Shown: one piece after another, positions 1-43,768 of the stretch
Numbering within the stretch: position 1 is the stretch's first letter
Layout: every line of letters begins with the position of its first letter
Source: Acidobacteriaceae bacterium
Lineage (GTDB): Bacteria; Acidobacteriota; Terriglobia; Terriglobales; Acidobacteriaceae
Length of the DNA stretch: 43,768 nucleotides
Direction: 5' to 3'
NCBI GenBank assembly: GCA_003138975.1
Contig: PLHQ01000136.1
Span: forward strand, 1 to 43,768
Notes under the pieces: generated by a model
The model's input: the letters and a program-made list of their open reading frames with translations, nothing else
What the model was told of the DNA's origin: nothing
Database searches by the model: none
Position numbers and translations under genes: made by a program

Positions 1-702
1 CGACCCTTGGCGTGTGACGATGGCAAGGGATTGTTCCAGCGACGGCTGGCACGGGATTTGGGAATGTGCCCACGACTGGTCACGGGTGAACACCCCTCCG
101 CACACCGCGCATTCGCGCAGGCTCATAGGGTTGGTCGGCAGATCGCCATTGGTGAAAATCACGGTGAAAGACTTGCCAATCCTGTCTTGAGTCATATTGC
201 GAAGCTCCCCATAGAGCCGGACTTGTTGCCCCACGTCTTCACGAGGGGATAAATCTGTGGCATGGCTATTCCCGTTAGCCTCTTTCATCAGGCGGCACAC
301 ACTAGCCCTGCTGATTGCGTGCTTCTTTGCAACCGCAGTCAACGCCAATCCGGAGCGACGATCCTCGACAACCTGCTCCCGATTGATATCCAGCCGCGCT
401 CTGCCGATTTGACGCCCTTCGAGCTTGGCCCTTCGCATTCCGGCCCGAACGCGCTCGACTATCAAACTCTGTTCGAGTTCGGCGATTGCGCTGACGATCA
501 CGATAATCGCCCTCCCCAAGGCTCCCTCAGTATCGATTGCTTCACGCTGGCTAAGGAATTGAATGCCGAATCCGTTCAGTTCATCGAGTCCTTGCAATAG
601 ATGCTTCGTTGACCTCGCAAGTCGGTCGCACGACCACACCACCACCACATCGAATCTGTGGCGGCGGGGCACCGGGGCGGGAACCTCACGCAACGGGTTG
701 CG
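1..702 (-). pseudogene. Serine recombinase (resolvase/invertase family), N-terminally truncated, runs off window
   Basis: The minus-strand frame from about 702 to the window edge has no stop and encodes the second half of a small serine recombinase. The family core WSCDRLARS is followed by EQSLIVERVRAGMRRAK, the helix E region, then GRQIGRAR and a Hin-type helix-turn-helix (ALTAVAKKHAISRASVCRLM). The first ~60 residues of the catalytic domain, including the Y-R-V-S nucleophile motif, are absent: a TAA at 705-703 blocks the frame, and I find no such motif in the other minus frames just upstream. Only GTG/TTG codons could start it. After the HTH the frame continues for at least 80 codons and contains CAVCGG then H and C spaced like a zinc finger, unusual for a short resolvase. 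Without the serine it cannot cut DNA. A DNA-binding remnant is possible; pseudogene is more likely. Confidence 0.75.
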
Positions 703-709
703 TTAGGTT
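682..709. repeat. 28-bp near-perfect palindrome at the recombinase break point
   Basis: The arms AACCTCACGCAAC and GTTGCGTTAGGTT pair at all positions but one, around a GG centre, and two outer GG/CC pairs extend the structure after one mismatch. It covers the in-frame stop that closes the recombinase frame. It could be a hairpin, a recombination half-site pair or a protein operator; the sequence alone does not decide. Confidence 0.6.
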
Positions 710-1071
710 ACCAGTCTGAGTCTACCACTTTCGTCTTTTATTCGCCTATAGTCGGGGTCTGCCGGGGAGCTTCTTGAGGAAGGCAGGATCGAGACGGACG
801 TTGCCCCTATCGTACCTCCAAAACCCCGTTTGGACGATTTTGGGACGTGCGTGTGGCTCGCTCGGTGGGAATGTGGGACTGGAGGGTGGCTGGGGGAGCC
901 GACTACTCGCTACGGGCGACTGTGGCTGTACTGCGCTGTCAATGGCGCACAGTTGGCGCATACCTCTGATAAATCACTTCCGAATGACACCGATTTACCC
1001 CTCTCAAACTGCTTGAATGCATTGCTACTTACGCCACAAACAGATTTGTTGAAGTAATTTTCCACAGTGGC
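706..1071. other. 366-bp stretch without a convincing gene
   Basis: This lies between the recombinase remnant and the end of coaX. A 71-codon minus frame (961-746) is open, but it has no ribosome binding site and is a proline/serine-rich sequence resembling no family I know. I see no tRNA, terminator or repeat here apart from the palindrome at its left edge. It may be debris of the element that carried the recombinase. Confidence 0.4.
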
Positions 1072-1998
1072 TCAGCGGGTGGAACGCGGAGCGGAAGGCG
1101 AGCTCTCGCTGCCGCCGGTCGTTATTTTGGACGACGCTCTGGACAAGGGCCTCTGCGCAGCCTTGGGCGCGAGGCCCGGGCGTGCAGCGACATTGCGCTC
1201 CCAGATGATGCGCAGGCCGTCGAGGGTCAGAAAATCATCCACTTGCTTAATGTACTTCGAACCTGTGCCGATCATCGGTCCCAGGCCGCCGGTGGCGATC
1301 ACCTTCGTCTCTTTGCCCAATTCGCTGAGCAAGAGTTCGAGAATACCGTCCACCAAGCCGAGATAACCGTAGTAAAGCCCAGATTGCAGACTGCCCACGG
1401 TATTCGTCCCGATCACGCGGGCGGGCTTGCGAATCTCCACGCGGGGGAGGCGTGCGGTGCGTTGAAAGAGCGCGTCGGCCGAAATGCCAATGCCGGGACA
1501 AATTACTCCGCCAAGATATTCGCCCTTCACGGAGACGCAGTCGAAGGTGGTCGCGGTACCGAAGTCGACGATCACGCAGGGGCCACCGTACTTTTCAAAT
1601 GCGGCCACGGCATTCACGATGCGGTCCGCGCCAACTTCCGCGGGATTGTCGTAGTGGACCGGCATGCCAGTTTTCACGCCTGGCTCGATCAAAAGCGGCT
1701 TGGAATTGAAATACTGTTCGCAGACCTGGCGCAGCACGGGATCAAGTGGCGGCACCACGGATGAAATCACGATGCCGTGAATCCCGGACGCCTCCAGGCT
1801 AGCCATAGAGAATAAATTGCGGAATAGGACACCGTATTCGTCCACTGTGCTCCCCTGTCTGGTTGCGACCCGCCAGTTCGCGACCAGACGCTCGTAGCGC
1901 GGAGGATCATCGGCATCTCCGTCGGGATGGACTTTCGCAACCCGGGCGAAGACTCCGAGAACCGTATTGGTATTGCCGACATCAAGAACAAAAAGCAT
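1072..1998 (-). CDS. coaX: Type III pantothenate kinase
   Basis: Phosphorylates pantothenate, the first step of coenzyme A synthesis, in the cytoplasm. The ASKHA-fold phosphate loop DVGNTNT is at residues 6-12, the substrate motif GADR at 123-126 and the second nucleotide motif DFGTATTFD at 145-153. I start at the ATG at 1998, which puts DVGNT near the N-terminus as usual; the open frame runs 47 codons further upstream but that part is not conserved-looking. The 308 residues exceed the usual ~255-260 because of a basic Ser/Ala/Pro-rich tail of about 40 residues with no recognisable domain. It follows birA on the same strand after ~230 bp, a common pairing. Family assignment is secure; the role of the tail is unknown. 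Confidence 0.95.
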   Translation of the reverse strand: MLFVLDVGNTNTVLGVFARVAKVHPDGDADDPPRYERLVANWRVATRQGSTVDEYGVLFRNLFSMASLEASGIHGIVISSVVPPLDPVLRQVCEQYFNSKPLLIEPGVKTGMPVHYDNPAEVGADRIVNAVAAFEKYGGPCVIVDFGTATTFDCVSVKGEYLGGVICPGIGISADALFQRTARLPRVEIRKPARVIGTNTVGSLQSGLYYGYLGLVDGILELLLSELGKETKVIATGGLGPMIGTGSKYIKQVDDFLTLDGLRIIWERNVAARPGLAPKAAQRPLSRASSKITTGGSESSPSAPRSTR

Positions 1999-2228
1999 GG
2001 TTGTCTCTGCTACTAGCAGCTTCCTCCCGAAGCTAGAGCCCGCATTGATCGTGAACGCTTTACGCGGTGCTGAAGCGCCGCTCTTCCACGTTACTGCAAG
2101 CTTTCTTAGTTTTTCTGCAACTTGTGAGGCCGCGCCCAACCCTTCTGCACCCTTCCAAACTTAAGCGGTGCTCTTTCCAAACCTTTACTAAAGTTGTGAC
2201 CTACGCCAAGGTGAAACCAGTTCCAGTT

Positions 2229-3236
2229 TCACTGTGCTCTCACCGTGCCACTCAAAATCGTTTGCACGCCTTGCGCAGTGCGGACCTGGAGGAAGCCGCG
2301 GTCATCCAAGCCGTCTGTCGATCCTTCGACTCTCGAGCCATTCTCTTCGATGCAAACCTGCTTCCCTCGCACCCATGAGGACTGCTCGGCGAAGCGCTGA
2401 AGGATTGACTGGCGCGCGTCCGTTTCTTCTAGCAGCAGACGATACTCCTGGTCGAGTGATTTTAACAAAGCCGCGGCAAGTTCCACGCGGGACCATTCGC
2501 TGCCCGTTACCATTCGCAACGAGATCGCTTCGTTCTCCAATTCTTTCGGAAAGTTCGGCTGATTGACGTTGATGCCGATGCCCACGACGACATAGCGTAC
2601 GCGCGTGACTTCGGCATGCATCTCGGTGAGGATGCCACAGACTTTCTTCCCTGCAATGAGCACATCATTGGGCCACTTCAAGTCGGGGCGGACGCGCGCG
2701 TCAACCTGTTCAATGGCCGCGCGCACCGCCAACCCAGCCGCCAGCGCCATCACCAGCACTTCGGAAGGTGGCAGCGGCGGTCGCAGGACCACCGAGCAGT
2801 AAATGCCCGCAGAGCGCGCGGACTCCCAGGAGTTCGCTCCGCGGCCGCGGCCGGCAGTCTGTTCCTCGGCAAGGAATACGCTGCCCTCGGCGATACCGTC
2901 CGCAGCCGCCGCCATAGCAGCCGTGTTGGTGGAACCAATCTTGTAAAAGTGATGAACGTGAGTGTCGAAGATAGTGCCGCGAAGCAAGGGTCCAAGGATT
3001 TCGGGAAGCAGGAGATCCGGTACAGACTTCAGTTGGTATCCCGTAGCAGGATGTCCCGCGACATCCACGCCGAGGCCGCGTAACTGCTGGATCAAGCGCC
3101 AGACTTCGGAACGATTGGAGGAAATTTCCTGCGCGATTTTTGTTCCGCTCACAACGACAGTAGCATGCTCCATCAAAAGGCGCACGATGCGGCCGAGGCA
3201 AACGTCGGTGGCCTGCTCGTAAGGCGCGGGTGCCAT
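2229..3236 (-). CDS. birA: Biotin--[acetyl-CoA carboxylase] ligase with N-terminal HTH (BirA)
   Basis: Activates biotin with ATP and attaches it to the biotin carboxyl carrier protein; the N-terminal helix-turn-helix makes it a likely biotin-operon repressor too. A winged HTH lies at about residues 28-60. GSTN is at 101-104, the ATP/biotin loop QTAGRGRG at 126-133, the catalytic KWPNDVLIAGKK at 187-198 and GIGINVNQ at 219-226. The C-terminal SH3-like domain follows. The ATG at 3236 is chosen because the 46 extra open codons upstream carry no domain, and it gives 335 residues, close to the ~320 of class II ligases. A sigma-70-like promoter lies 52-80 bp upstream. With nadC and coaX it makes a run of cofactor genes. 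Confidence 0.95.
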   Translation of the reverse strand: MAPAPYEQATDVCLGRIVRLLMEHATVVVSGTKIAQEISSNRSEVWRLIQQLRGLGVDVAGHPATGYQLKSVPDLLLPEILGPLLRGTIFDTHVHHFYKIGSTNTAAMAAAADGIAEGSVFLAEEQTAGRGRGANSWESARSAGIYCSVVLRPPLPPSEVLVMALAAGLAVRAAIEQVDARVRPDLKWPNDVLIAGKKVCGILTEMHAEVTRVRYVVVGIGINVNQPNFPKELENEAISLRMVTGSEWSRVELAAALLKSLDQEYRLLLEETDARQSILQRFAEQSSWVRGKQVCIEENGSRVEGSTDGLDDRGFLQVRTAQGVQTILSGTVRAQ

Positions 3237-3287
3237 TGCGCGCGAAAGGCGGCTGCTTCGATTTGTCCTAGTGTTCCTGATGCAGGA

Positions 3288-3316
3288 ATTATGCGGCAAT
3301 CGTTGAAAAACAACAA
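3288..3316 (-). promoter_or_regulatory. Predicted sigma-70-type promoter for birA
   Basis: On the minus strand TTGTTG (3316-3311) and CATAAT (3293-3288) are separated by 17 bp and sit upstream of the birA ATG at 3236. The region is the divergent gap between birA and the glyoxalase-fold gene. Predicted from sequence only. Confidence 0.45.
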
Positions 3317-3360
3317 TCACCAGAGTAAACTTCACGCTCCGGGACTGGCGAGGTCGTCTC

Positions 3361-3741
3361 ATGATTACAGGCACTCACGTCCTCTTCTACAGTGAAGACG
3401 CGGACGCCGACCGCGCATTCTTCCGCGACGTTCTGCAATTCAGGTCGGTGGACGCCGGCGGAGGCTGGCTGATCTTTGCCCTTCCTCCCGCGGAAGCGGG
3501 AATCCATCCAACCGAGGGAAAGGCGATGGATGGTAGCCGTTCGCGGCCGGGTGCGGAGGTGTACCTGATGTGCGACGACCTGCCGGCGGAGATGAAGCGG
3601 CTACAGGCAAAGAAAGTGAGTTGCTCAACGGTTGAGACTGAACGGTGGGGAATGAAAACTACGTTGCGTTTGCCGAGCGGCGCCAAGTTGGGGCTGTACC
3701 AGCCGACGCATCCTACGGCGGTTGATCTCGGATCGAAGTAG
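3361..3741 (+). CDS. VOC (glyoxalase/bleomycin-resistance fold) family protein
   Basis: A 126-residue single-domain vicinal-oxygen-chelate protein. Family signs are the N-terminal HVLFYSEDADADRAFFRDVL pattern, in which the beta strand carries a possible metal-ligand His at residue 6, the central EVYLMCDDLPAEMKRLQAK segment and the C-terminal LRLPSGAKLGLYQP strand. The substrate cannot be inferred; VOC proteins include dioxygenases, isomerases and resistance proteins. It stands on the plus strand between nadC and birA, with its stop one base from the nadC stop, so the two genes converge. The start ATG at 3361 has no strong ribosome binding site, but the fold begins right there. Confidence 0.8.
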   Translation: MITGTHVLFYSEDADADRAFFRDVLQFRSVDAGGGWLIFALPPAEAGIHPTEGKAMDGSRSRPGAEVYLMCDDLPAEMKRLQAKKVSCSTVETERWGMKTTLRLPSGAKLGLYQPTHPTAVDLGSK

Positions 3742-3742
3742 A

Positions 3743-4621
3743 CTAGGCGGGCGACACTCGCATGCTCATATCGGCTGCCTGCGGTGAATGAGTGAGCAGG
3801 CCGATGGAAATGAAATCAACGCCAGTCTCGGCGTAGGCACGAACATTTTCCAGCCGGATTCCACCCGAGCACTCCAGGGGAATGCGGCGCTCTAGTTTGG
3901 CACAGCGCTCGACGGCACGGCGCACTTCCTCGGCAGACATGTTATCGAGCAAAATCGCTTCCGCGCCATGGGAGAGCGCGTCTTCTAGTTCGTCTGCCGT
4001 GCGCACTTCCACCTCGAGGATCTGCGAGCCGCGCCGGTTGCGCAGCGCCCGCTCAATCGCCGGCACGATGCCCCCCGCCAGGGCGATGTGGTTGTTCTTG
4101 ATCAGGACTCCGTCGGAAAGATCGAGGCGGTGATTCTGTCCGCCGCCGCAACGCACCGCGTACTTGTCGATCACGCGCAAGCCGGGGACGGTTTTGCGGG
4201 TATCGAGAATGCGCGCTTTCGTGCCGGAGACGGCTTCTACGAACTTGCGGGTCAACGTGGCGATGCCGCTCATCCGCTGCAGGAAGTTCAGGATGACGCG
4301 CTCACACGAGAGAATCACGCGCGCATTGTGGCGGATTACGGCGACGGACTGGCCTTTGTGGAGGCGGACGCCGTCGAAAATTTCGGGATGGGTGGTGACT
4401 TCGTAGTGCGAAGTTACCGCACCGTCGAGCGCGGCGTAAACATCGAGGATGCGGGCCACGCAGCCGATCCCGGCCAGAACGCAGTCCTGTTTGGCCAGGA
4501 TGGTGGCCGACGCGCGCTGGTTGGGATCGATGCAGGCATAGCTGGTTGCGTCGCGCGTGGCCCGGTCCTCGAGCAGGGCGTTTTCGATTATTGCGGTGAT
4601 GCGTCGGCCGTTAAAGTCCAT
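3743..4621 (-). CDS. nadC: Nicotinate-nucleotide pyrophosphorylase, carboxylating
   Basis: Converts quinolinate and PRPP to nicotinate mononucleotide, CO2 and pyrophosphate in de novo NAD synthesis. The 292 residues match the family length. Seen are ERVILNFLQRMSGIAT (107-122), the active-site block DTRKTVPGLR (140-149), and GGGQNHRLDLSDGVLIKNNH (159-178), which holds the quinolinate/PRPP-binding residues. The C-terminal ECSGGI phosphate-binding strand follows. It starts 18 bp after the valS stop, so the two are probably cotranscribed; that short spacer consists mainly of a GAGAACT heptamer repeat. The gene belongs to a cofactor cluster with birA and coaX. Confidence 0.96.
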   Translation of the reverse strand: MDFNGRRITAIIENALLEDRATRDATSYACIDPNQRASATILAKQDCVLAGIGCVARILDVYAALDGAVTSHYEVTTHPEIFDGVRLHKGQSVAVIRHNARVILSCERVILNFLQRMSGIATLTRKFVEAVSGTKARILDTRKTVPGLRVIDKYAVRCGGGQNHRLDLSDGVLIKNNHIALAGGIVPAIERALRNRRGSQILEVEVRTADELEDALSHGAEAILLDNMSAEEVRRAVERCAKLERRIPLECSGGIRLENVRAYAETGVDFISIGLLTHSPQAADMSMRVSPA

Positions 4622-4627
4622 AACTAC

Positions 4628-4641
4628 AGTTCTCAGTTCTC
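4628..4641 (-). repeat. Tandem heptamer (GAGAACT x2) at the valS/nadC junction
   Basis: Two exact minus-strand copies of GAGAACT fill the gap between the valS stop (4640-4642) and the nadC ATG (4621), overlapping the stop. The purine-rich unit may double as a weak Shine-Dalgarno sequence. A related unit abuts the start at 30501. Confidence 0.6.
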
Positions 4642-7447
4642 AGGTTCCGCCGTTGGTTTGGGTGCCGCTCAGTTCATCCAACTGACGCTTTATCTTGTCG
4701 CGCACACTAACGAGTTGCTGCTCGCGCCTACGCAGTCCTTCCACGACATTTGCCGGAGCTTTCGCCAGAAACTGTTCGTTGCTCAGTTGCCGCTGATTGT
4801 TCGCGAACTCCTTCTCGATCTTATCCCGTTCTTTGTTCAGACGTTCACGTTCGGCTGCAACGTCAATTTTTCTCTCGTAGATTATGTGAACATCGAAACG
4901 CGCGGTGCTGCGGGCGCCGGCTTGTTTGGCTAGCGAGCTGTCCACGAATGTGATCTTTTGCACATTCGCGAGGCGTTCGACCGCACCGCGATTCTGTTCG
5001 ATCATCGCGCGAACCGCAGGCTCATGGGCAAAGATTTCTATCGGGACTTTCACCTTGGGTTCGACCTTCAGTTCGGCGCGCACGTTTCGGACGTTAACGA
5101 TCAAATCCTGCAGGATTGCCATCTCTGTCTCGGCGGCCAGATTGAACTGGATTTCGTCGGCCTGCGGATATGCTGCGAGTGCAATCGACTTGAGCGGAGG
5201 TTGTCCATCATAAATAGCTTGCCAGATTTCTTCGGTGATAAAGGGCATCACGGGATGCAACAAGCGCAACGACGCGTCGAACATCTTGACTAGATTTGCG
5301 CAGGCGACGCGGGCTTGTGTTTTGTCCGCGCCGTCCTCAAAGTTCAGCCGAGGTTTGATGAGCTCGATGTACCAGTCGCAGAATTCTCCCCAGAAAAAAT
5401 CGTAGATGCGGTTCGCGGCTTCGTGGAAGCGATAGGTTTGGAGGGCGTCGTTCACTTCCGCAGTGACGCGATTGAAACGGGAGAGAATCCAGCGGTCTTC
5501 GAGGGTTGTCGGCTGACAACCGGCAACTCCCCCTCCTGGATGAGAGCTGGCGGGACTTTGTCCCGGCTGGACAGCCGAGGGCGGCTGTCCCCACACAAAC
5601 CCAATGCGGTCCACATTCATGAACATAAATCTGGCGGCGTTCCAGATCTTGTTGGCAAAAGCGCGGTAACCGTCGGTGCGGCTCTCGCTGAAGGCAATGT
5701 CGGTGCCCGGTGCGGCCATGGCCGCGAGAGTGAAACGAGTCGCATCCGTGCCGAAGCGTTCAATGATATCCAGCGGATCGAGCACGTTGCCTTTGGTCTT
5801 CGACATCTTCTGGCGCTCCGCATCGCGCACGAGAGCGTGAATATAAACCTCACGGAAGGGCACGGTGTCATTCCTTTTTTCCGCCCAGCCGCTGGCGCGC
5901 TTGATCGCCGGACCCTGCTCGTGTCCCTGCATGAAGTGGCAGCCGAACATGATCATGCGGGCGACCCAGAAGAAAAGAATTTCGTACGCCGTGATGAGCA
6001 ACGTGGTGGGATAAAACACTGCCTGATCGCGTGTCTTCTGCGGCCAGCCTAGCGTCGTGAACGGCAACAGGCCGGAGGAGAACCAAGTGTCGAGCACGTC
6101 GGTGTCCTGCTCGAGCTTTGAGCCGCCGCACTTCGGACAGTGCTGCGGAGTTTCACGAGCCACGATGATCTCGCCGCAAGCGCATCGCCAGGCTGGAATG
6201 CGATGTCCCCACCACAACTGGCGCGAAATGCACCAGTCGTGGATGTTGTTCATCCAGTTCAAATAAATCTGTTTGTAATTCTCGGGAACAATTGTGATCT
6301 CGCCGGTCTCGACGGCTTCGATTGCCTTCTGCGCCAGCGGCTGGATCTTGATGAACCATTGCTCGGAGAGGCGAGGCTCGACGACGGTGCCGCAGCGGTC
6401 GCATTTGCCGAGGGAGAGAGCGTAGTCTTTTTCGGCTACGAGAAATCCCTGCTCCTGCAAGTCTGCCAGTATGCGCTTGCGGGCTTCGTAGCGATCGAGA
6501 CCCGCATAGCCTCCAGCGTTCTTGTTCATGTGCGCGTGCTCATCCATCACGTCGATCTGCGGGAGGTTATGGCGCTTGCCGGCCTCGAAGTCGTTGGGAT
6601 CGTGTGCGGGGGTCACCTTCACCGCGCCGGTTCCGAACTCGGGCTGCGCCAGTTCATCGGTGATGATGGGGATCTCGCGATTCATCAGCGGAAGCAGCAC
6701 ATGCTTGCCGTGGAGATGTGTGTAGCGCTCGTCTTTGGCATTCACGGCGATCGCGGTATCACCCAGCATGGTCTCCGGGCGCGTGGTGGCTACGGTGATG
6801 AATTCACTCGTACCGATGACTGGATAGCGAATCTCCCAGAGTTTTCCGGCAACGTCTTCGTGCTTCACTTCGAGATCGGAGATGGCGGTCTCGCAGCGCG
6901 GGCACCAGTTGACAATGTACTTGCCGCGATAGATCAGCCCTTCTTCATACAGGCGGACGAAGACCTCGCGAACGGCGCGGGAAAGATTTTCGTCCATGGT
7001 GAAGTATTCGCGGTCCCAATCGACGGAGGCGCCGAGGCGCTTCATCTGGTCGAGGATTGCGCCGCCGTAGTGGCGCTTCCATTCCCATACGCGCTCGATG
7101 AATTTTTCGCGGCCCAGGTCGCGACGCTTCTTGCCTTCTTTGGCGAGGTCACGCTCCACCATCATTTGTGTGGCGATGCCGGCATGATCAGTCCCGGGCA
7201 GCCACAGCGTGATGAAGCCGCGCATGCGATGCCAGCGGACGATGATGTCCATCTGCGTTTGGTTGAGCATGTGGCCCATGTGCAGGCGGCCGGTGACATT
7301 CGGCGGCGGCAACAGGAGGGTGAAGACAGGGCGCGTCTCGCCCTCGGGCGGCGTGGGGACGGAGAAAAGTTTCTCCTTGATCCAGTACTCGGCCCAGCGC
7401 GTTTCAATCGCGCCCGGCTCGTAGGCTTTGGGCAATTCGTGCGGCAT
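4640..7447 (-). CDS. valS: Valyl-tRNA synthetase, with an in-frame repeat-derived insertion
   Basis: Charges tRNA-Val with valine and edits threonine. The class I signature PPPNVTGRLHMGH ends at residue 59, the CP1 editing domain follows, KMSK is at about 547-550, and the C-terminal coiled-coil arm spans about 865-935. Zinc-knuckle-like CxxC pairs lie in the middle (CDRCG and CACG...CPKC). The 935-residue length is normal for the bacterial enzyme plus an insert. Residues ~616-647 are a Pro/Gly/Ser/Gln-rich stretch (VWGQPPSAVQPGQSP...) between the catalytic core and the anticodon-binding domain that begins LEDRWILSRF. It is encoded by a hairpin repeat found elsewhere in the window. Its leader also carries a copy of that repeat. 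Likely cotranscribed with nadC. Confidence 0.97.
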   Translation of the reverse strand: MPHELPKAYEPGAIETRWAEYWIKEKLFSVPTPPEGETRPVFTLLLPPPNVTGRLHMGHMLNQTQMDIIVRWHRMRGFITLWLPGTDHAGIATQMMVERDLAKEGKKRRDLGREKFIERVWEWKRHYGGAILDQMKRLGASVDWDREYFTMDENLSRAVREVFVRLYEEGLIYRGKYIVNWCPRCETAISDLEVKHEDVAGKLWEIRYPVIGTSEFITVATTRPETMLGDTAIAVNAKDERYTHLHGKHVLLPLMNREIPIITDELAQPEFGTGAVKVTPAHDPNDFEAGKRHNLPQIDVMDEHAHMNKNAGGYAGLDRYEARKRILADLQEQGFLVAEKDYALSLGKCDRCGTVVEPRLSEQWFIKIQPLAQKAIEAVETGEITIVPENYKQIYLNWMNNIHDWCISRQLWWGHRIPAWRCACGEIIVARETPQHCPKCGGSKLEQDTDVLDTWFSSGLLPFTTLGWPQKTRDQAVFYPTTLLITAYEILFFWVARMIMFGCHFMQGHEQGPAIKRASGWAEKRNDTVPFREVYIHALVRDAERQKMSKTKGNVLDPLDIIERFGTDATRFTLAAMAAPGTDIAFSESRTDGYRAFANKIWNAARFMFMNVDRIGFVWGQPPSAVQPGQSPASSHPGGGVAGCQPTTLEDRWILSRFNRVTAEVNDALQTYRFHEAANRIYDFFWGEFCDWYIELIKPRLNFEDGADKTQARVACANLVKMFDASLRLLHPVMPFITEEIWQAIYDGQPPLKSIALAAYPQADEIQFNLAAETEMAILQDLIVNVRNVRAELKVEPKVKVPIEIFAHEPAVRAMIEQNRGAVERLANVQKITFVDSSLAKQAGARSTARFDVHIIYERKIDVAAERERLNKERDKIEKEFANNQRQLSNEQFLAKAPANVVEGLRRREQQLVSVRDKIKRQLDELSGTQTNGGT
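5502..5601 (-). repeat. Hairpin repeat copy A, in frame within valS
   Basis: About 100 bp holding three hairpins: GGACAGCCG/CGGCTGTCC (5569-5577 with 5582-5590), CGGGAC/GTCCCG (5551-5556 with 5560-5565) and GTTGTC/GACAAC (5505-5510 with 5515-5520). The minus-strand start TGTGGGGACAGCCGCCC is also found in copies at 7467 and 29800. It keeps the valS frame open and adds about 32 residues. Confidence 0.75.
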
Positions 7448-7466
7448 CAGTGTGTGTTGTAGCTCG

Positions 7467-7510
7467 TGTGGGGACAGCCGCCCCCGGCTGTCCGCCGGGC
7501 AAAGCCCGGC
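7467..7510 (+). repeat. Hairpin repeat copy B, in the valS leader
   Basis: Starts TGTGGGGACAGCCGCCC like copies A and C. Two adjacent hairpins: GGACAGCCG/CGGCTGTCC (7472-7480 with 7485-7493) and GCCGGGC/GCCCGGC with an AAA loop (7494-7500 with 7504-7510). It lies between the predicted valS promoter and the valS ATG at 7447, so the valS mRNA leader would carry both hairpins. Confidence 0.75.
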
Positions 7511-7537
7511 ATTGTCGCAGCAGAAGGAGGAACTTCG

Positions 7538-7567
7538 ATCTTACAGGCGCGAGAAAACAAGGGTCAA
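7538..7567 (-). promoter_or_regulatory. Predicted promoter of valS
   Basis: On the minus strand TTGACC (7567-7562) and TAAGAT (7543-7538) are 18 bp apart, about 90 bp upstream of the valS ATG. A second TATAAC-type -10 lies near 7580-7585. Between this promoter and the gene sits hairpin repeat copy B. Predicted from sequence only. Confidence 0.5.
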
Positions 7568-7738
7568 ACGCAGAGCGGGGTTATACCGTGAGGGAAAACT
7601 TGTCGACCCCCTGCCCCCGCCCGCCCGCGCCGGGTTTGGTTTTGGCCGCGGGCCCGCCCGCGCGCGTAGACGTCAAAGTAAGAACGGTCGCGTGGAGATG
7701 ACGAAAGCACCGATGCCTGGAGTTTCGCGGAACTCTCC

Positions 7739-7855
7739 TCAATCGCTAATGTGCACTGTGCCAGATAACATCACCCACATCATGACTATAGAGACGAGGG
7801 CTATTCCCAGCAGAATGACCAATCCCTCCCCGAGGGTGAACTTCGACCGCTTCAT
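7739..7855 (-). CDS. 38-residue single-pass membrane peptide
   Basis: A short ORF with ATG at 7855 preceded by GGAAAG at a good distance and a TGA at 7741-7739. The product begins MKRSKFTLGEG and then has one hydrophobic helix (about residues 11-31: LVILLGIALVSIVMMWVML), ending in a short polar tail. The basic N-terminus predicts an inner-membrane, N-in topology. It lies just downstream of the TonB receptor on the same strand, with about 75 bp between. I do not recognise a family; the TLGEG/helix pattern is loosely like the 48-residue peptide at 37749-37895 (STLVESAIVLVF). Supported by start signal and hydrophobic pattern, not by homology. Confidence 0.5.
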   Translation of the reverse strand: MKRSKFTLGEGLVILLGIALVSIVMMWVMLSGTVHISD

Positions 7856-7929
7856 GGTTGCTTTCCGATTCGTGAACGTTTTCTAAGGAGGGCAGCGGTT
7901 CTGCGCTGCCCTCATCGATGGGGATGATC

Positions 7930-10779
7930 TCAAAAGTGAAATCCAATTTCGGCGGCTAGCGTGCGCGGGGTGACATAGTGCGTGCCGCTAAAGGTTGAAA
8001 GGAAGTTATAGAGCGCAAAATGGTTCGCCAGGTTGATGACGGTCAATCGCGCACTCACTTTGTACTTGTCGCCACGGAACAAATTGTCATGGCCGACCGA
8101 CATGTCAAAGAGGTTCCGCGACGTGATGCGCGGCGGATTATGGTCGTCGTTCTCGGTGTTCTGCGTAGGCACCTTTATTAGGGCTGAGCCAAACCCCGAT
8201 GCGGGGCAATTAAAAGGCAGAGGTACTGTCGAGGTTGCGCGGACGCCGTTGCAAGTGAACCCAGCCTCGGATTCCTGGTCGGCAGAAAGCGGAATCTCTC
8301 CCACGTTGGCGGCACCCATGCTCACGTTTGGTACGCCACCGAGGACGAGCGATCCTGGGCAATCGTTCGACGCGAGCTGCCCGAAGCACGGTGTTGCCCC
8401 TGCGACCAGTCCGCTGTCATACCGCCAGTTGAGGCCGACCCAAGGGCCGCGCTTCCACGGCTGATATTGGAAGTGAGTGGTTTGGTTGAACTTCTCGTCG
8501 TGGTCAATGCGGAAAGGAAGCCCGGCAGCGGTCCCCACTGTCGCACCTGCTCCACCGATCTGGGGCTGGAAAAAGCGCGCCGCCACACTGGAGAAGACGA
8601 AGAGCGCCGAGAATCCATGGATGTCTGGCACGCTCACACGGCCCGCATATCCCGGAATCTTCGAGTTGTGCCATTCAATGGGGAATGTGATCGGAGTATT
8701 GCCGAGCACGCTGAAGTCGTAGCCATTGTGCGTGTACTTCGAAATCCACTCGCCGGAAAAGACCAGGTACTTCCCGAATGCCTGCTCGATCCCTGCATGG
8801 AATTCATTGCGAAAACCGGGACTCAACGCGCCGCTCGATGAGCCGCAGAGAAGAAGCGGGTTTAAGACAGCATTCAAGCACCCGATGCTGGAAAGAATCA
8901 GATTTTCGTTAAAAGGGGATTCCAGGGTGCGCGCGTAGGAAATGCGAAGAATCGTGTTGGTCTGCTTGACATTGTAAGCGACCCCAAGCCGAGGCTCAGC
9001 CTGCCTTGCGGTGGAGAGACCATTGTAGAAATCGCCGCGCAAGCCAAGGTTCAAAGACCAGTTTCCTTTTGTGATGTTGTCGCGCACGTACAAAGCAAGT
9101 TCCTTCACGTCGGTGTGGCCATGGAAATGATACGGGCTTCCGTCACGGGACAAGTCGTAAGGAGCCAGGATCGGATTGTAATTAGGGTAAAAAGGGATGT
9201 TAGGCGCGTTCGGGTTGGACGCAATATTTGGCTGGTAGGCGCCAGTGCACAGTGAGGGATCAGTGATTCCCGGCGCGGGTGCCGCAACATATGGAAATGG
9301 GTTCACCGAAGTCACGGTTGCGGCAGTGATGCAGGGTGCGTTGTAGGTTGGATCGACGATCCCGACGGTGTCGTTTTCATTGAGGAATGTTTGTTGGTAG
9401 ACGATTCCTGCCTTGATTTGGTTGATCCCTTTGACGTAAGAAAGATCGGATCGAAGCCCTGCGTTGGTGAGCGTCCGGTTCTGACTTACCGACTGTCGCT
9501 GTAGACTCGGCGGCCCGAGGTCCGCGAACGCGTCGCCACTGGGGTAGTAGTTATAGTCGTCGCGACGCACGAAGGCGCCCAAAGTAAATACTGCATTCGT
9601 AGTCAGCACATGCGTCCACGAGGGAGCGATGTTGAACGTTCCAATCTTGGAGCGCTGGTCCGTCGGTCCGACGATATTTCCGTTCGGGTCTCTCCCGGCA
9701 AAGGCTGCCATCTGCGGTTCGATCCCGGACAGTCCACTCCAGGGTGTCGCGTTTTCGGCATCGAGTGAATTCGGCGTTTGGAACCAGCTCCGGCTGTATC
9801 CGAAGTTCAGGTGAATTGAATCGGCGGTTGAAAGTTGATAGTCCACTCGGTCGAACAGATTCTCTTCATTGCCCTTGTCGTGCAGGACCGTGAATTCCGG
9901 CGGGTCTAGGAACCGCCCGGTGTTCAAGCCGCCTGCGGAGATGAAGTTCCCCCAGTTCTTACCCCCATACGCAAGCTCGGCTTGCACGTTCGATGTCCCG
10001 AATGAGCCATACGAAGTGGTGACGCTACCATGAGGGGTGGTCACGCCCTGGCCCGAGCGTGTGGTCGCAACAATCACAACACTGGTCTTACCGCCGTATT
10101 CTGCCGGCGGCGCACCCGAGATCACTTCCATGGATTCGATCGAATCGACCGGAAGCTGGTTGGAGAAGACTTTGCTTTGCTGGTCAGTAATCGGCTGGCC
10201 GTCGATGCTGAACGAATTCTCCGCGTGGTCGCCCAGCCCGTGGAAGAGGCCATTGGAATCGGCAGCGATTCCCGGCGTGGACAGCGTAACCAGCGAACTC
10301 AGTCCTGATGTCGTGCTCTCCAAGGGAAGCTTGTCGAAATAGCTCTTGTCGATGTCGGAGTGGAAGGTCGGATCGTTCTCCAGCAAGTCGGCCGCCCCAG
10401 CCTCAACCGTCACGCTCTCGGACGCACCTCCCACCTTGAGGGTGATGTTGAGGTTCACGGGAACAACAGACCGAACATCAACGTCCTGCGAGTATGGGAG
10501 AAACCCGCGTCCCAGCACCGTCACGTGATACGGATTGAAGGGCACATTCGGGATGGTAAATTTACCCGAACTGTCGGTAGCCGTGGTTCGATCAAAATGG
10601 CTGACTGGATTGTGAATTTCCACGCCTGCGAAGGCGACCACTGCGCCAGTAGGGTCCAGCACAGTGCCGCTGATGGATCCAGAACTCCCGCCCGACTGCG
10701 CGTGAGCCTGAAGGCCGAGGACCAAAAGGAAAACCACCACAAAAGTCGCGGACAGCGACTTGCTGTATGAAGCCAGCAT
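7930..10779 (-). CDS. TonB-dependent receptor, Oar-like, with carboxypeptidase-regulatory domain
   Basis: Outer-membrane beta-barrel for energy-driven uptake. Residues 1-27 are a signal peptide ending AHA. A carboxypeptidase-regulatory-like beta-sandwich (GSISGTVLDPTGAVV, then a DSSGKFTIPNVP strand pair) spans ~33-115. A plug domain follows (SFSIDGQPITDQ, SIESMEVISGAPPAEYGG, about 190-240), then a barrel of ~700 residues ending in the outer-membrane signature FHF with C-terminal Phe. The 949-residue length suits the acidobacterial family, whose members take up varied substrates, often glycans or metals. GGAGG is placed five bases before the ATG. The leader holds nested inverted repeats. The neighbouring small His/Cys protein and cation-transporter-like gene on the same strand hint at a metal-related role, which is inference. 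Confidence 0.92.
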   Translation of the reverse strand: MLASYSKSLSATFVVVFLLVLGLQAHAQSGGSSGSISGTVLDPTGAVVAFAGVEIHNPVSHFDRTTATDSSGKFTIPNVPFNPYHVTVLGRGFLPYSQDVDVRSVVPVNLNITLKVGGASESVTVEAGAADLLENDPTFHSDIDKSYFDKLPLESTTSGLSSLVTLSTPGIAADSNGLFHGLGDHAENSFSIDGQPITDQQSKVFSNQLPVDSIESMEVISGAPPAEYGGKTSVVIVATTRSGQGVTTPHGSVTTSYGSFGTSNVQAELAYGGKNWGNFISAGGLNTGRFLDPPEFTVLHDKGNEENLFDRVDYQLSTADSIHLNFGYSRSWFQTPNSLDAENATPWSGLSGIEPQMAAFAGRDPNGNIVGPTDQRSKIGTFNIAPSWTHVLTTNAVFTLGAFVRRDDYNYYPSGDAFADLGPPSLQRQSVSQNRTLTNAGLRSDLSYVKGINQIKAGIVYQQTFLNENDTVGIVDPTYNAPCITAATVTSVNPFPYVAAPAPGITDPSLCTGAYQPNIASNPNAPNIPFYPNYNPILAPYDLSRDGSPYHFHGHTDVKELALYVRDNITKGNWSLNLGLRGDFYNGLSTARQAEPRLGVAYNVKQTNTILRISYARTLESPFNENLILSSIGCLNAVLNPLLLCGSSSGALSPGFRNEFHAGIEQAFGKYLVFSGEWISKYTHNGYDFSVLGNTPITFPIEWHNSKIPGYAGRVSVPDIHGFSALFVFSSVAARFFQPQIGGAGATVGTAAGLPFRIDHDEKFNQTTHFQYQPWKRGPWVGLNWRYDSGLVAGATPCFGQLASNDCPGSLVLGGVPNVSMGAANVGEIPLSADQESEAGFTCNGVRATSTVPLPFNCPASGFGSALIKVPTQNTENDDHNPPRITSRNLFDMSVGHDNLFRGDKYKVSARLTVINLANHFALYNFLSTFSGTHYVTPRTLAAEIGFHF

Positions 10780-10804
10780 GATTCCTCCATAGAATTCGCT
10801 CGAA

Positions 10805-10866
10805 AAAGATCAAAGAAACAGTTCGTGAAAACGAACTGGGCCTGTACAAAGCTGAATTTGATCTTT
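10805..10866 (-). terminator. Nested inverted repeats between the small secreted protein and the TonB receptor
   Basis: An outer pair AAAGATCAAA (10805-10814) and TTTGATCTTT (10857-10866) is perfect over 10 bp and encloses a perfect inner hairpin, CAGTTCGT (10819-10826) with ACGAACTG (10831-10838) around a GAAA loop. On the minus strand the outer arm is followed by TT and then GC-mixed sequence, so it could terminate the upstream gene, attenuate the receptor mRNA, or serve as an operator. Confidence 0.5.
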
Positions 10867-11134
10867 AGACGCTAGGAGGCGGGCGGACGCAAAGAGCGAA
10901 GGCTATCAGGCGTTGCTTGGACGCTATTGGCTGCGGCCGGAAAGGGACCACGCAACGAAATACCGGCTTGGGCGTGGGAGAAGCGGCTGTTGGAGTTGCC
11001 GAATGCGCCGCGACGCAAACCTGGCAAGTGGTGGAGTCATCCTGACCCGAATGGTGGTGCAGGGCGAACGCTAGCGCCGACGACAACGTCAGCAGCAGAG
11101 AAAGCCACGCTATCCGTTTCGAGATCGACCGCAT
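10865..11134 (-). CDS. Small exported protein with His and Cys motifs
   Basis: About 89 residues. The basic start MRSISKR and a hydrophobic stretch (AWLSLLLTLSSALAFA) form a signal peptide or anchor. The mature part begins HHHSGQDDSTTCQVCVAAHS, a His run followed by CxxC and a further His, which resembles the metal-binding or redox head of DUF2946-type proteins; the rest is proline-rich. I start at the ATG at 11134; a GTG two codons earlier is possible. It stands between a cation-diffusion-like transporter and a TonB receptor, all on the minus strand, so periplasmic metal binding is a reasonable guess. No catalytic domain is seen. Confidence 0.6.
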   Translation of the reverse strand: MRSISKRIAWLSLLLTLSSALAFALHHHSGQDDSTTCQVCVAAHSATPTAASPTPKPVFRCVVPFRPQPIASKQRLIAFALCVRPPPSV

Positions 11135-11252
11135 TCCCACTTACCCCACAGTGCGTTCCTTGAATCTACATCGAAACAAGAACAGAATGCAACGAGACAC
11201 TATCAAGCGAAGCAAATCGCTGAAAAACCAGCCCTTCAGCAGAGATCCAACA

Positions 11253-11867
11253 TTAGCAGCAGCCGCAAGGTTTGCCCCGCATTGCCTGCCAGCTTTCGCG
11301 AAAAACCAGCGGGATTATGAGCAGAGCCGCAACGGAATCCGCCCACGCCAGGTGCCAAATTGCATTAACTACCAATCCCACCAAGGCGATGAGCGAAAGA
11401 TAAGCGCATAATGCCGACTGCGCGGCGTCGGCCCTCAATGCAGCGCTACCTGTAGCTGCTGACAGGTTGCGCTTTTCCTTCGCAAGCCACGGCATAATGG
11501 CAAGGGCGGCAACTAGAATGGCTATCCCCGCAAGAGTGGGTCGGGGTTCGCTGTGGCCCAACAGACTCAAAGCTGAATTAATTGCGACATAGGTGGCAAG
11601 TGCCAACAGTAACGTTCCCGCAACGCGGGCAATCCTCCTTTCCATGTCCTCGTGAGCGATGGCGCGGAATCTCCACAACACAACAATCGCTGAAAAGAGT
11701 TCGATGGCACTATCTCCGCCGAACGCGAGAAGGGCTGGGCTGCGGGCCGTCCACGCTGCAAACAGAGACACTACAGCCTCGACAGTCATCCAAATGATTG
11801 TGAGTACTTGAACTCGCCGAATGCGGTGGATAGCTTCTGGGGCAGCAATAGAAAGTACAGAAGCCAT
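11253..11867 (-). CDS. Cation-diffusion-facilitator-like membrane transporter, short form with CxCC tail
   Basis: 204 residues with about six hydrophobic segments in the CDF order and no C-terminal cytoplasmic ferredoxin-like domain. CDF landmarks are ARSPALLAFGGDSAIELFSA in TM2 and ALRADAAQSALCAYLS in TM5. The canonical HxxxD/DxxxD metal site is altered: TM2 has D-x3-E and TM5 has D-x3-S with Q and C nearby, so the ion may differ from zinc. The protein ends GKPCGCC, a possible soft-metal-binding tail. No clear ribosome binding site precedes the ATG. Probable role: export of a divalent or thiophilic metal. Neighbours (small His/Cys exported protein, TonB receptor) fit metal handling. Confidence 0.75.
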   Translation of the reverse strand: MASVLSIAAPEAIHRIRRVQVLTIIWMTVEAVVSLFAAWTARSPALLAFGGDSAIELFSAIVVLWRFRAIAHEDMERRIARVAGTLLLALATYVAINSALSLLGHSEPRPTLAGIAILVAALAIMPWLAKEKRNLSAATGSAALRADAAQSALCAYLSLIALVGLVVNAIWHLAWADSVAALLIIPLVFRESWQAMRGKPCGCC

Positions 11868-12030
11868 TTGGGTGACTATTATCGCACGACGAAGTTCACG
11901 ACTCCTGGCAGGGCCTTGCGCACCGCCCTACGCGCACCTCAGCCAATTACCGCAGATAATGGTCCGCCAGTCCAAGATCTGGCAAATGGCATCGTTATTG
12001 AATCAGTCTGCGATAATCCCGAGTTCTCGG

Positions 12031-13158
12031 CTACTCAGAAGTTATGCGCCGGTTGGCGATAAGCTCCAGTTCGTCCACGGCTCGCGCCAAGCGAGCACGC
12101 GTGTCGGGGTGGAGGCGAGCACCACGGCGGGCCTGGATAATGGTGTCGCGACTTAGATCTGACTGCTTGAGTTGGCGTAGTGAGAATTGGCCGATCCGCT
12201 TTTGCAAAGCCGGATCTACCGCCCGAGTGTTGGCCGTTTGCCCGGACTGATATCGAATGGGTCCTGCGTTTTCAAGACTGCTAATATCTTCTCCTTCTTG
12301 GGCCTTCCGTTCGACTTCCTTTCCGATTGTGATGAACGGAATCATTGCGTGGATCGGCCGTCGGAGTAGTAGACCATTTGTGTACGGACCACAGGGCTTG
12401 CCATCAGGTGAAAGCGATTTGTCCTCCGGGTGGAGGTAGTGACGCCACAGAACTCCTGAAAGAGTCTGCGGCAAAAGTTTCCGCACATCGTATTCTCCGC
12501 CCAAATAGACCGCAGCTCCGGTGTGGATCTCAGTGTATTCCCGCGTCAGCCACTCCTCTGGATGCTTGCTGAACGATCCGACCAATGTGCAACTCGTAGC
12601 CGATTGAAGCAGAATTGGTGAGAGGGCGAAATTGTATGGCTTGGCTGCTCCGGGATCGTGTTTTCGTAAGGCTGCCAGCACATTCGGAGTTGTCACGCGG
12701 ATTCGCATGACCGCCGGAAACTTTCCGAACCACAATTCACGCGTCACCAGCGCGTTTGCAGGATCGTTGAGGTTACGGAAATGGTTCTCCAGAAGCCGTT
12801 CCCATGACTCGACGATCCAGCGTGGATAACTGGTCTTCTGATCCTTACAGTCGGTGGGGATGTAGCGTTTACGCTTGTCGGGTAGATACAACATGCCCAG
12901 GCCGTGTTCGCTTAGCTTAATGATTTGTATTTTTGATTTTTGCCGCGCGTAAACCACATATCTCTTGGCGGATATAGCCACCCCGTAGAGTTGGCGCGGC
13001 TTTCCTTTGCGGTCGTAATTGCAGTCTTCGATCTTGAGAATATCCTCTACGACCTCTTTGTCGTAGGGATTCAGACCGTTAAGTGTGGCGCAAATGCGTT
13101 CCACTTCCCTCTGGAGCGGCGAACGAAGTGGGGCTGGGGCTAAACCATGGCTCCCCAT
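12031..13158 (-). pseudogene. C-terminal part of a large protein of a family B DNA polymerase-associated family
   Basis: A 375-codon open frame. Blocks LNPYDKEVVEDILKIED, LYGVAISAKRYVVYARQ, SEHGLGMLYLPD, KPYNFALSPIL, HPEDKS...DGKPCGPYTNGLL and IGKEVERKA match, from memory, the conserved C-terminal region of large bacterial proteins that carry a family B polymerase DTDS motif upstream. The last ~50 residues form a HTH-like end (LRQLKQSDLSRDTIIQARRG then LHPDTRARLARA), also typical. Everything before LNPYD, including polymerase and exonuclease motifs, is absent; upstream lies an unrelated small gene in another frame overlapping the first 80 bases. No ribosome binding site supports the ATG at 13158. 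The intact 340-codon frame means either a recent truncation or a retained function. Identity is by recalled pattern and needs a profile search. Confidence 0.5.
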
Positions 13159-13288
13159 CTGGCATGGGCTGTGCGGTCACGGTAATGTTGCCCGAGAACT
13201 CGATGCACGTCCACCGAAAGGCTTCACCCTCCCGGATTGGCCCGTTCGTCACAATTCCCGTTATTACATCCACGGATGGCATTGGCAC
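13079..13288 (-). pseudogene. Truncated copy of a small beta-rich protein (paralog of 13452-13778)
   Basis: 69 codons from a GTG at 13288 (ATG possible at 13282). Its leader CAGGAGGTTCGC matches CAGGAGGTTCAC of the intact paralog at the same spacing, which supports the GTG. Both proteins share GN(N)xTxTxxxxxxGxxxWFxPxP (GNITVTAQ...PWFSPSP here; NNVTITGK...SWFTPNP there). The similarity stops after SPTSFAAPEGS, where the paralog goes on for some 40 residues; here the frame ends after ~8 unrelated residues, and the polymerase-associated fragment begins in another frame across the same bases. I read this as a deletion or insertion junction near 13100-13145. Confidence 0.55.
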
Positions 13289-13371
13289 GCGAACCTCCTG
13301 TTGGCTGATTGGCCTCTTGAATCCTTCACTTCCGCTGTATCAAATCCCTGGGGTCACTTCACGGAATCGTT

Positions 13372-13395
13372 AAGGGCGGAGATTACTCCGCCCTT
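13372..13395. terminator. Perfect 10-bp hairpin, probable terminator
   Basis: AAGGGCGGAG and CTCCGCCCTT pair exactly around a 4-base loop, between the two small beta-rich genes. On the plus strand a short T-run follows; on the minus strand it would end the 13778-13452 transcript. A further imperfect GC-rich inverted repeat lies just upstream (13400-13440). Confidence 0.55.
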
Positions 13396-13451
13396 TTGGT
13401 TAAAGCGGAGCCAGGAGCGCCGGCCAGGAGGCCTGCGCTTTTAGCTCCGGC

Positions 13452-13778
13452 TTAGCTGGCCTTTCTCTCGCGTCTCTCGAGTCCTGGCATCGAGTCGCCA
13501 ACAACGATGTGCGCGGCACTGCTAACGTTCATGCCGCCAACGATGTAGGTGACATACTGTCCTAATGGGGTTATTTGCGCTGCCGTCACCGTGACGCTTG
13601 TGTCCCCCTGGGTTATCGTGGCGGGGTTCGGGGTGAACCATGAATCCGTGCTCCCCACCTCGTCTTTCCCAGTTATCGTAACGTTATTCCCTTGGGCGGA
13701 GGAGATTGTAAACTCGAAAGTCTCAGTATCTTTGATGTCTCCTGAGACGGTTGCGGTGGTTAGATTGACCGTTGGCAT
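13452..13778 (-). CDS. Small beta-rich protein of unknown function
   Basis: 108 residues from an ATG at 13778 with AGGAGG at ideal spacing. There is no signal peptide. The sequence alternates Thr/Val/Ser strands (VNLTTATVSGDIKD, TFEFTISSAQGNN, VTITGKDEVG, SWFTPNPATITQGD, VTVTAAQITPLGQ) and looks like a single Ig-like or jelly-roll beta sandwich, ending in a basic tail LERRERKAS. I do not recognise the family. A truncated paralog lies downstream at 13288. The very good ribosome binding site suggests strong translation. Confidence 0.6.
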   Translation of the reverse strand: MPTVNLTTATVSGDIKDTETFEFTISSAQGNNVTITGKDEVGSTDSWFTPNPATITQGDTSVTVTAAQITPLGQYVTYIVGGMNVSSAAHIVVGDSMPGLERRERKAS

Positions 13779-13830
13779 GTGAACCTCCTGTGAAGTCTGA
13801 TTGATAATTGATTTTTTGATCTTTGGCCCT

Positions 13831-16455
13831 TTACTTCTGCTCCATCAAAGCCTGATAACGGGGGTTGTCGTGCAGATTATCGAAATCCGGCGTTCCGCTG
13901 ACCACTGACTTTGAGTACCCCGCAGCCAGAGCTTTGCTTAACCACTCCAAAGCGGGCCCGGTTTCGCGCAACTGGTTGTACACCAGGGCGGCGGCAAAAA
14001 GCAACTCTTTGTCGTTCTTTCCAACCAGCGAGCGATCCAGGTAATCGAGCGCTTTGCTATGGTCTCCCAACATGGCCCAATACCTGGCCAGGTCGCTTAG
14101 AACGTCCGTGTCGCGAGGATTGACTTTTAGCCGCTGCTCGGCCATGGAAATTGCCTTCTTGTAGGAATCCATTCCCGAAGACTTATTGCCGCCGTAGTAA
14201 TAGGCGTCGCCGAGGTTTCCCCATGTCTGGTAATCGCTGTCATCAAGCTTGAGTGCCTCCTGCGTATTCCGTGCCGCCTGATCGAATTTTCGCAGCCGAA
14301 GATATGCGGCACCGAGGTTTTCATACGCGTAGTACGAGGGTCGGATTGCGATCGATTTTTCCAGGTCGCGCGTCGCCTCCTCGTCCTTGCCTTCGTAGAG
14401 CAGGACCGCCCCGAGGTTGCTGTAGTCACGGTAATTGTTGGGCTTAAGCGAAAGTGCCTTCTGGAACATCTCTTGCGCTTTGTCGTATTCGGACTGGCTC
14501 ACATAAAAAACTCCCAGCGAACTGTATCCTCGCCAGTACTCCGGGCGAAGACTGATTCTCCGTTTGTAGGTCTCTTCGGCTTTATCCAACTGGTTGAGGT
14601 TCTGGTAAGCCTTGGCGAGCTTGACATATGCGTCGTCGTTTACCGGATCGAGCTGCACAGCTTGCTGGAACTGTTCAGCGGCTTTTTCAAATTCGCCTGT
14701 GCCATTTTCAATCGTTCCCAGACACATGTGACCTTCGGCGCCGGCATTGCCTAAATTGATGGCATTCGAACAAGCTTGCTGCGCCTGCTCGATCCAGCGC
14801 TTCTGTTGGGTCATGTCGTATAGATACCAATACGTCTCGCCAAGGCCTGCTTCCGCCGGGCCATAATTAGGATCAATCTTGAGAGCTTGTTTGAAAACGG
14901 TCTCGGCGCTGTCAAGCGCTTCGCGCTGAGCTCTGAGCCGGAGATAACCCACGCCTTGTACAAAATATTGATACGCCTCGGGCAAGGTTGTGGAGTGGGC
15001 GCCGAGAGCTTGCCGCTCCTCAGTGCGCAGGTTGATTTTCAGCGCGTCGGCGATGCCGCTGGTGAGTTTGTCTTCGATGGTGAACAGGTCCGAAACCGGA
15101 GCGGTGACGGAGTCGGCGGCGAGGTTCTTGTCGGTTTTGGCGTCGATCAGGCTATAGGCAGCGCGGACAAGGTCGCCATCCTGCTTCAGCGAAACCGCGA
15201 GGCCAAGATTGACGCCGAATTCTTTTTGCGCGTCAGCCAGCGTGGAGATTTTCTTATCTTCGAGCGTGCGCGCCGGAATGACCTCGATATCGTGGTTCGC
15301 GCTCAATTGCGAAAGTTTGGCGGCTACGTCTTCAAGCAGGCCTTTGCCGAAGGCGGTGAGCTTGGGATCGTCGGCGACGGCGGCAATGGGCAGAACGGCG
15401 AGGCTTTTGTGCTCGGGAACCAGAGAAGCGGGTTGCAACGCCGCAAGTCTGCCTGAAGATTCGAGCTTGCGCATAAGCCGCGGACCCCAGAGCACGGCGG
15501 CAATGATGACGATCAGCAAGGCGATCCCGGCCGCTATCTGCAACTTTCTGCGCGTAGACCAAACTGCGGCGATGCGAACCGTCTTGATTTTCTTCCCTGC
15601 TTCCACGTCCTGCCTCAACTTCAGCAGGTCGGCATGAACCTCGGCGGCCGTCTGATAACGCAAATCGCGATTCTTCACCAGCGACTTGTCGATGATTTCC
15701 TGCAGGCGGTGCGGCAGCCCGGGCATGGATTCGTTCAGCGAAAGCGGTGCCTGGCCCAGGATGGCATGAACCGTTACCGCCCAAGTCGGTCCCGTAAACG
15801 CTTGCTTGCCGGTGGCCATTTCGTAAAGCAACACGCCGAAAGAAAAGATATCGGTGCGCACGTCGAGCGGCTCGCCGCGGGCCTGCTCCGGTGACATGTA
15901 AGCCAAGGTGCCGACGGCCGCACCCGTGTGCGTGAGTGGACCGCTCACCGACATGGTGACGTCGCCGGAACTTCCCGTATCCGGCAGCGTGAGTTTGGCG
16001 AGGCCGAAGTCCATGATCTTCGCCTGATCGCGCGTCGTAATAAAAATGTTTGCCGGCTTGATGTCGCGGTGCATGATGCCCTTAGCATGCGCCGCCTGCA
16101 ACGCGTCCGTGATCTGCAATCCCCAGTCCAACAAGGTGCCTAGCGGAACTGGTTGGTCGCCGATGCGCTCGCGTAGAGTCTGCCCTTCGAGCAGTTGCAT
16201 GGCGATAAAGGGACGGCCCTGATCTTCGTCGATTTCGTAGATGGTGCAGATGTTGGGATGATCGAGCGCCGAGGCGGTGCGCGCCTCGCGTTTGAAGCGC
16301 TCCAGTGCGTGCGCTTCGACGGCCGCATTTTCCGGAAGGAACTTCAGCGCGACCAGACGTCCCAGGCGAATGTCCTCGGCTTTATAGACCACTCCCATGC
16401 CGCCCGCGCCCAGTTTTTCCAGGATGCGGTAGTGCGAGACAGTCTGGCCGTTCAT
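13831..16455 (-). CDS. Ser/Thr protein kinase with transmembrane segment and TPR tail
   Basis: An 874-residue Hanks-type kinase. P-loop GAGGMGVVY is at 16-24, the lysine VALK near 38, HRDIKPANIF at 129-138, DFG at 149-151 and the SPEQARGE activation-segment end at 188-195; all catalytic residues are present. A membrane helix lies at about 304-326 (AAGIALLIVIIAAVLW). The outer part begins with a TolB-N-like domain (SLAVLPIAAVADDPKLTAFGKGL, ~345-470) and continues with roughly nine TPR units to the C-terminus. This architecture is common in Acidobacteriota. The ATG at 16455 is used; a TTG three codons upstream is possible. Substrate unknown; the response regulator immediately upstream on the same strand is a candidate partner (inference). 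Confidence 0.93.
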   Translation of the reverse strand: MNGQTVSHYRILEKLGAGGMGVVYKAEDIRLGRLVALKFLPENAAVEAHALERFKREARTASALDHPNICTIYEIDEDQGRPFIAMQLLEGQTLRERIGDQPVPLGTLLDWGLQITDALQAAHAKGIMHRDIKPANIFITTRDQAKIMDFGLAKLTLPDTGSSGDVTMSVSGPLTHTGAAVGTLAYMSPEQARGEPLDVRTDIFSFGVLLYEMATGKQAFTGPTWAVTVHAILGQAPLSLNESMPGLPHRLQEIIDKSLVKNRDLRYQTAAEVHADLLKLRQDVEAGKKIKTVRIAAVWSTRRKLQIAAGIALLIVIIAAVLWGPRLMRKLESSGRLAALQPASLVPEHKSLAVLPIAAVADDPKLTAFGKGLLEDVAAKLSQLSANHDIEVIPARTLEDKKISTLADAQKEFGVNLGLAVSLKQDGDLVRAAYSLIDAKTDKNLAADSVTAPVSDLFTIEDKLTSGIADALKINLRTEERQALGAHSTTLPEAYQYFVQGVGYLRLRAQREALDSAETVFKQALKIDPNYGPAEAGLGETYWYLYDMTQQKRWIEQAQQACSNAINLGNAGAEGHMCLGTIENGTGEFEKAAEQFQQAVQLDPVNDDAYVKLAKAYQNLNQLDKAEETYKRRISLRPEYWRGYSSLGVFYVSQSEYDKAQEMFQKALSLKPNNYRDYSNLGAVLLYEGKDEEATRDLEKSIAIRPSYYAYENLGAAYLRLRKFDQAARNTQEALKLDDSDYQTWGNLGDAYYYGGNKSSGMDSYKKAISMAEQRLKVNPRDTDVLSDLARYWAMLGDHSKALDYLDRSLVGKNDKELLFAAALVYNQLRETGPALEWLSKALAAGYSKSVVSGTPDFDNLHDNPRYQALMEQK

Positions 16456-16594
16456 GACGCGCAATACTCCGGGGGCGATAGCACGAATGGTACTCAGTTT
16501 AGGAGGAGGGTTGCAATACCTCGATGGGTTAGATTGCGGGACTACGTGGAGGGGGAAGGTTCGGACTGGAAAATGAAGATGCGAAGCCGAGGCC

Positions 16595-18592
16595 TTATTT
16601 CTTCTCTCCCATTTTCCGGGAAATCTCTGCCATGAGCTTGGGGCGAAGATCGGCTAGAACGCTGTCCACGATGCCGGCGATGTCGGCGGGAGACTCGGTT
16701 GTTTTGGCGGCAGCTTCGTGCGCGCTCTGCTCGGCACCCGCCGCAACGGCCATTGCAGCGGCAGCGGATTTCTCGGGCATGGGCACATCGAATTCCTGGC
16801 GACTGGATTCCGCCGTGACAGTCTTGGCATCACCGGCATCGCGAATCTGACGCCAACTCGCCCATGCGGCCGCAGTGCTCTTCACGGTTTCGGAATCTTC
16901 TTTGTGTTCTTCGGTGTGCTGGGTCCCGGTGTGCTGGGGCTCGACGATCGGGGCAAAGGCGTTGCTCGACGTCGCGGGGTCGGGTTCCGGCACGGGTTGC
17001 GATTCCTGCGGGACAGGCGTTGCAAAATTGGAAACTGCGGTCTCCACGATAGAGTTCACAAGCTCGGCGACTGGCTCATGATTTGCCGCCACGAACTCAG
17101 CCACCGGCGGTGGCTCGGGATGTGTCTCCTCGGTATGTGCCGGTTCGCTATGTGCTTCGAGGGGCGCAACCGGTGCAGTCACGGGGGGAGCAATCTCGGC
17201 CTCGGACTGCTGTGTGGATGGGCTGGCGACGTCGGGAAGACTTGTGGGCTCGGTGGGCACGAAAGAAGCCACTGCGGCGGCCTCGGATGGCGACGGCGCG
17301 GCCGGCATTGGTTCAGTTTGCCACGTCTCGGGGCTTACGGCGTGCTCTGGTTGCGGCACAGGCTGGGGTTCCGGATTCGACATGGTCGCAACGGGCAAAT
17401 GCGGTTCCGCGGGCGCCGCGGAATCTTCGGACGGCGCTGCCTCCGGTAAGGCTAGTGGGGAGGCTGCCACTTCAGCCTTGAAGGCGGCATACACCTTCTG
17501 CATTTCCTCGTCGAGCGAGATTGTGGCCTCATCGCCTTCCAACGCAACCGCCACGGCTGTCCATCGCGAAGCACTCTCGTTCGCGGACATCGTCACTTCC
17601 GCTGTAGCTGCCATGGTCACAGGCAAGTCCTGCGGCTCTTCTGACCTGTCGTTCTGGTTGCCGCAGTGGTCCCCGGTAGCTGCAGCTGCTTGGCTGGCCA
17701 CATTCTCGATTTTGTTTTCTTCTTTGGTTTCGTGAATGGCTTCGGCGTTCACGGGCGGAGCTGACTCTGGACTGGGGTGACTTGGCTCTTCGGAAGCCTT
17801 AGGCCCATCCTTGATGATGGCGCCCAGCATCTGTATCTGAGCGGCGGCGGCGGCAATCGCGGCAACTTCTTCGGGTGTGACGTCCTTGGGCAATCCGGCG
17901 GGCGCCAAGGCTGCGACATCCACATTTGCTTCGGCTGCCTTTTCAGCCTGGTGAAGCTTCTGTTCCTGCTCAGCGGCCTTTTCGGCAGCCATCTCAGCAG
18001 GGGTTTCCACCACCGTGCGGAGATCCCGGTTTATGGGGTTATAGATAGAAGCATCGTCCGCGACCTTCTCTTCCGGCTCGGCCTTCTGGTGGGGAAATCC
18101 AATCCTGCTTTTCCATCCGTTCTCTTCCCCGGTGGGCTGGCTTCGGCCCGCGCGGCTGACTTCCTCCGCCGCGGCAACCGCGCGTGCAAAGCGACCGGGC
18201 TTGGAGGGTTCGGCCCGAGGTACGACTTTATCTTCGAGCTTGGATAAGGCGCTGAGCAATTCGCTCGCTTCAAACGGCTTGACGATATAACCTTCGGCAT
18301 GCACACGTTGCGCTTCTTCGGGCTTGAACGGCTCCAGCTTGCCGACGGACAGAAGCACAGGAATCCGGGCCGAGTCGTGCGATTCCTTGAGGCGCTGGCA
18401 CACCTCCAGGCCGCTATAGCCGGGCATATACACATCGAGGATAACGAGGTCGGGTTTGAGTTCGGCGATCTTCTTCAGCGCGGCAGAGCCGTTATTGACG
18501 GTAACCACCTCATAACCCGCGTCGGTAAGAATCTTGCGCCCCATGTTCTGGGCGGTCACGCTGTCGTCGGCGAGCAGTATCTTCCGGGCCAA
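16595..18592 (-). CDS. Response regulator: receiver domain plus ~500-residue disordered tail
   Basis: 665 residues. The N-terminal receiver domain (1-~120) has the acid pocket D9-D10, the phosphoacceptor D53 in ILDVYMPGYSG, the S82 switch position and K105 in YIVKPF. No DNA-binding or enzymatic output domain follows. Instead residues ~130-610 are Ala/Pro/Glu/Ser-rich low-complexity sequence, probably unstructured, and the protein closes with a conserved-looking amphipathic piece (VDSVLADLRPKLMAEISRKMG) that may bind a partner. I prefer the TTG at 18592, giving M-A-R-K-I-L-L-A-D-D with GAGG upstream, over the open frame start at 18655. It is directly followed by a membrane Ser/Thr kinase, so the tail could be a phosphorylation target; that is inference. 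Confidence 0.85.
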   Translation of the reverse strand: MARKILLADDSVTAQNMGRKILTDAGYEVVTVNNGSAALKKIAELKPDLVILDVYMPGYSGLEVCQRLKESHDSARIPVLLSVGKLEPFKPEEAQRVHAEGYIVKPFEASELLSALSKLEDKVVPRAEPSKPGRFARAVAAAEEVSRAGRSQPTGEENGWKSRIGFPHQKAEPEEKVADDASIYNPINRDLRTVVETPAEMAAEKAAEQEQKLHQAEKAAEANVDVAALAPAGLPKDVTPEEVAAIAAAAAQIQMLGAIIKDGPKASEEPSHPSPESAPPVNAEAIHETKEENKIENVASQAAAATGDHCGNQNDRSEEPQDLPVTMAATAEVTMSANESASRWTAVAVALEGDEATISLDEEMQKVYAAFKAEVAASPLALPEAAPSEDSAAPAEPHLPVATMSNPEPQPVPQPEHAVSPETWQTEPMPAAPSPSEAAAVASFVPTEPTSLPDVASPSTQQSEAEIAPPVTAPVAPLEAHSEPAHTEETHPEPPPVAEFVAANHEPVAELVNSIVETAVSNFATPVPQESQPVPEPDPATSSNAFAPIVEPQHTGTQHTEEHKEDSETVKSTAAAWASWRQIRDAGDAKTVTAESSRQEFDVPMPEKSAAAAMAVAAGAEQSAHEAAAKTTESPADIAGIVDSVLADLRPKLMAEISRKMGEKK

Positions 18593-18839
18593 GGAAATTT
18601 TTCCTCTTATGAGGGGAGATATCGCGAAGGTAACCTGCCCGGCGACGTAAGTCAATGATCAGACGGGAGGTTACCTGGTTACTAGGGGTCAGGGTCTAGT
18701 GCGTTCAGAACGGCGCGAGCTAGGCGCGAAGGACCCTAAAGGAAAAGCGCTCGAAAAACCTCTGCGACATTAAGCTTTTTGCTGAATTCGTCGTCCAAAA
18801 GACGAGCTATAGCGTGTACCGTGTATCCGGAGGCTCGCC

Positions 18840-20083
18840 ATGCCGTCAGCCGCCGTTCGCTTTCGCGTCGCTGGACTCGTGCTTCTTTGCCTCGCGCTGT
18901 CCGGCATTTTTAGCGCTCAAAGCCAGCGGATCAGTTCCGATCTCGTGGCGCACGAATGGGGCACATTTACTTCCATCGCAGGCAGGAATGGTCGAGCGGT
19001 GAGGTGGATGCCGTTGCGCGGATCTACCGACCTTCCACGGTTTGTGGAACATTTTATCGATACGCAATTCAAGATCGGCCTGGCGGGAAGAATCCGCATG
19101 GAAACACCTGTGCTCTACTTCTACTCTCCACATGAAACCACAGTGTCGGTGAAGGTCGGATTCTCCAAAGTAATGATTACGGAGTGGTATCCTCATGCCG
19201 GCCAGGTCAAACCTGATCCCAAAAGGATCCTGGATCGGGAAGCTCTCTTCCGGCGGCACGCCAGCGGCAGCATCGCGTGGGATTCCGTTACGGTGTCTCC
19301 GAACCTTGGCGCGCGCTTTCCGGGCGACGAGCATCCAGAGGACGAGGGTTCTCCGATCGATTCTTCCGGCGACAATCAAGGAAAGCAATACTACGCCGCC
19401 CGGGAAACTTCGGCCGCGCCGCTCGTCGTAAAGACCGCCGCTGGCGACCAGCAGGAAAGATTTCTTTTTTATCGTGGCGTGTCCACGTTTTCCGTGCCCA
19501 TCTCGGCAAGCGTAGCGCCCCAAGGACAATTACACCTCACGAATCTTGCTCCGGAATAAATTCCCAGCGTGATTCTCTTCGAGCGCCGCGGAGAAAAGCT
19601 TGGGTACCGTCTCGGGGGCTCCTTGCAGAGCGAAATGTCGCTCGATCCCCCCGAACTGACTGCGACTTTTGATTCGATGAGCCGCGATCTCGAGAACATC
19701 CTGACCGGTCAGGGTCTGTATCCAGACGAGGCCCATGCCGTGCTTGAAACCTGGCGCCAATCGTGGTTCGAAGAAGCCGCTTGTTCTACATCGTACCGAA
19801 CCGTTTCTTAAACACGCTTCTGCCGTTGACTATTAACCCCACGCCTTCGCAAACTGTGCGCGTGTTTGTGGGCAGGCTGGAGCTAATCACTCCCGCGACA
19901 ACACAGGCGGTGGAGAAGATACTCCCCACTCACGACATCATGGGCCTGCAAAAGTACAATCGCTTCTTGGAGCCGATTCTCAAAGAGATGGAGGAGGCGA
20001 ATCCCACCCGGGCCGGACAGATCGAAAGAGATTTGGACTTGACCTACCGTTCGGAAGTAGTTCAGCCACAGACCGCAAAGTGA
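18840..20083 (+). pseudogene. Exported EWGTFTS-type hypothetical protein, broken by a stop codon and a frameshift
   Basis: The reading starts at ATG 18840 with CGGAGG upstream and a signal peptide (VAGLVLLCLALSGIFSAQS), then HEWGTFTSIAGRNG, METPVLYFYSPHETTVSV and EWYPHA, blocks I recall from an acidobacterial family of about 400 residues. At 19557-19559 a TAA interrupts it, but the same frame continues with IPSVILFERRGEKLGYRL and DPPELTATFDSMSRDLENIL. Near 19776 (GAAGAAGCCGC) one base appears lost: the frame changes and the family sequence resumes as RLFYIVPNRFLNTLLPLTINP through TVRVFVGRLELITP to a stop at 20083. The function of the intact family is unknown. Two separate lesions argue for a true pseudogene, though two sequencing errors cannot be excluded. 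Confidence 0.8.
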
Positions 20084-20155
20084 GGAGCTTCGATCGCTGC
20101 AACGGGAACCGGGCAACACAACGCCGGGCCGAAGCGTTAGCAGTAGACGGCCGCT

Positions 20156-21664
20156 TCAGAAGGATATTATTTTCTTTAGACCCTTCTTTTTCTTCTTCTT
20201 GCTGCTCGAAACATCCTTGTCACTGGCCAGGCTGGTGCTGGAATCCGAACTCGCCGTGGCAGAACTGCTGGATGCTGATGCTGGCTGGCCTTGTTGGATC
20301 TCATTCACCTGCACTGGAGGCGGCAGAGGTTGACTGCCCGCTGCAACGGTCTGGGAGTCAGCAGCCGGGGTCAATTCGTTGGGGTCAGGAGTCCCGCCAG
20401 GTTTGGCGGCAGGAGTGGGAGTGAGTTCGTTCGGGTCTGGCGCATTCGCCGTTTTCGACCGGGCAAAAGGATCAGCATTCGCCGGCGGAGGCGCATCGGA
20501 GCGAGGAGCCGGCTCATTCGCGGCGGGAGGTCCGGCGGTCACCGTCTCCACGCTCAGACTATGTTCGCCGCCGGACATTCCCATCGCCCTCATGGCGGTT
20601 GCTCCCGCCTCTTGATTGGCTGCCACCGGCGTCGGATCCACCAGCGTAGGGTCTCCTACTTTCGCGGCTTGGGCCACATCGGGGCCTTTCTTCACCACAC
20701 TCATCAAGCGGTCATAGGTGCTGGCCTCGTGCCGGCTTTCTTCCTCTTTGCGATTCTGCGCCACCGCGGCCTTCGTGGGCCGGGGAATGGGCTGATGCAA
20801 CGCCGCCAGCCTTTTCTTGGCGTCATCACCGCGGTCCATCAGCGGATATCTTGTAATGATCTGCGAATAGGCCGCGGATGCTTCTTTGGTGAGTTCCTCG
20901 ATCATGTTGGCCTTGATTTGCTCGCCGACGCAGCCCGGGTGAGGGCTGGTCTTGACGCAGGTGGGGCGAGCACGCATCTGCGCGATCTGACCTTCGTAGT
21001 CCTGGCCCAACAGATAGAGCGCTTCATCGGCTCGGCTGTAGAGCGGGTATTTCTCGACCAACGTCTTCAACCGCGCGATAGATGCGGGATACGACAGGCG
21101 ATAGAAGTAGAATCTTCCAATGTCGAACTCGCGCTCGGCCAATACTTCCTGCACTTCGAGCAGACGTTCTTTCCCTTCTTTGACCAGCTTGGGATTATCG
21201 GGATACTGCATGATCAGATTGCGATATTCATCCTCTGCCCGCTTGGCGTGGGTATAATCGCGGTCTGCCTTCTCCATCTGCTGGTACTGGATGTTGGCGA
21301 TCTTCAATTGCGCTTCGGCCGCTTCGGGCATGTTGGGAAAGAAAGTTTCGAAATCGCGATACTCCTGTTCAGCCTGGGCCAGCGAAGCTGTGCCGCCTTC
21401 GGCGTACCAGGAATCGCCCACTGCCAGCTTGGCGCGGGCGATGAATTCCGAGTCCGGGTAGGTGTTGATGAGAGTTTGCAGCGTCATGCGAGCCACGTCG
21501 AAGCGGTTGTGCTTCATCGCGTCCATGGCCTTGTCGAACAGAACCTTATCCGGCTGCTTCGATCCCACATTGGCCAGCGGATTGACAGACTTCTTGTTGC
21601 TGCAAGCCGCCATGATCAGCAGCAGCATGGCCAGCACCGATATCGATGAAACTCGACGTGACAT
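20156..21664 (-). CDS. bamD: BamD-like outer-membrane assembly lipoprotein with long C-terminal tail
   Basis: Expected to be the TPR lipoprotein of the BAM machine that folds outer-membrane proteins. The start MSRRVSSISVLAMLLLIMAAC gives a lipoprotein signal with Cys as the lipidation site. Residues ~40-250 are TPR helices of the YfiO/BamD type (DKAMDAMKHNRFDVARMTLQTLINTYPDSEF, later YPASIARLKTLVEKYPLY). Family members are ~245-280 residues; here a tail of over 200 Pro/Ala/Ser-rich residues is added, including an imperfect repeat of PDPNELTP and ending in poly-Ser and a poly-Lys patch. The ATG at 21664 with CGAGGT upstream is chosen over the open start at 21688. It follows rpe by 48 bp on the same strand. 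Confidence 0.85.
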   Translation of the reverse strand: MSRRVSSISVLAMLLLIMAACSNKKSVNPLANVGSKQPDKVLFDKAMDAMKHNRFDVARMTLQTLINTYPDSEFIARAKLAVGDSWYAEGGTASLAQAEQEYRDFETFFPNMPEAAEAQLKIANIQYQQMEKADRDYTHAKRAEDEYRNLIMQYPDNPKLVKEGKERLLEVQEVLAEREFDIGRFYFYRLSYPASIARLKTLVEKYPLYSRADEALYLLGQDYEGQIAQMRARPTCVKTSPHPGCVGEQIKANMIEELTKEASAAYSQIITRYPLMDRGDDAKKRLAALHQPIPRPTKAAVAQNRKEEESRHEASTYDRLMSVVKKGPDVAQAAKVGDPTLVDPTPVAANQEAGATAMRAMGMSGGEHSLSVETVTAGPPAANEPAPRSDAPPPANADPFARSKTANAPDPNELTPTPAAKPGGTPDPNELTPAADSQTVAAGSQPLPPPVQVNEIQQGQPASASSSSATASSDSSTSLASDKDVSSSKKKKKKGLKKIISF

Positions 21665-21681
21665 AAGACCTCGGATCAAAA

Positions 21682-21702
21682 TTGCCAATTGGCAGTTGGC
21701 AA
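21682..21702. repeat. Three heptamers (TTGCCAA/TTGGCAG/TTGGCAA) between rpe and bamD
   Basis: Three 7-bp units in a row fill most of the 48-bp gap; the outer two also pair as a hairpin (ATTGCCAA with TTGGCAAT). It is one of five gene junctions with a tandem 7-8-bp unit. Confidence 0.55.
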
Positions 21703-21712
21703 TCGAAGATTT

Positions 21713-22387
21713 CTAGACTTTCAACAGCGCCGCTTCCGTCGCCGCCTTCAGCAGCACCTCAGCATTCTTCTTTGGATCTCCGTTGCCGAATACGGCGTTG
21801 CCCGCCACCAGAATTTCCGCCCCTGCTCGCACCACGTCGGCCACGGTATCAAGCGCCACGCCACCATCGACTTCGATGCGGTAGTTCAGCCCGCGTTGGC
21901 TGCGAATCTCCACAAGCCGCCGCATTTTGTGCAGCGCACCCGGGATAAACTTCTGGCCTCCGAAGCCCGGATTTACTGACATCACCAGGACGTAGTCCAC
22001 AATATCGAGCACCTCGATGAGCGTATCCACCGGCGTAGCTGGATTAATCACTACGCCGGCAAGGCAATCATGACTCTTGATCAGGTGCAGCGTGCGATTC
22101 AAATGCCGGCAGGCTTCCTGATGCACTGAAATCCAATCCGCGCCGGCTTCAGCAAACGCAGGAATGAATTCGTCTGGATTCTCGATCATCAAGTGACAAT
22201 CGAGCGGCAACTTCGTGGCCCGGCGCAATGACTTAACGACCGGTGGCCCGATGGTAAGGTTGGGAACGAAATGCCCATCCATGATGTCCACATGGATGAC
22301 ACTGCCCCCGCCTTCGCTCGCGGCGCGCACCTGCTCACCGAGACGGGCAAAGTCCGCCGATAGAATCGAAGGTGCAAGTTCAATCAA
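21713..22387 (-). CDS. rpe: Ribulose-phosphate 3-epimerase
   Basis: Interconverts ribulose 5-phosphate and xylulose 5-phosphate in the pentose phosphate pathway. The 224-residue TIM barrel begins [15 protein letters not shown], carries the metal and catalytic residues in [19 protein letters not shown] and [11 protein letters not shown], the [15 protein letters not shown] loop and the phosphate-binding EVDGGV...[14 protein letters not shown] end. Length and all motifs are standard. Probably cotranscribed with bamD downstream. Confidence 0.97.
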
Positions 22388-22520
22388 ACCTGGGCTCTCG
22401 TCGTCGGAAACCTTGTTAGAAGTTTACCATCCCAGAGGGCACGGCAGGCAGTGATTGTGGGCTGAACTGTAAGGATAGCTCCGGGCCGATCCGCAGGCGC
22501 CTCAAAGTCAAAAACAGCGC

Positions 22521-23384
22521 ATGTTAACCTCGTCGGACATGGCTGCTGCGCCCCAAGTCATAAGTGCCGGCTACGGTCTGGCCGCTGTATTGGCCTGGGG
22601 CACCAGCGATTTTCTCGGCGGCTACGCTACCCGACGCGCCAACGCTTTTCTATTTACGACCGTGGTTAACATCGGAGGCCTACTTCTGGTCGGGACGCTG
22701 GCTTCAGCCAGTCATGTTCAATTTCCCTCCGGACAAAGCGTGGCCTGGGTGCTGGCTGGCGGCGTCACTGGGGGAGCGGCGCTGGCAATTTTCTATCGCG
22801 CGCTTTCCTCGGGAAGAATGGGATTGACCGCGCCCGTGGCCGCTGTGCTTGGCGCGGCGATCCCGACTGTTTTTTCTATGTTCACGGAAGGCATGCCGGG
22901 CGGAATTTCGATCGCAGGCTTTTTCCTCGCAGCTATCGGCCTTTGGCTGATCACGCGCGCCGAGGACGGCAACACTCCGGAGGGCATCGGGCTGGCCTTG
23001 ATAGCAGGCACTGGATTCGCTGGATTTTATCTTTGCGTGCGCCAAGCCGGCGACGCTTCAGCTTTTTGGATCGCAACTTTCACCCGAACTGGCGGCTTGC
23101 TGATCACCGGAGTGATTGTTTTGCTGCAAAGGAAATTTAGCGACATCACTGGCGCCGGCGTGCGCTGGGGCATACTTACCGGCTGCGTGGATTCTCTCGG
23201 CACGATATTGTTCGTTCGCGCCAGCCAGGCTGGGCGTCTCGACGAGGCGGTAGTCATCTCGTCACTGTATCCCGCTGTTACGGTGCTTTTGGCCCGCATG
23301 TTCCTCAAAGAACACTTCACCCGGTGGAGGTTTATCGGACTGTTGGCAGCGCTGGCGGCAGTGCCGATGATTGCGGCAGGGTGA
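22521..23384 (+). CDS. EamA/DMT-family membrane transporter
   Basis: 287 residues with ten predicted membrane helices in two EamA halves. The first half starts [22 protein letters not shown]; the second includes [26 protein letters not shown] and ends [43 protein letters not shown], the typical closing pair. Probable efflux of a metabolite; substrate unknown. The ATG at 22521 has no clear ribosome binding site, and a second ATG six codons later is equally possible. The ABC ATPase gene starts 38 bp downstream in the same direction. Confidence 0.85.
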
Positions 23385-23422
23385 GTTTGAGTCTTCCATA
23401 TTCTAGAATTTGGAATAAAGCC

Positions 23423-24247
23423 ATGGCGCTGGTCGAAGTCAGAAACCTGAACAAGATTTATTCGCAGGGGGAATCTCCGCTGGGCGCAAAGATCAGCGGT
23501 AGAAACGAAGTTCGCGCCGTGGACGATGTCTCGCTCGACATTCATTCGGGCGAAACTGTTGGCCTGGTGGGCGAATCGGGTTCCGGCAAAAGCACGCTCG
23601 GACGTTTGATCTTGCGCCTGATCGAGCCAACATCGGGCAGCATTCGCTTCGAGGACCGGGATCTGCTCGCGGCCAGCCACGGCGAAATGCGCCGCCTGCG
23701 CCGCGACATGCAGATTATCTTTCAGGATCCTTTCGCATCGCTCGATCCGCGCTTCCGCGTCGAGGACATCATCGCTGAACCGCTTGTCATTCACCGGAAC
23801 GCACAGCGAAACCCCCAGGGAACCAGAAACACAAAGGATGGAATTCGCGACCGCGTCGTCGAACTGCTGCGCGCCGTTGGCCTAGACGAATCCATCCGGC
23901 AGCGGTTTCCCCATGAATTCAGCGGAGGACAGCGGCAGCGCATTGGCATCGCTCGAGCCCTGGCGCTGCGTCCCAAATTCGTTGTGGCTGATGAACCGGT
24001 ATCGGCGCTCGACGTCAGCGTGGGAGCGCAAATCGTGAACCTGCTCGCGCAACTGCAGCGCGATTTCGGCCTGACCTATTTGTTTATTTCGCACTCGATG
24101 CCAGTTGTGCGCTATCTTTCGACGCGCATCGCGGTGATGTATAGGGGCAAGATTGTGGAAGTGGGCTCAACGGAACAGATCACCGAAAGGCCGCAGCATC
24201 CGTATACGCGCAGCCTTTTGGAGGCGACGCCGGAGGTAGAGGTCTAA
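23423..24247 (+). CDS. Oligopeptide/dipeptide-type ABC transporter ATP-binding protein (OppF/DppF-like)
   Basis: 274 residues. Walker [10 protein letters not shown] at 50-58, Q-loop at [15 protein letters not shown] (98-111), signature FSGGQRQR at 166-173, Walker B FVVADEP at 186-192 and the switch His at 224. The PFASLDPR segment and [10 protein letters not shown]-terminal end are typical of the peptide-importer ATPase group. No permease, binding protein or partner ATPase is in the window, so it is an orphan subunit. The ATG at 23423 is preferred because the open frame upstream overlaps the transporter gene. Its stop overlaps the start of the next gene (TAATG), showing translational coupling to the CPBP-like membrane protein. 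Confidence 0.9.
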
Positions 24248-24897
24248 TGTTACGCGTCGATTCCGGCCGTGCCCGCGATCTCATTGAACTGATTCTTGGC
24301 TACGGCTTGATCGTGGGCATCATCTGGACGCCGGACCGCCTGCAGCGGATTCTCTCGCCGATTGCTCTTGTGCTGACCTTGCTGGTGGTACTGGCGCGTC
24401 GCCGGGGTCGCGATGAACTGGGCCTCGGCTGGCGTGGTCTCGTCTCGTCGCTCTGGATTTTGGCCGCGGCCATCGCGGGCTCGGCCCTGAGCACTTTTGT
24501 CGCCGCGAAAATCGGCACGCTGCATCCGCTTTACAAAGGCGATCTCACGCATATCTTCGGCTACGTGTTATGGACCGTCTACCAGCAATTTCTTCTGCAG
24601 GATTTCTTCATGGACCGTTTGCTCCGCCTTCTGCACAGTGAAAGCGCCGCTGTGACTTTCGCAGGCACGCTCTTCGCCGCGGCGCATCTGCCGAATGCCG
24701 TGCTCACAGCGGCTACGCTGGTCTGGGGCATCGTTTCGTGCGCGCTGTTCAGGCGTTATCGCAATCTCTGGGCGCTCGGCCTGGCGCAGGGACTGCTCGG
24801 CCTCTGCTTCGCCGTCTGCGTTCCGGACGCGTTTCATCATCACCTGCGGGTTGGCTTGGGATATTTGCGCTACCACGGGCCGCAGCCCGTTCCGTGA
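24247..24897 (+). CDS. CPBP-family membrane protein with substituted catalytic residues
   Basis: 216 residues with about six hydrophobic helices and the CPBP/Abi fold order. In active glutamic intramembrane proteases motif 1 is EExxxR; here the aligned positions read QQFLLQ (113-118). Motif 2 FxxxH is kept (FAAAH, 143-147), and motif 3 His is Gln (LAQG, Q181). The Gln substitutions at the Glu, Arg and His positions suggest a non-proteolytic family member or altered chemistry. Its ATG overlaps the stop of the ABC ATPase, so it is probably made in step with it and may serve as its membrane partner or regulator. An intact CPBP protease lies nearby at 25708-26586. Confidence 0.75.
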   Translation: MLRVDSGRARDLIELILGYGLIVGIIWTPDRLQRILSPIALVLTLLVVLARRRGRDELGLGWRGLVSSLWILAAAIAGSALSTFVAAKIGTLHPLYKGDLTHIFGYVLWTVYQQFLLQDFFMDRLLRLLHSESAAVTFAGTLFAAAHLPNAVLTAATLVWGIVSCALFRRYRNLWALGLAQGLLGLCFAVCVPDAFHHHLRVGLGYLRYHGPQPVP

Positions 24898-24956
24898 GCA
24901 GGCTAAGGCGGCACGCAAGCGACGCGGAATACCAGCCAGGTGTGCAGGAACCAGAT

Positions 24957-25685
24957 TTAGCGCGTGCGAGAGGAAAAAAACGCGCGACGACGAGGAGCAA
25001 GCTTCTGCGCGCCGTAGGCTTGCGCAGTCTCCGTTGAGAACCCGCACGCAGCGAGTTGATTGCTGAGTGTAGCGGTGTCGAAGAGCCGTATTCTGTGAAC
25101 TTCGCATCCACGCCTGTACAGCTGGTCAACCCGCCAGAATGTTTCGATGTTTCTGACTAGCGTCCGCGAACCCTGATCCTCCTCGGTCTCGGCCAGTACG
25201 GCCCAATCTTCGCCTGAACTCCAATACCGGCCCGCCAGCGAGGGCCCGCCGAGTTCGATGACATCGAAGATGAGCATCCCGCCCACTGGGAGAACGTGAG
25301 ACGCCGCGCGAAAGAAACTCTCTACCAGAAAGTCGGCGTCCGCACCTTCCGCGTGGTACGTTAGTGGCTCGCCCAACGCGACAATGGCCTGGCAAGCAGG
25401 AATCTGCGTCTCATAAACGGACCCGTGTATGAAGTGAGCTTTTGAGATGGCGGTCCGCGCAATCGCAAGCAGCTCAGCGGAACTGTCGATCCCTGTGACC
25501 TCAAAACCAGCCTCGACGAGCGCTGCGGTTAAAGGCCCCGCTCCGCAGCCAACGTCCACAACTCTCCGGATCTGTACGGAAGCACACTTGAGCAACCGGA
25601 TGATTTCAGGCGCAGCACCTTGGGCAAGATTTCCAAAAGCCGCAGCCTGGATGTGTGCCAGATCCTGCTTGTAAAGCGGCTCCAT
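24957..25685 (-). CDS. Class I SAM-dependent methyltransferase
   Basis: 242 residues with the Rossmann methyltransferase fold: motif I VDVGCGAG at 43-50, the acidic end of strand 2 GIDSS at 65-69, and a post-I region ACQAIVALGEPLTYH that corresponds to motif IV. The second half has FDVIELGG and a strand-rich substrate part. Small-molecule target unknown; no neighbouring pathway defines it. It starts 22 bp after the CPBP protease stop on the same strand and so is likely in one operon with it. Its stop converges on the CPBP-like gene. Confidence 0.85.
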   Translation of the reverse strand: MEPLYKQDLAHIQAAAFGNLAQGAAPEIIRLLKCASVQIRRVVDVGCGAGPLTAALVEAGFEVTGIDSSAELLAIARTAISKAHFIHGSVYETQIPACQAIVALGEPLTYHAEGADADFLVESFFRAASHVLPVGGMLIFDVIELGGPSLAGRYWSSGEDWAVLAETEEDQGSRTLVRNIETFWRVDQLYRRGCEVHRIRLFDTATLSNQLAACGFSTETAQAYGAQKLAPRRRAFFSSRTR

Positions 25686-25707
25686 AGAAATGACAGTCTA
25701 TCTTCCT

Positions 25708-26586
25708 CTAAAACCACAGCCCCCACAACCAATCCACGCTGGCATGGGTGATCGTCGAGGCGGGCACGCGACGATTCTCTCGCCACGCGCGTCCATAGAA
25801 AATGCCAGCGATGGTGGCCAGTAGCACGTAGCGCCAGTTGAAATGGGCGGAGCGTTTGTTGAAGTGCGATAGGCCGAACAGAAACGACGCGATCACCAGA
25901 GCGGCGCGGCGGCCCATGCGGCGCTCCAGCAAGTTTTGGACCCAGGCCCGGAAGAAAAGTTCTTCCGGCACCGCAGTAAAGAAGAATATCAATATCCAGC
26001 GCAGCAGTGCGCTGCCGATGCCCGGCAGGTTGCGATGAGGATGGATGAAGCCCAGCGCCAGACCCAGCACGATAACGGCGGGCGTCAAGAAAACAAGCTC
26101 GCGCAGACCGGTTTTCCAGTCACTCCACTTCAGACAAAAATTGAATCCAGTGCCGCTGAGTTGCCGGATCGCCAGAAATCCGTAAAGACCGGCATCGACT
26201 AAGAGCAATTCGTTCAATGCGCGCAGGCCGCTGGGCCAGGCGTTCTCGAACCAGCGGAGATCGACGGCCAGCCCGAGGACCAGCAGGATGAAAGCGTCGC
26301 GCCAGTCGCCACGCTGGCCTGGATCGACCTGAGCAGCCCGCATCAGCAGCCCTGCGATTGCCACGGGCAGTAGCGCATAGAGAGCAAACCATGTCCACTG
26401 GAATATGTGGGCGGAGATGGAAACCATGGCGTAGGGCGCGACAAACAGCGCAGGGAGGCTCAGGCGCAACGCCACCGGCCAGCGCTGCACAACGCGAGTG
26501 ACGCACTCGGCCGCGAATCCAAACAGTCCCGCTGTGGCCAGTTCCAAGGCGAACGCTCCCATGGCGACCGGGGTTACATTTTGCAT
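25708..26586 (-). CDS. CPBP-family intramembrane glutamic protease
   Basis: 292 residues, about eight membrane helices. All three catalytic motifs are intact: EELFFR at 208-213, FGLSH at 237-241 and HASVD at 281-285. Homologs process prenylated proteins in eukaryotes and have roles in bacteriocin immunity or membrane protein turnover in bacteria; the substrate here is unknown. It is divergent from the YIP1 gene, and the gap between them holds a 12-bp direct repeat. Its intact motif contrasts with the Gln-substituted relative at 24247. Confidence 0.88.
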   Translation of the reverse strand: MQNVTPVAMGAFALELATAGLFGFAAECVTRVVQRWPVALRLSLPALFVAPYAMVSISAHIFQWTWFALYALLPVAIAGLLMRAAQVDPGQRGDWRDAFILLVLGLAVDLRWFENAWPSGLRALNELLLVDAGLYGFLAIRQLSGTGFNFCLKWSDWKTGLRELVFLTPAVIVLGLALGFIHPHRNLPGIGSALLRWILIFFFTAVPEELFFRAWVQNLLERRMGRRAALVIASFLFGLSHFNKRSAHFNWRYVLLATIAGIFYGRAWRENRRVPASTITHASVDWLWGLWF

Positions 26587-26600
26587 AGGCTCATCTTAAA

Positions 26601-26641
26601 CTCGCTTGTATCTTACTTGGTTGTTCGGGCTCGCTTGTATC
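26601..26641. repeat. 12-bp direct repeat in a divergent promoter region
   Basis: CTCGCTTGTATC occurs at 26601-26612 and again at 26630-26641, 29 bp apart start to start, in the 104-bp gap between the CPBP protease (minus) and YIP1 (plus). Direct repeats spaced by nearly three helix turns could be tandem operator sites. Confidence 0.45.
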
Positions 26642-26690
26642 GGAGCCGCCTCGCGGCTAGAATCTCTTCGCATCCGCAGGAGGCACAAAC

Positions 26691-27455
26691 ATGGCTGCCG
26701 ATCCGCTTCCACCTTTGAGCGCATCCGTGACCACGCCTGAAGCCGCGCCGCTTTCGGAAGGCGTGCGCATCGTCAATACTTTCATCGCACCGTCGAAGAC
26801 CTTTACCGATCTGCGCAGGAATGCGAGCTGGTGGGGACCGTGGCTATTGATCTCCATCATCTCGCTGCTATTCGTGTATTCCATGGATCGGCAAATAGGA
26901 TTTGATCAGATCACCAAGAACGAGATTGGCCACTCCTCGCGCGCCGACCAATTCGACAAGCTTCCAGCCGACCAGCAAGCGAAACAGATTCGATTTTCCA
27001 GCAATCTGATTCGTTATCTGTCGTACGGAATTCCGGTAATGATCCTGTTCTACTTTGCGATCACCAGCTTGGTGCTGTGGGCGACTTTCAAGTTTGGCAC
27101 GGGCGCGAATGTTTCGTACAAAACGGCATATGCCATCGTTTTCTATGCCGCGTTGCCCGGCGTCATTGGTTCAGTTCTGGGAGCGATTTCGATGTTTGCC
27201 GGAGTCAGTCCTGAAGCCTTTAATGTGAACAATCCGGTGGCGACGAATCCGGCCTATTTCATGGATCCGACGGCCAACAAATTTCTATACGGGATGGCTT
27301 CCGCCTTGGACGTCATCGCAGTCTGGACGATCGTTCTGTTGGGTATCGGATTTTCCTGCAATAGTAAAGTGAAACGGACGACCGCTATTGTGATCGTCGC
27401 CGCGTGGTATTTATTCTGGAAGTTGGGGGCCGCGGCACTCGCGGCCCGGTCTTAG
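26691..27455 (+). CDS. YIP1-family membrane protein
   Basis: 254 residues. A soluble N-terminus (VNTFIAPSKTFTDLRRNASWWGPWLL) leads into five to six hydrophobic helices, the pattern of YIP1/DUF1282-type proteins: the PSKTFxDLRR...WWxPWLL motif at the first helix is typical. The cellular role in bacteria is not established. AGGAGG precedes the ATG at 26691 at good spacing. The DinB gene follows 70 bp downstream in the same direction. Confidence 0.8.
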   Translation: MAADPLPPLSASVTTPEAAPLSEGVRIVNTFIAPSKTFTDLRRNASWWGPWLLISIISLLFVYSMDRQIGFDQITKNEIGHSSRADQFDKLPADQQAKQIRFSSNLIRYLSYGIPVMILFYFAITSLVLWATFKFGTGANVSYKTAYAIVFYAALPGVIGSVLGAISMFAGVSPEAFNVNNPVATNPAYFMDPTANKFLYGMASALDVIAVWTIVLLGIGFSCNSKVKRTTAIVIVAAWYLFWKLGAAALAARS

Positions 27456-27525
27456 AGGCGGGATGCAAGTCGCCCAGGGACCGCAACGTGTTAAACCTAC
27501 AGTGCGCAGGTTAAGGAGACTCTCC

Positions 27526-28110
27526 ATGCAACGGATTCTGGTCACGCTTCTCTTCGCATGTATCTGTATCGGTTCCGGATGGTCGCAGACAATGGCTCCA
27601 CCGTCGTCCGCGGCTGCCGCGGCAACTCCGCAAGCTTCCGTGCCGGTGAAAGATCCCGTCACAGCGTCGCTGCGCATGCTGCTGCCCCGCTCGCGGAATA
27701 ATATTCTCGGCGCCATCACCGCCATGCCGGCCGACAAGTTTAATTACAAGCCGACGCCTGAGCAAATCAGTTTTGCGCATCTGGTTGTGCACATTATCGG
27801 CTACAACAACGCCGCTTGTGCCAAGGCGGCCGACGTTGCCGCACCTAAAGTTGAGGAAGTCAAGGAAACCGATTCGAAGGACAAGTTGCTCGCGGCGGCG
27901 ACCGCTTCGTTCGACTTTTGCGGCGATGCCCTCGGCAAGATGGACGACTCCAAATTGGGCGACAGCATCGAACTTTTCGGAGGACGCCAAGGTCCCCGCG
28001 CCATGGTCGCGTTGGGTGTCGCCAGCGGATGGGCCGACCATTATGCGGCCGCCGCCATGTATTTGCGGCTGAATGGAATTCTGCCGCCGACGGCGCAGCC
28101 CAAGAAATAA
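27526..28110 (+). CDS. DinB-family protein with signal peptide
   Basis: 194 residues. The start MQRILVTLLFACICIGSGWSQ is a signal peptide, so the protein is exported. The mature part is a DinB-like four-helix bundle: AHLVVHIIGYNNAAC supplies the first helix His and GWADHYAAAAMYLRLNGILPP the last, the typical metal-ligand and end motif. The DinB/YfiT group includes thiol-dependent enzymes and proteins of unknown activity. AAGGAG lies before the ATG at 27526; the open frame upstream of it is not needed. It converges on the radical SAM gene. Confidence 0.8.
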   Translation: MQRILVTLLFACICIGSGWSQTMAPPSSAAAAATPQASVPVKDPVTASLRMLLPRSRNNILGAITAMPADKFNYKPTPEQISFAHLVVHIIGYNNAACAKAADVAAPKVEEVKETDSKDKLLAAATASFDFCGDALGKMDDSKLGDSIELFGGRQGPRAMVALGVASGWADHYAAAAMYLRLNGILPPTAQPKK

Positions 28111-28145
28111 AGCGACGCTGACCTTAATCGAGACTTAGAACGGGG

Positions 28146-29174
28146 TTACTTTATCTGTACAAGCTCGCCCGCCGATGCTGGCGCGGGAGTCGGGGCAGCG
28201 GGATGCTGCGGTGCGCGCCAGCTGTCGAAGATCGAGACCTGATGTACGCACGAAACCGTGCAGTGCGGCGCACAGCTTTTTTCCGTTAGGTATTCGCGGC
28301 GCATATCGTCGCGCGTGTAAGTCGCGAGCGGCACTCCGGGATAGCCGCGCTGCTGCGAGCAGTAGTGCACCAAGCCGTCTTCGCAGATGTAGAGATAGCG
28401 CGCGCCGGCGCGGCAGCGCCAATGGTTGGACAGGCCCTGCGCAATGTTGTCCTGGAAGGCGTTGATGCGGGTAAAACTGCGCTTCTCCATCGCCTTCATC
28501 TCGTGATAGATGCGACGCTCTTCTTCGCCCAGCGGCTGCAACTGGCCGCTGCCATCGTGAATGATGCCGACGGTCGAAGTGAAACCGAGTTCGATCGCGC
28601 GCTTGCCGATGGTAAGTGCGTCCTGCGGATGGTGAATGCCGCTGCCCACAACGGAATTGATGTTCACATGAAAATCCGCATGCTCGGCGAGCAGTTGCAG
28701 TTTCTTGTCGAGAACTTTCAGACTCTTCTTGGAAACTTCGTCGGGATTGACGTTGTCGATGGAGATCTGCAGCCACTCGAGTCCGGCGCGGTTGAGGCGC
28801 TGAATGCGTTCCGCCACAAGCAGGTATCCGTTGGTGATGAGGCCTGCGATCATGCCGTTCGAACGAATACGGCGGATCACGTCGTCGAGTTCAGGATGAA
28901 GCAGCGGCTCGCCGCCGGAAATCGTGACTACTGCAGTGCCGAGCGCGCCCAGCTTGTCGATGCGGCTGAACATTTCTTCCGTGGGGACCGGCTTCGAGAA
29001 ATCGTCGAACTCATTGCAGTAAGTGCAGGCTAAGTTGCAGCGGCGGACGGGGATGATGTGCGCGAGTAAGGGGTGGTCGGTTGAGGCGAGAGCGCGCGAG
29101 GCCATAGCGGCTCCGCGCAGGTTGCGGTGCAGGGCTTTGGCGCGGCGGCGCAAGGATGTAACGGCTGATGGCAT
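28146..29174 (-). CDS. Radical SAM protein with SPASM-like C-terminal cysteines
   Basis: 342 residues. The 4Fe-4S motif CNLACTYC is at 46-53, the SAM-binding GGEP at 87-90, and further TIM-barrel strands follow ([15 protein letters not shown]). The C-terminal region has six cysteines (about 254, 264, 272, 301, 305, 309), consistent with one or two auxiliary clusters of the SPASM/twitch type. Such enzymes modify peptides or small molecules; no precursor peptide gene is evident next to it, so the substrate is open. The first ~30 residues are basic and may be an over-extended start; an in-frame ATG at residue 24 is an alternative. Confidence 0.88.
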
Positions 29175-29319
29175 AGATTGAATACTCTTAATTACAGCAT
29201 GGATGCCGGATTAATGCAGGCTTGGAAACAGCGGTCGGCGAAATTGTGGGACCGAATGGGACCTACGGCACTGCGGGTTGACAGCTTCATTCGATGAGCT
29301 CGCGCCGAGACTCGTCGTC

Positions 29320-29697
29320 TCACGCTATGAGTTCGTGACCGGCTTTATTGAGAGCTTGCACAGTTACTCCTGCGAACTCTTCTTGCACGAGAACGTAGTC
29401 AGTGTCGTACGTCGAGATGGCAAAGATGGGAATGCCACTATTCGATAGCGGCGCGATGAAGGAGAGCAGGACTCCGGTTTGCGAGAAAAGGAACGGGCCT
29501 TCGAGCTTGAGGCAGATCCAGGGACGTGAGGCATGCGCGTCCGCGGGAAGATTGTCGGCGGGGCAGACGATGGAGAGTTCGTCAGCGGTGCGGGTCACAG
29601 AGGTAAAGTCGCATTTCGTGGCCCAGCTGGGAACCGGCGCGTCCGAAGCCAACTGCACGATGGCGTAGAGACCGGGGAGTTGGCGGAATTTGAGCAT
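29320..29697 (-). CDS. ACT-domain-containing protein
   Basis: 125 residues. The end is typical of tandem-ACT proteins of the CASTOR type (LEGPFLFSQTGVLLSFIAPLSNSGIPIFAISTYDTDYVLVQEE), in which such domains bind amino acids. The N-terminal half (MLKFRQLPGLYAIVQLASDAPVPSW) is the partner domain. I choose the ATG at 29697: the open frame extends upstream into hairpin repeat copy C, which is not part of the gene. Probably a small-molecule sensor; ligand unknown. Downstream of the racemase gene on the same strand. Confidence 0.82.
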   Translation of the reverse strand: MLKFRQLPGLYAIVQLASDAPVPSWATKCDFTSVTRTADELSIVCPADNLPADAHASRPWICLKLEGPFLFSQTGVLLSFIAPLSNSGIPIFAISTYDTDYVLVQEEFAGVTVQALNKAGHELIA

Positions 29698-29741
29698 GGA
29701 TTGAAGCGAGTTTAATACAGCATCGACGTAGACGGGGTTCA

Positions 29742-29800
29742 CGGGCAGGAGTGCCCGCGCCACACAAATCGTTGGACAGCCAAGGGCGGCTGTCCCCACA
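29742..29800 (-). repeat. Hairpin repeat copy C, between the racemase and ACT genes
   Basis: The minus strand begins TGTGGGGACAGCCGCCC, the same as copies A and B. Hairpin 1 is GGACAGCC/GGCTGTCC (29774-29781 with 29788-29795); hairpin 2 is CGGGCA/TGCCCG (29742-29747 with 29752-29757). It gives an upstream extension in frame with the ACT gene that I do not count as coding. Confidence 0.7.
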
Positions 29801-29808
29801 TGGAACGT

Positions 29809-30501
29809 TCAGCCCTCCACCGCTTTACGCACCGCGGCTCTCGCCAGCAGGCGAGTGGAATCCAGCGTGGGTAGCGGCGAAGATTCCGGCGCGACCAGTA
29901 GCGGAATCTCGGTGCAGCCGAGTACGACCGCATCGCAACCCTCATCCTGCAGTGACCGGATCACTTCCACGTAATAAGCCAGCGAGCGCGGCGGGAATTG
30001 ACCGTTGACCAGTTCGTCCATGATGATCTGGTCGAGACGTTCGCGCTGCTCTGCTCCGGGAATGCAGTGCTCGATGCCCGCGGCTTTCAGCGCTTCGCGG
30101 TAGACCGGGCCCTCCATCAGATAGCGCGTGCCGAGAACAGCGAGGCGCTTGAACTGGCATCGCTGCGCCTCTTTCGCAACTTCTCTCGCAATATGCAGCC
30201 AGGGACGCGGCGAACGATGCTCGACCAAGTCAAAGGCTTGGTGGATGGTGTTGTCAGGACAAATGAGAAAATCGGCGCCGGCGTGGGCCAGCTTTTCCGC
30301 CGAAGACAGCATGAGTTCGGCCACGCCCGCCCAGTCGTTCGCGTAAACGCACTTCATGTATTTCGCGAGCGAATGTGAGTGCAGCGAGACTTCGGGATGA
30401 TCGTGCTTGCCCAGCATCTGCGCGCCTTCGAGCGAGATCGTGCGGTAGCAGAGCGCCGCTCCCTCGGTGCTGCAAGCGACGATGCCGATGTGGAGGGACA
30501 T
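29809..30501 (-). CDS. Aspartate/glutamate racemase-family protein lacking the usual first cysteine
   Basis: 230 residues of the Asp/Glu/hydantoin racemase fold, with pseudo-symmetric halves. The second catalytic cysteine is present in LGCTEIPL (C196). In the first half, where two-cysteine enzymes have C(x)NT, the sequence is CPDNTIH (81-87), so the position next to N84 is Asp and the nearest Cys is displaced. Known one-cysteine relatives still act on one stereoisomer, so it may be a stereospecific racemase or a different lyase or isomerase. A heptamer repeat abuts the ATG at 30501. Confidence 0.8.
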   Translation of the reverse strand: MSLHIGIVACSTEGAALCYRTISLEGAQMLGKHDHPEVSLHSHSLAKYMKCVYANDWAGVAELMLSSAEKLAHAGADFLICPDNTIHQAFDLVEHRSPRPWLHIAREVAKEAQRCQFKRLAVLGTRYLMEGPVYREALKAAGIEHCIPGAEQRERLDQIIMDELVNGQFPPRSLAYYVEVIRSLQDEGCDAVVLGCTEIPLLVAPESSPLPTLDSTRLLARAAVRKAVEG

Positions 30502-30515
30502 AGTTCTCGGTTCTC
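30502..30515 (-). repeat. Tandem heptamers (GAGAACC GAGAACT) abutting the racemase start
   Basis: Two 7-bp units lie immediately upstream of the ATG at 30501; the same GAGAACT unit abuts the nadC gene at 4628. Purine-rich, so they may act in translation initiation. Confidence 0.6.
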
Positions 30516-30575
30516 AGAAAGACTAAGCTGATCACCGATTTGACTGCAAGCGCGATTCTGATCAGAAATTGGAAA

Positions 30576-31592
30576 TTATCTTGCGGCGGCGGCGTCGAAC
30601 AGGTTCAGGAATTCGAGCTTCTTTTCCGCTGGCAGGAAAGACGCTTCGAACGAGTTGCGGGCAAGTTCGCGGAGGTGCTCGTCGGTGAATCCGAACGTTT
30701 GCTGGGCGAGCTGGTATTCGCGCGCGAGCGTGGTGCCGAACATCGCGGGGTCATCGCTGTTCAGCGTGATCATCACTCCATGGTCGAAGTAACTCTTCGC
30801 AGGATGATCGTTGAGGTTGGGGCAAAGGCCGGTGCGCAGGTTACTGGTGAGGCAGATTTCGACCGGAACCTGGCGCTGGGCAAGCTCTTCGACAAGATCG
30901 GGATCGTGGAAAGCAGTGAGGCCGTGGCCGATGCGTTCGACGCGCAGGTTGAGCGCTCCCCATACGGATTCCGGCGGGCCGGTCTCGCCAGCGTGGGCCG
31001 TGAGGCGCATGCCGTGGTCGGCGGCCCAGGCATAGGCATCGCGAAAAACTTCCGGCGCCGCTTTCTGCTCGTCACCGCCGATGCCGATGCCGACGACTTC
31101 GCGATCGTGATAGCGGACGGCAAGCTCAAAGACCTTCTGCGCGGCCTCCGCGCCGAACTGACGGACTGCGTCGAAGATCCAGAGCACAGAAATCCCGAAG
31201 TCGCGGGCACCGCGGGTGCGTCCGCGATCAAGGCCTTCAAAGATGGCAGCGAAATCCTGCTTGCGCCAGAGGCAGACGCCCACCGAAATGTAAACCTCAG
31301 CGTGCAGAACGTTTTCTTCTTTGAGACGTTGCATCAGGCGGTAGGTGATCAACTCGTAGTCTTCCGGCGTGCGCAGGTGCTCGGTGATGTTCTTGAAGGC
31401 GAGCAGGAAACCTTGGAAGTCTTCGTAGCGGTAGAGTGCATCGATTTCGGCCTGGGTGGCGCGTTCTCCGTGACGCTGGCGGAGTTCGAGCAGCGTGACC
31501 GGTTCGATTGCGCCCTCAAGGTGCAGGTGCAACTCGGCCTTAGGCAGAAGGCGGAGAAAACTGCTCGGCGGCCGATCGAGTGCGGAGGACAT
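30576..31592 (-). CDS. add: Adenosine deaminase family protein
   Basis: 338 residues of the amidohydrolase TIM barrel. The metal motif HLHLEG is at 22-27, the substrate and zinc His in HAGE of the middle region, the catalytic HGL later (ERIGHGLTAF) and the aspartates in NSDDPAMFG. These mark the adenosine/adenine/aminodeoxyfutalosine deaminase group. In organisms using the futalosine menaquinone route this family makes futalosine, so the substrate is not fixed by sequence alone. The ATG at 31592 with AGGGA upstream is chosen over the longer open frame. The permease gene follows in the same direction after a gap. Confidence 0.9.
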   Translation of the reverse strand: MSSALDRPPSSFLRLLPKAELHLHLEGAIEPVTLLELRQRHGERATQAEIDALYRYEDFQGFLLAFKNITEHLRTPEDYELITYRLMQRLKEENVLHAEVYISVGVCLWRKQDFAAIFEGLDRGRTRGARDFGISVLWIFDAVRQFGAEAAQKVFELAVRYHDREVVGIGIGGDEQKAAPEVFRDAYAWAADHGMRLTAHAGETGPPESVWGALNLRVERIGHGLTAFHDPDLVEELAQRQVPVEICLTSNLRTGLCPNLNDHPAKSYFDHGVMITLNSDDPAMFGTTLAREYQLAQQTFGFTDEHLRELARNSFEASFLPAEKKLEFLNLFDAAAAR

Positions 31593-31722
31593 GATTCCCT
31601 GATTGTAGATTCTTGCTGGAAGATTTGCGAGGCCAAGAGAATCAACCACGGAAATACGGGGTTCCGGAGAGAACACGGGAAGGCATTTTTCGATTGGGCG
31701 GTCAGGAGAACAGCGCGTTCTT

Positions 31723-31750
31723 GCTGACGGCTGATAGCTAAAAGCTGATA
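31723..31750. repeat. Four tandem heptamers at the permease stop
   Basis: GCTGACG GCTGATA GCTAAAA GCTGATA, four exact 7-base units, end one base before the permease stop codon (31752-31754). Confidence 0.6.
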
Positions 31751-31751
31751 A

Positions 31752-33320
31752 CTACTTCTTCACGAACTCGCTTCGGTGTCGGCTGTAGAAGATGTAGATG
31801 AGCAGGCCGAGGCCGAGCCAGATTACGAAGCGCAGCCAGGTGATGACGGTGAGTCCGGTCATCAGGCCGCCGCAGAGGACGATCGAGATCAGTGGGAACC
31901 AGGGTACCAGCGGCACTTTGAAAATGCGCGGGCGGTCGGGCTGGGTGCGACGCAGGATGATCACTCCGAGCGAAACCAGAACGAAAGCGAAGAGCGTGCC
32001 GATGTTCGAGAGATCGGCGGCGTCGCTGATGGCGAAGATTCCGGCGGGGACGCCGACGGCGAAGCCTGCGATCCAAGTGGAGTAATGGGGCGTCTTAAAC
32101 TTGGCGTGAACTTTCGAGAAAAGCGCCGGGAAAAGGCGGTCGCGCGACATTGCGTACCAGATGCGGGCCTGGCCATATTGGAAGACCAGCAGCGACGAAA
32201 TCATTCCGGTGAGAGCTCCGATAACGATGACGGATCGCGACCAGCGGCTGGCACCGAGTACCTTCAGCGCGTAGGCGACGGGAGCCTGGGCGGCTTCGCC
32301 GGAGACGAAGGTCGTGTATTTCATCATGCCGAGCAGCACGATGGAGACTCCGACGTAGAGGATGGTACAGACGATGAGCGAGGTGATGATGCCGAAGGGT
32401 AAGTCGCGCTGAGGATTGCGCGCCTCCTCGGCCGCCGTGGAGACGGAATCGAAACCGATGTAGGTGAAGAAGACGATGGCGCCTCCGGTGACGACGCCGC
32501 CAAATCCGGAAGGAGCGAAAGGATGCCAGTTGCTGGGATTTACCAGGGCGCCGCCGATGACTAGGAAGACCAGAATGGCACCGATCTTGATGGCGACCAT
32601 GACGTTGTTGGCTTCGGCGGATTCGCGCACCCCGCGCACGAGCAGCACGGTGAGGATGAAGATGATGAGGAAGGCGGGGAAGTTGAAGTAGGAGCCGGTC
32701 CAGTGCCCGGACTCCCAGACGGGCGTCGACCATCTGTCGGGCAATCGCACGCCGAAGGATTCCAGTTGGGCTTTTGTGTAAGCGGCGAAGCCGATCGCGA
32801 CTACGACGTTGCTGACTACGTATTCGAGAATGAGGTCCCAGCCGATGATCCAGGCGAAGATCTCACCCAGCGTGGCATAGGAATAGGTGTAGGCACTGCC
32901 GGCGATGGGGATCATCGAGGCCAGTTCGGCGTAGCAGAGGCCGGCGAAGCTGCAGGCCATCGCGACCAGAAAGAACGAGATAGCGATCGAGGGCCCGGCC
33001 GGTGGGCGTCCGTGCATGAGGACAGCTCCCATGCCACCGCCGCGAAAGAAGTTCACGATAATGTCGAGAACTTGCGCGTGGAGAATCGACGGGGCCTGGA
33101 AATATTCTCCGGCGGCGGCCGTTCCGGTAAGCACGAAGATGCCGGAGCCGATGATGGCGCCGATGCCGAGCGCGGTCAGCGACCAAGGGCCGAGAGTTTT
33201 TTGCAGCCGCTGTCCCGGAACCTCGGATTCGGCGATCAGCTTATCGATCGACTTGCAGCAGAAAAGCTGGTTGTCGGAGGTGCGAACCGTTGCGGCGGGT
33301 TCCGTGGTTGGTTGTGACAA
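31752..33320 (-). CDS. APC-family amino acid permease
   Basis: 522 residues with about 13 membrane helices. The family start LGPWSLTALGIGAIIGSGIFVLTG (residues ~40-65) holds the GxGIGSGIF-type substrate loop, and the SAYTYSYATLGEIFAWIIGWDLILEY and GFDSVSTAAEEARNPQRDLPFGI motifs follow. The N-terminal ~35 residues are soluble. It resembles the cationic amino-acid transporter/YfnA subgroup, but the substrate cannot be set from sequence. A strong 12-bp hairpin sits 29 bp upstream of its ATG in the leader. It faces the deaminase gene on the same strand. Confidence 0.92.
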   Translation of the reverse strand: MSQPTTEPAATVRTSDNQLFCCKSIDKLIAESEVPGQRLQKTLGPWSLTALGIGAIIGSGIFVLTGTAAAGEYFQAPSILHAQVLDIIVNFFRGGGMGAVLMHGRPPAGPSIAISFFLVAMACSFAGLCYAELASMIPIAGSAYTYSYATLGEIFAWIIGWDLILEYVVSNVVVAIGFAAYTKAQLESFGVRLPDRWSTPVWESGHWTGSYFNFPAFLIIFILTVLLVRGVRESAEANNVMVAIKIGAILVFLVIGGALVNPSNWHPFAPSGFGGVVTGGAIVFFTYIGFDSVSTAAEEARNPQRDLPFGIITSLIVCTILYVGVSIVLLGMMKYTTFVSGEAAQAPVAYALKVLGASRWSRSVIVIGALTGMISSLLVFQYGQARIWYAMSRDRLFPALFSKVHAKFKTPHYSTWIAGFAVGVPAGIFAISDAADLSNIGTLFAFVLVSLGVIILRRTQPDRPRIFKVPLVPWFPLISIVLCGGLMTGLTVITWLRFVIWLGLGLLIYIFYSRHRSEFVKK

Positions 33321-33348
33321 GAGGTAGTGGTCTCCTCACAGCGGAGTC

Positions 33349-33380
33349 GGGCATGGACCGCCGGTCTTCGGTCCATGCCC
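33349..33380. terminator. 12-bp hairpin between the basic peptide gene and the permease
   Basis: GGGCATGGACCG (33349-33360) pairs exactly with CGGTCCATGCCC (33369-33380), loop of 8. It could terminate the 53-aa gene or form a leader hairpin of the permease; no T-run follows on the minus strand. Confidence 0.55.
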
Positions 33381-33401
33381 GGATTGCTTAAGCCAGACGC
33401 C

Positions 33402-33563
33402 TTACCGCTTCGACTGGCCGCGAGCCAACTTCTTCACCTTGCGCTTCTTCGACCCGCGGGCGTAATCGCGGGGCTTCTTTGGCTTTTCCGCTTTCGCCTT
33501 CTTGCGAGCCGTTCGTTTTGATTTCTTCCGTTCTTCTTTGGTTAGTTGTGCAGTGTTTGCCAT
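33402..33563 (-). CDS. 53-residue Lys/Arg-rich small protein
   Basis: ATG at 33563, TAA at 33404-33402. After MANTAQLTKEE the protein is about half Lys and Arg with no long hydrophobic stretch, for example KKAKAEKPKKPRDYARGSKKR. It resembles small basic proteins that bind nucleic acid or ribosome parts; I do not recognise a family. The predicted site AAGAAAG upstream is weak. It begins about 110 bp from the end of pcrA on the same strand and is followed by a 12-bp hairpin. Codon use and the regular KK/RK repeats make a random ORF unlikely but not impossible. Confidence 0.55.
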   Translation of the reverse strand: MANTAQLTKEERKKSKRTARKKAKAEKPKKPRDYARGSKKRKVKKLARGQSKR

Positions 33564-33581
33564 GAATGCTTTCTTGGATCA

Positions 33582-33605
33582 GTAATTTGGTAATTGGGTA
33601 ATTTC
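33582..33605. repeat. Three 8-bp tandem units beside the basic peptide start
   Basis: GTAATTTG GTAATTGG GTAATTTC, about 20 bp upstream of the ATG at 33563. AT-rich in a GC-rich window. Confidence 0.5.
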
Positions 33606-33673
33606 ATGATTGAGGCCTTAGATCGGGTCCTGAAATTATCCGAGTACAAAATTACAAGATTCAGAAATCGAGC

Positions 33674-36370
33674 TCAAGCGCGCTCGAGCTGGGCATACTT
33701 CTCTACCAGCTTCTTCAAGCCGAAGCGAGGAAATTGTACAGTAATCTTGGCTTGTTCGCCTTCTCCTTCTCGCTGGTAGACCGTTCCTTCGCCGTATTTT
33801 GGATGACGGACCTTCTGGCCGGGGCGGAATCCGCGCTTGCCAGTGGGCTCTTCGACGGGAATTTTCCCGACAGTAAACTTCTTGCCGCGGCTGGCGAAAA
33901 ACTCGGCGATGTTCTCGATGGAGTTGTAGGGCTTGGCCGGGACGGTTGGCTTTTGGCGGCTTGCCGGAACGCCACTGCGCTTCCAGGTTGCGCTCTGGTC
34001 TTCGTCTTCGTAGGAATAGTGCGTATCTCCGGCATCGTAGGCTGCGGGGCTGAGCCCCGCTGGACCCCTCGACTGCGCTCGGGGCAGGCTCCCGAGGGCG
34101 GCCGTCCCCAGATGGCCTGTGCTTACGTTCGAAGTGCTGCGGCGCTTGCCTAGCTCTTCGACCAACTGGATTGGGACTTCTTCCAGAAACCTTGACGGGA
34201 CACTCGCTTCGGGCAGATCGGTGCCATATCGGCGACGGTAGACGGCGCGGGTCAGGATGAGCTGGTCCATGGCACGTGTCATGCCGACATAGCAGAGACG
34301 GCGCTCTTCTTCGACGTCGTCGGGTTGGAGCATGGTGCGCGAGTGCGGGAACAGGCCCTCTTCGAGGCCGCTGAGAAAGACCAGCGGAAATTCCAGGCCC
34401 TTGGCCGCGTGCAGGCTCATGAGAGTGATCTGGGAACGCTCGTCATAGTCGTCGGCATCGCTGATGAGGGCGGCATGGTCGAGGAACTGATCGAGGGTTT
34501 CGCCGCGATCGCGCGAATCCATGGCGGCGTTGACCAATTCGCGCAGGTTTTCGATGCGGGAGAAGGATTCGGGCGTCTCTTCGGCTTCGAGAAGTTTAAT
34601 GTAGCCGGTGCGGTCGATGAGGAACTTAAGCAGGTCGGCGGTGGAGGCGGTCGTAGCGCCAGCATCTCGCCGGCCTGGGAGCGGGCGGGATGCCCGGTCT
34701 TCTTCCTGCACGACAGCCGGCGGGACGCCGAGGCTGCTGTCGGCCGCATCCCCGGTATAGGCTCCGCCGAAATCGAACGCGGTGTTGTCCAATTCGTTAG
34801 GGTCGAAGGCGGCCGCGTCGTCCTCGGCTGCTGGCTCGGTTTCGGCTTCTGCCGGCGCAAGCGGTTCGCCAGGGTCCACACTGTTTTCCAGCTTTTCGGC
34901 AAATGTTCCGGACAAGATCGCTTGGGCCTCCACGATCAACTGCTGAAAGTTTTTCACCGCGGCGAGTGCGCGCTGCGGCAAGAGTTGACGGCGAATCGCT
35001 TCTCCGAGTGCACCCCAGAGCGACAGACCGGTTTCCAGAGCGAGGCGCTCGATGGTGTCGATGGTACTTTTGCCAATGCCGCGAGTGGGTGTATTGATCA
35101 CGCGCAGGAGCGAGATGGAGTCATCCGGATTCTGGATGACCTTGAGGTACGAGATCATGTCCTTGATCTCGGAGCGCTCGTAGAAAGAAAATCCTCCGAC
35201 CACTTTGTATTTCAGGCCATAGCGGCGCATGGCCTCTTCAAACAGACGCGACTGGGAGTTGGTGCGGTAGAGGACGGCGGCGCGCGGAGTTTCCCCGCGT
35301 TCAGCGGCCTCCCGCAGATATTTTGCAACGTGGTCGGCGGCGAAGAGTGCTTCGTTTTCGCCGTCGGGGGCTTCGTAGTAGCCAATCTTTGTACCGCCCT
35401 GGCGCGCGGTCCAGAGATTCTTCCCTTTGCGGCGGAGGTTGTTCGCGACCACAGATGACGCCGCCTGCAGAATGTTTTGCGTGGAGCGGTAGTTCTGTTC
35501 TAGGCGAATGATCTTCGCCTCGGGAAAATCCTTTTCGAATTCGAGAATGTTTCGAATGTCGGCGCCGCGCCAGGAATAAATCGACTGATCTTCATCGCCC
35601 ACGGCACAGACGTTGTGCTGCTCGCCCGCCAGCATGCGCATGAGTTCGTATTGCGGACGGTTGGTGTCCTGGTATTCGTCGATCAGCAGATATTGAAAGC
35701 GGCGGTTGTAATACTCGCGCACATGCGCGGCGGATTTCAGGAGGCGCGTCGCCTCGAGTAGCAGGTCATCGAAGTCGAGGGCATTGGCTTTGCGCAGCTC
35801 CTTGCGGTATTGCTCAAACAGATGTGCGATCTTCTCATTCTTTGGATCGGCTGATTGCAGGTAGAGTTCCCGCGGATCGAGCATGTGATTCTTCGCCCAC
35901 GAGATCCGCGACAGCACAGTGCGAGGCGTGAGCTGCTTGTCGTCAACCCCAAGGCGCTTCATGATTCCTTTGACCACCGATTGCTGGTCGCTTTCGTCGT
36001 AGATGACAAATTTCTTGGTGTGACCAATCGGCGGTTGGCCGGGCGTGGCCGAGGGAATCTGCAAAGCTTCAATGTCGCGTCGAAGAACTCGCACGCAGAA
36101 TGAGTGGAACGTCGAGATGAGCGGCTTGGCAATGCTCAGTCCGCCAACCAGCTTTTCGACGCGTTCGCCCATTTCGGCTGCGGCCTTGTTGGTGAAGGTC
36201 ATCGCCAGAATGGATTCCGGCATCACTCCCATGTGCTCGATCAGGTAGGCGATGCGGTAGGTGATGACGCGCGTCTTGCCGCTGCCCGCGCCGGCGAGGA
36301 TCAGCACGGGACCCTCGGTGGTTTCGACGGCTTCGCGCTGCTGCGGGTTGAGTTGGTCGAGAAAAGACAA
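33674..36370 (-). CDS. pcrA: UvrD/PcrA-type ATP-dependent DNA helicase with repeat-derived insertions
   Basis: A 3'-to-5' superfamily 1 helicase for repair and replication-fork maintenance. The Q motif lies at residues 6-11, Walker A AGAGSGKT at 26-33, DEYQDTN at 231-237 and LEQNYRST around 292-299. The C-terminal DALIxR-like region is followed by a Tudor/SH3-like end (GQKVRHPKYGEGTV), as in PcrA. The 898 residues exceed the usual ~720-740. Two extra segments explain part of this: residues ~542-574, within a longer Ala/Glu-rich stretch before LLKFLIDRTGY, and ~749-780 in the C-terminal linker. Both are encoded by hairpin repeat-type DNA. Confidence 0.95.
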   Translation of the reverse strand: MSFLDQLNPQQREAVETTEGPVLILAGAGSGKTRVITYRIAYLIEHMGVMPESILAMTFTNKAAAEMGERVEKLVGGLSIAKPLISTFHSFCVRVLRRDIEALQIPSATPGQPPIGHTKKFVIYDESDQQSVVKGIMKRLGVDDKQLTPRTVLSRISWAKNHMLDPRELYLQSADPKNEKIAHLFEQYRKELRKANALDFDDLLLEATRLLKSAAHVREYYNRRFQYLLIDEYQDTNRPQYELMRMLAGEQHNVCAVGDEDQSIYSWRGADIRNILEFEKDFPEAKIIRLEQNYRSTQNILQAASSVVANNLRRKGKNLWTARQGGTKIGYYEAPDGENEALFAADHVAKYLREAAERGETPRAAVLYRTNSQSRLFEEAMRRYGLKYKVVGGFSFYERSEIKDMISYLKVIQNPDDSISLLRVINTPTRGIGKSTIDTIERLALETGLSLWGALGEAIRRQLLPQRALAAVKNFQQLIVEAQAILSGTFAEKLENSVDPGEPLAPAEAETEPAAEDDAAAFDPNELDNTAFDFGGAYTGDAADSSLGVPPAVVQEEDRASRPLPGRRDAGATTASTADLLKFLIDRTGYIKLLEAEETPESFSRIENLRELVNAAMDSRDRGETLDQFLDHAALISDADDYDERSQITLMSLHAAKGLEFPLVFLSGLEEGLFPHSRTMLQPDDVEEERRLCYVGMTRAMDQLILTRAVYRRRYGTDLPEASVPSRFLEEVPIQLVEELGKRRSTSNVSTGHLGTAALGSLPRAQSRGPAGLSPAAYDAGDTHYSYEDEDQSATWKRSGVPASRQKPTVPAKPYNSIENIAEFFASRGKKFTVGKIPVEEPTGKRGFRPGQKVRHPKYGEGTVYQREGEGEQAKITVQFPRFGLKKLVEKYAQLERA
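34044..34115 (-). repeat. Hairpin repeat copy D, in frame within pcrA (C-terminal linker)
   Basis: The minus strand opens GGGGACGGCCGCCCTCGG, a diverged form of the A/B/C core. Then come CCCCTCGA/CTCGGGG-type and GCGGGGC/GCCCCGC (34044-34050 with 34054-34060) hairpins. It encodes GTAALGSLPRAQSRGPAGL in pcrA; the same GTAALG peptide is the reading of copy C. Confidence 0.65.
34658..34730 (-). repeat. Three-hairpin element in frame within pcrA
   Basis: Hairpins GCCAGC/GCCGGC-type (34658-34663 with 34669-34674, one G-T), CGGGC/GCCCG (34682-34686 with 34692-34696) and CGGCG/CGCCG (34718-34722 with 34726-34730), with similar purine loops (GAGAT, GGGAT, GGA). It encodes about 25 residues of a pcrA insertion (SLGVPPAVVQEEDRA...). 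Confidence 0.5.
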
Positions 36371-36449
36371 TGCGGAAGTGGCTCCGAGGCTGATGATTCA
36401 ATTTTACAGGATTAGGATTTGAGATGGTTTGCACGTTCTCGCCGCACGT

Positions 36450-37295
36450 TCACACCCACGCGCCCATCAGATGTCCCAGGCCGCCACGGACCTGAAGGCC
36501 GTCGGCGCGATCCTTGAAGTAACGGGCGTTGATTTGTTCGCCTTGCAGGAACTCTGTGCGCCGGAATCCCAGACTCTTCAGTTCGTCCTGCAATTTTCGG
36601 GGGTCAAAGAACAGCTGGAAAGGCTCACCGGCTGCGGCTACGCGTCTCGAGAGCGCGTCGAGCGCCATCCGTTGGCCCGGATTGAGGAGCGATCGATCCA
36701 CGGCAAAATCGAAAACAACCCCGCTGCCCGCAGGCAGTCTGGCGATCAGCGAAAGCGTTGTCATGCTGGCTTCATGGGTGAGGTAGGGCGTTACTCCAAG
36801 CCAGGAGAAAAACGCCGCGGCGTCTGAGTTAAGTCCGGAGTGCTCAAGGCCAGCTTCGAGCGTCTGTTGTTCGAAGTCGATGGGCACGAAGGTTAAGGAC
36901 GGCGGAATCGGAATGCCCGCCACTTGCAGTTGCTCACGCTTCCAAGCCTGTGTGGCGGGGTGATCGACCTCGAACACCCGCAAACCTGGATGAGGGTTGC
37001 GGTAGGCGAAAGTATCGAGTCCGGCGCCCAGGACAACGTATTGAGTTACGCCATGCGCGACGGCGCAAGCGAGTTCGTCCTCAGCATAGCGGCTGCGCGC
37101 TGCCATAAACGCACGGAACGCGCGGGAGAAGGAATGATTCTCTTTCGGGTTGGAGCGCAGCGCTTCAGCCGCTTCCGAGCCAATGACGCGCAGCGCCAAC
37201 GGATCGTCGAGAACTTTAGGCCGGTCAAGAAGCTGGTGCGCGGCCCGCCGAATCGCCACCCGATACGCAGTTCTGCTGAAATTACCTTCTTGCAT
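36450..37295 (-). CDS. SAM-dependent methyltransferase (TIGR00027/leucine carboxyl methyltransferase-like)
   Basis: 281 residues. The family block QYVVLGAGLDTFAYR is at 85-99, preceded by AARSRYAEDELACAV and followed by VFEVDHPATQAWKREQL; this is the PPM1-like group often called putative TIGR00027 methyltransferases. It has been linked to O-methylation of diverse small molecules; the target is unknown. The start ATG at 37295 lies 8 bp after the DUF971 gene stop, indicating an operon; an upstream extension overlapping that gene is not needed. Confidence 0.85.
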   Translation of the reverse strand: MQEGNFSRTAYRVAIRRAAHQLLDRPKVLDDPLALRVIGSEAAEALRSNPKENHSFSRAFRAFMAARSRYAEDELACAVAHGVTQYVVLGAGLDTFAYRNPHPGLRVFEVDHPATQAWKREQLQVAGIPIPPSLTFVPIDFEQQTLEAGLEHSGLNSDAAAFFSWLGVTPYLTHEASMTTLSLIARLPAGSGVVFDFAVDRSLLNPGQRMALDALSRRVAAAGEPFQLFFDPRKLQDELKSLGFRRTEFLQGEQINARYFKDRADGLQVRGGLGHLMGAWV

Positions 37296-37303
37296 CCGCA
37301 GAC

Positions 37304-37696
37304 TTAGCCGGTTCCTGCCCGTTCGGCTCTGCACTCCTCGCACGGGCAGACTTCACGCAGGAACTTCCAGGAGTAAATGCCGAGGTCGTGATCGTCGTTC
37401 CACGCGAATCTGATGGCATACTTACCGATCCCTTCCGCGGAAACGGGCTTAGCCGCCGCTTTGAACATGGGCAGCATGCCGGGAGCAAGTTTGGCGGGCT
37501 CACCAGGCTTACGGCCGGATTTGTCGCGCTCTTCGTTGCACATGGCGCAAGGGCAGGCGTCGCGCAAGTAGACAAAGCCGTAATGAGAAACGTGGCCGTC
37601 TTTCCACTCGATGTCTACTCCGGCACCGGTGGTGAGGTTCACCTTCACTGACTTGGGATCCGTGGCCGCAGTGGGGGACTGAAGCGGGGACTGCAT
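37304..37696 (-). CDS. DUF971 (gamma-butyrobetaine hydroxylase N-terminal-like) protein
   Basis: 130 residues. VNLTTGAGVDIEWKDGHVSHYGFVYLRDACPCAMC is the DUF971 beta domain, and the second half GIGKYAIRFAWNDDHDLGIYSWKFLREVCPCEEC repeats the WxDxHxxGIYxWxxLRxxCxCxxC pattern. Two CxCxxC-type cysteine groups could bind zinc or an Fe-S cluster. Similar proteins are linked to Fe-S cluster carriers of the ApbC/Mrp type in other bacteria. ATG at 37696 is preferred; the open frame upstream overlaps the 48-aa gene region. Cotranscribed with the methyltransferase. Confidence 0.85.
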   Translation of the reverse strand: MQSPLQSPTAATDPKSVKVNLTTGAGVDIEWKDGHVSHYGFVYLRDACPCAMCNEERDKSGRKPGEPAKLAPGMLPMFKAAAKPVSAEGIGKYAIRFAWNDDHDLGIYSWKFLREVCPCEECRAERAGTG

Positions 37697-37748
37697 AGCT
37701 TCAGTATCGCATACGCAAGAACCGAGGCGGCCGCAGGGAGCGTTCGTG

Positions 37749-37895
37749 CTAGTGGGCGGTGGTTGATGACGTCGAGCTTGCTTTAGGACTGGTAACGATT
37801 CCGATGGCCAAGCCCCCGATAGCTCCCGCCAGAATGCCCATAAAGACCAGGACAATGGCGCTTTCCACCAGGGTTGAGTTCCCACGATTCAGCAT
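37749..37895 (-). CDS. 48-residue single-pass membrane peptide with Ser/Thr tail
   Basis: ATG at 37895 preceded by AAGGAGG at ideal spacing, stop at 37751-37749. After MLNRGNSTLVES there is one hydrophobic segment with glycine spacing (about 13-35; AIVLVFMGILAGAIGGLA) and then a Ser/Thr-rich tail (PKASSTSSTTAH). No family recognised. The strong start signal makes it very likely translated. It is divergent from rpmB and upstream of the DUF971 gene on the same strand. Compare the 38-aa peptide at 7739. Confidence 0.65.
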   Translation of the reverse strand: MLNRGNSTLVESAIVLVFMGILAGAIGGLAIGIVTSPKASSTSSTTAH

Positions 37896-37965
37896 AGATT
37901 TCCTCCTTGGGTCCGCTGCAAAAAGACCGTTCATTAGTGTACCTCGGCGAGTCAATTGGAGCGAA

Positions 37966-38008
37966 TTGTCGGCGAGGGCGGAAATCCGGTAGAATAAGGG
38001 GTTCCCTT
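37966..38008 (+). promoter_or_regulatory. rpmB promoter with a hairpin at the start of the transcript
   Basis: TTGTCG (37966-37971) and TAGAAT (37990-37995) are 18 bp apart. The palindrome AAGGG/CCCTT with a GTT loop (37996-38008) begins right after the -10, so it would be at or beside the transcription start, placed for autoregulation or an early stem. Predicted only. Confidence 0.45.
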
Positions 38009-38035
38009 AAAGTCCTGAAAGGATCTACAGCAGTC

Positions 38036-38224
38036 ATGGCTCAACAGTGTGATATCTGCGGCAAGAAGCCGCAGTCAGGAAACCGCATCAGCCACGCCCA
38101 TAACGTCACCAAGCGGCGCTGGAACGTGAATCTGCGTCCGGTGCACGCCCGCGTGGGCGCTACTACCAAGCGCATGCGGGTATGCACCGCTTGCATTCGC
38201 AGCGGCAAAGTGGTCAAGGCGTAG
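38036..38224 (+). CDS. rpmB: 50S ribosomal protein L28
   Basis: 62 residues, family length. It has MAQQCDICGKKPQSGNRISH and the second pair CTACIRSGKV; the two CxxC motifs make it a zinc-binding (C+) form. RISHAHNVTKRRWNVNLRPV is the canonical rRNA-binding core. The ATG at 38036 replaces the longer open frame, which begins in the promoter region. Expressed alone on the plus strand between minus-strand genes; it converges on the FKBP gene with a 100-bp gap in which I see no strong terminator. Confidence 0.96.
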   Translation: MAQQCDICGKKPQSGNRISHAHNVTKRRWNVNLRPVHARVGATTKRMRVCTACIRSGKVVKA

Positions 38225-38324
38225 CAAGTCACCGCGGAGACAGTCGAGCGCGTCAAGAAGCGATTCCGGGTTCAATTTCCAACTAAGAATTCCCGGCTGT
38301 TCGCGTGCTCGGCGGCAATTCTCT

Positions 38325-38792
38325 CTACTGCACGCCCAGCAACTGCACATCGAAGATGAGAGTCGCATTGGGCGGAATCGGGCCACCCGGAGTGCCTTCG
38401 GCGCCGTAACCTAGATCCGGGGGAATGCGCAACTGGCGTTTGCCACCGACTCTCATTCCAGCGACGCCTTCTTCCCATCCCTTGATTACCTCACCGTTGC
38501 CGATTGTGAAATCGAAAGGCTTCCCGGCATCAACGGAGCTATCGAATTTCTTGCCGTTGGTTAGCCAGCCGGTGTAGTGCACGCGCACGTGGCTACCTTC
38601 TTTGGCCGCTTCGCCATTGCCAACCCGGATATCCCAATAGATCAGGCCGGAAGGGGTTTTCACTCCATCGCCGGTGACTTTGGTGGGAGCATTTGTGTTG
38701 GGGGTCGCGGACTTCCGGGCGGCGCTTTGCGCGAAGAGGAACCCTGCCGCCAGAGCGAGGATGATTGCAACTGCTGCAACGTACCTTGTCAT
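38325..38792 (-). CDS. FKBP-type peptidyl-prolyl cis-trans isomerase, exported
   Basis: 155 residues. The start MTRYVAAVAIILALAAGFLFAQ is a signal peptide with a likely cut after AQ; the enzyme therefore acts in the periplasm. The FKBP core has VRVHYTGWLTNGKKFDSS, FDFTIGNGEVIKGWEEGVAGM and the closing LGYGAEGTPGGPIPPNATLIFDVQLL, all conserved active-site segments. AAGGAG sits before the ATG at 38792. It follows ridA by about 90 bp on the same strand. Confidence 0.93.
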   Translation of the reverse strand: MTRYVAAVAIILALAAGFLFAQSAARKSATPNTNAPTKVTGDGVKTPSGLIYWDIRVGNGEAAKEGSHVRVHYTGWLTNGKKFDSSVDAGKPFDFTIGNGEVIKGWEEGVAGMRVGGKRQLRIPPDLGYGAEGTPGGPIPPNATLIFDVQLLGVQ

Positions 38793-38882
38793 TCTGAACT
38801 CCTTCACATCCATCTTACATAGATGGCACAGAGATGCATTAAGGGTTTCTCGGGCTTCTGGCCCCTTGTGCTCCACATTTTC

Positions 38883-39260
38883 TTATACCAACGCAATCAC
38901 ATCAATTTCCACCAGCACATCCTTTGGGAGGCGCGCCACTTCGACGGTAGAGCGGGCTGGCGGAGCAGCGCTGAAATACTTGCCGTAAACCTGGTTCATA
39001 GCTGCGAAGTCGTTCATGTTCTTCAAGAAGACGGTGGAACGGACAACCTTCCCGAGGCCGCTGCCTCCGGCTTCCAGAATCTCTGACAGATTGCGCAGGA
39101 CGCGCTCGGTTTGCGCAGCCACATCACCTGTAATGACTTGCTCAGTGGAAGGATCAATGGCGATTTGGCCGGAAGTGAACACGAATCCGTTGGCTTTGAT
39201 AGCTTGCGAGTAAGGACCGATGGCCTGGGGAGCGTCTTTGGTGGAAATGATTTCGCGCAT
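38883..39260 (-). CDS. ridA: RidA family enamine/imine deaminase
   Basis: 125 residues. MREIISTKDAPQAIGPYSQAIKANGFVFTSGQIAIDP is the N-terminal family block, and RSTVEVARLPKDVLVEIDVIALV ends it, with the active-site Arg in the RSTV strand. RidA hydrolyses reactive enamine intermediates from PLP enzymes, protecting the cell. GGAGG is placed ideally before the ATG at 39260; the open extension upstream is not part of the gene. Confidence 0.93.
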   Translation of the reverse strand: MREIISTKDAPQAIGPYSQAIKANGFVFTSGQIAIDPSTEQVITGDVAAQTERVLRNLSEILEAGGSGLGKVVRSTVFLKNMNDFAAMNQVYGKYFSAAPPARSTVEVARLPKDVLVEIDVIALV

Positions 39261-39340
39261 TGGAACCTCCGAAGCGATTACCGCAGATGCAAACAAAAAC
39301 GTCAATCCATTATGGTCTGCAGGCTTTCGTCGCCACGATT

Positions 39341-40108
39341 TCAGAGCGCCAGCAGGAATGCCTCTACTTCGTTCGCGAAGCTGATCGGGTTTTCGAAGTG
39401 GGGGACGTGCCCTCCATCCAGTGTCCGCAGGCGGGTGTTCGGCCGTCTCGAGGCCATCAGTTCGGCTGCGGCCTGAGTCGTCACTCTGCTGTCTCTCCCG
39501 CGGATCAGCAACGCTGGACATTGCGTGGCAAGCCAGTCTTGCCAGTAATTACCAATAAGGCATTTCTGCGACGCTAGAATGTCGCGGGGATCGAACGCCA
39601 GTTTCCATCCAGCTGGCGTTTCCCGGAACGAGTTTTCAAGGTAAGGCAAGAATCGCGGACCTACACGTTCGGCGAGCAATTCGCGGGTAGCAAACTGCCC
39701 CTCCCAAGCGAGCACAAAGCTTACGTCATCGTGCACTTCGGCGCCGATATCCTCGATGATAAGGCCGCGGACCTTTTCGGGATGCCGCGCTGCGAACTGA
39801 TATGCGTTGACGCCACCGACGGAATTACCCAGGAAAATCGGGCCGCTTAGTCCGAGGTGTCCAATAAAGGCTTCCAGATCGCCAATGTAATCGTCGCGTG
39901 TATAGCTGGGTCCATGGTCGGAGTAGCCATGTCCGCGTTGATCGAGCGCGACCAGTCGCCAGTCGGGGGCCAGTGCCGCGGCAAGAGCCGCAAATGTGGT
40001 TGCCTCCATGACTTGCGCGTGCAGCGCGACGATTACCTTGCTGTTCTCACCACCCCAATCGACATAGGAGAACCTCAAGCCATTGTGGTGAAAGTCCTGC
40101 CTTTTCAT
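39341..40108 (-). CDS. Alpha/beta hydrolase
   Basis: 255 residues from the ATG at 40108, where FHHNGLRFSYVDWGG starts the fold. The oxyanion region follows in VALHAQVMEATTF. The nucleophile elbow is GNSVGG, the acid lies in RGRDSRV and the His in GGHVPHFENP, a full catalytic triad. WRLVALDQRGHGYSDHG is the typical strand 4 region. The substrate cannot be told; relatives include esterases, haloperoxidases and C-C hydrolases. An upstream ATG at 40132 is possible. It follows rel by about 50 bp on the same strand. Confidence 0.87.
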   Translation of the reverse strand: MKRQDFHHNGLRFSYVDWGGENSKVIVALHAQVMEATTFAALAAALAPDWRLVALDQRGHGYSDHGPSYTRDDYIGDLEAFIGHLGLSGPIFLGNSVGGVNAYQFAARHPEKVRGLIIEDIGAEVHDDVSFVLAWEGQFATRELLAERVGPRFLPYLENSFRETPAGWKLAFDPRDILASQKCLIGNYWQDWLATQCPALLIRGRDSRVTTQAAAELMASRRPNTRLRTLDGGHVPHFENPISFANEVEAFLLAL

Positions 40109-40157
40109 GTCCGCAGGATATCCTTCAACCATGCTGGCGTCTATTGCAGAACGCTCT

Positions 40158-42377
40158 TTAGATCTTCTGCAGTCTCTGCACTTCATGCACGCCGGGGATT
40201 TTGCGCAGACCAGCCATGATCTGTTCGAGGTGTTTAAGGTCGGAGATGTCGAGAACGATCTCCACGCTGGCCTGGCTGTTGGAGGTGTGTGCGCCGATGT
40301 TGCGGATGTTGCTTTGCGCGTCGCCAATGACGCTAGTGATGTTTTTCAGCATGCCGAAGCGGTCGTCGCAGTAGACGGTAAGTTTGACCGGGTACGCCGT
40401 AGGCGTGCTCTCGTCGCGGGCCCACTCCACATCGATACGGCGTTCCGGTTCGTACATCAGGTTGGTAACGTTGGGACAGTTCATAGCGTGCACCGCGACT
40501 CCCTTGCCGCGAGTGATGTAGCCGACAATGCTCTCTCCGCGGATGGGATTACAACAGCGGGCGCGGTAGACCAGCATATCGCCCTGGCCTTTGACCATGA
40601 TGGCGTTGTGATCGCCAAAGACGCGGCGGACGACGCTGGCGATGGCGCCGGGCTTCGAACTGAGTCCCTCAGCTTCAATATCGCCCGCCATGGAAGGCGT
40701 GGCGCCCGACGGAAGAAGGCGCGCCAACACCTGCCGCGCGGAATATTTCCCGTAGCCGATGCCGGACATTAGGTCATCGACCTTACCCAGTCCATAGCCG
40801 GACGCAACTTTCTGCAACTCCTCGTCTTTGATCTCTTTGAGCGCGATGCGATACTTGCGGGCTTCCTTCTCGATCACCTTCCTACCGATCTCGATGGAAC
40901 GCTCTCGCTGGTGTACGTTCAGCCAGTGCTTGATCTTGTTGCGCGAGCGCGATGATTTGACCAGACCGAGCCAGTCGCGGCTGGGCTTGTGGCCAGCCTG
41001 GGTGAGGATCTCGACAATGTCGCCGGAATGCAGTTTGTGACGCAGCGGCACCATGCGACCGTTGACCTTCGCGCCAACGCAGGTGTGGCCGACTTCAGTG
41101 TGGATCGTGTAGGCGAAGTCGATCGGCGTAGCGTCCCGCGGAAGCACCACAACTTTGCCCTTGGGCGTAAAGGTGTAAACCTCTTCGGGGTAAAGATCGA
41201 CTTTCAGAGCCGTAAGAAATTCATTAGGATCGCTGACATCGCGTTGCCACTCGACCACCTGGCGCAGCCAAGCGAGGCGCTGCTCGTCCTGCGCCGACAC
41301 CGGGCCGTCTTTGTATTTCCAGTGAGCCGCGATTCCTTCTTCGGCCATCTTGTGCATCTCTTCGGTGCGAATCTGAATTTCGAAGGGCGTGCCATCTTCT
41401 GTGATGACCGAGGTGTGCAGCGACTGGTAGAAGTTGGGCCGCGGCATGGCGATGAAATCTTTGATACGCCCCGGCACCGGACGCCAGATGTTGTGAATAA
41501 TTCCGAGCACAGCGTAACAATCCTGCAATGAGCGCGTGATCACGCGCATGGCAAAAAGGTCGTATACCTGGTCGACGGCAATGCGTTGCCGCTGCAGCTT
41601 CTTATGAATGCTGAAGAGTCGCTTCATCCTGCTTTCCACCTTAGCCTGGATGCCAGCTTCTTTCAGCTTGTCGTTCAAGATCACCTGCATTTTCGCGAGA
41701 AAGGCTTCACCCTGTTTGCGGCGGGCGTTGACGGATTTCTCCACCTGCTCATAACCGGCGGGATCGAGGAATCGAAAGCCAAGATCTTCGAGCTCGCCGC
41801 GAATCTTTCCCATACCCAGACGGTGGGCGATGGGCGCGTAGATCTCGAGTGTCTCTTCGGCAATTTTGCGCTGGCGGTCGGGCTGCAGATGCTCGAGCGT
41901 GCGCATGTTGTGCAGGCGGTCGGCGAGTTTGATGAGCACCACGCGGATGTCGTCGACCATGGCGAGCATCATCTTGCGCAGGTTCTCGGCCTGCGCCTCT
42001 TCGCGCGTGGCAAAATCGATTTTGTTGATCTTGGTGACGCCCTCGACGATGTGGGCGACCTGCTCGCCAAATTCCTTGCGGATATCGACGATGGTGACGG
42101 AAGTATCTTCGACCGAGTCATGGAGCAGGCCGGCGGCGATGGCGACTGGGTCCATCTTCATCTCGGCCAGCACTAACGCGACTTCCAAGGGATGCACCAG
42201 ATAGGGCTCACCCGAGGCGCGCAGTTGACCTTCGTGGTGCGTCAAGGAATAGTCGTAGGCTTTCTTCACAATGGACAGATCGTCCTGAGGACGGTTTTCC
42301 TCAATCCGCCTCATCAGCTCACGGAACTTGGTGAGCGTAAGGGTAGTGGTCGCGATCTGTTGGCGCAAGCTCGCCAT
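40158..42377 (-). CDS. rel: Bifunctional (p)ppGpp synthetase/hydrolase (Rel/SpoT type)
   Basis: 739 residues, the family length. The HD hydrolase domain is intact (H62, HD at 86-87, ED at 90-91). The synthetase domain has RVITRSLQDCYAVLGIIH and FIAMPRPNFYQSLHTSV with EIQIRTEEMH. The TGS domain follows around 385-450 (YTFTPKGKVVVLPRDATPIDFAY), and an ACT domain ends the protein. As the only such gene visible it probably both makes and breaks the alarmone. A TATAAT lies 5 bp upstream of the ATG. It is downstream of amt, separated by a terminator. Confidence 0.96.
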   Translation of the reverse strand: MASLRQQIATTTLTLTKFRELMRRIEENRPQDDLSIVKKAYDYSLTHHEGQLRASGEPYLVHPLEVALVLAEMKMDPVAIAAGLLHDSVEDTSVTIVDIRKEFGEQVAHIVEGVTKINKIDFATREEAQAENLRKMMLAMVDDIRVVLIKLADRLHNMRTLEHLQPDRQRKIAEETLEIYAPIAHRLGMGKIRGELEDLGFRFLDPAGYEQVEKSVNARRKQGEAFLAKMQVILNDKLKEAGIQAKVESRMKRLFSIHKKLQRQRIAVDQVYDLFAMRVITRSLQDCYAVLGIIHNIWRPVPGRIKDFIAMPRPNFYQSLHTSVITEDGTPFEIQIRTEEMHKMAEEGIAAHWKYKDGPVSAQDEQRLAWLRQVVEWQRDVSDPNEFLTALKVDLYPEEVYTFTPKGKVVVLPRDATPIDFAYTIHTEVGHTCVGAKVNGRMVPLRHKLHSGDIVEILTQAGHKPSRDWLGLVKSSRSRNKIKHWLNVHQRERSIEIGRKVIEKEARKYRIALKEIKDEELQKVASGYGLGKVDDLMSGIGYGKYSARQVLARLLPSGATPSMAGDIEAEGLSSKPGAIASVVRRVFGDHNAIMVKGQGDMLVYRARCCNPIRGESIVGYITRGKGVAVHAMNCPNVTNLMYEPERRIDVEWARDESTPTAYPVKLTVYCDDRFGMLKNITSVIGDAQSNIRNIGAHTSNSQASVEIVLDISDLKHLEQIMAGLRKIPGVHEVQRLQKI

Positions 42378-42382
42378 GTAGG

Positions 42383-42388
42383 ATTATA
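42383..42388 (-). promoter_or_regulatory. Possible -10 element very close to the rel start
   Basis: TATAAT (minus strand) is followed by CCTAC and then the ATG at 42377. Transcription from it would start at or next to the start codon, giving a leaderless or nearly leaderless mRNA. The -35 is weak (no clear TTGACA at 17 bp), so this may be chance. Confidence 0.3.
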
Positions 42389-42515
42389 GCCCGCGGGGAG
42401 ATCCAACTCGGATAGAGGGCAACCGGAACGCTCGCTCGATTCTGCCTTCGGAGTCTGAGCAGAAGAAGATCGGGCCGAGGCTCAGCAGGTCAACGGACGA
42501 CTCGCGACCACAGAG

Positions 42516-42551
42516 AAAAACGGCAGGAGTGACGTCCCCATCACCCCTGCC
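42516..42551 (-). terminator. Rho-independent terminator after amt
   Basis: Stem GGCAGGAGTGA (42522-42532) with TCACCCCTGCC (42541-42551), 11 bp with one wobble pair; on the minus strand it is followed by a five-T run (42520-42516). It separates amt from rel. Confidence 0.75.
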
Positions 42552-42601
42552 AGGCCCTGCTTTGCCGGGGACCGGCATAGTGCTCACCGGAGCCCGCATC
42601 T

Positions 42602-43768
42602 TCATTTCCGGCCAGCCAGTACCTCCGCATGAGCCTGGTTTACCGCATGCGCCAGGCCATCGCTGTTGAAGATCTCTTCGTAGGCGTGCTCGCCGTGGAT
42701 GGATTCATCCAGGCCAATTTCTTCCGTCATCTCGCTGACTTTCACCGTGGTGAAGGCATCGATAATCCGGAGCATGGCGTAGGTGAACACGAACGCCCAG
42801 ACCGATGAGAAGGTCACGGCCACGACTTGTTTCAGCAGGAAAATCGGATCGCCATAGAGCAGCCCGTTCGCCCCGTCCGGATTAAATTGCTTGTTGGCGA
42901 AAATTCCCAGCATGACGATGCCGAGGAAGCCTCCTACTCCGTGAACTCCCCAAACATCGAGGGCGTCATCCCAGTGCAGTTTGTTCTTGATCTCAACCGC
43001 GTAGTAGCAGACGACTCCGGAAACCAGGCCGATGATGACCGCGGTGGTGGGTGAAACATACCCGGCGGCCGGAGTGACGGTCGCCAACCCAGCCACCGCT
43101 CCGGTCAGCAGTCCGAGGAACTTCGGCTTCTTCTCGTTGAACCAGGCCACGAACATCCAGGCAACAGCGGCGAACGAGGCGGCCACATCGGTATTGAGAA
43201 ATGCGGTCGCGGTCACCGAATCGACTCGCATTTCGCTGCCCGCATTAAAGCCGTACCAGCCAAACCACAGCAGACCAGTTCCCAAGGCAACCAGCGGGAT
43301 GCTGTGCGGGCCGCGATCCGCGGTGTGGCGCTTCCCGACGTAGAGCACGGAAGCCAACGCTGCAACGCCCGCAATGTTGTGCACCACGATGCCGCCGGCG
43401 AAGTCCTTTACGCCCCATTGCTGCAGAAAGCCTCCGCCCCACACCATGTGCACGAAGGGGAAATAAACGAAGGTCAGCCAGCCCGTGAGGAACAACATGT
43501 AGGCCTTGAACGTAACCCGATTGGTGAAGGCGCCCGAGATGAGCGCCGGGGTAATGATGGCGAACATCATCTGATACGCAATGAACACAAATGCCGGGAT
43601 GGTCTCATTCGGCGATGGGGTATTGAGACCGACCCCTCGCAAACAAACGTTGTGAAGGTTGCCGATGACCCCGTGCCAGTCGCCGCTGAAGCACAGAGAA
43701 TATCCGTAGAGGTACCAGATCACCGTCGTCCAGCCCATGGAGACAAAGCTCTGAATCATGATGGCGAG
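42602..43768 (-). CDS. amt: Ammonium transporter Amt, 5' end outside window
   Basis: The visible 389 codons cover most of the 11-helix channel; the N-terminus continues past 43768. Conserved parts are the helix block FLTGWLTFVYFPFVHMVWGGG, the pore His in DFAGGIVVHNIAGVAALAS and the second His in DVWGVHGVGGFLGI. The GLLWFGWYGFNAGSE motif identifies the family. The C-terminal tail (DESIHGEHAYEEI) is the part that binds GlnK in other bacteria. No PII gene is in view. The internal ATG at 43759 is not the true start, since the frame stays open and the first helix is missing. A terminator lies 50 bp downstream. Confidence 0.95.
   Translation of the reverse strand, partial: LAIMIQSFVSMGWTTVIWYLYGYSLCFSGDWHGVIGNLHNVCLRGVGLNTPSPNETIPAFVFIAYQMMFAIITPALISGAFTNRVTFKAYMLFLTGWLTFVYFPFVHMVWGGGFLQQWGVKDFAGGIVVHNIAGVAALASVLYVGKRHTADRGPHSIPLVALGTGLLWFGWYGFNAGSEMRVDSVTATAFLNTDVAASFAAVAWMFVAWFNEKKPKFLGLLTGAVAGLATVTPAAGYVSPTTAVIIGLVSGVVCYYAVEIKNKLHWDDALDVWGVHGVGGFLGIVMLGIFANKQFNPDGANGLLYGDPIFLLKQVVAVTFSSVWAFVFTYAMLRIIDAFTTVKVSEMTEEIGLDESIHGEHAYEEIFNSDGLAHAVNQAHAEVLAGRK

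Follow-up and report, generated by a model that had tools for sequence, protein, structure and literature searches.

What is a hairpin-forming repeat doing in frame inside the valine--tRNA ligase gene of an acidobacterium, and how did it come to be there? The window, by which we mean the whole 43,768-nucleotide stretch of DNA analysed here, comes from a 5.45-Mb draft genome (G000), and the nearest named organisms among the 80 relatives retained of 311 are Acidobacteriota metagenome bins, several of them Candidatus Sulfotelmatobacter. Our answer, to which we assign a probability of roughly three in four, is that valS carries one copy of a REP-type element, a dispersed repeat with a GTRG tag and two hairpins, which inserted in frame into a flexible ValS linker at a site that has been recurrently reoccupied. 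More broadly, the flexible linkers encoded by core genes appear to be rewritten continually by DNA that looks selfish.

The element within valS

The valS gene (4640 to 7447, minus strand) is an intact host gene whose translation of 935 amino acids runs without an internal stop. The protein scores above the cut-offs of NCBIfam PRK05729.1 and TIGR00422 and carries the Pfam domains tRNA-synt_1 (residues 18-586), Anticodon_1 (651-804), and Val_tRNA-synt_C. The initial annotation had described a repeat lying in frame between the catalytic core and the anticodon domain, and both statements stand, with the gene unbroken and the repeat falling between tRNA-synt_1 and Anticodon_1. This region is a hypervariable inter-domain linker (residues 614-648; 5504 to 5608, minus strand), bounded by the conserved blocks WNAARFMFMNVD on its N-terminal side and LEDRWI on its C-terminal side, that varies in length and sequence between species and is for the most part missing from the Thermus enzyme (PDB 1gax). 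An AlphaFold model of ValS, weak overall (mean pLDDT 61, pTM 0.45) and used for the local helix-coil-helix pattern only, predicts a low-confidence coil between helices at 588-615 and 649-670, with pLDDT below 50 at residues 621-638.

The element itself is smaller than first proposed. Instead of three hairpins spread over about 100 bp, repeat matches delimit a REP-like element of about 47 bp with two hairpins (5550 to 5596, minus strand), which encodes ValS residues 618-633 (VWGQPPSAVQPGQSPA). On the same strand, it begins with the head GTGTGG (5591 to 5596), and the tag GTGG, defined by tag counts across copies, stands directly 5' of hairpin 1. Hairpin 1 (5569 to 5590), GGACAGCCG-CCCT-CGGCTGTCC, recurs as exact copies across the genome and the genus, and hairpin 2 (5551 to 5565), CGGGAC-AAA-GTCCCG, is recognised from the second stem of other copies and from compensatory pairs. 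The supposed third hairpin (5504 to 5521, minus strand) belongs to the host linker, outside the element. It is not repeated, as BLAST matches to the valS-element query in its own genome are confined to positions 13-68 of 109, and it encodes AGCQPTT, which aligns with the GVAGFQPAT/GVAGFQTAT-type linker of relatives bearing other elements. Residues have indeed been added to ValS, although the element supplies about 16 of them rather than the 32 or so first attributed to it, and the remaining linker residues differ among species. Folding of the whole 123-base stretch was set aside as proof of an element, being only moderately better than that of shuffled sequences (z -2.35; 2 of 200 shuffles at least as stable), and no Rfam family exceeds its gathering score in the window.

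The hairpin core occurs three times in the window (5569-5592, 7470-7493, and 29774-29797) and in none of 100 shuffles, in agreement with the intergenic copies that had been noticed near 7467 and 29800. The second copy (7466 to 7510, plus strand) lies upstream of valS, 18 bp from the start codon (7447), and is 89% identical to the element at 5550-5596; the leader of the valS mRNA may therefore include its hairpins. The third copy (29774 to 29801, minus strand), also between genes and identified by its hairpin-core match, has a second hairpin of a different stem type downstream (29741-29758).

A dispersed repeat family of the REP type

The expectation that a genome search with the repeat core would return further copies was borne out, with 34 BLAST matches to the valS-element query in its own genome. 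With up to three mismatches allowed, the hairpin-1 pattern is found there 29 times forward and 37 times in reverse, counts that overlap because the palindrome is often scored on both strands, and 0 times in the reversed control. With at most one mismatch, it is present in all 31 genus genomes searched, the source genome included, at between 1 match (G003) and 213 matches (G020) per genome with both strands summed, and the reversed control again gave 0.

The repeat is also directional. At 94 distinct sites picked by hairpin 1 alone, GTGG or GTAG stands immediately 5' of the hairpin on one side at 78, on both sides at 1, and on neither at 15. Among 61 head-oriented copies, the tag is GTGG in 44 and GTAG in 13, and the family therefore shares the tag of GTAG-type REPs in a relaxed form only. 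In the test set for hairpin 2, 61 copies selected by hairpin 1 and head only, a second stem of at least 5 bp was found within 30 downstream bases of 35 copies, compared with 4 of 61 in the upstream direction and the same number after shuffling. This stem covaries at three pairs across 61 sequences (C-G in 35 and U-A in 12; C-G in 28 and G-C in 14; A-U in 31 and G-C in 15). All six reading frames are open in 35 of 61 copies, compared with 10 of 61 shuffled copies and 5.6% of 1974 intergenic windows. A directional tag, dispersed copies, and a second covarying hairpin are hallmarks of REP-type repeats.

A scan of 1.77 Mb from five genomes for the head ([ACG]TGTGG or [ACG]TGTAGG) followed by a hairpin gave 82 sites, a number that includes chance matches (18 in reversed and 25 in shuffled controls), and these sites show a set of interchangeable stems. 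A stem-type filter, devised after the sites had been seen, retained 64, of which 48 are intergenic and 16, about a quarter, lie in genes called by a purpose-built codon-usage caller, which assigns 80-86% of the DNA as coding. The valS-element family (family A) is thus high-copy, dispersed, and mainly intergenic, like the GTAG-type REPs. Those repeats are characterised, in the accessible text of Di Nocera et al. 2013 (PMC3733652), as short dispersed palindromes with a 5' tetranucleotide tag that are mostly intergenic, single or dimeric, and in some cases intragenic. The family described here differs from them in its mainly GTGG tag, its second hairpin of variable stem, its many interchangeable stems, and the reoccupation of a linker across the genus.

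Interdomain linkers of valS and other genes

The valS linker is occupied again and again by different, often reversed hairpin elements in related species. From 110 valS loci, nearly all in metagenome-assembled genomes, 102 were used (L052, L059, L060, and L170 were set aside, and L145, L146, L169, and L171 were unparsed), yielding 85 distinct linkers. At least three BLAST matches in the 1.77 Mb of genus DNA, with valS masked, were obtained for 27 of the 85, compared with 12 of 1700 control windows of the same length taken from the same valS genes. A hairpin of one of eight pattern classes is present in 34 of the 85 linkers against 10 of 1700 control windows, and at zero mismatch in 14 against 4, with the BLAST comparison being the cleaner of the two tests because the linkers themselves had partly served as the source of some class patterns, C and D among them.

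The element-bearing linkers all fall within one clade (SH-aLRT 99), comprising 34 of its 61 distinct linkers and 0 of 24 outside it, and elements occur in both orientations within the clade; the other 27 of the 61 carry no recognised element of the eight classes. On the valS tree, element class requires at least 27 changes, compared with a mean of 33.1 and a minimum of 30 for 200 shuffles of the labels, and when only the 34 element-bearing rows are considered, the 19 class changes are close to random (shuffled mean 22.6, minimum 18). The same 32 residues in all close orthologs, encoded by unrelated, non-hairpin DNA, would have refuted the original observation, and alignment shows that close orthologs do not share the ValS residues at this site. 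The valS genes of G017 and G004 are identical at 2456 of 2643 bases outside the linker (92.9%) and at 54 of 93 inside, and they carry a reversed C-class and a forward E-class element, respectively. The G007 linker holds the same element family as the window's valS in the same frame. The linker of L103, 59 residues from WNAARF to EDRWI, is apparently a string of several distinct hairpin pieces. None of the relatives compared retains a clean empty site at the valS linker, so that insertion is there indistinguishable from in-place recombination or stem turnover.

Beyond what the initial annotation had described, other species have different hairpin elements at the valS site, and pcrA/uvrD in the same window is affected as well. 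This helicase gene (33674 to 36370, minus strand; Pfam UvrD-helicase, UvrD_C, and PcrA_UvrD_tudor) carries an element in the linker before its tudor domain, a composite in-frame element (34046 to 34118, minus strand; outer limits set by eye) in which hairpin 1, ATCTGGGGACGGCCG, is followed by hairpin 2 and is itself interrupted by a nested family B element at 34066-34089. In-frame presence in protein genes, the behaviour known from Rickettsia palindromic elements (RPE), extends to valS, pcrA, trmFO, panC, selA, and others. Fourteen of the 16 in-gene sites lie in named genes, namely valS (two genomes), pcrA/uvrD (two genomes, two sites each), trmFO, panC, selA, a Y-family polymerase gene, a molybdopterin oxidoreductase gene (two sites), and two with a site near a terminus, the N terminus of the PDH E1 alpha subunit and the C terminus of dusB; the remaining two sites fall in one unnamed protein.

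The PcrA/UvrD linkers and, by eye, the TrmFO linkers behave like the valS linker, and PanC of G012 carries an insertion absent from its relatives, although these cases are shown in less depth. PcrA linkers could be compared at site 2 in 22 of 26 loci and at site 1 in 9 of 26. A hairpin class is present at site 2 in 13 of 22 genomes and no recognised element in the other 9, figures that stand without control windows, and site 1 of G011 encodes WGQPPSAVQ, a peptide of the window's own ValS. The TrmFO linkers, compared by eye and without control windows in 21 of 26 loci, hold different hairpins in several species, and several short ones hold no recognised element. The TrmFO linker of G019 (L328) contains another palindrome, of the CCCCAYTTCKCGCGC type, and a close match to it is repeated several times next to a Y1 transposase gene at L286. 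In PanC of G012, 21 extra residues correspond to an element insertion, and the site is empty in all 24 other genomes that cover it, where the alignment splits into two adjoining pieces. One more genome gave a distant fragment only and three gave no match, and PanC linkers were displayed for 10 of 25 loci.

Spread, alternatives, and significance

By analogy with what has been proposed for REPs, the elements would move as hairpins of single-stranded DNA, on which a RAYT/TIRYT-like tyrosine transposase (HUH/Y1) would act in trans. Selection would retain only frame-preserving insertions in tolerant loops, and the frequent stop-free state in all six frames would make the elements easy to tolerate. 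An element already in residence could then offer a hairpin for nesting, as with family B, or for recombination between copies, and a linker once hit would in this way be rewritten repeatedly. In line with such nesting, 9 of 33 family B copies, the one in the valS linker of G024 among them, sit between complementary flanks of at least 7 bp, compared with 3.8% in the control, and at a stem of at least 5 bp there is a small excess (13 of 33 compared with 18.6%), although these counts may not be independent if composite copies of families A and B multiplied as units. Subject to the same caution about composites, the pattern suggests that a resident element helps to draw in further ones.

Candidate transposases are widespread, with Y1 genes in 29 of the 31 genomes. 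Resident Y1 transposases bearing family A at their ends were considered and not supported, as family A lies within 500 bp of the Y1 gene at 0 of the 31 loci examined, a smaller part of all Y1 matches. Classes F, D, and C are each found within 500 bp of one Y1 gene, on one side only (L271, L289, and L290), and the inverted repeats flanking the Y1 genes examined are mostly other palindromes. Flanking in inverted orientation of the TIRYT style is absent for family A at the 31 loci and is seen for family B at L279 only, where copies in opposite orientation stand on both sides of the Y1 gene, each seemingly nested within the transposase's outer repeat. Of the two Y1 genes found in the source genome, one (L061, 1-1978) is interrupted by an in-frame TAG and appears to have decayed. 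In the accessible text of PMC3733652, acidobacterial Y1 transposases are flanked by inverted repeats, some of which form dispersed families, and some acidobacterial TIRs share GGGGWSAS. The genomes studied here resemble the TIRYT/class 3 TnpA-Y1 systems, as far as the accessible portions of PMC3733652 and PMC6006769 describe them, in having acidobacterial Y1 genes with inverted repeats and in that GGGGACAG fits GGGGWSAS, and they differ in that family A is not the terminal repeat of the Y1 loci examined. In the DNA adjoining Y1 genes, GGGGWSAS itself was counted 6 times in 23,500 bp, compared with 9 times in 52,383 bp at a greater distance, and it stands on both sides at 0 of 31 loci.

Repeated landing is not the only way to arrive at such linkers. 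A single ancestral insertion, with the linker copies since exchanged by gene conversion with dispersed copies or altered by stepwise compensatory change, is a tenable account to which we give clearly less than an even chance. It would fit pcrA site 2, where head, position, and hairpin 2 are common to many genomes and hairpin 1 takes matched stems (among them ACGGCCG/CGGCCGT, ACGGGCG/CGCCCGT, and ACGGACA/TGTCCGT), as well as the GFVW-type valS linkers of G000, G003, L094, and L102, which have a PGQ[SG]P hairpin-2 peptide in common and differ in hairpin 1. However, it does not sit easily with the restriction of the PanC insertion to G012, with the flips of orientation between close species at valS, or with the AGVWSLEEF-like stretch that stands without an element in L138 and L148 outside the clade and in L152 and L159 inside it, and that in L132 and L110 (AGVW/AGIW type) is kept with an element added after it. 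That the hairpins are kept for a role in the mRNA or protein, such as translation pausing between domains or control of mRNA stability, seems improbable to us. Palindromes in coding DNA do survive with matched changes in their stems, although a dead insert would be expected to decay, and an element also lies just upstream of valS in the window. However, close relatives differ in the type and orientation of the element and in whether they have one, 27 of the 61 clade linkers carry no recognised element, and the same families are mostly intergenic (48 of 64).

An artefact of metagenome assembly, or linkers drifting by chance toward GC-rich palindromes, is very unlikely, even though nearly all of the genomes used are metagenome-assembled and a few valS matches are broken (L040 and L056 have a single stop codon each, and the frame changes near residues 61-71 in G015 and at 369/370 in G022). 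These breaks lie away from the linker, and the elements, at about 50 bp, are below ordinary read length. In all 102 parsed genes the linker connects the conserved blocks within a single frame, in part by construction because parsing requires both blocks in one frame, and the linkers match dispersed repeats far above the same-gene controls. By default we regard the valS element as a tolerated selfish insertion with no evident benefit to ValS. A bolder proposal, which we consider possible if doubtful, is that the clade harbours a self-renewing system, used or suffered, in which interchangeable REP-type hairpins colonise the inter-domain linkers of core enzymes and then act as landing pads for hairpins that nest in their loops. 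If so, the linker sequences of ValS, TrmFO, and PcrA would be written mainly by mobile DNA and less by point mutation.

Intragenic REPs as such are already known. They have been described in other bacteria, including in UvrD/REP helicase and tRNA synthetase genes, and at about the same recB site in two Xanthomonas species, in the accessible text of PMC3733652, which mentions RPE and cites Acidobacteria for transposases and TIRs rather than for intragenic repeats. The novelty here lies in the phylum, in the double hairpin with its relaxed GTGG tag, and chiefly in the fact that throughout a genus the same linkers have been rewritten again and again. No report of in-frame palindromic elements in Acidobacteriota was found in the literature searched, which covered few subscription papers.

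The likeness to RPE that had been proposed, in another phylum and another gene, is supported as a likeness of behaviour. RPE and their Wolbachia counterparts, like the valS element, are palindromic, lie in frame in protein genes, and add residues at tolerated sites; the present elements differ from RPE in phylum, in their many stem types, and in their one-sided tag, and the valS element is shorter than RPE-1. The best-known carriers of in-frame palindromic elements, Rickettsia and Wolbachia, live obligately inside cells, and weak selection is an easy explanation there. The Acidobacteriota hosts come in many cases from soil or peat, to judge by their record titles, have assemblies of 3.5-8.2 Mb, and offer recurrent core-gene sites in many comparable species. 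This clade would allow measurement of how often mobile DNA becomes protein sequence, and it would allow one to ask whether selection or copying maintains hairpins in coding DNA, and whether a transposase moves them and, if so, which.
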